Below are positions 1-40,326 of a stretch of 40,326 nucleotides of DNA, piece after piece. The position numbers and the translations under genes are program-made. Origin of the DNA: Terriglobia bacterium (GTDB taxonomy: Bacteria > Acidobacteriota > Terriglobia > Acidiferrales > UBA7541); the NCBI GenBank assembly GCA_023512135.1, contig JAIMAG010000020.1:1-40326 (forward strand), written 5' to 3'. Within the stretch, counting starts at the first letter, position 1; each line of letters begins with the position of its first letter. The notes under the pieces are model-generated. The model was given only the letters and a program-made list of their open reading frames with translations, ran no database searches and was not told the DNA's origin.

Positions 1-377
1 CGTCCCCTTGCCCCGCTTGGTTTTCCCGACTCCACCGCCCCTTTTTTGGCCGGAGCAAAACTCCCGTCCAGGAACGACTCGCTCCACTTCCGTTGCTGGC
101 GCTGGTTCAAATCGCTCAGCAACGCGCGCCAGATGTTCAGCCAGATGCCCTGCTCCTCCCAGTCCCGCAGCCGCCGCCAGCAGGTCGAGGGGTGCGGGTA
201 CTTCCCCGGCAGATCCTGCCCGCGGGCCCCGCTCCGCAGGATCCACAAAATGCCTTCCAGCACCCTGCGGTCGGGGGCACGCGGTCGGCCGCCGCGTAGG
301 TGCCGAGGCGGCCTGGGAAGCAGGGGCCGAATCTTCTCCCATTGCGCGTCGGTCAGCAACGGACCGTATCGCGGCAT
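1..377 (-). CDS. IS5-family transposase, N-terminal part (runs off the window)
   Basis: Translating the minus strand from the ATG at 377 gives a protein beginning MPRYGPLLTDAQWEKIRPLL, then a (W)ILRSGARGQDLP-like stretch, a TCWRRLRDWEEQGIW segment and an FLDGSFAPAKKG motif. This is the N-terminal DNA-binding region (DUF4096 type) leading into the first catalytic Asp of IS5-family DDE transposases. In the starting frame the expected GKTKRGKGT motif is not read. It appears in the -1 frame just after a run of six A on the coding strand (T's at 42-47), so the element probably makes its transposase by -1 frameshifting, as several IS5 subgroups do. The C-terminal half lies outside the window. The terminal inverted repeat should lie between the start codon and the disrupted gene near 420, but I could not delimit it. 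The family call is firm; the frameshift is inferred. Confidence 0.85.
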   Translation of the reverse strand, partial: MPRYGPLLTDAQWEKIRPLLPRPPRHLRGGRPRAPDRRVLEGILWILRSGARGQDLPGKYPHPSTCWRRLRDWEEQGIWLNIWRALLSDLNQRQQRKWSESFLDGSFAPAKKGAVESGKPSGARG

Positions 378-421
378 CGGCCCTCCCTCGGCGCTGCTGC
401 CCCTTTTTACTGCGTCCGGGA

Positions 422-883
422 AAGGCCAACTATGGCAACATCAACGCCTTGTACCCAGTTTTGCAACCGGTTCTAGCCAAAGACCCCATCGCGAACCTGG
501 ATAGGAATCCCGACAGCAGATACGGCAAGGGGAAATCGCCCACTGACTTGCCACCGGCGGGAGTGGACTCCGTGGTCGGCATAAGTCCTGCGGGTGCACG
601 CTTCAGAGATTCCCAAGGCAGGCTGGTGCCGTTGTCTAGCCTTATCTTCCACGAACTCGCCGAGGCCTACTCGAAGGTGGACGGCGGAAAGCCGTACAGC
701 GACTTTCGGCCGCTGCACTTGGTGGGTAGCACGACGCTGCTAATCGGCCTGCCCGAGCGCGGCGCACACAATGATGCTGTGCAACGGGAGCTACGGCTAC
801 GGGCGCAGCGGCCAAACTTGCAGGTTACCGGCCGTGCCGGGGATGTTCTGATCCGCGAACCCAAGCCTCCGAAGCCAAAATAG
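422..883 (+). pseudogene. 3' remnant of a gene cut by the IS element (HELAEA-motif protein)
   Basis: This frame stays open to the stop at 881-883, but its 5' part is replaced by the antisense of the transposase, so only the C-terminal ~150 residues of the original protein survive. The visible part contains LSSLIFHELAEAYSKVDGGKPY and, further on, GAHNDAVQRELRLRAQRPNL. His-Glu in HELAEA plus the later His in GAHNDA could form a metal site like those in metallopeptidase-type effector domains of Rhs and other polymorphic toxins; that function is my inference and I do not recognise a named family. No start codon with an SD lies after the IS edge. The exact junction is uncertain and the start given is only approximate. 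A small secreted protein gene follows after 11 bp. Confidence 0.45.
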
Positions 884-894
884 GAGTGGCACCA

Positions 895-1308
895 ATGCTG
901 AGAAACCTTGGCCTTGTTATTTTAGGGATTGCGGTCACGTGCGCAGCGCAAGAGCGTTTCCAATCCGGCGAGCTCAAGGGCTTCACGAAGTCTCCCACAG
1001 AGCACATCATCACCCGGATCGACGACCCAATCACAGTGTCTTCGGTGCGAGGCTTGGTGGTTTTCAGCGGCAAGGACGAGCCGCTCAAGGATGTCCTGTT
1101 CGAGATTCGCGGGCCGGGGAATCAAGAGCGCATCAGGGCCGCGAAGACTGGTTCTGACGGTCGTTTCAAAATTGGACGCGTTCCGGAGGGAATCTACACC
1201 TTCAAGGCCACACGCGACGGCTTCCAGTCGGTAGTTGGCACCTTGATTGTCTCTAAGAGGACAGACCGGCGACAGACCATCAAGATCGAGATGCCGCTTG
1301 GGGTGTAG
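895..1308 (+). CDS. Small exported protein with a carboxypeptidase-regulatory-like domain
   Basis: The product is 137 residues. I chose the ATG at 895 over the GTG at 886 because an AGGAG at 882-886 sits 8 nt upstream of the ATG. The N-terminus (LRNLGLVILGIAVTCAAQ) is a short hydrophobic signal peptide. The Cys resembles a lipobox weakly, because Thr at -1 is unfavourable. Residues ~55-135 (VRGLVVFSGKDEPLKDVLFEIRGPG..., then TGSDGRFKIGRVPEGIYTFKATRDGF) form a CarboxypepD_reg / transthyretin-like beta-sandwich, common in exported acidobacterial proteins. It lies directly behind the broken HELAEA gene, in the position an immunity or accessory gene would take, but nothing in the protein proves that role. 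Confidence 0.6.
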   Translation: MLRNLGLVILGIAVTCAAQERFQSGELKGFTKSPTEHIITRIDDPITVSSVRGLVVFSGKDEPLKDVLFEIRGPGNQERIRAAKTGSDGRFKIGRVPEGIYTFKATRDGFQSVVGTLIVSKRTDRRQTIKIEMPLGV

Positions 1309-1403
1309 TTAAATATGGCCCGTGAGACAGCACTTGGAGGGGCTTGGTACGCCGGTGCCGTCCTTTAGCCGTCTTGCCCTGGCTAGCGAGCCCAACTCGC
1401 GTC

Positions 1404-1489
1404 CGGTTACTGCTGGTTAACCGGGAGCGCCACTTTCAGTGGCCGCAGAGGTAGTGACCCGTCACCCCTTGCAGTTGGCTGGGCGATGC
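1404..1489 (+). repeat. Hairpin-rich intergenic element, copy A
   Basis: The first of two diverged copies of an ~85-bp element; the other is at 3091-3174. Three hairpins are visible: CGGTTA (1404-1409) with TAACCG (1418-1423); GCCACT (1429-1434) with AGTGGC (1438-1443) around a 3-nt loop; and GTGAC with GTCAC near 1454-1465. Both copies share CGGTTAC, AACCGGGAGCGCC and GGGCGATGC at equivalent places. This copy sits between the exported-protein gene and the Rhs tip, so it closes the first toxin-like module. The function is unknown: it could be a structured RNA, a recombination site for tip exchange, or a mobile palindromic element. Confidence 0.55.
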
Positions 1490-2550
1490 AGTGTGGCTCC
1501 GGTGGGTGTAAACTACACGACAATCATCGCAGCGCAGGCACGATGACCATGCTCGCCCACCACCCGCCACCGCTCCGCCATCCGCATTTCGTCCTCGGCG
1601 GCTCGCCTGTGGTGACCAACGCCGCCGGCCAGATTCTCGATGACTCCGACTACTATCCGTTCGGCGGCGAACGCGTCGTTGCCTCGGGCAGCGGCAACGC
1701 CTACAAATTCACCGGCAAGGAACGCGACGCTGAGAGCGGCCTCGATAATTTTGGGCTTAGGTACAACTCGTCCAGCCTCGGACGCTTCATGTCCCCTGAC
1801 CCAGGCAATATCAGTGGCTTTTTGTATCAGAACGATCCGCAAAGCTGGAACGGCTACGCCTACGCGAGGAACAACCCGCTGAAGTACACCGATCCAGACG
1901 GTGATGTCTACCGCGTCTGTGTCCAAGGCGACGACAACAAGCAGCAATGCACGGATGTCTCCGATGAAGAGTTCGCCCAGCTTCAGAAAGATCCTGGGGC
2001 GGGGATTTCTCTGAGGAACGGCGACATCTACGGGACCGACGCAAACGGCAACCAAGTCAAGGTCGGCACCTACTGGCAGACGGACGTCGACCTGCCTGCG
2101 GGTGCAGCCGAGACGCTAGCTCTAGCTGGTGCCATGGCAGAACCCGGTGTGAATCTCGCGGCAAACGGGTTGCGAACGTTCGGCTACATCGTAGCTCCGC
2201 CTCTAATGGCGGCTGCGGAGTGTGTTGCAGGTGCACCTTCCTGCACTCCAGGCAATGTTGCGCTGGCAATGCTCCCAGCAGTGGGTAAGCTGCGGGAGGG
2301 GGCGACGCTGCTTAAAGCAGGAGCGGCGGCGGGAAAGGGCGCAGAAATCCTGCAGAAGAGCGGTGGGATCGCTCAGGCCGCTAAGGATTTTGCAAGCTTA
2401 GGGGGTGCTGAGAAAGTGTACGGCGCGACGAAGGTGAGAACGCTATCAGATGGCACGAAGGCAGTACTCTACAACAGTACGTCCGGCGGTGGCCCTACCA
2501 TTGCCTTGCAGGACGCCGGGGGCCGGACCGTAACGAAAATCAGGTCCTGA
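1486..2550 (+). CDS. 5'-truncated Rhs protein: core end plus C-terminal toxin tip
   Basis: From about residue 39 the sequence is the end of an Rhs core: GSPVVTNAAGQILDDSDYYPFGGERV, then KFTGKERDAESGLDNFGLRYNSSSLGRFMSPDP and the boundary motif NNPLKYTDPDGD. The long YD-repeat shell that should precede this is absent. The first ~38 residues are not Rhs-like, so the start codon is arbitrary and this is an orphan tip. After the boundary there is a ~50-residue region, a glycine/alanine-rich hydrophobic stretch (residues ~205-285), and a C-terminal domain ending KVRTLSDGTKAVLYNSTSGGGPTIALQDAGGRTVTKIRS. That short beta-rich end resembles nuclease-type polymorphic toxin tips, but I cannot name the family. 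The next gene starts 4 nt after the stop, the usual place for a cognate immunity gene. Confidence 0.75.
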   Translation: MQCGSGGCKLHDNHRSAGTMTMLAHHPPPLRHPHFVLGGSPVVTNAAGQILDDSDYYPFGGERVVASGSGNAYKFTGKERDAESGLDNFGLRYNSSSLGRFMSPDPGNISGFLYQNDPQSWNGYAYARNNPLKYTDPDGDVYRVCVQGDDNKQQCTDVSDEEFAQLQKDPGAGISLRNGDIYGTDANGNQVKVGTYWQTDVDLPAGAAETLALAGAMAEPGVNLAANGLRTFGYIVAPPLMAAAECVAGAPSCTPGNVALAMLPAVGKLREGATLLKAGAAAGKGAEILQKSGGIAQAAKDFASLGGAEKVYGATKVRTLSDGTKAVLYNSTSGGGPTIALQDAGGRTVTKIRS

Positions 2551-2553
2551 GCT

Positions 2554-3084
2554 ATGGGTGCCGATCCATCTCGAACTGCGCTGGGACAGGACGAGATAAT
2601 CTCGCTGCTGGATCAAGCGAAGTATCTCTACCTGCGTCATCTCTCAGAGCCCGAGGAAAACTCATTGCGCCTTCTTGTTGAAGAGGCGATAGCGGATCCC
2701 ACCGAGACGGTATCCATGCCAGACGCGGCTAATCCGTTCGCTGAAATTCGAAAAGGCGCTTCGCCCATAAAATCCGTGGAAGGGTGCAGGACCTTTGAAC
2801 TCCGGTGGACCCGCTACGTTGCGTATCTCGTCACTGAAGAGGTGGTGGGTTCGGCGGGCAGCGGTCAGGACGAGGTATACACCGGCAACGTGTTTCGGGT
2901 GTACACGAAATCGCATTTTCTCGACCACCTTACTCGCGACACCGGGGGCCACAATGAACCAATCCTGCATTACAAGTTGGTCTGTCAGAACCATCTCATA
3001 GACGTAGCCTCTTATAGTCCACCCGAGGTTCGGCTTTTGGGAGTGGTCACAGACAGCGACAGGACAGAACCCAAACCCAACTGA
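2554..3084 (+). CDS. Candidate immunity protein for the Rhs tip
   Basis: This is a 176-residue soluble, acidic-to-neutral protein without signal peptide, membrane segment or recognised domain. It starts at an ATG only 4 nt after the stop of the Rhs tip and has no clear SD, which suggests translational coupling. It contains a single Cys near residue 75 (EGCRTFELRWTRYVAYLVTEE) and another near the C-terminus (KLVCQNHLIDVASYSPPEVR). Size, cytoplasmic character and position match immunity proteins of Rhs and other polymorphic toxins. The function is inferred from context only. Confidence 0.6.
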   Translation: MGADPSRTALGQDEIISLLDQAKYLYLRHLSEPEENSLRLLVEEAIADPTETVSMPDAANPFAEIRKGASPIKSVEGCRTFELRWTRYVAYLVTEEVVGSAGSGQDEVYTGNVFRVYTKSHFLDHLTRDTGGHNEPILHYKLVCQNHLIDVASYSPPEVRLLGVVTDSDRTEPKPN

Positions 3085-3090
3085 GCTGGG

Positions 3091-3174
3091 CGGTTACCGC
3101 AGGTGAACCGGGAGCGCCGCCTGCGGCGGCGGGAGGTGGGGTGACACGTTACCTCGCAGGTTGATGGGCGATGC
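3091..3174 (+). repeat. Hairpin-rich intergenic element, copy B
   Basis: The second copy of the element at 1404-1489, starting 7 bp after the immunity gene. The central hairpin is GCCGCC (3116-3121) with GGCGGC (3125-3130) around a 3-nt loop. Compared with copy A, two base pairs have changed on both sides (A-T to G-C and T-A to C-G), so pairing is kept while the sequence differs. The first hairpin (CGGTT/AACCG) and the GTGAC/GTTAC hairpin, with one wobble pair, are also kept. The gene-free stretch 3085-3559 holds this element, the tandem repeat at 3190-3299, the nested hairpin at 3430-3499 and the promoter of the next gene. Confidence 0.55.
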
Positions 3175-3189
3175 TGCGGGGCTGCTGAG

Positions 3190-3299
3190 TGGTGGTGACA
3201 CTCCGCCAACCCTGCGCCTGCACGTGGCTGTGCGAGCTGTGCGGTTGTCGACGGTGGTGGTGCCCCTCCGCAAATCTCGCCACCTGCACGTGGCGGGGC
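3190..3299 (+). repeat. Diverged tandem repeat of ~45 bp
   Basis: Two units start with TGGTGGTG at 3190 and 3255, 65 bp apart, and both carry CTCCGC and CCTGCACGTGGC at matching offsets. The second unit forms a CGCCAC/GTGGCG hairpin with a 6-nt loop; the first does not pair well there. A shorter direct repeat, AAACCGGGCCC, follows at 3338-3348 and 3394-3404. No ORF in this stretch looks genuine. Confidence 0.4.
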
Positions 3300-3429
3300 G
3301 GTGCCGCGCGGGCTTCCGAGAACCGCCAGGTTCATCCAAACCGGGCCCGGCTGCTTTGCGTGCGTGCCCGTCGCTGGTCACATCTGGGTCACAAAACCGG
3401 GCCCAGAGACCCCATTTTTGCGGGTGGAA

Positions 3430-3499
3430 GGGTGAGAAGGGCAACACAATCAACGGGACTTAGAGATTGATTCAGCAATTCGAATCCCTTCGCTCACCC
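3430..3499 (+). other. Nested stem-loop upstream of the glycosyltransferase gene
   Basis: GGGTGAG (3430-3436) pairs with CTCACCC (3493-3499), and AAGGG (3437-3441) pairs with CCCTT (3486-3490), leaving CG bulged. This is a 12-bp interrupted stem. Inside it AATCAA (3448-3453) pairs with TTGATT (3467-3472). The 3' side, TTCGAATCCCTTCGCTCACCCCA without a break, looks like a tRNA 3' end, but no anticodon arm or T-stem can be built, so a tRNA call is not justified. It may be a structured RNA, a terminator for the accessory region, or a decayed attachment site. Confidence 0.35.
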
Positions 3500-3518
3500 C
3501 ACGTTTTCCTGTGTTGCA

Positions 3519-3547
3519 TTGCATCGCTGGGAAGGCTGGCCTAAGAT
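3519..3547 (+). promoter_or_regulatory. Predicted sigma70-type promoter for the GT2 gene
   Basis: TTGCAT (3519-3524), a 17-nt spacer and TAAGAT (3542-3547). Transcription would start near 3554, about 6 nt before the ATG at 3560. No SD is present, so the mRNA would be almost leaderless. Confidence 0.45.
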
Positions 3548-3559
3548 GGCCGGCCGCCG

Positions 3560-4330
3560 ATGCCACGCATTTCTGCAACCATTGTGGCCCACAACGAGGG
3601 GCACCGGATTGGCCGGGCCATCAGCTCACTGGCCTGCGCCGACGAAATTGTCCTGGTGGACGACGGTTCGACGGACAACACCCGCGAAATTGCTGCTGCG
3701 CTCGGTGCTCGCGTGGTGGTCAACCAGCCCTGGCCGGGCCCGGCCGCGCAAAAGAATCTGGCCGCGCAACTGGCTCGGCACGACTGGATTCTCAGTCTCG
3801 ACGCCGATGAAGAACTCGACCGCGAAGCCCAGCAGGCCGTTCTGCAGTGGAAATCCAGCGAACCGCGCGCGGCAGGCTACCGGTTCCGGCGCCGGGCGTT
3901 TTTCCTGGGTCGCTGGATTCGCCATTCCGGCTGGTATCCCGATTACAAGCTGCGGCTCTATGACCGCCGACGCGGGGAATTCCAGCCCGCACCGGTGCAT
4001 GATTCGGTGCGCGTGGCCGGGCGGGTAGAAACCCTGCCCGGGCACATCCTGCACTTTCCGGTGGAAACACTGGAAGAATACCGGCAGCAGCTCGACCGCT
4101 ATGTCGAGCGCATCGGGGACCACCTGGCGCAACAGGGAAAGCGGCCCGGGTTGGGTTTGCGGTACCTGGCGCCCGCGTGGCGCTGGATGCACGTCTATCT
4201 GGTGCACGCCGGTTTTCTCGACGGGCGCGCCGGATGGATCATCGCCCGCGAAGAAGCGCGCTACGTGTACCGGAAGTATCGTCGCGCACTGGAACTGCTG
4301 ACTCAGCGAAGCGCCGGCTGCGCGTTGTGA
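3560..4330 (+). CDS. Family 2 glycosyltransferase, WaaE/KdtX-like
   Basis: This 256-residue cytoplasmic or membrane-associated glycosyltransferase has a GT-A fold. The N-terminus (ISATIVAHNEGHRIGRAISSL, then ADEIVLVDDGSTDNTREIA) carries the nucleotide-sugar site, and DWILSLDADEEL (residues ~75-86) carries the DXD motif for metal-diphosphate binding. The middle part, RRRAFFLGRWIRHSGWYPDYKLRLYDRR, is typical of the lipopolysaccharide-core WaaE/KdtX-like branch. The C-terminus has a basic amphipathic stretch consistent with membrane association. It most likely adds a sugar to lipopolysaccharide core or another surface glycan; the acceptor cannot be told. It is convergent with the P5C dehydrogenase gene, with only 15 bp between the two stops. 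Confidence 0.85.
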   Translation: MPRISATIVAHNEGHRIGRAISSLACADEIVLVDDGSTDNTREIAAALGARVVVNQPWPGPAAQKNLAAQLARHDWILSLDADEELDREAQQAVLQWKSSEPRAAGYRFRRRAFFLGRWIRHSGWYPDYKLRLYDRRRGEFQPAPVHDSVRVAGRVETLPGHILHFPVETLEEYRQQLDRYVERIGDHLAQQGKRPGLGLRYLAPAWRWMHVYLVHAGFLDGRAGWIIAREEARYVYRKYRRALELLTQRSAGCAL

Positions 4331-4345
4331 CGGACACCGGCGGGG

Positions 4346-5923
4346 CTAGCTGAGAATCTTTTCGCTGATGGACTTGGCCTGCAGGAACAGCAGCAGGTAG
4401 TCCCGGCCGCCCGCTTTGGAATCCGTTCCGGACATGTTGAAGCCCCCGAAGGGATGCCCGCCCACCAGCGCGCCGGTGCATTTGCGGTTGAAATACAGGT
4501 TGCCGACGTGGAATTCCTCGGCAGCGCGATCCAGCTTGCTGCGGTTGCGGGAATAGACGGCACCGGTCAAACCGTATTCGGTGTCGTTGGCGATCTCCAG
4601 GGCCTGGTCGAAGTCCTTCGCCTTGATTACGGCCAGCACGGGACCGAAGATTTCTTCCTGCTCGATGCGCGCCCGGGGCGGTACGTCGGCAAAAATGGTC
4701 GGTTCCAGGAAATAGCCTTCTCCGGGCACGCGGCCGCCGCCCAGCACCAGCCGGCCTTCCCGTTTGCCGATTTCGATGTATTCCAGAATGGACTTCATGG
4801 CCGATTCGTTGATGACCGGGCCCATGAAGTTTGCCGGGTCTTCGGCCGGCCCGACGGTGATTTTCCGGCAGCGCTCGACCAGCCGCTCCAGGAAAGCGTC
4901 ATAGATTTTTTCGCTGACGATGGCGCGCGAGCAGGCCGAACATTTCTGACCCTGGTAGCCGAAGGCGGAAATCGTCACGCCCTCGACGGCGGCATCCAGG
5001 TCCGCTTCCTCATCCACGATGATCGCATCTTTGCCGCCCATTTCGAGCACGGTGCGTTTGATCCAGATCTGGCCGGGCTGCACCTTGGCGGCCAGCTCGC
5101 AGATGCGCAGGCCAACCTCTTTCGAACCCGTGAAGGCGATGAACCGCGTACGCGGGTGGGCCACCACCGTGTCGCCCATCGCGCTGCCGGAACCCGGGCA
5201 GAACTGGAGCACATCTCTGGGCAGGCCGGCCTGATGGAGCAGTTCGACAAATTTCCAGGCAATCGTAGGGGAATCGCTCGAAGGCTTCAGCACGACGGTG
5301 TTGCCCGTCACCAGCGAGGCCGTGGTCATGCCGCCCATGATGGCACCGGCGAAATTCCACGGCGGGATGACCGCGCCCACCCCCAGCGGGATATACACCA
5401 GACGATTTCGCTCACCCGGGACGGGGGTGACCGGCTGGGGACCGAAGTACCGCAGGGCCTCGCGCCCGTAGAATTCGCAGAAGTCGATCAGCTCGGCGAT
5501 ATCGGCATCGGCCTCGGGCCAGGTCTTGCCCGTTTCGTAGACCAGCCAGGCGTTCATCTCCAGCCGCTTTTCGCGCAGCAGCTCGGCGGTGCGAAACAGG
5601 ATCTCGGCGCGATGCTCCGGCGAGGTGCGCTTCCAGTGCTGGAACGCCTTGTCGGCTTCTTCCACGGCTCGTGCCGCCAGCTCTTTGGACGCCTTGCTGA
5701 AAATGCCCACCACCTGCGAAGGTCGGGATGGATTGATCGAGCGCAATTTGTCTTCCGTGCGGACTTCCCTGCCCCCAATCAGCAGGGGATATTCGCGACC
5801 CAGCTCCGCGGCGACTTTCTTGAGCGCGGCTTCCATCCGGCTGCGGTTTTCCGGCTTGGAAAAATCAGTCGGCGGTTCGTTGCGGAATTCCCCGCGGGCA
5901 ATGCTCACTTCCAGGGTGGCCAT
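4346..5923 (-). CDS. pruA: L-glutamate gamma-semialdehyde (1-pyrroline-5-carboxylate) dehydrogenase
   Basis: This 525-residue NAD-dependent aldehyde dehydrogenase of the RocA/PruA type oxidises glutamate semialdehyde (P5C) to glutamate, the second step of proline breakdown. Visible family motifs are VIPPWNFAGAIMGG (cofactor domain), VLKPSSDSP, FTGSKEVG, the general-base segment VLEMGGKDAIIVDEEADL and the catalytic cysteine in FGYQGQKCSACSR near residue 325. EEIFGPVLAVIKA and HPFGGFNMSG(T)DSKAGG close the domain. The length fits monofunctional RocA-type enzymes (~515) rather than bifunctional PutA. A GGAGG lies about 11 nt upstream of the ATG at 5923. No proline dehydrogenase gene is visible nearby. 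Secreted prolyl peptidases and an amino-acid permease further along fit a proline and peptide catabolic lifestyle. Confidence 0.93.
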   Translation of the reverse strand: MATLEVSIARGEFRNEPPTDFSKPENRSRMEAALKKVAAELGREYPLLIGGREVRTEDKLRSINPSRPSQVVGIFSKASKELAARAVEEADKAFQHWKRTSPEHRAEILFRTAELLREKRLEMNAWLVYETGKTWPEADADIAELIDFCEFYGREALRYFGPQPVTPVPGERNRLVYIPLGVGAVIPPWNFAGAIMGGMTTASLVTGNTVVLKPSSDSPTIAWKFVELLHQAGLPRDVLQFCPGSGSAMGDTVVAHPRTRFIAFTGSKEVGLRICELAAKVQPGQIWIKRTVLEMGGKDAIIVDEEADLDAAVEGVTISAFGYQGQKCSACSRAIVSEKIYDAFLERLVERCRKITVGPAEDPANFMGPVINESAMKSILEYIEIGKREGRLVLGGGRVPGEGYFLEPTIFADVPPRARIEQEEIFGPVLAVIKAKDFDQALEIANDTEYGLTGAVYSRNRSKLDRAAEEFHVGNLYFNRKCTGALVGGHPFGGFNMSGTDSKAGGRDYLLLFLQAKSISEKILS

Positions 5924-6130
5924 CGGATGCGGTCCTCCTTTTTTTCTTTTGCCGGGGCGGCTTCGGTGCGCAGGTTCGTTGCTGCGGCTTTGCGCTGCCT
6001 CAGGGTGACTCCAGCGGGCAGCCCGAACAACGTTCCATTGTACCGGCCCCGCCGCGACCCAACAAGCGAATTCAGCCGGCCGCGCCTGCGACTTCCCTTG
6101 TGCGCCGCAGTTGCGTTAGGCTGAGCCGCT

Positions 6131-7732
6131 ATGGCCCGAGCATGGGATGCGATTGTGATCGGCGGCGGGCACAATGGTTTGGTCTGTGCCGCTTATCTGG
6201 CCCGCGCCGGCCTGGACGTGCTCGTACTGGAACGGCGCGGGGTGCTGGGCGGTGCCAGCGTCACCGAAGAGCCCTGGCCCGGCTACCGCGTTTCGACGCT
6301 GGCGTATCTCTGCAGCCTGCTGCAGGAGCGCATCATTCGCGAACTGGAACTGGCCCGCTTCGGCTATCACGTCTACGCGAAAGACCCGGCGTTTTTCACG
6401 CCGTTTCCCGACGGCCGGCATCTGCTGTTCTGGCAGGACCAGCGGCGCACCTGCGAAGAAATCGCGCGCTTCTCTCGGCGGGATGCCGAGGCTTATCCCC
6501 GCTACGAAGCGTTTCTGGAGCGGCTGGCACGGTTCGCCGAACGGATGCTGCTGCGCACTCCGCCCGATCTGGCGCGCAGCGGCCTGCGCGACTATCTCGA
6601 ACTGGGCCGGCTCGGACTGGATTTCCTGCACATGGACGACGCCGAGCGCATCGGCCACCTGCGCATCTTCACGCAGAGCGTGGCGGATTTCCTGGCCCCC
6701 TGGTTCGAATCCGAGGAAGTGAAAGTGACGCTGGCGACCGACGGGGTCATCGGCACCAATGGCGGTCCGCGCACGCCCGGCACCGCCTACGTGCTGCTGC
6801 ATCATGTGATGGGGAAAGTGAACGGCCACCGCGGACTGTGGGGATTCGTTCGCGGCGGTATGGGTGGAGTGGCCGCGGCACTGGCCGGCGCGGCGCAAGC
6901 CGCCGGCGCCACCCTTCGCACCGAGGCGCCCGTTGCCCGCGTGCTCGTCACGCAGGGGCGCGCCAGCGGGGTGGTGCTCGGCAATGGAGAAGAAATCCGC
7001 GGTCGCATCGTGGTCTCCGGCGCCGATCCGAAGCGCACCTTTCTGCACCTGGTCGAGGCCAGCCACCTGCCCGAGGAATTCCTCACCGCGGTGCGCAACA
7101 TCCGCATGGAAGGCTGCTCGATGAAAATCAATCTGGCCCTAGACGGCCTGCCCAGCTTCCGCGCGCTGCCCGGCTCAACGCTGCTGCCCCACCACCGCAC
7201 CACGATTCACCTCTGCCCTTCCATCGACTATATCGAGCGTGCCTGGGACGAAGCGAAGTACGGGCACCCTTCGACGCAGCCCATGCTGGAGATCACCATT
7301 CCTACGTCCTACGACGACTCGCTGGCTCCGCCCGGCAAGCACATCATGAACATCTTTCTGCAATACACCCCATACCGGCTGCGTGAAGGCAACTGGCACC
7401 AGCTCAAGGAAAGCTACGCCGACCGCGTGCTCGCTCTGGTGGAAGAGTATGCGCCCGGGTTTCGGAACCTCGTTCTCCACCGCCAGGTGATCTCTCCGCT
7501 CGACCTAGAAGAAACCTACGGGCTGACGGGCGGCAACATCTTTCACGGAGAAATGGCTGTGGATCAACTGTTCTTTCTGCGGCCGGTACCGGGGTGGGCG
7601 CAGTATCGCACGCCGCTGCGGGGACTCTATCTGTGCGGTTCCGGGACGCACCCGGGCGGGGGCGTGATGGGCGCGCCGGGATACAACGCGGCGCGGGAAA
7701 TCCTGCGCGACCTGCGCCGCCGCCGCGTCTGA
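6131..7732 (+). CDS. PYROXD2/phytoene-desaturase-like FAD oxidoreductase
   Basis: This 533-residue flavoprotein starts with an almost perfect dinucleotide-binding motif, DAIVIGGGHNGLVCAAYLARAGLDVLVLERR, followed by GGASVTEE. It belongs to the amine-oxidase/phytoene-desaturase superfamily. The C-terminal FAD-contact segment (LRGLYLCGSGTHPGGGVMGAPGYNAAREIL) is typical of the PYROXD2-like branch, not of true carotenoid desaturases, and no carotenoid genes are nearby. The substrate is unknown. No SD is visible; a TAGGCT 8 nt before the start codon could be a -10 element, making this another near-leaderless gene, but its -35 is poor. It is transcribed divergently from pruA. Confidence 0.8.
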   Translation: MARAWDAIVIGGGHNGLVCAAYLARAGLDVLVLERRGVLGGASVTEEPWPGYRVSTLAYLCSLLQERIIRELELARFGYHVYAKDPAFFTPFPDGRHLLFWQDQRRTCEEIARFSRRDAEAYPRYEAFLERLARFAERMLLRTPPDLARSGLRDYLELGRLGLDFLHMDDAERIGHLRIFTQSVADFLAPWFESEEVKVTLATDGVIGTNGGPRTPGTAYVLLHHVMGKVNGHRGLWGFVRGGMGGVAAALAGAAQAAGATLRTEAPVARVLVTQGRASGVVLGNGEEIRGRIVVSGADPKRTFLHLVEASHLPEEFLTAVRNIRMEGCSMKINLALDGLPSFRALPGSTLLPHHRTTIHLCPSIDYIERAWDEAKYGHPSTQPMLEITIPTSYDDSLAPPGKHIMNIFLQYTPYRLREGNWHQLKESYADRVLALVEEYAPGFRNLVLHRQVISPLDLEETYGLTGGNIFHGEMAVDQLFFLRPVPGWAQYRTPLRGLYLCGSGTHPGGGVMGAPGYNAAREILRDLRRRRV

Positions 7733-7801
7733 TGGCTCCGGGGCGGCGTGTGTGACTCCGCTTGACGCCGGCAGCCGGCAAGGCTAAGCTCCCCAGCCAG
7801 A

Positions 7802-7823
7802 GGCCCGCACCCCGGGCCGTTTT
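7802..7823 (+). terminator. Possible intrinsic terminator after the flavoprotein gene
   Basis: GGCCCG (7802-7807) pairs with CGGGCC (7813-7818) around a 5-nt loop, followed by GTTTT. It lies between the flavoprotein stop (7732) and the SD of the DUF4383 gene. The U-tract is short, so confidence is modest. Confidence 0.4.
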
Positions 7824-7866
7824 GGAGAGTGTCCTACCAGAACCTGAAGAACCAAGGAGGCACACG

Positions 7867-8238
7867 ATGGCTAAGACCTATGCCCTGGTGGTCGGTGTAG
7901 TCCTTCTGTTGGTTGGGATTGTGGGATTCTTCGTCGGGGATTCGACCTTGTTCGGCCTTGGCTTCACCATGCACCACAACGTGATCCACGTGCTGAGCGG
8001 TGCGATTGGCCTCTGGGCCGGCTCGAGCAAAAATGTGGGTGCGGCACGGATGTATGCGCTGATCTTCGGCGCGATCTACACCCTGGTGGCGATCGCGGGA
8101 TTCGCCACCGGCAGCGAAGACCTGTTCGGCATCCCGCTGAAGCTGAATACGACCTACAACGTCATCCACCTGTTGATCGGGGTGCTCGGTCTGGCAGCCG
8201 GCTTCACCGGGGCGAAAGCGACTGCCACGGCTCAATAG
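7867..8238 (+). CDS. DUF4383 family membrane protein
   Basis: This is a 123-residue protein with four predicted membrane segments (residues ~4-24, 33-53, 60-80 and 95-115). The two halves are similar: HHNVIHVLSGAIGLWAG in the first half and TYNVIHLLIGVLGLAAGF in the second, an internal duplication typical of DUF4383 proteins. The ATG at 7867 is preceded by AAGGAGG at a good distance, and upstream in-frame starts would add a non-hydrophobic tail. The molecular function of the family is not known. It stands alone between the flavoprotein and the permease. Confidence 0.82.
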   Translation: MAKTYALVVGVVLLLVGIVGFFVGDSTLFGLGFTMHHNVIHVLSGAIGLWAGSSKNVGAARMYALIFGAIYTLVAIAGFATGSEDLFGIPLKLNTTYNVIHLLIGVLGLAAGFTGAKATATAQ

Positions 8239-8387
8239 CGGACGCGGCGAATCCTTCCCTTCTCTGCAGCCAGCGGGGCGCCGGAAGTCTGCGCGCTCCG
8301 CTGCGCTGCAGGCAAAACTCTTCTACCCGATGCGCAGCGTGTGGGGCACTCACCCGGCACACAGCTTTTGCGCTATGCTAGCCCACC

Positions 8388-9689
8388 GTGTCGGCTTCGC
8401 CCGAGGAAAAACTCGTCCGTGTGATGGGCCGGTGGACCCTGGTCGCCCTGGTCATCAACAGCATCATCGGCAGCGGCATCTTCGGACTGCCGTCGGAAGT
8501 CATCCGCATGGTCGGGCCCGCCAGTCCGTTTTTTTATCTACTGGCCGCGGCTGGCATCGGCGTCATCATGGCCTGCTTTGCCGAGGTGGCTTCCCAGTTT
8601 CGCGAAGCCGGCGGGCCGTACCTGTATGCACGTGCCGCTTTTGGTCAGTTCCTCGGATTGCAGACGGCATGGCTGGCCTGGCTGGTGCGGCTGACTTCGG
8701 CAGCGGCCAACGCCAACCTGTTCGTCATCTATCTGACGGAATTCTGGGCGGGAGCCGGCCAGGCCGGGCCGCGGGTGGCGGTGTTGACGGCACTGCTCGG
8801 CTTCTGGATGGGAGTCAACCTGCGCGGGGTGCGCAGCGGCGCCCGGCTGAGCAACGGGTTCACGGTGGCGAAATTGCTGCCGCTGGCGTTGTTCATCGGT
8901 GTGGGTCTGTTCTTTCTGCGTGGTGAGACCCCGATAGGACTGCAACTTCCCTCCGAGGCGAACTGGTCCCGCGCGCTGCTGGCCCTGGTCTTTGCCTACG
9001 GCGGCTTCGAAGCGGCCCTGCTGCCGATGGGCGAAGCGCGACGGCCCGAGCGGGACGCACCGTTTGCGCTGTTCACCGCTCTGGCCGTGGTGACGCTGGT
9101 GTATGTGCTGATTCAGGTGGTCGTCATGGGCACGCTGCCGGATCCGATAGCGACGAATCGTCCGCTGGCCGCCGCTGCCAGCCAGTTCCTGGGGCCAGCA
9201 GGAGCCATGCTGATTGCGCTGGGAGCGATGGTTTCCGTGTTCGGCTACCTGGGCGGACAGTTCGTGAGCGCCCCGCGGCTGACCTTCGCGCTGGCCGAAC
9301 AAGGCGACTTCCCTGCCTTTTTCGGTCGCGTGCACCCACGCTTTCGCACACCGTACGCTTCGATTCTCGTCTACACGCTGCTGGTTTGGGCGCTGGCCAT
9401 CTACGGCAGCTTTCTGTGGAATGCGGTGCTCAGCGCGGTGGCGCGACTGTTCACCTATGGACTGGGCTGCGCGGCGCTGCTGGTGTTTCGCCGGCGCCAG
9501 CCGGAACGGATTCGCTTCCGGCTGCCCGCAGCGCCCCTGTGGGTAGCGCTGGCGCTGGGATTCTGCACTGTGCTGCTACTGCGGATGGGGCGCGGCGAGC
9601 TGGTGGTCGTCAGCCTGACCGCCGCCGTTGCATTGCTGAACTGGCTCTGGGCGCGCAGACGTTTCGTAACCAAGGATAAAAGTTACTGA
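8388..9689 (+). CDS. APC-superfamily amino-acid permease
   Basis: This 433-residue inner-membrane transporter has about 12 membrane segments. The first helix has the APC signature LVALVINSIIGSGIFGLPSEV, with the unwound GSGIFG substrate-binding stretch. The second helix region reads CFAEVASQFREAGGPYLYARAAFG, also diagnostic. LALVFAYGGFEAALLPMGEARRPERD corresponds to helix 6, and FVSAPRLTFALAEQGDFPAFFGRVHPRFRTPYASI to the helix 8/9 loop. The likely role is uptake or exchange of an amino acid, probably by proton symport; the substrate cannot be read from sequence. The start is a GTG without SD; TATGCT 8 nt upstream may be a -10 box, but the -35 is unconvincing. Confidence 0.88.
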   Translation: MSASPEEKLVRVMGRWTLVALVINSIIGSGIFGLPSEVIRMVGPASPFFYLLAAAGIGVIMACFAEVASQFREAGGPYLYARAAFGQFLGLQTAWLAWLVRLTSAAANANLFVIYLTEFWAGAGQAGPRVAVLTALLGFWMGVNLRGVRSGARLSNGFTVAKLLPLALFIGVGLFFLRGETPIGLQLPSEANWSRALLALVFAYGGFEAALLPMGEARRPERDAPFALFTALAVVTLVYVLIQVVVMGTLPDPIATNRPLAAAASQFLGPAGAMLIALGAMVSVFGYLGGQFVSAPRLTFALAEQGDFPAFFGRVHPRFRTPYASILVYTLLVWALAIYGSFLWNAVLSAVARLFTYGLGCAALLVFRRRQPERIRFRLPAAPLWVALALGFCTVLLLRMGRGELVVVSLTAAVALLNWLWARRRFVTKDKSY

Positions 9690-9692
9690 CCG

Positions 9693-9721
9693 TTGCCTTT
9701 CCTTTGTCGTCGTCATATAAA
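9693..9721 (+). promoter_or_regulatory. Predicted sigma70-type promoter for the HtrA-like gene
   Basis: TTGCCT (9693-9698), a 17-nt spacer and TATAAA (9716-9721). The start point would be near 9728, two bases before the ATG at 9730, with no SD in between. This predicts an essentially leaderless mRNA. Confidence 0.5.
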
Positions 9722-9729
9722 ATATATCC

Positions 9730-11301
9730 ATGCAGTCGGGGGATCCGAACAGACGGGCTTGGACCGTACTGCGGGCGAGCGTGCTCCTGGCTCTGGTAGC
9801 CGCCGGCGAAAGCAGCGGGCAGCAGCCTCCCGCCATCCCGCCCGGCCAGGAACAAGCGGCCGCAGCAGCCGTGCGACCGGCCGAGCCCAAATTCCGCATT
9901 CTCCGCGCGGTGTCCGGCAGTCGGGGAGAACAGAAAGAAGGTCGCTACATCCTGCACGACCCGCGCACCGTCTTTCACATTCCGCACGACCGGCAGGTGA
10001 TCGTCTATTTCGAGTGGCAGGGCCCTGTCGGCAAACATCGCTTCGAAGGAATCTGGAAGAACCCGGAGGGAAAGGTGGCTGTCATTTCGGACTTCGAGTA
10101 CGAAGCGAAGCAGCCCCACTTTGCGGGTTACTGGACTCTGCTGCTGAGCGAAACCACGCCGACGGGTCTGTGGACGCTGGAGGCACGCATTGACGGCGAG
10201 TATGCCGGCTCGCACATTTTCCAGATCATTTCCAGCAGCGAGCCTCCCCCGATCCCGGACCCGCAGCCGCAGCCGCTCGCTCCGGCGGAGATCTACGAGC
10301 GGTTGAAGGACGCCACCCTGTTCATCGAGCGATTCGACGCAGACGGCAATCGAGTCAGCACCGGCTCCGGGTTCTACCTCGGCGAGTCTGAAGTCGTCAC
10401 GGCGTTCCAGGTGATCGACGGTGCCCATCGGCTGCGCGTGGTTCTGCCCGATGGACAGAGTGCGGAGGTGCAGGAAATTCTCGGCTGGAGCCGCCGACAA
10501 GACTGGGCGGTGCTGAAAGTGCCGGTGAAAGCTCCGGCGATTCTGCCGCAGCAAGAAAAACCGGCACGGCGCATTGGCGATTTCTACTACTCCCTGAATG
10601 CCCCCACTGAGGGCATGCGCACGATCATCTCCGGCAACCTGGTGGGCGAGCAGAATCACCCTACCAGTGGCCCGCAACTCAATCTCACCTTTGCGCCCAC
10701 GTGGCAGGCGCTGGGCGCTCCGCTGGTGGATGAATTCGGCAAAGTGGTCGGGATGCTCGGTGGCCGGCTGACGCCGAGCACATCTGGAGACCTGCTGGGA
10801 ATGGGAATCCGCAACGCTCAGCCAGGCATCGCACCTCCGCTCGCGGTGCCGATCGAAGTGCTGCCGAAATCTTCCGCCGAACGGAAAGCCACCACGCTGC
10901 AACAGATGCAGGCCAACGGGCAGTTCATCCCGCTGCTGCGCCGGACGACGCACATACTTTCGGCCACCCTGTCCAGAAAGCTCGAAAAAATTGGAAGCTT
11001 CCTGCACCCGATCGACACGGATACGCGGTTTTCGCGACGCCTCGGCAGTTTCCACTTTCAGGCCACCATTCGTCCGCAAGAGAAAGTTTCCGGCAATCAG
11101 ATGGCCGTTCTGCACTTCTACGACCTGGACAACAACCTAGTTGGAAAAACAAAGCCCACCCAGCTCAAGCTCCGCAAAGACAAGGTCACCTTCGTCACCT
11201 GGACGATCAATGCTGCCGGGTTGCGGCCGGGAATCTACCGGTTGGATTTTCTGCTCGACGAGCAGCCTCTCTGGCGCGTCTATTTCGAGCTGACCAACTG
11301 A
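9730..11301 (+). CDS. Exported HtrA-like pseudoprotease (catalytic His and Ser replaced)
   Basis: This 523-residue protein has an N-terminal hydrophobic signal (VLRASVLLALVAAG). Residues ~50-170 form a beta-rich domain. Residues ~195-380 form a trypsin-like S1C/HtrA fold, and a C-terminal beta domain of ~120 residues follows. The protease fold is recognisable from GSGFYLGESEVVTAFQVIDGAHRLRV, QDWAVLKV and QALGAPLVDEFGKVVGMLGG. In active HtrA enzymes the first segment reads TNxHV and the last GNSGGPLV. Here Gln227 stands at the His position and Leu328 at the nucleophile position; Asp258 is kept. The protein should therefore not cleave peptides and may act as a binding or scaffold protein in the periplasm or at the cell surface. 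No PDZ domain is evident. The gene is convergent with an S9 peptidase. Confidence 0.7.
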   Translation: MQSGDPNRRAWTVLRASVLLALVAAGESSGQQPPAIPPGQEQAAAAAVRPAEPKFRILRAVSGSRGEQKEGRYILHDPRTVFHIPHDRQVIVYFEWQGPVGKHRFEGIWKNPEGKVAVISDFEYEAKQPHFAGYWTLLLSETTPTGLWTLEARIDGEYAGSHIFQIISSSEPPPIPDPQPQPLAPAEIYERLKDATLFIERFDADGNRVSTGSGFYLGESEVVTAFQVIDGAHRLRVVLPDGQSAEVQEILGWSRRQDWAVLKVPVKAPAILPQQEKPARRIGDFYYSLNAPTEGMRTIISGNLVGEQNHPTSGPQLNLTFAPTWQALGAPLVDEFGKVVGMLGGRLTPSTSGDLLGMGIRNAQPGIAPPLAVPIEVLPKSSAERKATTLQQMQANGQFIPLLRRTTHILSATLSRKLEKIGSFLHPIDTDTRFSRRLGSFHFQATIRPQEKVSGNQMAVLHFYDLDNNLVGKTKPTQLKLRKDKVTFVTWTINAAGLRPGIYRLDFLLDEQPLWRVYFELTN

Positions 11302-11303
11302 CT

Positions 11304-11345
11304 CCCGCCGCCGCAACGCTGTGAGGTGGCTCACAGGCCGGCGGG
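11304..11345. terminator. Nested hairpin between convergent genes
   Basis: CCCGCCG (11304-11310) pairs with CGGCGGG (11339-11345). Inside, CTGTGAG (11319-11325) pairs perfectly with CTCACAG (11330-11336). It begins 3 bp after one stop codon and lies between two convergent genes, so it may stop transcription from both sides. There is no T-tract, which lowers confidence. Confidence 0.4.
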
Positions 11346-11386
11346 AACTTCGGCAGAGAAACTTCGGAGCGGCGCGCGATCCGGAG

Positions 11387-13588
11387 CTACTTTTCCTCCA
11401 GTGTGTCGAGCAGGGTCTTCCATTCGAACCAGCCTTCTTTGCCGCGAATCCATTTCTCGAACCAGTTGAATTCGGCGACCATTTTCACCAACTGGTAGCG
11501 CGGGTTGGTAAGACCGTGCGGCATGCCCGGATAGACAATGTATTCGGTGGGCACGCCGAGCTTCTTCAGCGCCATATGCAATTCGTCGGACTGCGGCTTG
11601 GGCACGCGGCGGTCGGCTTCCCCCACATGGATCAGCGTCGGCGTCTTGGCGTTCGTGATGTACTTCAACGGGGAGACGTCCCAGTAGTGCTCGAAATTCT
11701 CCCACGGCTTGCCACGAAAATAGAACTCGCGCGGAGCCTGGACATCCGTCTGTGCATACATCGAAATCCAGTTCACCGCGCCGGCACCCGTGGAGATGGC
11801 CCGGAAACGATCGGTGTGCGTCAGCGTCCAGTTCGACCAGTGCCCGCCGGCACTCCAGCCCATCATGCCGAGCCGGTCCGGGTCGGCGATGCCCTGCGCA
11901 ATCAGGTAGTCCACTCCGGTCAGGATGTCATCGAAGGCCTGGCGGAAATAGTCGCCGGCGATCTGCATGCGGAACCGTTCGCCGTAATTGTCGGAGCCGC
12001 GGTAGTTGGGCTGAAAAACCGCATAGCCGTGGGCGGCAAAAATGTGCACGTAGGTGCCATAGCTGTCCGAGAAGCTGTTCATGTAGGCCGCGGCGGGCCC
12101 GCCGTGCAGTTGCACAATCAGCGGGTAGCGCCGGCCCGGCTCGTATCCCACCGGCTTGATCAGGATGCCTTCGACGGTTTGTCCGTCGGTGGATTTCCAG
12201 CGTACGGTTTCGTAGGTGCCGAGCTGAAATTCCGCGACCTGCGGATTGGTGTCGGAAACGCGAGTCCAGCGCGCCGGGTTGGCAACGTCCGCCGGTCGCG
12301 CAACGTAGTAATCGGCCGGTCGCTCCGGGGTGCTGCGCGAGAGCAGGAAGTAGCCGGTCTCGGAATCGAAGCTGCCGGAAAGCACGCCCGTCAGGTGGGT
12401 GAGCTGCGCGGGCCGCGTGCCATCGCCTTCCAAGCTGACCGCGAACAGATGCTGATTCACGCCGATGCCTTCGAAGAAATAGAGCGTCTTCGAATCCGCG
12501 CTCCAGGTTGCCGAGCCCGCGCTGGCGTCCCACGCCCCGAGCAGTTTCCGAACCGGGCTGCCCGCCACCGGCACCAGGTAGAGCTTTGTGTTCCGGCCGG
12601 GGGTAAATTCATCCGGCGCGCTGAAGACGAACCAGCGGCTGTCGGGCGAGAACCGCGGCGCGCCTTCGCTGACGCGGTTTTCTGTGATGCGGCGCAGTTC
12701 GCCGATTCCGAGGCTGAGCAGATAGATTTCCGAATGGTCCTGCGTGAGGGGGTTTTCGTAGCGGTCCGCGGAAGCGGTTCGGAAAGCAATCCAGGCACCG
12801 TCCCGCGAGATGGTGAAGTCGCGCACGCCCCAGGCCGCGGCTTCGGTCCAGCGCCGTTCCGATTTGTCGGAAACGGCGACGGACCAGAGATGGCTGGGCG
12901 GCTCCGGTTCATCCACGATGCGCACGTCGAATTTTTTCTCGCGGCGTTTGAGGTTGTCTCGGTCGAGTGCGTCGGGCGCAGTGAAGAAAATGCGCGAGCT
13001 GTCCGGAGCCCAATCCCAGTTACGGACGGGCGTGTCGTGTCTGGTGAGCTGTTCAGGCTTTGCGTTTCCATCCCGCAAGTCGAGCAACCAGATTTGCCGC
13101 TCCTCCGGTTTGCCGGCGGAAAAAGCCAGCCAGCGGCCATCCCGGCTGAACGCGAAACGGTTCACACCATCCTTGTGGTCGCTCACCTGGCGGGCTTCGC
13201 CGCCGTCGATGCGCATCAGATAGAGTTGCTGCCTGCCGTCGCGGTCGGAGAGAAAGGCGAAGTGGCGCGAATCCCGCGCCCATTCCGGGTCGGATTCGTT
13301 TCTGTCCGGGGTGAATGTCATCTGCCGCGGCGCCACCGAGCCGTCCGTGGACGCAATCCAGATGTCGGTGAATCGCCGGCCTTCCTTCCAGTTCAGCTCC
13401 GAGACGGTGTAGAGGACGTGCTGCCCGTCGGGCGAAATGCTGGCCGAAGCGGCGCTGCGCAACCGCAGCACATCCATGAACTCCATCTTGCGCGTTGCGG
13501 CCTGTTCGGCGCCGGAAGCCAGGGAAAGCACCAGCACCGCAAGAAAAAGGGAGGCGAAAATCCGGGGCAGGGTCCGGGCACGCTTCAT
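11387..13588 (-). CDS. Secreted S9-family peptidase (DPP/acylaminoacyl-peptidase type)
   Basis: The 733-residue protein has a clear signal peptide (TLPRIFASLFLAVLVLSLASGAEQA). Residues ~30-450 form a beta-propeller of WD40-like/TolB-type repeats, seen as recurring FSPDSRW, SADSKTLYF and FSRDGRWLAF. The C-terminal alpha/beta hydrolase domain carries the nucleophile in GMMGWSAGGHWSNW, the acid in HVGEADRRVPKPQSDELH and the His in YPGMPHGLTNPRY, so the triad is complete. The usual role is removal of short peptides from extracellular or periplasmic oligopeptides. GGAG lies 9 nt before the ATG. Another S9 enzyme gene follows upstream on the same strand. Confidence 0.9.
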   Translation of the reverse strand: MKRARTLPRIFASLFLAVLVLSLASGAEQAATRKMEFMDVLRLRSAASASISPDGQHVLYTVSELNWKEGRRFTDIWIASTDGSVAPRQMTFTPDRNESDPEWARDSRHFAFLSDRDGRQQLYLMRIDGGEARQVSDHKDGVNRFAFSRDGRWLAFSAGKPEERQIWLLDLRDGNAKPEQLTRHDTPVRNWDWAPDSSRIFFTAPDALDRDNLKRREKKFDVRIVDEPEPPSHLWSVAVSDKSERRWTEAAAWGVRDFTISRDGAWIAFRTASADRYENPLTQDHSEIYLLSLGIGELRRITENRVSEGAPRFSPDSRWFVFSAPDEFTPGRNTKLYLVPVAGSPVRKLLGAWDASAGSATWSADSKTLYFFEGIGVNQHLFAVSLEGDGTRPAQLTHLTGVLSGSFDSETGYFLLSRSTPERPADYYVARPADVANPARWTRVSDTNPQVAEFQLGTYETVRWKSTDGQTVEGILIKPVGYEPGRRYPLIVQLHGGPAAAYMNSFSDSYGTYVHIFAAHGYAVFQPNYRGSDNYGERFRMQIAGDYFRQAFDDILTGVDYLIAQGIADPDRLGMMGWSAGGHWSNWTLTHTDRFRAISTGAGAVNWISMYAQTDVQAPREFYFRGKPWENFEHYWDVSPLKYITNAKTPTLIHVGEADRRVPKPQSDELHMALKKLGVPTEYIVYPGMPHGLTNPRYQLVKMVAEFNWFEKWIRGKEGWFEWKTLLDTLEEK

Positions 13589-13687
13589 TTCTGTTTCTCC
13601 TGGGAAGATGTCCGCATGCAGAAGCTCACTGCGCGGGGCAGTCTATTCTTCCCTGCGAGGAAACGCAACGCGGCCATCCGGCGCCGT

Positions 13688-15820
13688 TCAGTTTTTCCGC
13701 GGCCAGGGCACTTCGAGCTGCCAGAGCAGGAAGCTCAACTGGTCGGTCAGCTCTTCGATCTGCACCGGGATGGGGGTACCGCCGCCGACGTGCCCGGCCT
13801 TGGTGTCGTAGCGGAGCAGAATCGGGCGGTCGGACGCGTTGGCCGCCTGCAGCCGCGCCGTCATCTTCCGCGCGTGCAGGGGCACGACGCGCGTGTCGGC
13901 ATCGCCGGTGACGATCATCACCGCCGGATACCTCGCGCCGTCCCGGACATTGTGGTAGGGCGAATATGCATAGATGTAGCGGAACTGCTCAGGATTTTCC
14001 GCGCTGCCGTATTCGGGCACCCAGAAGCGCGCGATGGAAAATTTGTGATAGCGCACCATGTCGAGCAGCGGATAGAAGCAGAGCACGGCGCGGAACAGAT
14101 CGGGCCGCTGGGTCAGTGCGGCACCGACGAGCAGACCTCCGTTTGAGCCGCCGCTGATGGCCAGCTTTTCTTTGCTCGTGTATTTGTTGGCGATCAACCA
14201 TTCGGCCGCGGCGATGAAGTCATCGAACACGTTCTGCTTGTTTTCGAGCATGCCGGCGCGGTGCCAGGCTTCGCCGAATTCGCTGCCGCCGCGCAGATTC
14301 GCCAGGGCATAGACGCCGCCCAGCTCCAGCCAGGCGGCGGCGCGCGTTGAATACGAAGGCAACTGGCTCACATTGAATCCGCCGTAGCCGTGCAGCAGCG
14401 TCGGGTGGCTGCCGTCGAACCGGATGCCTCTGCGGTGGGCCACGAACATGGGCACGCGCGTGCCGTCTTTTGAGGTGTACCAGACCTGCTTCACCTCGTA
14501 CTGCTGGCTGCGCAGCGGGATCTGCTGGCGGAACCAGACCTCGGTGCGTCCGGTCCTCACGTCGTAGCGGTAGCTGGTCGGCGGATGCGCAAACGAGCTG
14601 AACGAATAGAAGCCTTCCGGGCTCGACCACCGTCCGCTCATGCCGCCGACCACGCCGAGAGCCGGCAGCCGGATGCTGCCGAGCGGCTTGCCGGTGGCAT
14701 CGAAAATTTTCAGTTCGGAGATCACATTGCGCAGATAGCTGGCGAACAGGCGACCGCCCACGGCCGAAACATTCTGCAGCACCGCGCCCGATTCCGGGAT
14801 TACCTCCTGCCAGTGCTCGCGGCCGGGTCGCTCCAGCTCGACGCGGAGCAGCCGACCGTTCGGCGCGTTCCAGTTCGTGAGCAGATAGACGTGATTGCCG
14901 GCCCAGTCGAGTGTGAAGCGCGCCTCGATGCCCTGCACGAGCGGCTGCGGCGGCCCGCCCCGCTTGCGATCCTGGAGGTAGATTTCCGTTTTTCGGGAGG
15001 CGCTGCCTTCATTGACGATGAAGGCCAGCCAGCGACCGTCTTCGGAAAGCGAGCAGGAAACCGTTTTCTCCCGTCCCAGTCCTTCTCCGAAGATGACCGG
15101 ATCGCCGGCCGGGTCGGTGCCCAGCTTGTGGAAGAAGACGCGCGTGCCTTCGGGCGTAAAGCGTGTGTAATAGAAGCCGCTGTTGTCGGGCAACAGATTG
15201 ACCGAACCCAGCCGACCCCGTTCGATCCGGTCGGGCAGATCGCGACGGTTCCGCACATCGAAGAGCCGGAGCTCGACTTCATCTTCCCCGCCGCGGCGCA
15301 GGCCGTAGGCGACCAGCGAGGCGTCTTCCGCCACGTCCATCAGGGTGAGCGAGAGGGAATGGTCGGGGCTGAGCGGGTGGGGATCGATCAGGACTTCATC
15401 CCGGCCGCGCAGGCCGCGACGCACATAGAGCATCTGCAGGGCCTGGTTCGCGCCACGCTTGAAGAAAAAGTAGTGTCCGTTGCGCACCGTCGGCGTGCTC
15501 ATGGTTTCCCGCTCGAGCAGCTTGCTGAGCAGCTCGCGCAGCGCCGGACGCGTCGGCAGCGGATCGAGCAGCGAGCGCGTGTAGGCGTTCTGCGCGTCAA
15601 TCCAGGCACGCACTTCCGGTGCCCGGTCATCTTCGAGCCAGCGGTACGGGTCGGCGACGCGGACGCCGTGCAGCGTTTCGACTACTTCCACCGTGCGCGT
15701 GGGCGGCGGCGGGGGCAGCGACGGGCTCTGCCCGGCCAGCACAGCCACAGCAGCCAGCACCAACAGGGAAACCCAAGGCAGCACGCGTCCCATCGGGCGC
15801 GTCGTGTTGCGATTTCTCAT
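13688..15820 (-). CDS. Secreted prolyl oligopeptidase (S9A)
   Basis: I chose the ATG at 15820, which gives 710 residues. A GGAG sits ~10 nt upstream and the protein then begins [31 protein letters not shown], a normal signal peptide; the upstream ATG at 15874 would put 18 polar residues in front of it. The prolyl-oligopeptidase N-terminal motif [37 protein letters not shown] is complete and is followed by a seven-bladed propeller. The hydrolase domain has the nucleophile in [39 protein letters not shown] with the Asp and [10 protein letters not shown] with the His. The enzyme cuts after proline in short peptides. With P5C dehydrogenase in the same region it suggests use of proline-rich peptides. 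Confidence 0.92.
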
Positions 15821-16114
15821 GGCCTCAGCGCTCCTTTCTGCCTGTGCGTCGTTCACGATGGTCGGAAACGGCACGGCAGCGAACCGCTCCGACCAACTTG
15901 CCGAGTCTCACAATCGTGTTTGCTCAAGAAGCGGGACACGAAATTCCCGTCCGCTCTGCTCGCCGCAGCACCCTGCCCCTCGGGATGTAGGGCGAAGCAG
16001 CCGAATTGTACCTCGGCCCGAAGTCCGGGGCAGCCTGTTCTCGGCTTGGAAAATGGCCACGATGGTGCCATCATGCTCCGTGGCGCACCTCGTGCGAAAC
16101 CCGGAGGAGGCACC

Positions 16115-18160
16115 GTGAATCGTTGGAAATCTTTCCTGGTGGCGCTGGCCGTCCTGCTGGCCGCGCTGACTGCCGCCGCGCAGCCGAAGCGTGCGATTTC
16201 TTTCGACGACTTGATGGCCCTGCATCGGATTGCCGAGCCGCAGATTTCCCCGGACGGCAACTGGGTGGTGTACTCGGTGGGCACACCCGACCTGGAGGCC
16301 AACCGCATTCCGCGGAACCTCTGGCTGGTGCCGCTCGCCGGCGGCGAGCCGAAGCAGCTCACCCGCAGCGGCCGCGATTCGCACCCGCGCTGGGCACCGG
16401 ACAGCAAGCGCATCGCCTTCATCTCCAGCCGCGACGGCACGCCACAGGTGTACATCATCTCCATCGAAGGCGGCGAAGCCACGAAACTCACCAACGTTTC
16501 CGGCGGCGTCGCGAATGTGCTCTGGTCGCCGGACGGGAAGTGGATTGCCTTCACCTCGGACGTCTATCCCGATTGTGCCGACGATGCCTGCAACCGCCGG
16601 CGCGACGAAGAACGCGAGCGATCCCGGGTGCAGGCGCGCATCTACGAAACACTGCTCTATCGCCACTGGGACACCTGGGAAGACGGCAAATACAGCCATC
16701 TGTTTGTTGTTCCAGCCGACGGGGGCACCCCGCGGGATCTGACCCCGGGAGCTACCTACGACGTGCCTCCGTTCTCGCTGGGCGGCCCCGAACCGATCAC
16801 CTTCTCGCCGGAGGGCACCGAGCTGTGCTACACCGCGATCACCGATGCTGAACGGGCGCTGAGCACGAACGCCGATCTGTTCGTGGTTCCGGTCGCGGGC
16901 GGCCCGTCCCGGCGCATCACCACCAATCCCGGCTATGACGGCGGCCCGGCCTACTCGCCCGACGGCCGCTGGATCGCCTACCGCGCCCAGTTCCAGTACG
17001 GCTACGAGAGCGATCGCTGGCGACTGATGCTCTACTCGCGCACCGACGGCCGTCACCTCAACCTCACCGAAAAATTCGACCGCAGCGTGGAAGGGCCCGT
17101 GTGGTCGGCCGACAGCCAGACGATTTATTTCCAGGCCGAAGACTGCGGCTACCTGCCGGTTTTTTCGGTTCCCGCCGCACCGGGCCATACGCCCAAGGTC
17201 ATCCTTCCTGCCAGCTACAACGGCGAGCTGGCCCTCAGCCCGGATGGACGTACTCTGGTGGTTTCGCGTTCCAGTCTGCAGATGCCCGCCGAGCTGTTCG
17301 TCGCCCAGGTGGATGGCACCGGCGTGCGCCAGCTCACCCGCCACAATGCCGCGCGGCTGGCGCAGCTCGAGCTGCATCCCGCCGAACATTTCTGGTTTCC
17401 CGGCGCCGGCGGCACCCGCATCCACGGCATGCTGTTGCGCCCACCGCAATTCGACCCGAACCGGAAATATCCGCTGCTGCTGTTGCTGCACGGCGGACCG
17501 CAGACGATGTGGGGAGATAGCTGGGGCTATCGCTGGAATCCGCAGGTGTTCGCCGCGCCGGGCTACGTGGTGCTGATGATCAACCGGCGTGGCTCAACCG
17601 GCTTCGGACAGGGCTTCGTGGATGAAATCCGCGGCGACTACGGCGGCAAGCCGTACGAAGACCTGATGCGCGGCGTGGACTTCGTGCTGGAGCACTATCC
17701 CTTTGTGGACGGCTCGCGCATGGCCGCTGCCGGCGGCAGCTACGGCGGATTCATGGCCAACTGGATTGCCACGCACACCGGACGCTTCCGTGCCATCATC
17801 ACTCACGCCAGCATCTTCGAACAGGTGAGCATGTACGGCGCCACCGAGGAGCTCTGGTTTATGGAGTGGGACCAGATGGGCACTCCGTGGACCAACCCCG
17901 AAGGTTACCGAAAATGGTCACCGGCGAGCTACGCCGCTGCCCTAGGGGAATTCAAAACGCCCACGCTCGTCATCCACGGCGAGCTCGACTACCGCGTGCC
18001 GTACACGCAGGGTCTGCAGATGTTCACCGCGCTGCAGCGCCAGGGCGTGCCTTCGAAACTGCTGCTGTTTCCCGATGAAGGCCACTGGGTGCTCAAGCCG
18101 CAGAACAGCCGACTCTGGTATGAAACGTTCCTGGACTGGCTGGCCCGCTGGCTGCGCTAG
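16115..18160 (+). CDS. Secreted S9-family peptidase (acylaminoacyl-peptidase-like, S9C)
   Basis: I start this gene at the GTG at 16115, which has GGAGGAGG just upstream and gives an immediate signal peptide (NRWKSFLVALAVLLAALTAAAQP). Longer in-frame extensions to the left are antisense to the prolyl oligopeptidase and not real. The product has 681 residues. The propeller (ISPDGNWVVYSVG, WAPDSKRIAFISSRDG, WSPDGKWIAFTSDVYPDC) fills residues ~30-400. The hydrolase domain has HGGPQTMWGD, the nucleophile in AAAGGSYGGFMANWIATHTGRF, the Asp in IHGELDYRVPYTQG and the His in FPDEGHWVLKP. It is divergent from the prolyl oligopeptidase gene; the 294-bp space between them probably holds both promoters, but I see no convincing boxes. 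Confidence 0.9.
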   Translation: MNRWKSFLVALAVLLAALTAAAQPKRAISFDDLMALHRIAEPQISPDGNWVVYSVGTPDLEANRIPRNLWLVPLAGGEPKQLTRSGRDSHPRWAPDSKRIAFISSRDGTPQVYIISIEGGEATKLTNVSGGVANVLWSPDGKWIAFTSDVYPDCADDACNRRRDEERERSRVQARIYETLLYRHWDTWEDGKYSHLFVVPADGGTPRDLTPGATYDVPPFSLGGPEPITFSPEGTELCYTAITDAERALSTNADLFVVPVAGGPSRRITTNPGYDGGPAYSPDGRWIAYRAQFQYGYESDRWRLMLYSRTDGRHLNLTEKFDRSVEGPVWSADSQTIYFQAEDCGYLPVFSVPAAPGHTPKVILPASYNGELALSPDGRTLVVSRSSLQMPAELFVAQVDGTGVRQLTRHNAARLAQLELHPAEHFWFPGAGGTRIHGMLLRPPQFDPNRKYPLLLLLHGGPQTMWGDSWGYRWNPQVFAAPGYVVLMINRRGSTGFGQGFVDEIRGDYGGKPYEDLMRGVDFVLEHYPFVDGSRMAAAGGSYGGFMANWIATHTGRFRAIITHASIFEQVSMYGATEELWFMEWDQMGTPWTNPEGYRKWSPASYAAALGEFKTPTLVIHGELDYRVPYTQGLQMFTALQRQGVPSKLLLFPDEGHWVLKPQNSRLWYETFLDWLARWLR

Positions 18161-18394
18161 CTCGGTGGTGGCGCAGAAAATGCTTCCCTGACTCGGACGA
18201 GTTAATTATACTCGGCAAAAATCGGGACAGGTGAAACCGGTGTTGCGCAGGCAAGCCGCGCTCCTGATTCTGCTGGCCTCATTACCCAGGATTGTCTGGC
18301 CCAACGTCCCGAACGGCCGGAGATTCCCACGAGCTCCGGTCGCAACCCTTCGGCCACGCTGCTACAACCCAAGGCCGGCCGCCTGGTCATCCGG

Positions 18395-20137
18395 GTGCGG
18401 ACGCAAAACGGTGCGCCGCTGGCCGGCGAGGCGATCGTGCGCATCTTCTCGAACATGACCGGTCTGGAGAAGGTGGTCGGCATCACTTCCGTCGGCGACG
18501 CGGAAGTCGCCAGCATCCCCATCGGTGAATACCAGATCGAAGTCCGTGCCCCGGGTTTCCGCCTGTTTCAGGACCAGATCACCGTATGGACCGACGAATC
18601 CACCAATTACGCGCACATCGAGCTGGTGCCGGAATCGGCAGCCAGCGGGGAGTTCGCCGCACCGGTTCTGCTTGCTCCGAAGGCGCGCCGCGAAATGGAA
18701 AAAGCGCTGGCGGCACTGGAGAAAAACGATCTGAAGGAAGCGCGCAGCCGGCTGGAGAAACTGGCGCGCCTGGCTCCCGGCCACCCCGACGTGAACTACC
18801 TGCTCGGCATCCTGCATCTGAAGCTCGCGGAAACTGACGCCGCACGCGCGTATCTGGAAAAAGCCCTCCGCCTGCAGCCCAACCACGTCAGCGCACAACT
18901 GGCGCTCGGCGGGCTGCTCTACACTCAGCAGGAATTTGCCGCCGCTATCCCGTTGCTGGAAGGCGTGCTGGCTGCCGACTCGCAGAACTGGGAAGCCCGC
19001 TGGATGCTGGCCAGCGCCTATTTCCAGCAACAGGAATACGAAGCCGCGCGCAGGCAACTCGAACAGGCCTTGCCGGCCAGCGGCGAACAGCGGCCGTTGC
19101 TGTTGTTGCTGCTCGCGCGTACCCATCTTGCGCTCGGCCAGCCGGAGCCGGCGCGGCAGCAGCTCGAGCGGCTGCTCCGCGAGCACCCCCAGCACGCCGC
19201 CACCTCCGCTGCGCGACAACTGCTGGAGACGCTGGGGCACGTCGAACTCGCCGCGGCAGCATCGGTGCCACTGGCCCCGGTCCGACCCGAGCGCATTGCC
19301 CCTTTGCGCCCGTCGGTGGAACCCCGCCGCTGGGCGCCCCCGGCCATCGATGAACTGCGGCCGCCTACGGTGGCCGGTGTGCCCTGCTCGCTTCCGGAAG
19401 TGCTCCGTGGTGCACGTCGTCGCGCCAGCGAACTGGTCCACCACCTGGAACGCTTCACCGCCACCGAACAGGTGCGCTTCGAACAACTGGATGAATACGG
19501 CGGCAGCAAATACCAGATGGAGCACCAGTGGGATTACCTGGTGACCATCCGACAGATTCAGCCCGGCCGCTTTTCCGTCGAAGAGATGCGCGACCCGGAA
19601 GCCTCGCCCTCGCTGTGGCCCAGCCAGATCCTGACGCGCGGGCTGGCTGCCCTAGGCCTGGTTTTTCATCCCTACTACCAGAACGATTTCCGCATGGAAT
19701 GCGAAGGACTGAGTGTTTCGGAGGGCCGGCCCGCCTGGCAGATTCGCTTCGAGCAGCGCCGAGACCGTCCGCCACGGTTCCGCTCCTTCTACGCAAAAAG
19801 CAAGCGGTGGCCGCTCCTGCTGAAAGGCCGCGCCTGGATTTCCGCCAACAGCTTTCACGTCCTGCGCCTGGAAACGAATCTGCTCGAACCGGCACCCGAA
19901 ATTGGCGTTCAGCACGAACACCTGCGCATCCGCTACCAGCCCGTGCGTTTCCGCCACCGCAACGTCGAGCTCTGGTTGCCCGCCGAAGCCGACTTCTACA
20001 TTCAATACAAAGGGCGCCGCTACCACTACCGGCACCTCTTTCGGGATTACCTGCTCTTTTCGGTGGAGATCGGCACACCACCGTCCACGGAAGACGCGCC
20101 GGGCCCGTCCCCGCCCGCGCCCGGCAGCCACCCCTGA
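18395..20137 (+). CDS. TPR protein with carboxypeptidase-like N-terminal domain (signal peptide out of frame)
   Basis: The intact frame starts at a GTG at 18395 (580 residues) but begins inside a domain: GRLVIRV just before the GTG and RTQNGAPLAGEAIVRIFSN after it form one carboxypeptidase-regulatory-like unit (to ~residue 75). Residues ~90-280 are about five TPR repeats (LEKLARLAPGHPDVNYLLGILHLKL and others), followed by a proline-rich linker and a ~210-residue C-terminal beta domain of the kind found in acidobacterial outer-membrane-associated TPR proteins. Upstream, a GTG at 18231 in a different frame encodes MKPVLRRQAALLILLAS, a good signal peptide. In the main frame the DNA just downstream reads ITQDCLAQRPERPEIP, so a one-base deletion near 18282 would explain the break. 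The gene is either a frameshifted allele or carries an assembly error. Confidence 0.7.
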   Translation: MRTQNGAPLAGEAIVRIFSNMTGLEKVVGITSVGDAEVASIPIGEYQIEVRAPGFRLFQDQITVWTDESTNYAHIELVPESAASGEFAAPVLLAPKARREMEKALAALEKNDLKEARSRLEKLARLAPGHPDVNYLLGILHLKLAETDAARAYLEKALRLQPNHVSAQLALGGLLYTQQEFAAAIPLLEGVLAADSQNWEARWMLASAYFQQQEYEAARRQLEQALPASGEQRPLLLLLLARTHLALGQPEPARQQLERLLREHPQHAATSAARQLLETLGHVELAAAASVPLAPVRPERIAPLRPSVEPRRWAPPAIDELRPPTVAGVPCSLPEVLRGARRRASELVHHLERFTATEQVRFEQLDEYGGSKYQMEHQWDYLVTIRQIQPGRFSVEEMRDPEASPSLWPSQILTRGLAALGLVFHPYYQNDFRMECEGLSVSEGRPAWQIRFEQRRDRPPRFRSFYAKSKRWPLLLKGRAWISANSFHVLRLETNLLEPAPEIGVQHEHLRIRYQPVRFRHRNVELWLPAEADFYIQYKGRRYHYRHLFRDYLLFSVEIGTPPSTEDAPGPSPPAPGSHP

Positions 20138-20164
20138 CCGTTCCTCGCAGCCGAGAAATTTTCC

Positions 20165-20193
20165 TTGACACGCTTTCAATAATGGAGTATATG
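20165..20193 (+). promoter_or_regulatory. Consensus-like promoter of the Rrf2 gene
   Basis: A perfect TTGACA (20165-20170), a 17-nt spacer and TATATG (20188-20193). Transcription should start near 20200, about 4 nt before the ATG at 20204. The spacer and the next 15 bases are AT-rich, unlike the surroundings, so an autoregulatory Rrf2 operator could overlap the promoter. I could not identify a clean palindrome. Confidence 0.6.
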
Positions 20194-20203
20194 GTCAATT
20201 AGT

Positions 20204-20635
20204 ATGCTGTTCTCGAAAGCGGCCGAATACTCCGTGCGGGCCATGACCTTCCTGGCCCTGCAACCGCCCGGAAAGCTGACCGGTGCCCGGGAAATCGCCG
20301 AAGCGGAAAACATTCCCATGCCCTTCCTCTGGAAGATCCTGCACACGCTGCGGCGTCGGCGCCTGGTCCGCTCTTTCAAGGGGATTCACGGAGGCTACGA
20401 ACTTGCCCATCCAGCAGAGGAAATCACACTGAACGACATCCTGGCGGCGACCGACGGAGAAGAACTGACCAGTGGCTGCGTGCTCGGGCTGTCGGAATGC
20501 AACGACCGGAACCCCTGCCCGCTGCACGATACCTGGAAAAACATTCGCGCCACGCTGAATCACATGCTGCAGCAGACCACACTGGCCGACCTGGCGAGCA
20601 TCGCCCGGCGGCGCTTACGGAAGCGTGCATCATGA
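20204..20635 (+). CDS. Rrf2-family transcriptional regulator (three-cysteine, NsrR/IscR-like)
   Basis: The product has 143 residues with the family's winged-helix N-terminus (MLFSKAAEYSVRAMTFLAL, GAREIAEAENIPMPFLWKILHTLRRRRLVRSFKGIHGGYELA) and three cysteines, Cys92, Cys99 and Cys105 (C-x6-C-x5-C), in the loop that holds a [2Fe-2S] or [4Fe-4S] cluster in IscR and NsrR. It therefore probably senses nitric oxide, iron-sulphur status or oxygen. A hemerythrin-like gene and a nitrate-reductase-like operon follow directly, which favours an NsrR-type NO-sensing role. That is an inference from neighbours. The start codon lies ~4 nt after the predicted transcription start and has no SD. Confidence 0.88.
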   Translation: MLFSKAAEYSVRAMTFLALQPPGKLTGAREIAEAENIPMPFLWKILHTLRRRRLVRSFKGIHGGYELAHPAEEITLNDILAATDGEELTSGCVLGLSECNDRNPCPLHDTWKNIRATLNHMLQQTTLADLASIARRRLRKRAS

Positions 20636-20728
20636 TTTTTTGCTCTATAAACCAGATAAATCTATCCAGTACTCAATTCATGCCGGCGAACGCGCCGGCC
20701 CATCCCCACCACAAGGAGACCCCAGAGT

Positions 20729-21307
20729 ATGCGTGCGACCGACACACTCCGCAAAGAACATGACGCGATCCTGAAAATGCTCGACGCCGCGGAGGAATTC
20801 GCCACGCGGCTCGAACGTCGCCAACCGGTTGCCCCACAGCAGCTGACCGACCTGCTGGAATTCTTCCGCCTGTTCGCCGACCAGTGCCACCACGGCAAAG
20901 AAGAAACTCTGCTTTTCCCGCTGCTCGAGAAGAAAGGAATGCCGCGGCAGGGCGGCCCGATCGGTGTGATGCTGCACGAACACGACCACGGGCGCGCGCT
21001 CATCGCCGAAATGCGCGAATCCGTGCAGGCCCTCACGGCCGGCGACGCCGCAGCCGGCGCGCGGTGGGCCCACGCCGCACGGCGCTACGTCGCTCTGCTG
21101 CGCGAGCACATCGACAAGGAAAACGAAATCCTGTTTCGCATGGCGGAGCGGATGCTTTCCGAAGCCGAGCAGGAGAACCTCGCCCGCGAGTTCGATCGGC
21201 TCGAAACCGAAACGATGGGGCTCGGCACCCATGAACGGTTGCATCGCCTGATGGACGAGCTGACCGCACAATTGTTCGGCAGTGCAGCGAAACCGAGTGC
21301 TTCCTGA
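20729..21307 (+). CDS. Hemerythrin-like HHE-domain protein
   Basis: The product has 192 residues, with a cytoplasmic four-helix-bundle hemerythrin fold. Likely di-iron ligands are His11 (RKEHDAILKML), His54/His55 and Glu58 (CHHGKEETLLFP), His83 to His87 (LHEHDHGRAL) and the REHIDKENEILF segment near residue 120. AAGGAG lies 11 nt before the ATG. Proteins of this type next to Rrf2/NsrR-type regulators commonly handle nitric oxide or protect or repair iron centres, as DnrN/YtfE do; this one lacks the N-terminal ScdA domain of YtfE. The 93-bp gap to the regulator gene is AT-rich (around 20635-20690) and may contain a promoter or operator. Confidence 0.85.
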   Translation: MRATDTLRKEHDAILKMLDAAEEFATRLERRQPVAPQQLTDLLEFFRLFADQCHHGKEETLLFPLLEKKGMPRQGGPIGVMLHEHDHGRALIAEMRESVQALTAGDAAAGARWAHAARRYVALLREHIDKENEILFRMAERMLSEAEQENLAREFDRLETETMGLGTHERLHRLMDELTAQLFGSAAKPSAS

Positions 21308-21430
21308 AGAACCTCGAAAGCACGAGGGAACGATGGTGCTCCCACGAACGCTTCGGAGAACAGACCCCAACCGGATGCACCGGCTTGCTCCCCGGTGCAT
21401 CCTCAACTTCGCCGCGCCGGGGGGAGCCAT

Positions 21431-23341
21431 GTGAACGCCGCTGGCTACCGCGTCCGCCTGGCTGACGAAGCGTACTGGCGCGAGCAGATCAAGTGCCAGT
21501 ATGCCTGCCCGGTGCACACCGACGCGCGCGGCTACGTTCGCGCCATCGCCGAAGGCGATTACGAACTGGCCTACCTGATTGCGCGCGGGCCGAACCCGCT
21601 GGCCTCGATTTGCGGACGCATCTGTGGCGCCCCCTGCGAAGCGGCCTGCCGCCGCGGCACGATAGACCAGCCCATCGCCATCCGGGCGCTGAAACGTTTC
21701 GTGTGCGAACGGTACGGCGTGGACCACCGGAACGGCAACCCGCGCGAATTCTTCGACTACCTCCGGCAAAACACCGAGCCACGTGCCTGCGATGACACCG
21801 ACGAGCTGCGCCACCTGCTCGAATTTCTGGCGCGCGCCGACTTTCCCAAGCCGCAGGGCGAGCGCGTGGCGATTATCGGCTCCGGTCCGGCTGGGCTGGC
21901 GGCCGCGCACGACCTGGCGCTGATGGGTTTCCGTCCCGTGATTTTCGAGATGGAGCCGGTGCCGGCGGGCATGCTCTATACCGGCGTGCCGGGCTACCGG
22001 TTGCCGCGCGAGCTGATTCGCGCCGAAATTGCCGTCATCGAAGCCCTGGGAGTGGAGATTCGCTGCAACACGCAGGTGGGCAAAGATGTGCCGTTCGACC
22101 GCCTGCGGCAGGATTTCGCGGCCGTCATCATCGCCTGCGGGGCGAAGCGCTCGCGGCAACTGCCCATTCCGGGTGCCGACGCCCTCGGAGTGATGGGCGG
22201 CGTGGATTTCCTGCGCGATGTCGCGCTGGGCAAGCAGGTCGAACTGGGTCAGCGGGTCATCGTCATCGGCGGCGGCAACGTGGCCTACGACGTCGCGCGC
22301 ACCGTCCTGCGCCAGGAAGAGTACGACGTCTCGCGTACGGCCGCGCGCATCAAGGGCGTCCGCGAAGTGCACCTGGTCTGCCTGGAATCGCTCGAAGAGA
22401 TGCCCGCCGACACCGTGGAAATCCTCGAAGGCGCCGAAGAAGGCATTGTCCGGCACAACAGTTGGGGACCGAAGGAAATCCTGACCCGGGAGGTGGATGG
22501 TCAGAGGTTTGTGCGCGGCGTGCGGTTCGTGCGGTGCACCTCGGTCTATGACGAGCAGAAACGCTTCGCGCCCCGGTTCGACGAGTCGGTCGAGATGACG
22601 CTCGAAGGCGACACCGTGCTGCTCTCGGTCGGCCAGGCTGCCGACCTGAGTTTTCTCGACCCCGAGCGGGACGGCATCGAGCTGCGCTCGCCGCAGCAGA
22701 TTGTCAGCGACCCGGCGACCGGAGCGACTACGGCAGCAGGCGTGTTCGTGGCAGGCGACATCGCCTACGGCCCCAAACTGATGATTCACGCCATCGCCAG
22801 CGGCAAGCAGGCAGCTCGTTCCGTCTACCGGTACCTGCGAGGGTGCGAAATCGCTCCCGAAGACGTGCAGTTCCATTTTCCCATCGAGCGCTACCGCCGC
22901 GAGAAATCTTACGAAAAACGTCCGCGGGTGCCGATCCCCACGCTCACGCCGGCCGAGCGGCTGGCCAATCCGAAAGCCCTGGTCGAAATCGGCTACTCGG
23001 AAGCAGAAGCGCGCGCCGAGGCCGGCCGCTGCCTGGACTGCGGCGTGAACACAATTTTCGATGGCGAGCGCTGCATCCTGTGCGGCGGCTGCGTGGACGT
23101 CTGCCCGACGGCCTGCCTGAAGCTGGTCTCGCTCGACCGCATCCAGTCCACACCGGAACTCGCTTCCCTGCTGCGTTCGCTCGCGCTCGATGCGGAACCG
23201 GAACTTTCCGCCATTCTCAAAGACGAGGACCGCTGCATCCGCTGCGGGCTGTGCGCCGAGCGTTGTCCAACGACGGCCATCACCATGGAACGTTTCCTGT
23301 TTTCGAGGGAGTGGAGACCATGTCCGACACCAACGACGTGA
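21431..23341 (+). CDS. GltD-like FAD/NAD(P) oxidoreductase with C-terminal 2x[4Fe-4S] ferredoxin domain
   Basis: The product has 636 residues starting at the GTG at 21431, which has GGGGAG just upstream; an ATG overlapping it at 21429 is in another frame and hits a stop at once. The N-terminus (QIKCQYACPVHTDARGYVRAIAEGDYELAYLIARGPNPLASICGRICGAPCEAACRRG) is the Fe-S domain of glutamate-synthase small subunits. Then come an FAD motif (VAIIGSGPAGLAAAHDLALMGF), an NAD(P) motif (VIVIGGGNVAYDVART) and VFVAGDIAYGPKLMIHAIASGKQAA. The C-terminus adds two ferredoxin clusters: CILCGGCVDVCPTAC and CIRCGLCAERCPTTA. Such proteins pass electrons between NAD(P)H and ferredoxin-like partners. Its 3' end overlaps the Rieske gene by 22 bp, tying it to the respiratory operon, where it may feed NAD(P)H electrons in. 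That role is inferred. Confidence 0.82.
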   Translation: MNAAGYRVRLADEAYWREQIKCQYACPVHTDARGYVRAIAEGDYELAYLIARGPNPLASICGRICGAPCEAACRRGTIDQPIAIRALKRFVCERYGVDHRNGNPREFFDYLRQNTEPRACDDTDELRHLLEFLARADFPKPQGERVAIIGSGPAGLAAAHDLALMGFRPVIFEMEPVPAGMLYTGVPGYRLPRELIRAEIAVIEALGVEIRCNTQVGKDVPFDRLRQDFAAVIIACGAKRSRQLPIPGADALGVMGGVDFLRDVALGKQVELGQRVIVIGGGNVAYDVARTVLRQEEYDVSRTAARIKGVREVHLVCLESLEEMPADTVEILEGAEEGIVRHNSWGPKEILTREVDGQRFVRGVRFVRCTSVYDEQKRFAPRFDESVEMTLEGDTVLLSVGQAADLSFLDPERDGIELRSPQQIVSDPATGATTAAGVFVAGDIAYGPKLMIHAIASGKQAARSVYRYLRGCEIAPEDVQFHFPIERYRREKSYEKRPRVPIPTLTPAERLANPKALVEIGYSEAEARAEAGRCLDCGVNTIFDGERCILCGGCVDVCPTACLKLVSLDRIQSTPELASLLRSLALDAEPELSAILKDEDRCIRCGLCAERCPTTAITMERFLFSREWRPCPTPTT

Positions 23342-23808
23342 AACCTTCACGCCTGGAACCGCCACCGGTCACCCGGCGCAGCTTTTTGAGCATCGCTTCG
23401 CTGATCAGTTTTCTGGCCGCGATGGGCACCGCCCTGGCCGGCGTGCTGCGTCTGCCCAAACCCACCGTCGAGCCCGGACCGGTGCGACGGTACAAGGTCG
23501 GCCACCCCGAGCAATTCCCGGTCGGAGCGGAAACCCTGTTTGCCGAGCAGAACTTTGTGGTCCGGCGCGACGCCGCGGGCGTTTATGCCATCTCGACCAC
23601 CTGCACGCATCTGGGCTGCGCCGTCGCGCGCACTGCCGAAGGATTCGCCTGCCCCTGCCACGGTTCGAAATTCGCTGCCAACGGCCGCGTGCTGGCCGGA
23701 CCGGCCCCGCGGCCGCTGCCGTGGCTGGAAATCAGCCGTGCCGCCGACGGCCAACTGGTTGTGTACGTGGACCGGGAAGTGCCCGAAGGCACCCACTTCC
23801 AAGCTTAG
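23320..23808 (+). CDS. Rieske [2Fe-2S] protein of a cytochrome bc complex
   Basis: The product has 162 residues starting at the ATG at 23320, which lies inside the end of the previous gene. An N-terminal anchor with a twin-arginine pair (VTRRSFLSIASLISFLAAMGTALAG, Arg19-Arg20) places the globular domain outside the cytoplasmic membrane. The cluster ligands are all present: CTHLGC (Cys95, His97) and CPCHGS (Cys111, His114), including the two disulphide cysteines. The extrinsic domain is smaller than in mitochondrial-type Rieske proteins, as usual for bacterial Qcr/Pet-like forms. Cytochrome b follows after 10 bp. Confidence 0.92.
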   Translation: MSDTNDVKPSRLEPPPVTRRSFLSIASLISFLAAMGTALAGVLRLPKPTVEPGPVRRYKVGHPEQFPVGAETLFAEQNFVVRRDAAGVYAISTTCTHLGCAVARTAEGFACPCHGSKFAANGRVLAGPAPRPLPWLEISRAADGQLVVYVDREVPEGTHFQA

Positions 23809-23818
23809 GAGCGAGGCC

Positions 23819-25384
23819 ATGGGGACGACGGCGACCATTCCAGAGAAAACTTCGGCCACGCAGGAGTTTCTCGACAATCTGCGGCAACTGCCCCGGAACC
23901 TGAAAGACGCCTGGTTTCGGCTGGGCCGGCTGCCGGAATCGGAGCGCGAGGAATCGCAGGCCACGTTTCACAATCTGTTTCTACACCTGCACAGCGTGCG
24001 CGTGCACCTGCGGACGCTCCGGCCTTCGCTGACCCTGGGCCTGGGGCTGATCGCGACGTTCAGCTTTCTCGTGCTGGTGATCACGGGTCTGCTCCTGATG
24101 ATCTACTACAAACCGTCGACGGCGCTGGCGTACCAGTCCATGAAAGACATCCACTACGTCGTCGCCACGGGCCGATTCATCCGCAATATTCATCGCTGGG
24201 CCGCGCACATCATGGTGATCGCCGTGTTCGCGCATATGGCGCGGGTGTTCTTCACCGCCAGCTACAAAAAGCCGCGCGAGTTCAACTGGCTGGTCGGACT
24301 CGGCCTGCTCGTGCTGACCCTGGCGCTCAGTTTCACCGGCTATCTGCTGCCCTATGACCAGCTCGCCTACTGGGCCACGACCATCGGCGCCAACATTGCC
24401 AATTCGCCGCGCGAGCTGACCGATGCGCTCGGCATCACCCCCTATTTCGACCCGGGCGGATTCCAGAAGCGGTTGCTGCTCGGTGCCAACACGGTCGGCG
24501 AAGATTCGCTCATTCGCTTCTACGTTCTGCACGTCTTCATCCTGCCCCTGTTGCTGGTGATTTTGCTGAGCGTCCATTTCTGGCGCATCCGAAAAGATGG
24601 CGGCCTGGCCCGGCCCGAGGACCCGCCCGGGGGCCTGGCGGAGTGGGGCGGCAAACTGCATCGCGTGTTCGAGCCGCTGGCCACGAAGACCTACGGCCTG
24701 ATGGCGGTGGTGCGCGGCCGTCGGCCACCGGTGAATCGCGGCCCGGAAGGCACGGTGATGAGCTGGCCGCATCTGCTCTGGGCCGAGCTGGCCGTCTTGA
24801 TGCTCACGATCGCCGTCACGCTGGTGCTTTCGTTCTACATCGACGCACCGCTGAAGGAAATCGCCAACCCGGCAGTGCCGGAAAACCCGGCCAAAGCACC
24901 CTGGTATTTCCTGGGCCTGCAGGAGCTGGTGTCTTACTCGGCGTTCATGGGCGGGCTGGTGATTCCCACCATTGCGGTGCTGGGGCTGGCCCTGATTCCC
25001 TTCCTAGATCGCCGGCCCGGCGGAGAAGGTCTCTGGTTCGGCACGCCGGGCGAGCGCACTGTGGCCTGGCAGTCGCTGCTGTTTGGGCTGGTCTGCACGG
25101 TGGGCCTGCTCGCCTTCACCGTGAATTTCGGCTGGCTGCGCAACTGGTTCCCGGAGATTCATCAGCTCTGGATCATCGCCATCAATCCGGGTTCGATCCT
25201 GGTGCTGCTGTTTGCCGGCTGGTCGCTCTGGACGCTGAAGCGGAAGAATTCCGTGCGGCTGGCGGCGGTGGCGTTGTTCACCTGCTTTCTGGTGGGTTTC
25301 GTTGTGCTGACGTACTTCGCTACGGTGCATCGCGGGCCAAACTGGCAGTTCTACTGGTGGCCTTCGCAATGGCCGGTGCACTGA
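23819..25384 (+). CDS. Fused cytochrome b (b6 plus subunit-IV-like) of a bc complex
   Basis: The product has 521 residues starting at the ATG at 23819, preceded by AGGAGCGAGG. The N-terminal half has four membrane helices carrying the two bis-histidine haem sites: RNIHRWAAHIMVIAVFAHMARVFF, and VLHVFILPLLLVILLSVHFWRIRKDG. The C-terminal half begins near PLKEIANPAVPENPAKAPWYFLGLQELVSYSAF, the quinol-site region that replaces the PEWY stretch, and has about five helices. With the Rieske protein and the cytochrome c it forms a quinol-oxidising complex. No cytochrome c1 gene is visible; the hexahaem protein downstream probably takes that place. The loop between the halves (VVRGRRPPVNRGPEGTVM) is cytoplasmic and basic. 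Confidence 0.9.
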   Translation: MGTTATIPEKTSATQEFLDNLRQLPRNLKDAWFRLGRLPESEREESQATFHNLFLHLHSVRVHLRTLRPSLTLGLGLIATFSFLVLVITGLLLMIYYKPSTALAYQSMKDIHYVVATGRFIRNIHRWAAHIMVIAVFAHMARVFFTASYKKPREFNWLVGLGLLVLTLALSFTGYLLPYDQLAYWATTIGANIANSPRELTDALGITPYFDPGGFQKRLLLGANTVGEDSLIRFYVLHVFILPLLLVILLSVHFWRIRKDGGLARPEDPPGGLAEWGGKLHRVFEPLATKTYGLMAVVRGRRPPVNRGPEGTVMSWPHLLWAELAVLMLTIAVTLVLSFYIDAPLKEIANPAVPENPAKAPWYFLGLQELVSYSAFMGGLVIPTIAVLGLALIPFLDRRPGGEGLWFGTPGERTVAWQSLLFGLVCTVGLLAFTVNFGWLRNWFPEIHQLWIIAINPGSILVLLFAGWSLWTLKRKNSVRLAAVALFTCFLVGFVVLTYFATVHRGPNWQFYWWPSQWPVH

Positions 25385-25414
25385 ACGGGGCGCCATACGC
25401 CCGGGAGCGCTGAG

Positions 25415-26902
25415 ATGAAGGATCCATCCCGGCTCTATCGCTGGATGCTGCTGTGGACCAGTCTGGTCGCGCTGGGATTCCTGCTGGCAGCGGCCGTGCG
25501 GGAAAACCTGCTGGCGGAATGGCAGCAGCGGCAGCGTGCGTACCGTAAACTTCTCGCCGAAAAAGCCACGGATGCGCGCGGTCGGGAACTGCTGCGCAAC
25601 TTCCGCATCGAGCTGCGCCAGGTGAGCGTGCCGGCGCTGGGCGCGGTAGACCGCTGCGTGAGCTGCCATGTCGGCATCGACGACCCGCGGATGACCGACG
25701 TGCCGCAGCCCTACCGGCTCCATCCGGTGGAAATTCTCGAGCACCACCCGGTGGACCGCTACGGCTGCACCATCTGCCACCAGGGCCAGGGCGCGGCAAC
25801 AAACTTCCACGACGCAAAGGCCGAAGACGCGTACTGGGACTATCCGCTGCTGCCGCGGGAACTGACCCAGGCAACCTGCATGACCTGCCACGACGTCAGC
25901 CGACTGCCGCCCCAGGACGTCACGCTCGTGCTCGAAGGCATGCGACTCTACGAACAAAAAAGTTGCGGCTCCTGCCACAAGCTGCAAGGACGCGGCGGAG
26001 CGCTCGGCCCCGCGCTCGACAACGAGGGTCTGAAAACCAAGCACCAGCTGATTCTCACCAACCTGAAACCTCCGTACACGACCTGGCGCTGGCATCAGGC
26101 CCATTTCCGCGATCCAGCCGGCATTGTCCCCGGCAGCCAGATGAAAAATCCCACCGTCACCGAACGCGAGGCACTGGCACTCACAGCGTACATGCTCTCG
26201 CTGCGTCAGCGCGATGTTCCGGAAAGCTATCTCGCGCCGGACAAAATCGCACAGAAATTCCGCGCGCTGTCCCCGCAGCCACAGCCGGCCGAGCAGCTCT
26301 ACCGGATGTACTGCTTCGCCTGCCACGGGGACGGCACCTACGGCCGGTGGGAGAAGACGTTCCAGCGTTTCATTCCTGCCATCCGCGGCACGCTGGCCGC
26401 CACGGCCACCCGCGAGTATCTGGAGACACAAATTGCGCAGGGTCGTCCGGGGACGCAGATGCCTCCCTGGCATTCGCAGGCCGGTGGACTGCTGCCCAAA
26501 GAAATCACGGCGCTCGCGGACTACTTGCGCGCCTCGCCGGCGGCGCGGAGCGCACGCGACTTGGCGGCCCGCTCTCGACCCGTCGCCCGCGGCGACGCGG
26601 CACGCGGGCAGATGCTTTTCCTGCGGAACTGTGCCGGCTGCCATGGCGTGGCGGGCGTGGGCGGTGTGGCGCCCGAGCTGGCCAACCCGGTTTTCCTGCG
26701 TGCGGCAGACGACTCGTTTCTTGCCACCACCATCCGCAACGGCCGCGCCGCAACGGCCATGCCCGCGTTTCAGCGTCCGGACGGTGCGGGACTCTCCGAT
26801 GCTGAGATTGCCGACATCATCGCGTTCCTGCGCAGCCTCGAGTCGCCATCCCAGCAAACCGCGCAGGCACAAGACAAATCCCGGGCCGGAGGAAGCCAAT
26901 GA
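25415..26902 (+). CDS. Membrane-anchored hexahaem cytochrome c
   Basis: The 495-residue protein has one N-terminal membrane anchor (WMLLWTSLVALGFLLAAAV) and six CxxCH haem-c sites, starting at Cys81 (CVSCH), Cys118 (CTICH), Cys155 (CMTCH), Cys184 (CGSCH), Cys300 (CFACH) and Cys406 (CAGCH). The first three lie close together in a compact multihaem segment, while the last three each head a mono-haem cytochrome-c-like domain with downstream Met (GSQMKNP, GTQMPPW, ATAMPAF). Such an arrangement suits a wire between the bc complex and the extracytoplasmic molybdoenzyme. Its stop overlaps the next start (ATGA), so the two are translationally coupled. Confidence 0.9.
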   Translation: MKDPSRLYRWMLLWTSLVALGFLLAAAVRENLLAEWQQRQRAYRKLLAEKATDARGRELLRNFRIELRQVSVPALGAVDRCVSCHVGIDDPRMTDVPQPYRLHPVEILEHHPVDRYGCTICHQGQGAATNFHDAKAEDAYWDYPLLPRELTQATCMTCHDVSRLPPQDVTLVLEGMRLYEQKSCGSCHKLQGRGGALGPALDNEGLKTKHQLILTNLKPPYTTWRWHQAHFRDPAGIVPGSQMKNPTVTEREALALTAYMLSLRQRDVPESYLAPDKIAQKFRALSPQPQPAEQLYRMYCFACHGDGTYGRWEKTFQRFIPAIRGTLAATATREYLETQIAQGRPGTQMPPWHSQAGGLLPKEITALADYLRASPAARSARDLAARSRPVARGDAARGQMLFLRNCAGCHGVAGVGGVAPELANPVFLRAADDSFLATTIRNGRAATAMPAFQRPDGAGLSDAEIADIIAFLRSLESPSQQTAQAQDKSRAGGSQ

Positions 26903-29763
26903 GCAAACAAAAAAATAACGGCACCCCGCGCTGGTCGCGCCGCAACTTCCTGCAGACGGCCGCCGCAGCCACAGCCGCACTGGCTATCCCCGGCTGCGGC
27001 CGAAAGGAAAAGCCCGTACTCGAAGCTCTCAGCGGTGAGTTCGACCCGCTGCGGAGCTACCCGTACCGCGGCTGGGAAGATTTCTACCGCAAGCTGTGGA
27101 CCTGGGACAAAGTCGTCCGCTCAACCCATTCGGCGAACTGCACCGGCTCGTGCTCCTGGAAGGTGTACGTGCGCAACGGCGTCATGGTGCGCGAAGAACA
27201 GGCCGCCGACTACCCCCGCATCAGCGAAGACCTGCCGGACTACAATCCCCGCGGCTGCCAGAAGGGCGGCTGCTTTGTCGAATACGTGTACAGCCCGCAG
27301 CGGCTGCGCTATCCACTGATTCGCACCGGCCGCCGCGGCGAAGGCAAATGGCGCCGCGCGACGTGGGACGAAGCGCTCACGCTGATTGCGGAAAAACTGC
27401 TCGACAACATCTACCAGCACGGCCCGGACACTAACACGTTTTTCAGCGTCATTCCGGCGATGAGTCCCATCAGCTTTGCCGCCGGCGCTCGCCTGGCGCA
27501 CTACCTGGGCGGCGTGATGTGTTCCTTCTACGACTGGTACTGCGACCTGCCGCCGGGCGAGCCGCTCACCTGGGGCGTGCAGACCGAAGCCTGCGAATGT
27601 GCCGACTGGTTCAATGCGAAGTACATCGTGCTGTGGGGCTCGAATATTTCGCAGACGCGCATCCCCGATGCGCACTTCGCCTTCGAAGCGCGCTACAACG
27701 GCGCCAAGATTGTGGCCATCTCCCCGGACTTCAACTCTTCCTGCATCCATGCCGACCTCTACTGGCAAATCCAGCCGGGCACGGACACCGCCCTGGCGCT
27801 GGGCGTGGCGAAAATCCTGATCGACGAAGGGCTGATCGACGTGCCCTATGTGAAGGAACAAACCGACCTGCCGCTGCTGGTGCGCAAAGACACGAAACGA
27901 TTTCTGCGCGAATCGGACCTGCGCACCGGCGGCAAGGAGGACGTCTTCTACTTCTGGGATGCGCGCACGCAACGGCTGACCGAAGCGCCCGGCTCGATGG
28001 GCTCGGCGCGGAAAACGATTCGCCTGGACGATGCCGACCCGGCACTGGAAGGCAGCTACAGGGTCACTCTGGCCGACGGAAGTGGAGTCGAAGTGACGCC
28101 GGTTTTCGAACTGCTGAAGCGCCAGCTGGAGGCGTATCCCCTGGACAAAGTGGCTGCCCTGACCGGTCTGCCCGCGCACGAAATTCAGATGTTCGCGCGC
28201 GAATTCGGCACCCGCAAGCCGGCCATGATCATCCACGGCGCCGGAACGAACCACTGGTTCCATAACGACCTGGCCAACCGCGCAATGATTCTTCTGGTTG
28301 CGCTGACCGGCAACGTCGGAAAGAACGGCGGCGGCTTCAATCACTATGTCGGGCAGGAGCGGATCTGGCCCGAACACGGCTTCTTTGCACTGGCCTTTCC
28401 CGAAGGCCGGGCCAAGCAGCGTTTCCAGAACACCACGCTGTGGAGCTATGTACACTCCTCCAACCGCGATCCGCACCAGTACAACGGCCGCCCCATCGAG
28501 TGGTACATCGAAGAATCGGTGAAACGAGGCTGGATGCCCCTGTGGCCGAAATTGCGTGCCGGGGAAAAGCCCGGCCAGGGTCGCAAGCCGCGCGCCTTCA
28601 TCATCTGGCGTGCGAATTATTTGAATCAGGCCAAAGGCAACGAGCTCATCGAGGATTCGCTGTGGCAGGACCTCGACCTGATTGTGGACATCAACTTCCG
28701 CATGGACACCACTGCCCTGTACTCCGACGTCGTTCTGCCGGCGGCGAGCTACTACGAAAAAATAGATCTGAACTCGACCGACTGCCACAGCTACATGCAC
28801 ACGTTCGGGCAGGCGCTCGAACCGCTGTTCGAAAGCAAGACCGACTGGGCCATCTTCCATGCACTGGCAAAGAAGATTGCTGAGGTCGCGCGCAATCGCA
28901 ACCTGCCACCCTACCGCGACGAAGAATTCCAATGGGAGCGGGATTTCACTCGACTGGAAGAACAGTGGACCTCAGGCCATACCCTCGTGACCGATGAACA
29001 GGCTGCCGACTACATCCTGGCGCATTCGGCGGAGACAAAAGGCATGACCTACCAGAATCTGCAAGCGCAGCCGCGAAGGTTTGTGGCCACCGACCCGGAA
29101 GTCTGGAACAGCGACGTGGAACCCGGCATCGCCTACACGCCGTTCAAGCATCAGGTGGTGCAGAAGAAACCCTGGCGCACGCTCACGGGACGACAGCAGT
29201 TCTACATCGATCACCCGTGGTTCCTGGAGCTCGGCGAAGCGCTGCCCGTGCACAAAGAGCCTGTCGAAGAAAATTTCCCGCTCTACTGGAACACGCCGCA
29301 CGGCCGCTGGTCGATCCACTCCACCTGGCGCGACCATCGTGCCATGCTCCGCCTGCAACGCGGTGTGCCCATCGCCTACATGCACCCCGACGACGCCCGC
29401 CGCCGCGGCCTGCGCGACAACGACTGGATCCGTATCTTCAACACCACCGGCGAATGCATCTGCCGGCTGCAAATTCTTCCCGGCGAAAAACCCGGCCGCA
29501 TCACCATGTATCACGGCTGGGAAAAATTCCTCGGCTTCCAGCAGGGCGGCTGGCAGTCGCTCACCTACATCAAGATCAAGCCCACGCAACTGATCGGCGG
29601 CTACGGCCACGTGAAATTCCGGCTGAACTACTGGGGACCGACCGGCAACAACCGCGACATCAAAGTCGAAGTCGAAAAATACCGCGGCCCGGTGGCCCGT
29701 TATTCAGGGCGGGCCGTCCGAACGTCCCGCGCGGAAGCAGACACCCGGACCCGGAAGGCATAG
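26899..29763 (+). CDS. Tat-exported Nar-like molybdopterin catalytic subunit (type II DMSO reductase family)
   Basis: The 954-residue protein starts with a twin-arginine signal (SRRNFLQ, Arg14-Arg15) followed by a hydrophobic stretch ending in PGC (Cys33), so it is exported and may be lipid-anchored. The proximal cluster ligands read His77-x3-Cys81-x3-Cys85-x34-Cys120 (HSANCTGSC, RGCQKGG), the His/Cys pattern of the type II family. The YDWYCDLPP motif puts Asp212 as the likely molybdenum ligand, as in NarG. WGSNISQTRIPDAHF and the C-terminal MYHGWEKFLGFQQGGWQ also match nitrate-reductase relatives. Outward orientation and the absence of NarI resemble archaeal-type pNar, but selenate, chlorate, perchlorate or nitrite-oxidising relatives share most of these features, so the substrate is a best guess (nitrate). 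Confidence 0.85.
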   Translation: MSKQKNNGTPRWSRRNFLQTAAAATAALAIPGCGRKEKPVLEALSGEFDPLRSYPYRGWEDFYRKLWTWDKVVRSTHSANCTGSCSWKVYVRNGVMVREEQAADYPRISEDLPDYNPRGCQKGGCFVEYVYSPQRLRYPLIRTGRRGEGKWRRATWDEALTLIAEKLLDNIYQHGPDTNTFFSVIPAMSPISFAAGARLAHYLGGVMCSFYDWYCDLPPGEPLTWGVQTEACECADWFNAKYIVLWGSNISQTRIPDAHFAFEARYNGAKIVAISPDFNSSCIHADLYWQIQPGTDTALALGVAKILIDEGLIDVPYVKEQTDLPLLVRKDTKRFLRESDLRTGGKEDVFYFWDARTQRLTEAPGSMGSARKTIRLDDADPALEGSYRVTLADGSGVEVTPVFELLKRQLEAYPLDKVAALTGLPAHEIQMFAREFGTRKPAMIIHGAGTNHWFHNDLANRAMILLVALTGNVGKNGGGFNHYVGQERIWPEHGFFALAFPEGRAKQRFQNTTLWSYVHSSNRDPHQYNGRPIEWYIEESVKRGWMPLWPKLRAGEKPGQGRKPRAFIIWRANYLNQAKGNELIEDSLWQDLDLIVDINFRMDTTALYSDVVLPAASYYEKIDLNSTDCHSYMHTFGQALEPLFESKTDWAIFHALAKKIAEVARNRNLPPYRDEEFQWERDFTRLEEQWTSGHTLVTDEQAADYILAHSAETKGMTYQNLQAQPRRFVATDPEVWNSDVEPGIAYTPFKHQVVQKKPWRTLTGRQQFYIDHPWFLELGEALPVHKEPVEENFPLYWNTPHGRWSIHSTWRDHRAMLRLQRGVPIAYMHPDDARRRGLRDNDWIRIFNTTGECICRLQILPGEKPGRITMYHGWEKFLGFQQGGWQSLTYIKIKPTQLIGGYGHVKFRLNYWGPTGNNRDIKVEVEKYRGPVARYSGRAVRTSRAEADTRTRKA

Positions 29764-29772
29764 GAGGCAGCC

Positions 29773-30780
29773 ATGTCTCGACACCAGTACGCGATGGTCA
29801 TGGACTTGAACAAATGCCTGGGCTGCCAGACGTGCACGATTGCCTGCAAGAAGCTCTGGACGGACCGCGACGGCACCGACTACATGTACTGGAACAACGT
29901 CGAGACCCGCCCCGGCCTGGGCTACCCGCGGCAGTGGGACCGCAACGGCGGAGGCTGGAAAGACGGCGAGCTGCAGCCGGGCCGGCTGCCCACACTGGAC
30001 GACTACGGCGCGCCCTGGGAATACGACTACGAGCAGCGGCTCTACGAAGGCTCGGGCAAGCCCGTGATGCCTTCCCCGGATCCGCAGTCCGGCTGCAACT
30101 GGGACGAAGATGTCGGCGCGCTGAACGGCGACGACAACTTCTATTTCTACCTGCCCCGCATCTGCAATCACTGCACGTACCCGGCCTGCCTGGCCGCCTG
30201 TCCACGACAGGCCATCTACAAACGCGAAGAAGATGGCATCGTGCTGATCGACCAGGAGCGCTGCCAGGGCTACCGCTACTGCATCGCCGCCTGCCCGTAC
30301 AAAAAAATCTATTTCAACGAAATCACCGGAAAATCCGAAAAGTGCATCTTCTGCTATCCGCGGCTGGAAAAAGGCGAGGTGAACGCCTGTGCGGCACAGT
30401 GTCCGGGCCGGCTGCGTTTCGTTGGCATCCTCGATGATCCGGAATCGCCCGTGCACAAGCTCGTGCTTGTCTACCGCGTCGCCCTGCCGCTGTTCCCGGA
30501 AAAGGGCACGCAGCCCAATGTGTTCTACGTGCCGCCGTTCAATCCTCCGCGCCGCGGCAACTACGGCAAGAGCATTCTGGAAGACCCGCGGCTTCCGCTC
30601 GACTACCTTGTGTATCTGTTCGGGCCGGAGGTCAAAGACGTCATCCGGCGACTGGAAGCGGAGCTGGTCCGCGCGCAAAATGGCGAGCGCAGCGAAGTGC
30701 TGCAACTGCTGATCGGGCGGGATGCGGCCACGCGCTATCGCATCCCGGCGCGCGAACAGCTCGTGCAGATCAAGACCTGA
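29773..30780 (+). CDS. Fe-S electron-transfer beta subunit (NarH-like)
   Basis: The product has 335 residues without a signal peptide, so it would be exported together with the Tat-bearing catalytic subunit. Four cysteine groups hold four clusters: CLGCQTCTIAC, CNHCTYPACLAAC, CQGYRYCIAAC and CIFCYPRLEKGEVNACAAQC. In the third group Tyr replaces the second Cys, as Trp or Tyr does in NarH-type subunits, so that cluster should be [3Fe-4S]. The protein is shorter than E. coli NarH (~510) and matches the length of beta subunits of periplasmic type II enzymes. An AGGAGG lies 5 nt before the ATG; the spacing to the alpha gene is 9 bp. Confidence 0.9.
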   Translation: MSRHQYAMVMDLNKCLGCQTCTIACKKLWTDRDGTDYMYWNNVETRPGLGYPRQWDRNGGGWKDGELQPGRLPTLDDYGAPWEYDYEQRLYEGSGKPVMPSPDPQSGCNWDEDVGALNGDDNFYFYLPRICNHCTYPACLAACPRQAIYKREEDGIVLIDQERCQGYRYCIAACPYKKIYFNEITGKSEKCIFCYPRLEKGEVNACAAQCPGRLRFVGILDDPESPVHKLVLVYRVALPLFPEKGTQPNVFYVPPFNPPRRGNYGKSILEDPRLPLDYLVYLFGPEVKDVIRRLEAELVRAQNGERSEVLQLLIGRDAATRYRIPAREQLVQIKT

Positions 30781-30793
30781 TTCGGAGCACCAC

Positions 30794-31540
30794 ATGAACC
30801 AGCGAGGCCAATTGCTGACCGTTTTGCTTCTCCTGATGACCTCTGCGGCGCCGGCGTTTTCCCAGCAGCCGGCCCATACCGCTGCCCTCCCGCAGCATCT
30901 GCGCCTGAGGGCAAACTTCAGTCCGCAGTCGGCCGAGGTTTTGCTCGACCCGGCGGCACCCGCCTGGCAGAGCACTCCGGCACAGCGCATCGCGCTGCAC
31001 CGCACACCGCCGCTCTATGACACCGATCCGCCAGCTTCACTGGAAATCAGCTTCGTAGAGGTTCGCACACTGCGAGCCGCGGGCAAGCTGTTTGTCCACC
31101 TGAGCTGGCGCGACGCCTCCGCCGACTACGTCGAATTGCCTGCTGTGCCGGACACTCCACCCGAGCAGCGCTTCCTGAAAGAACACACGCTCGGCCCGGA
31201 GCGCTTCTTCGATGCCGCCGCCGTCATGTTCCCGAAAGATGCGCCCGGGGGCGTGGTTTCGCCTTCGTTGCAGATGGGCGATGCCCAGGGCCCCGTCAGC
31301 ATGTATTACTGGAACGCAGCGCGCGGCGCGATGCGGATGGAAGCCGCCGGCCGCGGCACCACGCGCCGCACCGGTGATTCATTTTCCGCGCGGGCGGTTT
31401 ATGCCTCCGGCACGTGGCAGGTCGTGCTGGAACTGCCCGAATTGCCGCCGGCAACGCCGCTCGCCTTTGCCATCTGGAACGGCAGCCAGCTCGACCGCGA
31501 TGGCCGCAAATATTTTTCTGTCTGGCACTGGCTGGAATAG
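30794..31540 (+). CDS. Haem-b gamma subunit, ethylbenzene-dehydrogenase-related
   Basis: The product has 248 residues starting at the ATG at 30794, 13 bp after the beta gene stop. A Sec signal peptide (LLTVLLLLMTSAAPAFSQQ) sends it to the periplasm. The rest is a beta-sandwich of the EB_dh type: SLEISFVEVRTLRAAGKLFVHLSWRD, ERFFDAAAVMFPKDA, MGDAQGPVSMYYWNAARG, and the ending LAFAIWNGSQLDRDGRKYFSVWHWLE. In ethylbenzene, chlorate and dimethylsulphide enzymes this subunit binds one haem b and links the Fe-S subunit to a soluble or membrane cytochrome c. Candidate axial Met residues lie in the MGD/SMYYW stretch; the Lys ligand is not certain. It replaces NarI as the electron entry point. Confidence 0.82.
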   Translation: MNQRGQLLTVLLLLMTSAAPAFSQQPAHTAALPQHLRLRANFSPQSAEVLLDPAAPAWQSTPAQRIALHRTPPLYDTDPPASLEISFVEVRTLRAAGKLFVHLSWRDASADYVELPAVPDTPPEQRFLKEHTLGPERFFDAAAVMFPKDAPGGVVSPSLQMGDAQGPVSMYYWNAARGAMRMEAAGRGTTRRTGDSFSARAVYASGTWQVVLELPELPPATPLAFAIWNGSQLDRDGRKYFSVWHWLE

Positions 31541-31548
31541 AGAAACCC

Positions 31549-32193
31549 ATGGCCGCAGAAACAGCTCCGAAACCAAAAGAAGCATCCGGCAGCGAAGACT
31601 CGGTGGACCTGTACCGAGTTTTTTCTTTTTTGTTCGGTTTTCCATCCCGTGAACGGTTCGCGTGGATGTGCCGGCCGGATTTCTCCAGCGGGCTGGCCAG
31701 TTTGTGGAACGAGCTCGGATGCAGGGGCAGATTCCCCCGCTGGCGAATGTTCGAGAGTTACGACCAGTACGAATCCGCATATATCGCGCTGTTTGACGTT
31801 GGCGTGCCTGCGCCCCCGGTGCCGCTGCTCGAATCGGCATGGCGCAAGTCGCAGCCGGCGCAGCAAGTCGTGCTCGACAACGTGAACTTTTACGAAGTGC
31901 TCGACCTGCGCTGTGATATGTCCCGCTATCCGGCAGACCATCTGCTCACGCAGCTCGAATTTCTCGCCGCGGTGCGCTACGCACAGGAAAGCACCGATGC
32001 CGAAATGAACCGGGACAGCCTGGCACGTCTGGAGCATGACTTCCTCGACCGCCACCTGCTGGCCTGGTTCCCCGCCGCCAGACGAAAACTGTGTGCACTC
32101 GACCCGCCGGTCTTTGCTCTGCTCGCGACGCTGCTCGAAGCGTTTCTCCGCATGCGGCTGCAAACCGGACTGCCCGGGCTCAGAACCCACTGA
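31549..32193 (+). CDS. TorD/NarJ-type molybdoenzyme assembly chaperone
   Basis: The product has 214 residues starting at the ATG at 31549, 8 bp after the gamma gene. It is all-helical and cytoplasmic. YRVFSFLFGFPSRERF near residue 22, YDQYESAYIALFDVGVPAPPVPLLES near residue 75 and DHLLTQLEFLAAVRY near residue 128 are typical of the TorD family chaperones that hold type II apoenzymes until the molybdenum cofactor is inserted and the Tat signal is released. It is the last gene of the respiratory operon; a tRNA fragment 109 bp downstream marks the edge of the integrative element. The stretch 32194-32301 contains nothing I recognise. Confidence 0.85.
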   Translation: MAAETAPKPKEASGSEDSVDLYRVFSFLFGFPSRERFAWMCRPDFSSGLASLWNELGCRGRFPRWRMFESYDQYESAYIALFDVGVPAPPVPLLESAWRKSQPAQQVVLDNVNFYEVLDLRCDMSRYPADHLLTQLEFLAAVRYAQESTDAEMNRDSLARLEHDFLDRHLLAWFPAARRKLCALDPPVFALLATLLEAFLRMRLQTGLPGLRTH

Positions 32194-32301
32194 GGGAAAA
32201 CACGCCCCCGCACAGAACCACCGCAAACACTCTTGGCATCTCCTTCCGGAAAGTGGCCTACCCGGGCCCGGAAAGGAACTCAGGCTGGCACTCACAAAAG
32301 G

Positions 32302-32355
32302 TGGCGCGCCCGGCAGGATTCGAACCTGCGACCCTCTGCTTAGAAGGCAGACGCT
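32302..32355 (-). tRNA. 3'-terminal fragment of tRNA-Arg(TCT), probable attachment site
   Basis: Read on the minus strand, this gives a complete anticodon arm (TCTGC-CTTCTAA-GCAGA, anticodon TCT), variable loop, T arm (GCAGG-TTCGAAT-CCTGC), acceptor 3' strand CGGGCGC, discriminator G and an encoded CCA ending at 32302. The 5' half is missing: no GCGCCCG acceptor strand or normal D arm lies at 32356-32385, so it cannot fold into a tRNA. A perfect 3' half with an integrase gene beside it is the classic footprint of integration into a tRNA gene. The element then extends to the right, and the restored tRNA should sit at its far end. Confidence 0.75.
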
Positions 32356-32429
32356 CGGCATTTCCAGCAGATGGACAAGGCTTCCCTTCCTTTGACAAAG
32401 CAATACTTTATAATCCCGCCTGTTTTGCC

Positions 32430-32582
32430 GGTGCTACCTGGAATTGGCTGATTTTTGAGCCGTTTGGTAGCACCTAGGTAGCACCGAAACTGGCTCCCTG
32501 CTTCTGCTGCGCAGCAGTGGGTCCGCCCAGCTGCAGGGGCCGGTGCTACCGTGAATCCGCTCCGGTGCTACCCGGTGCTACC
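32430..32582. repeat. Six copies of the 9-mer GGTGCTACC upstream of the integrase
   Basis: Forward copies lie at 32430-32438, 32542-32550, 32564-32572 and 32574-32582; reverse copies at 32466-32474 and 32477-32485. All nine bases are identical in each. The two reverse copies are 2 bp apart, and the last two forward copies are 1 bp apart. They fill the space between the tRNA fragment and the integrase start, where arm-type integrase sites, excisionase sites or operators of the integrase gene are expected. The rest of 32356-32603 holds a TATAAT at 32409-32414 without a usable -35. Confidence 0.7.
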
Positions 32583-32603
32583 GCAGAGGAGAGACGCTAG
32601 CTA

Positions 32604-33950
32604 ATGCAGAAGAAACGCTTCACGTTCACGGGAGACAAGCTACGGGCACTGCCCGTTCCTTCCGGTGGTCGCGCCCGCTACTACGACGACGTCGTGCGCG
32701 GGCTGATGCTGGAGATCACTGAAAACGACGCCAGGAGCTTCAGGTGCTACAAAAAATTCCGGGGCAGGCCGACGAAGATCACGCTCGGCTGGTTCGACCC
32801 GAACCTGCCGGAAACACGCGACCTGCCGGAAGGTGCCGAACCGCTCGATCTGTTGCGCGGCAGCCGTCCCGCGCTCAACGTAAAAATGGCACGCAAGCTG
32901 GCCGTGGCCATCCTGGCCGAACTCGACACGGGCGTGAATCCCGCTGAAGAAGCAGCGCAGAGTCGCAGGGGCATCTCGCTGGGTGAACTGTTCGAGAAAT
33001 ACCGCGCCCATCTAAAGGCCATGGGGAAGAAGTCTCTCCCGCTGCGCGTGTGGATGTGGGAACGGTATCTCGGGCCGCTGCCCGAAATGACGAAGAAGAA
33101 GCACGGAGCCGAGCGCACGAAAGCTCTTGGTGCTGTGGACTGGTCACGGCGTCACCTGGGCGAGATCACGCACGCGATGGTGACGAAGCTGATGCTCGAC
33201 CTCGGCGAGAAGGTCGGACGCACGACGGCAAACAGGGTCGTTGAACTGCTCCGGGCTATGTTCAACTTCGCGCGGAGGCAGAAGCTGTACCAGGGCGACA
33301 ACCCAGCTGAGGATATCGAGCGCTTCCATCTGCCGTCACGTGAACGATTCCTGCAGGCGCACGAAGTCGAGCGTTTCTTCAAGGCGCTCACAGAAGAGAA
33401 GGATCCGGACTTCGCTGATTATGTTCGGCTTCTGCTGTACACGGGCGCGCACCGCGGCAACATTCTTCGCATGCGGTGGGACGAGCTCAGTTTGGACGGT
33501 GCCCAGTGGACTGTGTCGGGCGAGAAGATGAAGAACGGCAAGCCACTGGTTCTGCCGCTGGTCGAAGAAGCGGTGGAAATCCTGCGCCGCCGAGCTGCGA
33601 AAGCGAACGGCAACCCCTGGGTGTTCCCCGGCAACACGGTGGCCGGACACATGGGATCACCACGGAAGAAGTGGGCCGAGTTCGTGGAGAAGGCCGAACT
33701 GCCCGATCTCCGGGTTCACGATTTGAGACGCACGCTCGGCAGCTGGATGGCGAGCACTGGCGCGAGCACTACGATCACGATGAAGGCGCTGGGACACCGG
33801 TCGGTCACCACAGCGATGATCTACCAGCAACTTGCCGCTGATCCTGTGCGCGAAGCGGCGCAGCGAGCTGTGACCGCGATGCTCAACGCCGCAAAGGGCA
33901 AGAGCGTGCAGCTAAAGGGCCAGAAGGCACGCGTGGACCGCCATGAATAA
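32604..33950 (+). CDS. Tyrosine recombinase (integrase) of the genomic island
   Basis: The product has 448 residues. The C-terminal catalytic domain shows Arg284 (LLLYTGAHRGNILRMRW), His372-x2-Arg375 (RVHDLRRTLGSWMASTG), His398 (KALGHRSVTTAM) and the nucleophile Tyr407 (MIYQQL). The N-terminus has the short arm-binding fold of P4-like integrases (a GLMLEI-type strand, then KKFRGRPTKITLGWFD), and a SAM-like core-binding domain spans ~125-240. It starts ~250 bp from the tRNA-Arg fragment, with the GGTGCTACC repeats between. GAGGAGAG precedes the ATG. The next gene starts inside its last codons (8-bp overlap), so the two are co-transcribed. Confidence 0.95.
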   Translation: MQKKRFTFTGDKLRALPVPSGGRARYYDDVVRGLMLEITENDARSFRCYKKFRGRPTKITLGWFDPNLPETRDLPEGAEPLDLLRGSRPALNVKMARKLAVAILAELDTGVNPAEEAAQSRRGISLGELFEKYRAHLKAMGKKSLPLRVWMWERYLGPLPEMTKKKHGAERTKALGAVDWSRRHLGEITHAMVTKLMLDLGEKVGRTTANRVVELLRAMFNFARRQKLYQGDNPAEDIERFHLPSRERFLQAHEVERFFKALTEEKDPDFADYVRLLLYTGAHRGNILRMRWDELSLDGAQWTVSGEKMKNGKPLVLPLVEEAVEILRRRAAKANGNPWVFPGNTVAGHMGSPRKKWAEFVEKAELPDLRVHDLRRTLGSWMASTGASTTITMKALGHRSVTTAMIYQQLAADPVREAAQRAVTAMLNAAKGKSVQLKGQKARVDRHE

Positions 33951-34584
33951 ACAGCCACTCACCTACGAGGATTTCCTGGCCCTGGCACATGATGATCTGC
34001 GCCCGCGTGGCAGCGAGAAGGCCTTAAACGAAGCGCTGGTCACTCTGCGCGATTATCGAAGAAGAACCAGGCCGTGGACCGAGGAGACGGAGCGCGAAGC
34101 GCGGCAGATGATCAAGGACTTCGCCGTAGAGTTCCTGCGGTACAGTGAAGCATGGAGGCGCGTGCCCCCCAACAGCACGCTTCGCGCGCGGCTGCATCGT
34201 GTGACCGCTGCGCTGAATCGTGCCGACAATCTCATGCGGTGCGCCACTGCTTTCGAGGCTGCCCTGCTCGCTCGTTTCTACGGTTCACGAAGCAAGTTCA
34301 CTGACGGGCTGGAACAGCTGAAGAAGCTGGTCGATGCCAGTAAGTCAGCGGAGGCCGCAGTTGCTCGCACCAAAGGGCGCGGCCTACCCCACCCAAACAG
34401 GTTCCTGGTGGAGCGCTGTTGGAAAATGGCGTTCATGTTCTCTGGCCGCTTGTACGGTCTCTCGAACGTGGACGACTCTCCGCTGGTTCGATTCGCTCGT
34501 GCTGTCCATGAATACGCCACGGGCCGCGCTCCAGCAGGACTCTACTACCATGCTGACCAGCTGCGGCGCGCACTTAAGAAATGA
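33943..34584 (+). CDS. Hypothetical island protein
   Basis: The product has 213 residues, mostly helical and basic, without signal peptide, membrane segment or a domain I recognise. The start ATGAATAA overlaps the integrase stop. Central heptad-like leucines (LRARLHRVTAALNRADNLMRCATAFEAALLARF) suggest a helical bundle. A PHPNRFLVERCWKMAFMFSGRLYGLSNVDDSP segment near residue 150 is the most distinctive part. Coupling to the integrase suggests a role in mobility or in the element's maintenance, without direct evidence. Confidence 0.7.
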   Translation: MNKQPLTYEDFLALAHDDLRPRGSEKALNEALVTLRDYRRRTRPWTEETEREARQMIKDFAVEFLRYSEAWRRVPPNSTLRARLHRVTAALNRADNLMRCATAFEAALLARFYGSRSKFTDGLEQLKKLVDASKSAEAAVARTKGRGLPHPNRFLVERCWKMAFMFSGRLYGLSNVDDSPLVRFARAVHEYATGRAPAGLYYHADQLRRALKK

Positions 34585-34714
34585 TCCCCGCACATCCGGT
34601 TGGTATTTTCTCCCACAAAACGGACGGTTTCTAGCTCATCTCATGGATCTTCCCCAATAGACAACAGCGTTGCCCATGGCCTAGCTTGGCCGCGCTTGGA
34701 GGGAGGTTGCTTCG

Positions 34715-34927
34715 ATGAAGAGAAACGGGAACGTCGAGGCAGCGAGCACGGTGTTGCTGGACGAGCAGGCGGTTGCCGAGCGGCTCGGGGTAACGCGAAA
34801 CTGCCTGGCCAAATGGCGCTGCCAAGGTCGCGGGCCAGCCTTCATCAAGATTGGGCGTTTGGTTCGATATAAGCCGGAAGCCATTGAAAAATTTCTCGAC
34901 CGACGCACCGTTGAGCCTGGACGCTGA
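34715..34927 (+). CDS. Excisionase-like / MerR-type HTH protein
   Basis: The product has 70 residues with SD GGAGGGAGG upstream of the ATG. The core, VLLDEQAVAERLGVTRNCLAKWRCQGRGPAFIKIGRLVRYKPEAIEKFLDRR, is the winged-helix helix_turn_helix_17 type found in excisionases and small element regulators. The (G)PAFIKIGRLVRY wing is diagnostic. In this position, after an integrase and before replication genes, it probably works as recombination directionality factor or regulator. Confidence 0.88.
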   Translation: MKRNGNVEAASTVLLDEQAVAERLGVTRNCLAKWRCQGRGPAFIKIGRLVRYKPEAIEKFLDRRTVEPGR

Positions 34928-34994
34928 AGCCAAAACAGGAAGGCCCGCGTGGGGGCGCGGGCCGGATTCGTGAAGAACGGGAGTTCGAACAGCG

Positions 34995-36149
34995 ATGTCA
35001 ACGGTAGCAAAGCTACAGGCTCGCGGTCAAGGCCGGAACGCAGTAAATGAGCGCGGCGTTCCGGATCTGGCAGCGGCGAAACTCATTCCCATCGAAAGCG
35101 TGGTGGACACTTTGCAACTAGAACGTCACGGACGCATGGTCAGGTGCTGGAGACCGGAGAACCACGCCCACGGGGATCGGACGCCCAGCGTCGGCATCTG
35201 GCGCAGGAAGAACCGGGTGAAGTGTTTCGTGTGCGACGTGAAGCCGCTCTCCTCGATCGACCTGGTGATGAACGTGTTGGGCATGGATATCTTCGGCGCT
35301 CTGCTGTGGCTCGACGCCAATTTCGGTTTGCCGCGCATTGCCCGAGGCACCCACTTAGTCTCCCGCTCACCGAGAAATCCGCACTCCCGTGTAGGAGCGA
35401 GTGGCGACCGGCTGGAATCGGTTGTGCGCTCGGGCCTGTGGGGGCAACTGAGCACTGCAGAAGCACGCCTGTTGAAAGTCCTGGACACTCTCGCTGATGA
35501 AACCGGCACGGTCACACTTTCCTACGCCGGGCTGCGCAGGTTCTCGGGGTTGGGCAGCGATTCGTCTGTGCGGGCTGGCATCGGTGGCCTTCAGCGCCGT
35601 CACGCGGTTGAGGTCATTGCCGGTCGCGGCGGTGACGGCTTTCCTGCCGCCAACACCTACAAGCTGACGCTCGAGCACGAGGACTTCCTTCGCCTGCTGC
35701 GGGCCTGCCACGCTGATACCTACGAGGAGATCGAGAAAGAACGGCAGCTGCGCGCTCAGATTCGCCGCCACCGCCGTCTTCAATCTTCTCCATCCTCTCC
35801 CGGGTCATTTTCAGCGCTATCCGAATCCACTCCGGGCGGGGGCACTGCTATTACCGGTAACAAGATTCTCTACACTAGGTGTAGAGCAGAAAATCTCAAC
35901 GCTACAACTACTGGAGCGGCGAAATTGACCAAGGCGGAGACCACGAATCGGCGTGAGACTGCAAATGACTCAGAAGTGAAAGGACGAAGCCCAAACGGAC
36001 AGAGCCGAAGGAGCGCAGGACGAAACAGTCTCGCGCCGACTTCCTGGAATTGGCCGCACTGTGGGTCGAAGACACGCAGCTTCAGAAAGAATACGCAGAG
36101 GACTTCCTTGCCTCCCAGCGAGGGGCAGACCCAGAAAGGATGCGGCTGA
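34995..36149 (+). CDS. CHC2 zinc-finger primase-like protein with winged-helix region
   Basis: The product is 384 residues. Residues ~30-105 match the DNA-primase zinc-binding domain: IPIESVVDTLQL, then Cys51, His57 (or His59), Cys77 and Cys80 in CWRPENHAHGDRTPSVGIWRRKNRVKCFVCD, followed by SSIDLVMNVLGMDIFGALLWL. No TOPRIM catalytic domain follows. Instead residues ~150-235 (TAEARLLKVLDTLADETGTVTLSYAGLRRFSGLGSDSSVRAGIGGLQRRHAVEVI) look like a winged helix. The last ~100 residues are low-complexity and basic and may not be genuine, since the DNA there contains a perfect palindrome and another open frame. It may help start replication of the element or regulate it. Confidence 0.72.
   Translation: MSTVAKLQARGQGRNAVNERGVPDLAAAKLIPIESVVDTLQLERHGRMVRCWRPENHAHGDRTPSVGIWRRKNRVKCFVCDVKPLSSIDLVMNVLGMDIFGALLWLDANFGLPRIARGTHLVSRSPRNPHSRVGASGDRLESVVRSGLWGQLSTAEARLLKVLDTLADETGTVTLSYAGLRRFSGLGSDSSVRAGIGGLQRRHAVEVIAGRGGDGFPAANTYKLTLEHEDFLRLLRACHADTYEEIEKERQLRAQIRRHRRLQSSPSSPGSFSALSESTPGGGTAITGNKILYTRCRAENLNATTTGAAKLTKAETTNRRETANDSEVKGRSPNGQSRRSAGRNSLAPTSWNWPHCGSKTRSFRKNTQRTSLPPSEGQTQKGCG
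35868..35886. promoter_or_regulatory. Perfect 8-bp palindrome, operator-like
   Basis: CTCTACAC-TAG-GTGTAGAG. The inner TACAC/GTGTA half-sites resemble operators of BlaI/MecI-type repressors, which recognise TACA/TGTA. It lies in the low-complexity 3' part of the primase-like frame, roughly 380 bp upstream of the ParB-domain gene, so it may regulate the genes to its right. No such repressor is encoded in the window. Confidence 0.35.
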
Positions 36150-36266
36150 CGAATCAGCACACGAGTACTGAAAATTCCCACTTTGCGTACTCGCGGGTCC
36201 TTTCCACCCCGTACCGGGCCTCGCGGGGGACGGCGGCCCCGACGCCGCTCCAGTCGGGCATGAAAA

Positions 36267-36575
36267 ATGTCGCTGTCGTTGTCGTTTTCCGATGTGAGGT
36301 ATGCAGCCTTGAAGGTTCAGCTGGTCGAGCTCAACCAGATCAAGCCCTACACAAGAAATCCCCGCAAAAGAACCCAGGACGCCATCGCCCGGCTGGCCGC
36401 CAGCATAAAGCGGTATGGCTGGCAGCAGCCCATCGTGGTGGACAGAGACTTCGTGGTCATCATCGGCCACGGGCGGCTGGAAGCGGCACAACTGCTGGGC
36501 CACCAGCGTGTGCCCGTGGTGGTGGCGAAAGACCTGACTTTGGACTGGCAGAAGACTCTCCCAGCTTCTACCGCA
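36267..36575 (+). pseudogene. ParB N-terminal-domain gene truncated by the CRISPR array
   Basis: From the ATG at 36267 the protein reads as a ParB/Spo0J-type nuclease-like domain: VQLVELNQIKPYTRNPRKRTQDAIARLAASIKRYGWQQPIVVD, then VVIIGHGRLEAAQLLGHQRVPVVVAKDL with the GHGR motif near residues 67-70. Family members continue after this point for at least 60 residues with a helical DNA-binding region or a methyltransferase. Here the similarity stops near 36538. The last 37 bp before the first repeat have exactly spacer length, and the frame then runs into repeat DNA until a stop at 36905. The gene is therefore broken. A further open frame from TTG 36050 (LAALWVEDTQLQKEYAEDFLASQRG) overlaps it and is unassigned. 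Confidence 0.7.
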
Positions 36576-39500
36576 GCTTCAATGGGGCCGCGATCATTCG
36601 ATCGCGGAAATATACCTCCTTGGGACTACAGGCGCTGGATATCTACGAGGCTTCAATGGGGCCGCGATCATTCGATCGCGGAAATCTCGCGCCCATACGT
36701 CCACGTGGCACGCGGCACCAAGGCTTCAATGGGGCCGCGATCATTCGATCGCGGAAATACCCTTTCTCTGGCGAAATTCCATGCTCTGCGGAAAGCTTCA
36801 ATGGGGCCGCGATCATTCGATCGCGGAAATGCTTACACTGCCTTCCAGCACCAGCTTCGAACGGTTTGCTTCAATGGGGCCGCGATCATTCGATCGCGGA
36901 AATAACGGGCAGTTTAGCCTGCCCGTCACGGAGTTCACGTTGCTTCAATGGGGCCGCGATCATTCGATCGCGGAAATCGTCCTTGACCTTTCCTGTCAGG
37001 ATGACCGTCGAGAGGCTTCAATGGGGCCGCGATCATTCGATCGCGGAAATCTTGTGCGATTGCTTCAAAAATGACGAAATGGTCTGCTTCAATGGGGCCG
37101 CGATCATTCGATCGCGGAAATACCGAGAAAAAGACCACAGCGCAGCTTCGGAACCTGAGCTTCAATGGGGCCGCGATCATTCGATCGCGGAAATTTGGAC
37201 AAGCTATATGAGGGCAACAAGCCCAGAGAAGCTTCAATGGGGCCGCGATCATTCGATCGCGGAAATCTGATACGCCTTGAGCTCGTCCTCGAGCGCGTCA
37301 AAGCTTCAATGGGGCCGCGATCATTCGATCGCGGAAATGCCCCGCGGAGTCATCAGCCCGGAAAAATCATCCGGGGCTTCAATGGGGCCGCGATCATTCG
37401 ATCGCGGAAATCATCCGACAAGTGTTTAGGGCTACCCTTGAGGCCGAGCTTCAATGGGGCCGCGATCATTCGATCGCGGAAATCAGTGAGCAGCTAAGGG
37501 AATTCATTCTGCAGCGTCAAAGCTTCAATGGGGCCGCGATCATTCGATCGCGGAAATCACCTTAGCGGAAGCCATAGAGGCCTGCGCCGAGGCGCTTCAA
37601 TGGGGCCGCGATCATTCGATCGCGGAAATCTCCTGCCCCACATGCCGACGGCTGGAGTGGCCAGACCTGCTTCAATGGGGCCGCGATCATTCGATCGCGG
37701 AAATTTGCTCGATTGTTTCTCCGGGGTCGAGCTCCACGTCGCTTCAATGGGGCCGCGATCATTCGATCGCGGAAATGCAGCTTGCCACTGAACCACTGGA
37801 GGCCAACTATGCGGGCTTCAATGGGGCCGCGATCATTCGATCGCGGAAATCAATGTCTGAGGTTGCGAAACTTGTTTCTTTGCTCGTGGGGCTTCAATGG
37901 GGCCGCGATCATTCGATCGCGGAAATGGAACCGCTCCCAGAGCCCTGGAACGGGGATTAAAGGCTTCAATGGGGCCGCGATCATTCGATCGCGGAAATGT
38001 GCTCGTGCTGCCGCCGACGCTGGCCGTGTTCCCGCAGGGGCTTCAATGGGGCCGCGATCATTCGATCGCGGAAATCTGTTCGTCTTTGATGACATGGAGC
38101 TGGCCCTGCAAGCTTCAATGGGGCCGCGATCATTCGATCGCGGAAATTTTTGGGCTTCGTGAACGTCAAAGCAGCGCAGATGCTGCTTCAATGGGGCCGC
38201 GATCATTCGATCGCGGAAATGAAAACTGCGCAAAAAGGGTGATGTGCCATGCCGAGGCTTCAATGGGGCCGCGATCATTCGATCGCGGAAATAGAATCTC
38301 TCGGCGCGGTCGCTCATCCGCGCAACCGTGCTTCAATGGGGCCGCGATCATTCGATCGCGGAAATCCAGCGTTCCGAGTATGCTGCGCGCGTGAAAGGAG
38401 AAGCTTCAATGGGGCCGCGATCATTCGATCGCGGAAATGACCCAGCAGGGGCACAATGACCGTCAGCGCACCGTAGCTTCAATGGGGCCGCGATCATTCG
38501 ATCGCGGAAATGACCCGGAGAAGGGTCTTGCAGACACGGTGATTGGCCCGCTTCAATGGGGCCGCGATCATTCGATCGCGGAAATAAATTCGGCCACTCC
38601 GCTTTGTGGCAGGCTGCGCAGGTGCTTCAATGGGGCCGCGATCATTCGATCGCGGAAATGGCGATACTGGGTGAAGATCTTTCGACCTGCCAAGGCTTCA
38701 ATGGGGCCGCGATCATTCGATCGCGGAAATAGCAGGAAGATTGCAGAGAAACTTAACGCGAAAAGCTGCTTCAATGGGGCCGCGATCATTCGATCGCGGA
38801 AATGTGCGGTATCGTTGGGATCTCCGGTATGTTTGCGAAGCTTCAATGGGGCCGCGATCATTCGATCGCGGAAATACGTTCGGCAGATTAACCCTTCCGG
38901 AAAGGAGAAAAGCTTCAATGGGGCCGCGATCATTCGATCGCGGAAATGCAGCTGCTGGCCACGAGCTTGGCGCGACTTTCACGGCTTCAATGGGGCCGCG
39001 ATCATTCGATCGCGGAAATCTACCGGTGATTTGCCGAACGTGTCCCGTTGCAGAATGCTTCAATGGGGCCGCGATCATTCGATCGCGGAAATCAAATGAT
39101 TGCCTACTATAAGGGCACCGTATTTGATGGCTTCAATGGGGCCGCGATCATTCGATCGCGGAAATGGATAAGCCGGCGCAAAACCGGCTTCAGCATCTTC
39201 GCGCTTCAATGGGGCCGCGATCATTCGATCGCGGAAATCTTGCGGCCCTCGAAGAAGCTTTTGATTACCTTGCCGCGCTTCAATGGGGCCGCGATCATTC
39301 GATCGCGGAAATCTACCACTTCCCCGATACCTATGTGGTAGCTGCGATGCTTCAATGGGGCCGCGATCATTCGATCGCGGAAATATGGCCGCGTGCTCGG
39401 TTACTGGATCGGCTCTGAAAAGCTTCAATGGGGCCGCGATCATTCGATCGCGGAAATCCGCTATCGGGCACGCGCAACGCTCCAGGTAAACCTGCTTCAA

Positions 39501-40326
39501 TGGGGCCGCGATCATTCGATCGCGGAAATATCCAGCAGTCGGCCATCCTGGCGCAGCAGCGCCAGGCTTCAATGGGGCCGCGATCATTCGATCGCGGAAA
39601 TGTTTTCAGAATCTTCCGCTTTCCTACATTTCAGGTTGCTTCAATGGGGCCGCGATCATTCGATCGCGGAAATTGCTGAAGGAATTGCAAGCGGGAGATG
39701 AAAAGGAAAAGGCTTCAATGGGGCCGCGATCATTCGATCGCGGAAATGCCTCTCGCGCATCGAAGCCGATTGGGAGCGCAGCGATGCTTCAATGGGGCCG
39801 CGATCATTCGATCGCGGAAATGCCGTCGATGAATACCTAGATTTGCTCGAAATGTTCGAGGCTTCAATGGGGCCGCGATCATTCGATCGCGGAAATCAGG
39901 ATAGCCCGGCACTGGCCGTGCAGCTGAGTTTGGCTTCAATGGGGCCGCGATCATTCGATCGCGGAAATCCCGCAGGAAGGAGTTTCTCGCGCAGGCCGAG
40001 GCTCTGGCTTCAATGGGGCCGCGATCATTCGATCGCGGAAATGAGTCATCGTTTCTCCTTTCTGTGCGCCAAAAACCAGCTTCAATGGGGCCGCGATCAT
40101 TCGATCGCGGAAATGGGAGACGAAGGCTTCGCAACGCAAGGCTTGGAAGGGCTTCAATGGGGCCGCGATCATTCGATCGCGGAAATTCCCGCAGCAGCGC
40201 GATTCCAATCTCGTACTCGACCAGGCTTCAATGGGGCCGCGATCATTCGATCGCGGAAATTGAAAAAACTAAGTGAAACCGAAGTGGCTACGATGTTGCT
40301 TCAATGGGGCCGCGATCATTCGATCG
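36576..40326 (-). CRISPR. CRISPR array, 51 full repeats plus one cut by the window end, 51 spacers
   Basis: The 36-bp repeat begins GCTTCAATGGGG, contains the perfect stem CCGCGATC-ATTC-GATCGCGG and ends GGAAAT. By eye every copy is identical, from the first at 36576-36611 to the last, partial one at 40298. Spacers are 35-41 bp, mostly 36-38, and all differ. Read on the minus strand the repeat ends in ATTGAAGC, close to the ATTGAAAC/G ends that become the 8-nt 5' handle of crRNAs in many type I and III systems. I therefore expect transcription from the minus strand, a leader beyond 40326 and the oldest spacers next to the broken ParB gene. No cas gene is visible, so the type is undetermined. 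ORFs in the array are artefacts of the ~72-bp period. Confidence 0.98.

Follow-up and report, generated by a model that had tools for sequence, protein, structure and literature searches.

A type I-G-family CRISPR array directly adjoins, and probably lies inside, an integrative element in a tRNA-Arg(TCT) gene of a Terriglobia bacterium

At the right-hand end of a contig of a Terriglobia bacterium, a tRNA fragment is followed by an integrase gene, a few further genes and a long CRISPR array, which raises the question whether the array is carried by an element integrated in the tRNA gene or merely stands next to it. The window analyzed here (40,326 nt) is the whole of contig C50 of a 2.83-Mb metagenome-assembled genome (51 contigs, 97% complete). 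An initial annotation, made from the letters of the window, had proposed that the array rides on the element. The array, with its 51 spacers, directly adjoins a tRNA-integrated element; we argue below that it probably lies inside that element. The window contains the following features:

26899–32193, plus strand: host respiratory oxidoreductase operon, left flank of the island (Pfam matches for the beta, EB_dh and delta subunits)
32302–32356, minus strand: 3′ fragment of tRNA-Arg(TCT), from the 3′ side of the D-stem to CCA; displaced att copy
32430–32582, four copies on the plus and two on the minus strand: six copies of GGTGCTACC (9-mer count in the window), candidate integrase arm-binding sites
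32604–33950, plus strand: tyrosine integrase (Phage_integrase, E 3.5e-22; PHROG integrase, 9e-55; weak match to Arm-DNA-bind_3)
33943–34584, plus strand: 213-aa open reading frame overlapping the integrase stop codon; no family match
34715–34927, plus strand: HTH_17 excisionase/AlpA-like protein (HTH_17, 2e-10; PHROG excisionase, 2.4e-9)
34995–36149, plus strand: primase-like protein with a CHC2-type zinc finger N-terminus (weak matches: CHC2, 0.0014; PHROG primase, 0.0024)
36267–36560, plus strand: 3′-truncated ParB_N gene (Pfam, 4.6e-9; PHROG_620 matched only at 6–88 of 217)
36576–40326, crRNA strand predicted to be minus: CRISPR array of 51 repeats and 51 spacers plus a partial repeat; trailer at left, leader predicted at right, off the contig

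The minus-strand tRNA-Arg(TCT) 3′ part that the initial annotation placed at the left edge is real: its 55 nt match the intact tRNA-Arg(TCT) gene of a relative, G016, with 100% identity over all 55 nt, and the full-length match is unique within its own assembly. The fragment and the tyrosine integrase gene next to it are correctly configured as the pair that marks one end of the tRNA islands cataloged by Islander, and the extent of the fragment fits the anticodon-centered class of crossover sites (PMC4383910). All six copies of GGTGCTACC in the 40-kb window, where 0.11 would be expected, fall between the fragment and the integrase gene, in direct and inverted arrangement. Short direct and inverted repeats near an integrase gene are the typical look of arm-binding sites of tyrosine integrases. 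The cluster is thus arm-site-like, and as a set of putative arm-binding sites it lends new support to the attachment site; a search of viral contigs with the arm-site DNA gave no match. An att repeat between 34 and 36.5 kb would, as the initial annotation pointed out, place the array outside the element; no second copy of the att core occurs from 32357 to 36600, and the window as a whole holds just 9-nt chance matches.

The host operon to the left encodes a molybdopterin alpha, an FeS beta, an EB_dh-type and a narJ-like delta subunit. The beta/EB_dh/narJ order is shared with contig C69 of G001, the sole same-genus genome found, in which GGGCGCGCCA occurs at the matching place 3′ of narJ before the sequences diverge and the contig ends. 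GGGCGCGCCA equals the final 10 nt of that tRNA gene, kept at about positions 235–244 of locus L013 on that contig; the site downstream of narJ there perhaps holds a different element.

Which way the element extends can be read from the relatives of its integrase. Eight more distant relatives (37–44% identity) were found in the class. BLAST located tRNA 3′ fragments directly upstream of the integrase gene in five loci (L240, L241, L244, L245 and L246); inspection of the upstream sequences by eye, which left out L247, revealed a tRNA-Ser-like 3′ end in L242, and none was seen upstream of the integrase gene in L243. The element in genome G093 (L251/L241, C64:15279–25074) is complete: an intact tRNA-Arg(TCG) gene at C64:15279–15355 forms its integrase-distal end, and a 50-nt direct repeat of the 3′ part of that tRNA ends at about C64:25074, beside the integrase gene, for a total of 9.8 kb. 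As read from these sequences, the rule in this integrase family is that the displaced fragment adjoins the integrase gene and the intact tRNA stands at the far side. Because related integrases keep the fragment beside them and the intact tRNA distal, the element in our window should run rightwards over the array; the initial reasoning that it lies to the right of the fragment is therefore supported by both the fragments beside related integrases and the complete G093 element.

The gene order that had been read from the sequence, with integrase, excisionase-like, primase-like and ParB-domain genes followed by the array, is borne out by Pfam and PHROG, with weak matches for the primase. An open reading frame comparable in size (211 aa) to the 213-aa frame occupies the corresponding position in L246 (genome G330). 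Among the 299 genomes searched in the class, 12 others encode a homolog of the primase-like protein; in several of them it adjoins an integrase gene and an intact tRNA gene (Lys, Asn, Cys, SeC or Ile), and in G128 the primase-like and ParB_N genes are consecutive on one strand. The primase query matched nothing among viral contigs. What can be seen of the element ahead of the array amounts to 4.2 kb and contains no structural gene.

Phage satellites have no full phage genome, carry integrase, regulator and replication genes, and depend on a helper. The order of integrase, AlpA/excisionase-like HTH and primase-like genes in the window resembles that of phage satellites and small integrative elements (PICI- and P4-like), and the integrase has a relative on the 9.8-kb G093 element, which bears Phage_capsid and rep genes; unlike satellites, however, the visible part has no structural gene, a broken ParB gene and a CRISPR array. 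The element is likely satellite- or prophage-like, with a right boundary, cas genes, mobility and targets that are predicted. The gene content of the G093 element (integrase, HTH, rep PF23343 and an HK97-type capsid protein, PF05065) resembles that of a capsid-carrying satellite in Acidobacteria.

The array itself agrees with its initial description as a "50-plus-spacer" array: it comprises 51 identical repeats of 36 nt and 51 spacers of 35–41 nt, all distinct, and the contig end cuts through a partial 52nd repeat. The repeat belongs, among the matches listed, to a widespread family of the form GCTTCAATGGGGCC-stem-GGAAAY. From the matches listed, 80 loci of this repeat family were examined, and 24 of them have a clear Cas4–Cas1 fusion homolog nearby; a 25th match, in L144, is fragmentary. 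The L092 protein used as query is Cas1g and has Cas56g as its neighbor, which identifies type I-G, and the window's repeat is accordingly placed in a type I-G family. As in described type I-G systems (PMC9638904, PMC10504553), other genomes have the repeat family co-located with Csb2 and the Cas4/1 fusion; unlike in those systems, the cas operon (Cas4/1, Cas2, Csb1/2/3 and Cas3) is not seen in the window's genome. Cas1 was absent from the assembly in a search that was positive in control genomes, and searches of the assembly for Csb2 and Csb1, run without a positive control, were negative.

Three features bear on the orientation of the array: read on its reverse strand, the repeat finishes in ATTGAAGC, an ending typical of crRNA handles; degenerate repeats in relatives are found mostly toward the left; and nearly all Cas4–Cas1-positive loci have their cas genes on the side matching the window's right, L150 being a clear exception. 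On these grounds the array is probably transcribed on the minus strand, with its oldest end at 36576, and the leader and cas operon are expected to its right, beyond the contig end. Transcription on the plus strand, with the leader at left, was rejected on the same three features. Among 89 genomes of the host family, just three have the repeat family, an occurrence consistent with horizontal gain. The three include "Acidobacteria bacterium isolate gp2 AA91" (L105 matches L252 along 1966 nt without a difference), which places the host among the acidobacteria.

The spacers gave no indication of their targets, and the immune or inter-element competition role suggested initially for the array is a putative one: the spacers had no match in phage and plasmid records, two 24-nt spacer pieces were absent from viral contigs, and against the examined loci they produced only short matches of 14–18 nt.

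Related arrays near mobile elements or tRNA genes were seen at three other loci. On a 36-kb IMG/VR contig (L273, IMGVR_UViG_3300049734_000449), a six-repeat I-G-family array at 10287–10810, with a repeat 2 nt off that of the window, turns its trailer side toward phage tail-fiber, exonuclease and excisionase genes, with 126 bp left to the contig end. In an acidobacterium (L112, 4770–7641), two repeats of the family lie 0.4–0.5 kb from an intact tRNA-Asn gene, beside a cut C-terminal integrase fragment, and a second integrase gene is broken. In a Terriglobia metagenome-assembled genome (L090, 1830–2102), a tRNA-Pro gene precedes the trailer end of an I-G-family array by about 125 nt. L273 and L112 suggest, as anecdotes, that encounters between I-G arrays and integrative elements recur.

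The junction between the element and the array is where the case for containment must be weighed. The ParB-domain gene reported initially is present but, as a refinement, truncated where the array begins: HMM and BLAST alignments end at about residues 90–98, the homologs examined are 261–512 aa and the aligned viral homologs 268–512 aa long, and the open frame continues into the CRISPR repeats, with about 15–40 nt from the end of homology to the first repeat. Since the break in parB falls right where the array starts, the CRISPR locus may have been foreign to the original element. Such a junction could also have arisen outside the biology of the element, if parB and the array had been joined in a chimera of the metagenome assembly and the true place of the array were elsewhere. 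The contig does end inside a repeat, a frequent assembly break point, but the join in question falls outside the repeats; ParB homology stops earlier, the unique stretch between offers no obvious cause for a false join, and the parallel layout on L273, with the trailer end of an array of nearly the same repeat facing phage genes, argues for a genuine arrangement. We consider a chimera improbable.

A second explanation takes the junction as genuine and the array as a mere neighbor: an ordinary chromosomal type I-G locus, whose trailer end was fused to parB by an illegitimate deletion that also removed the right end of the element. The truncation of parB within a few tens of nucleotides of the first repeat is what such a fusion would leave; the G093 element, the sole complete relative, is short and without a CRISPR array; and the mini-array of L112 beside a cut integrase fragment at tRNA-Asn offers a similar picture. 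The same deletion, however, would have taken the rebuilt, host-needed tRNA-Arg(TCT) gene with it, unless the host had a second copy, and none is present in the assembly. We regard this explanation as unlikely, though less so than a chimera.

That argument turns on the intact tRNA gene. Islander requires an intact cognate tRNA gene in the same orientation at the other end of an island, 2–200 kb away, and differs in this respect from our case, in which the regenerated gene would lie outside the assembled sequence (PMC4383910). Neither an intact tRNA-Arg(TCT) gene nor the 5′ half of one was found in the 51-contig assembly, nor was another contig bearing the CRISPR repeat, which could have represented the right end of the island. 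The absence is weak evidence, because tRNA-His and tRNA-Pro(TGG), both expected, were likewise not found. An intact gene should exist, since the sampled relatives have tRNA-Arg(TCT) and host genes use AGA codons (6/4959 sampled), and the orientation of the fragment predicts it to the right, which favors a position of the array between the fragment and the intact gene. Neither an intact copy elsewhere, which the initial annotation had named as a possible refutation, nor the right-hand copy that it predicted was found in the assembly. The direction of the element bears out the initial proposal, but containment itself is inferred: the contig breaks off within the array, the assembly has neither the right boundary nor the intact tRNA gene, and parB is truncated where the array begins.

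Taken as a whole, the locus is best explained, we think likely, by an integrative element in tRNA-Arg(TCT) with a type I-G locus in its right part. By this explanation, the tyrosine integrase would have inserted the element into the 3′ half of the minus-strand tRNA-Arg(TCT) gene downstream of the respiratory operon; the host's original 3′ half would have been displaced to the left, to 32302–32356, and a 3′ copy borne by the element would make the tRNA whole again at the element's far end, on the right. The type I-G locus would occupy the right part of the element, where its trailer end interrupts parB; at least 51 spacers would run rightwards, with the leader and cas operon after the contig end. 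Were cas genes indeed present there, the element would take along, whenever it moves, an adaptive immunity of its own against the phages and elements that it competes with.

CRISPR-Cas systems on ICEs/IMEs, prophages and plasmids are known (PMC9841420, PMC8743540, PMC9071438), and the window resembles them in having an array on an integrated mobile element. The mobile-element subtypes reported are I-C, I-E, III-A, IV-A1 and IV-A3, on CRISPR-carrying plasmids and ICEs/IMEs of 102–430 kb (PMC9841420), whereas the window presents an I-G-family array, seen without cas genes, on an apparently small element. CRISPRs of ICEs/IMEs preferentially target prophages, and those of plasmids and prophages mostly target other plasmids and prophages (PMC9841420).

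We tentatively raise the possibility, which we hold more doubtful than containment itself, that adaptive immunity, array and memory are mobile among acidobacteria as a unit, in the form of a whole type I-G CRISPR-Cas system of over 50 spacers aboard a small, satellite-like tRNA-Arg element. As CRISPR on mobile elements is already known, the occurrence of type I-G on such an island would extend the picture modestly: subtype I-G and small tRNA-targeted elements would join the list of mobile CRISPR carriers. If the array truly lies inside the element, its spacers would reveal the phages or rival elements that the carrier has fought, and a long record of infection would be passed to a new host by a single integration.
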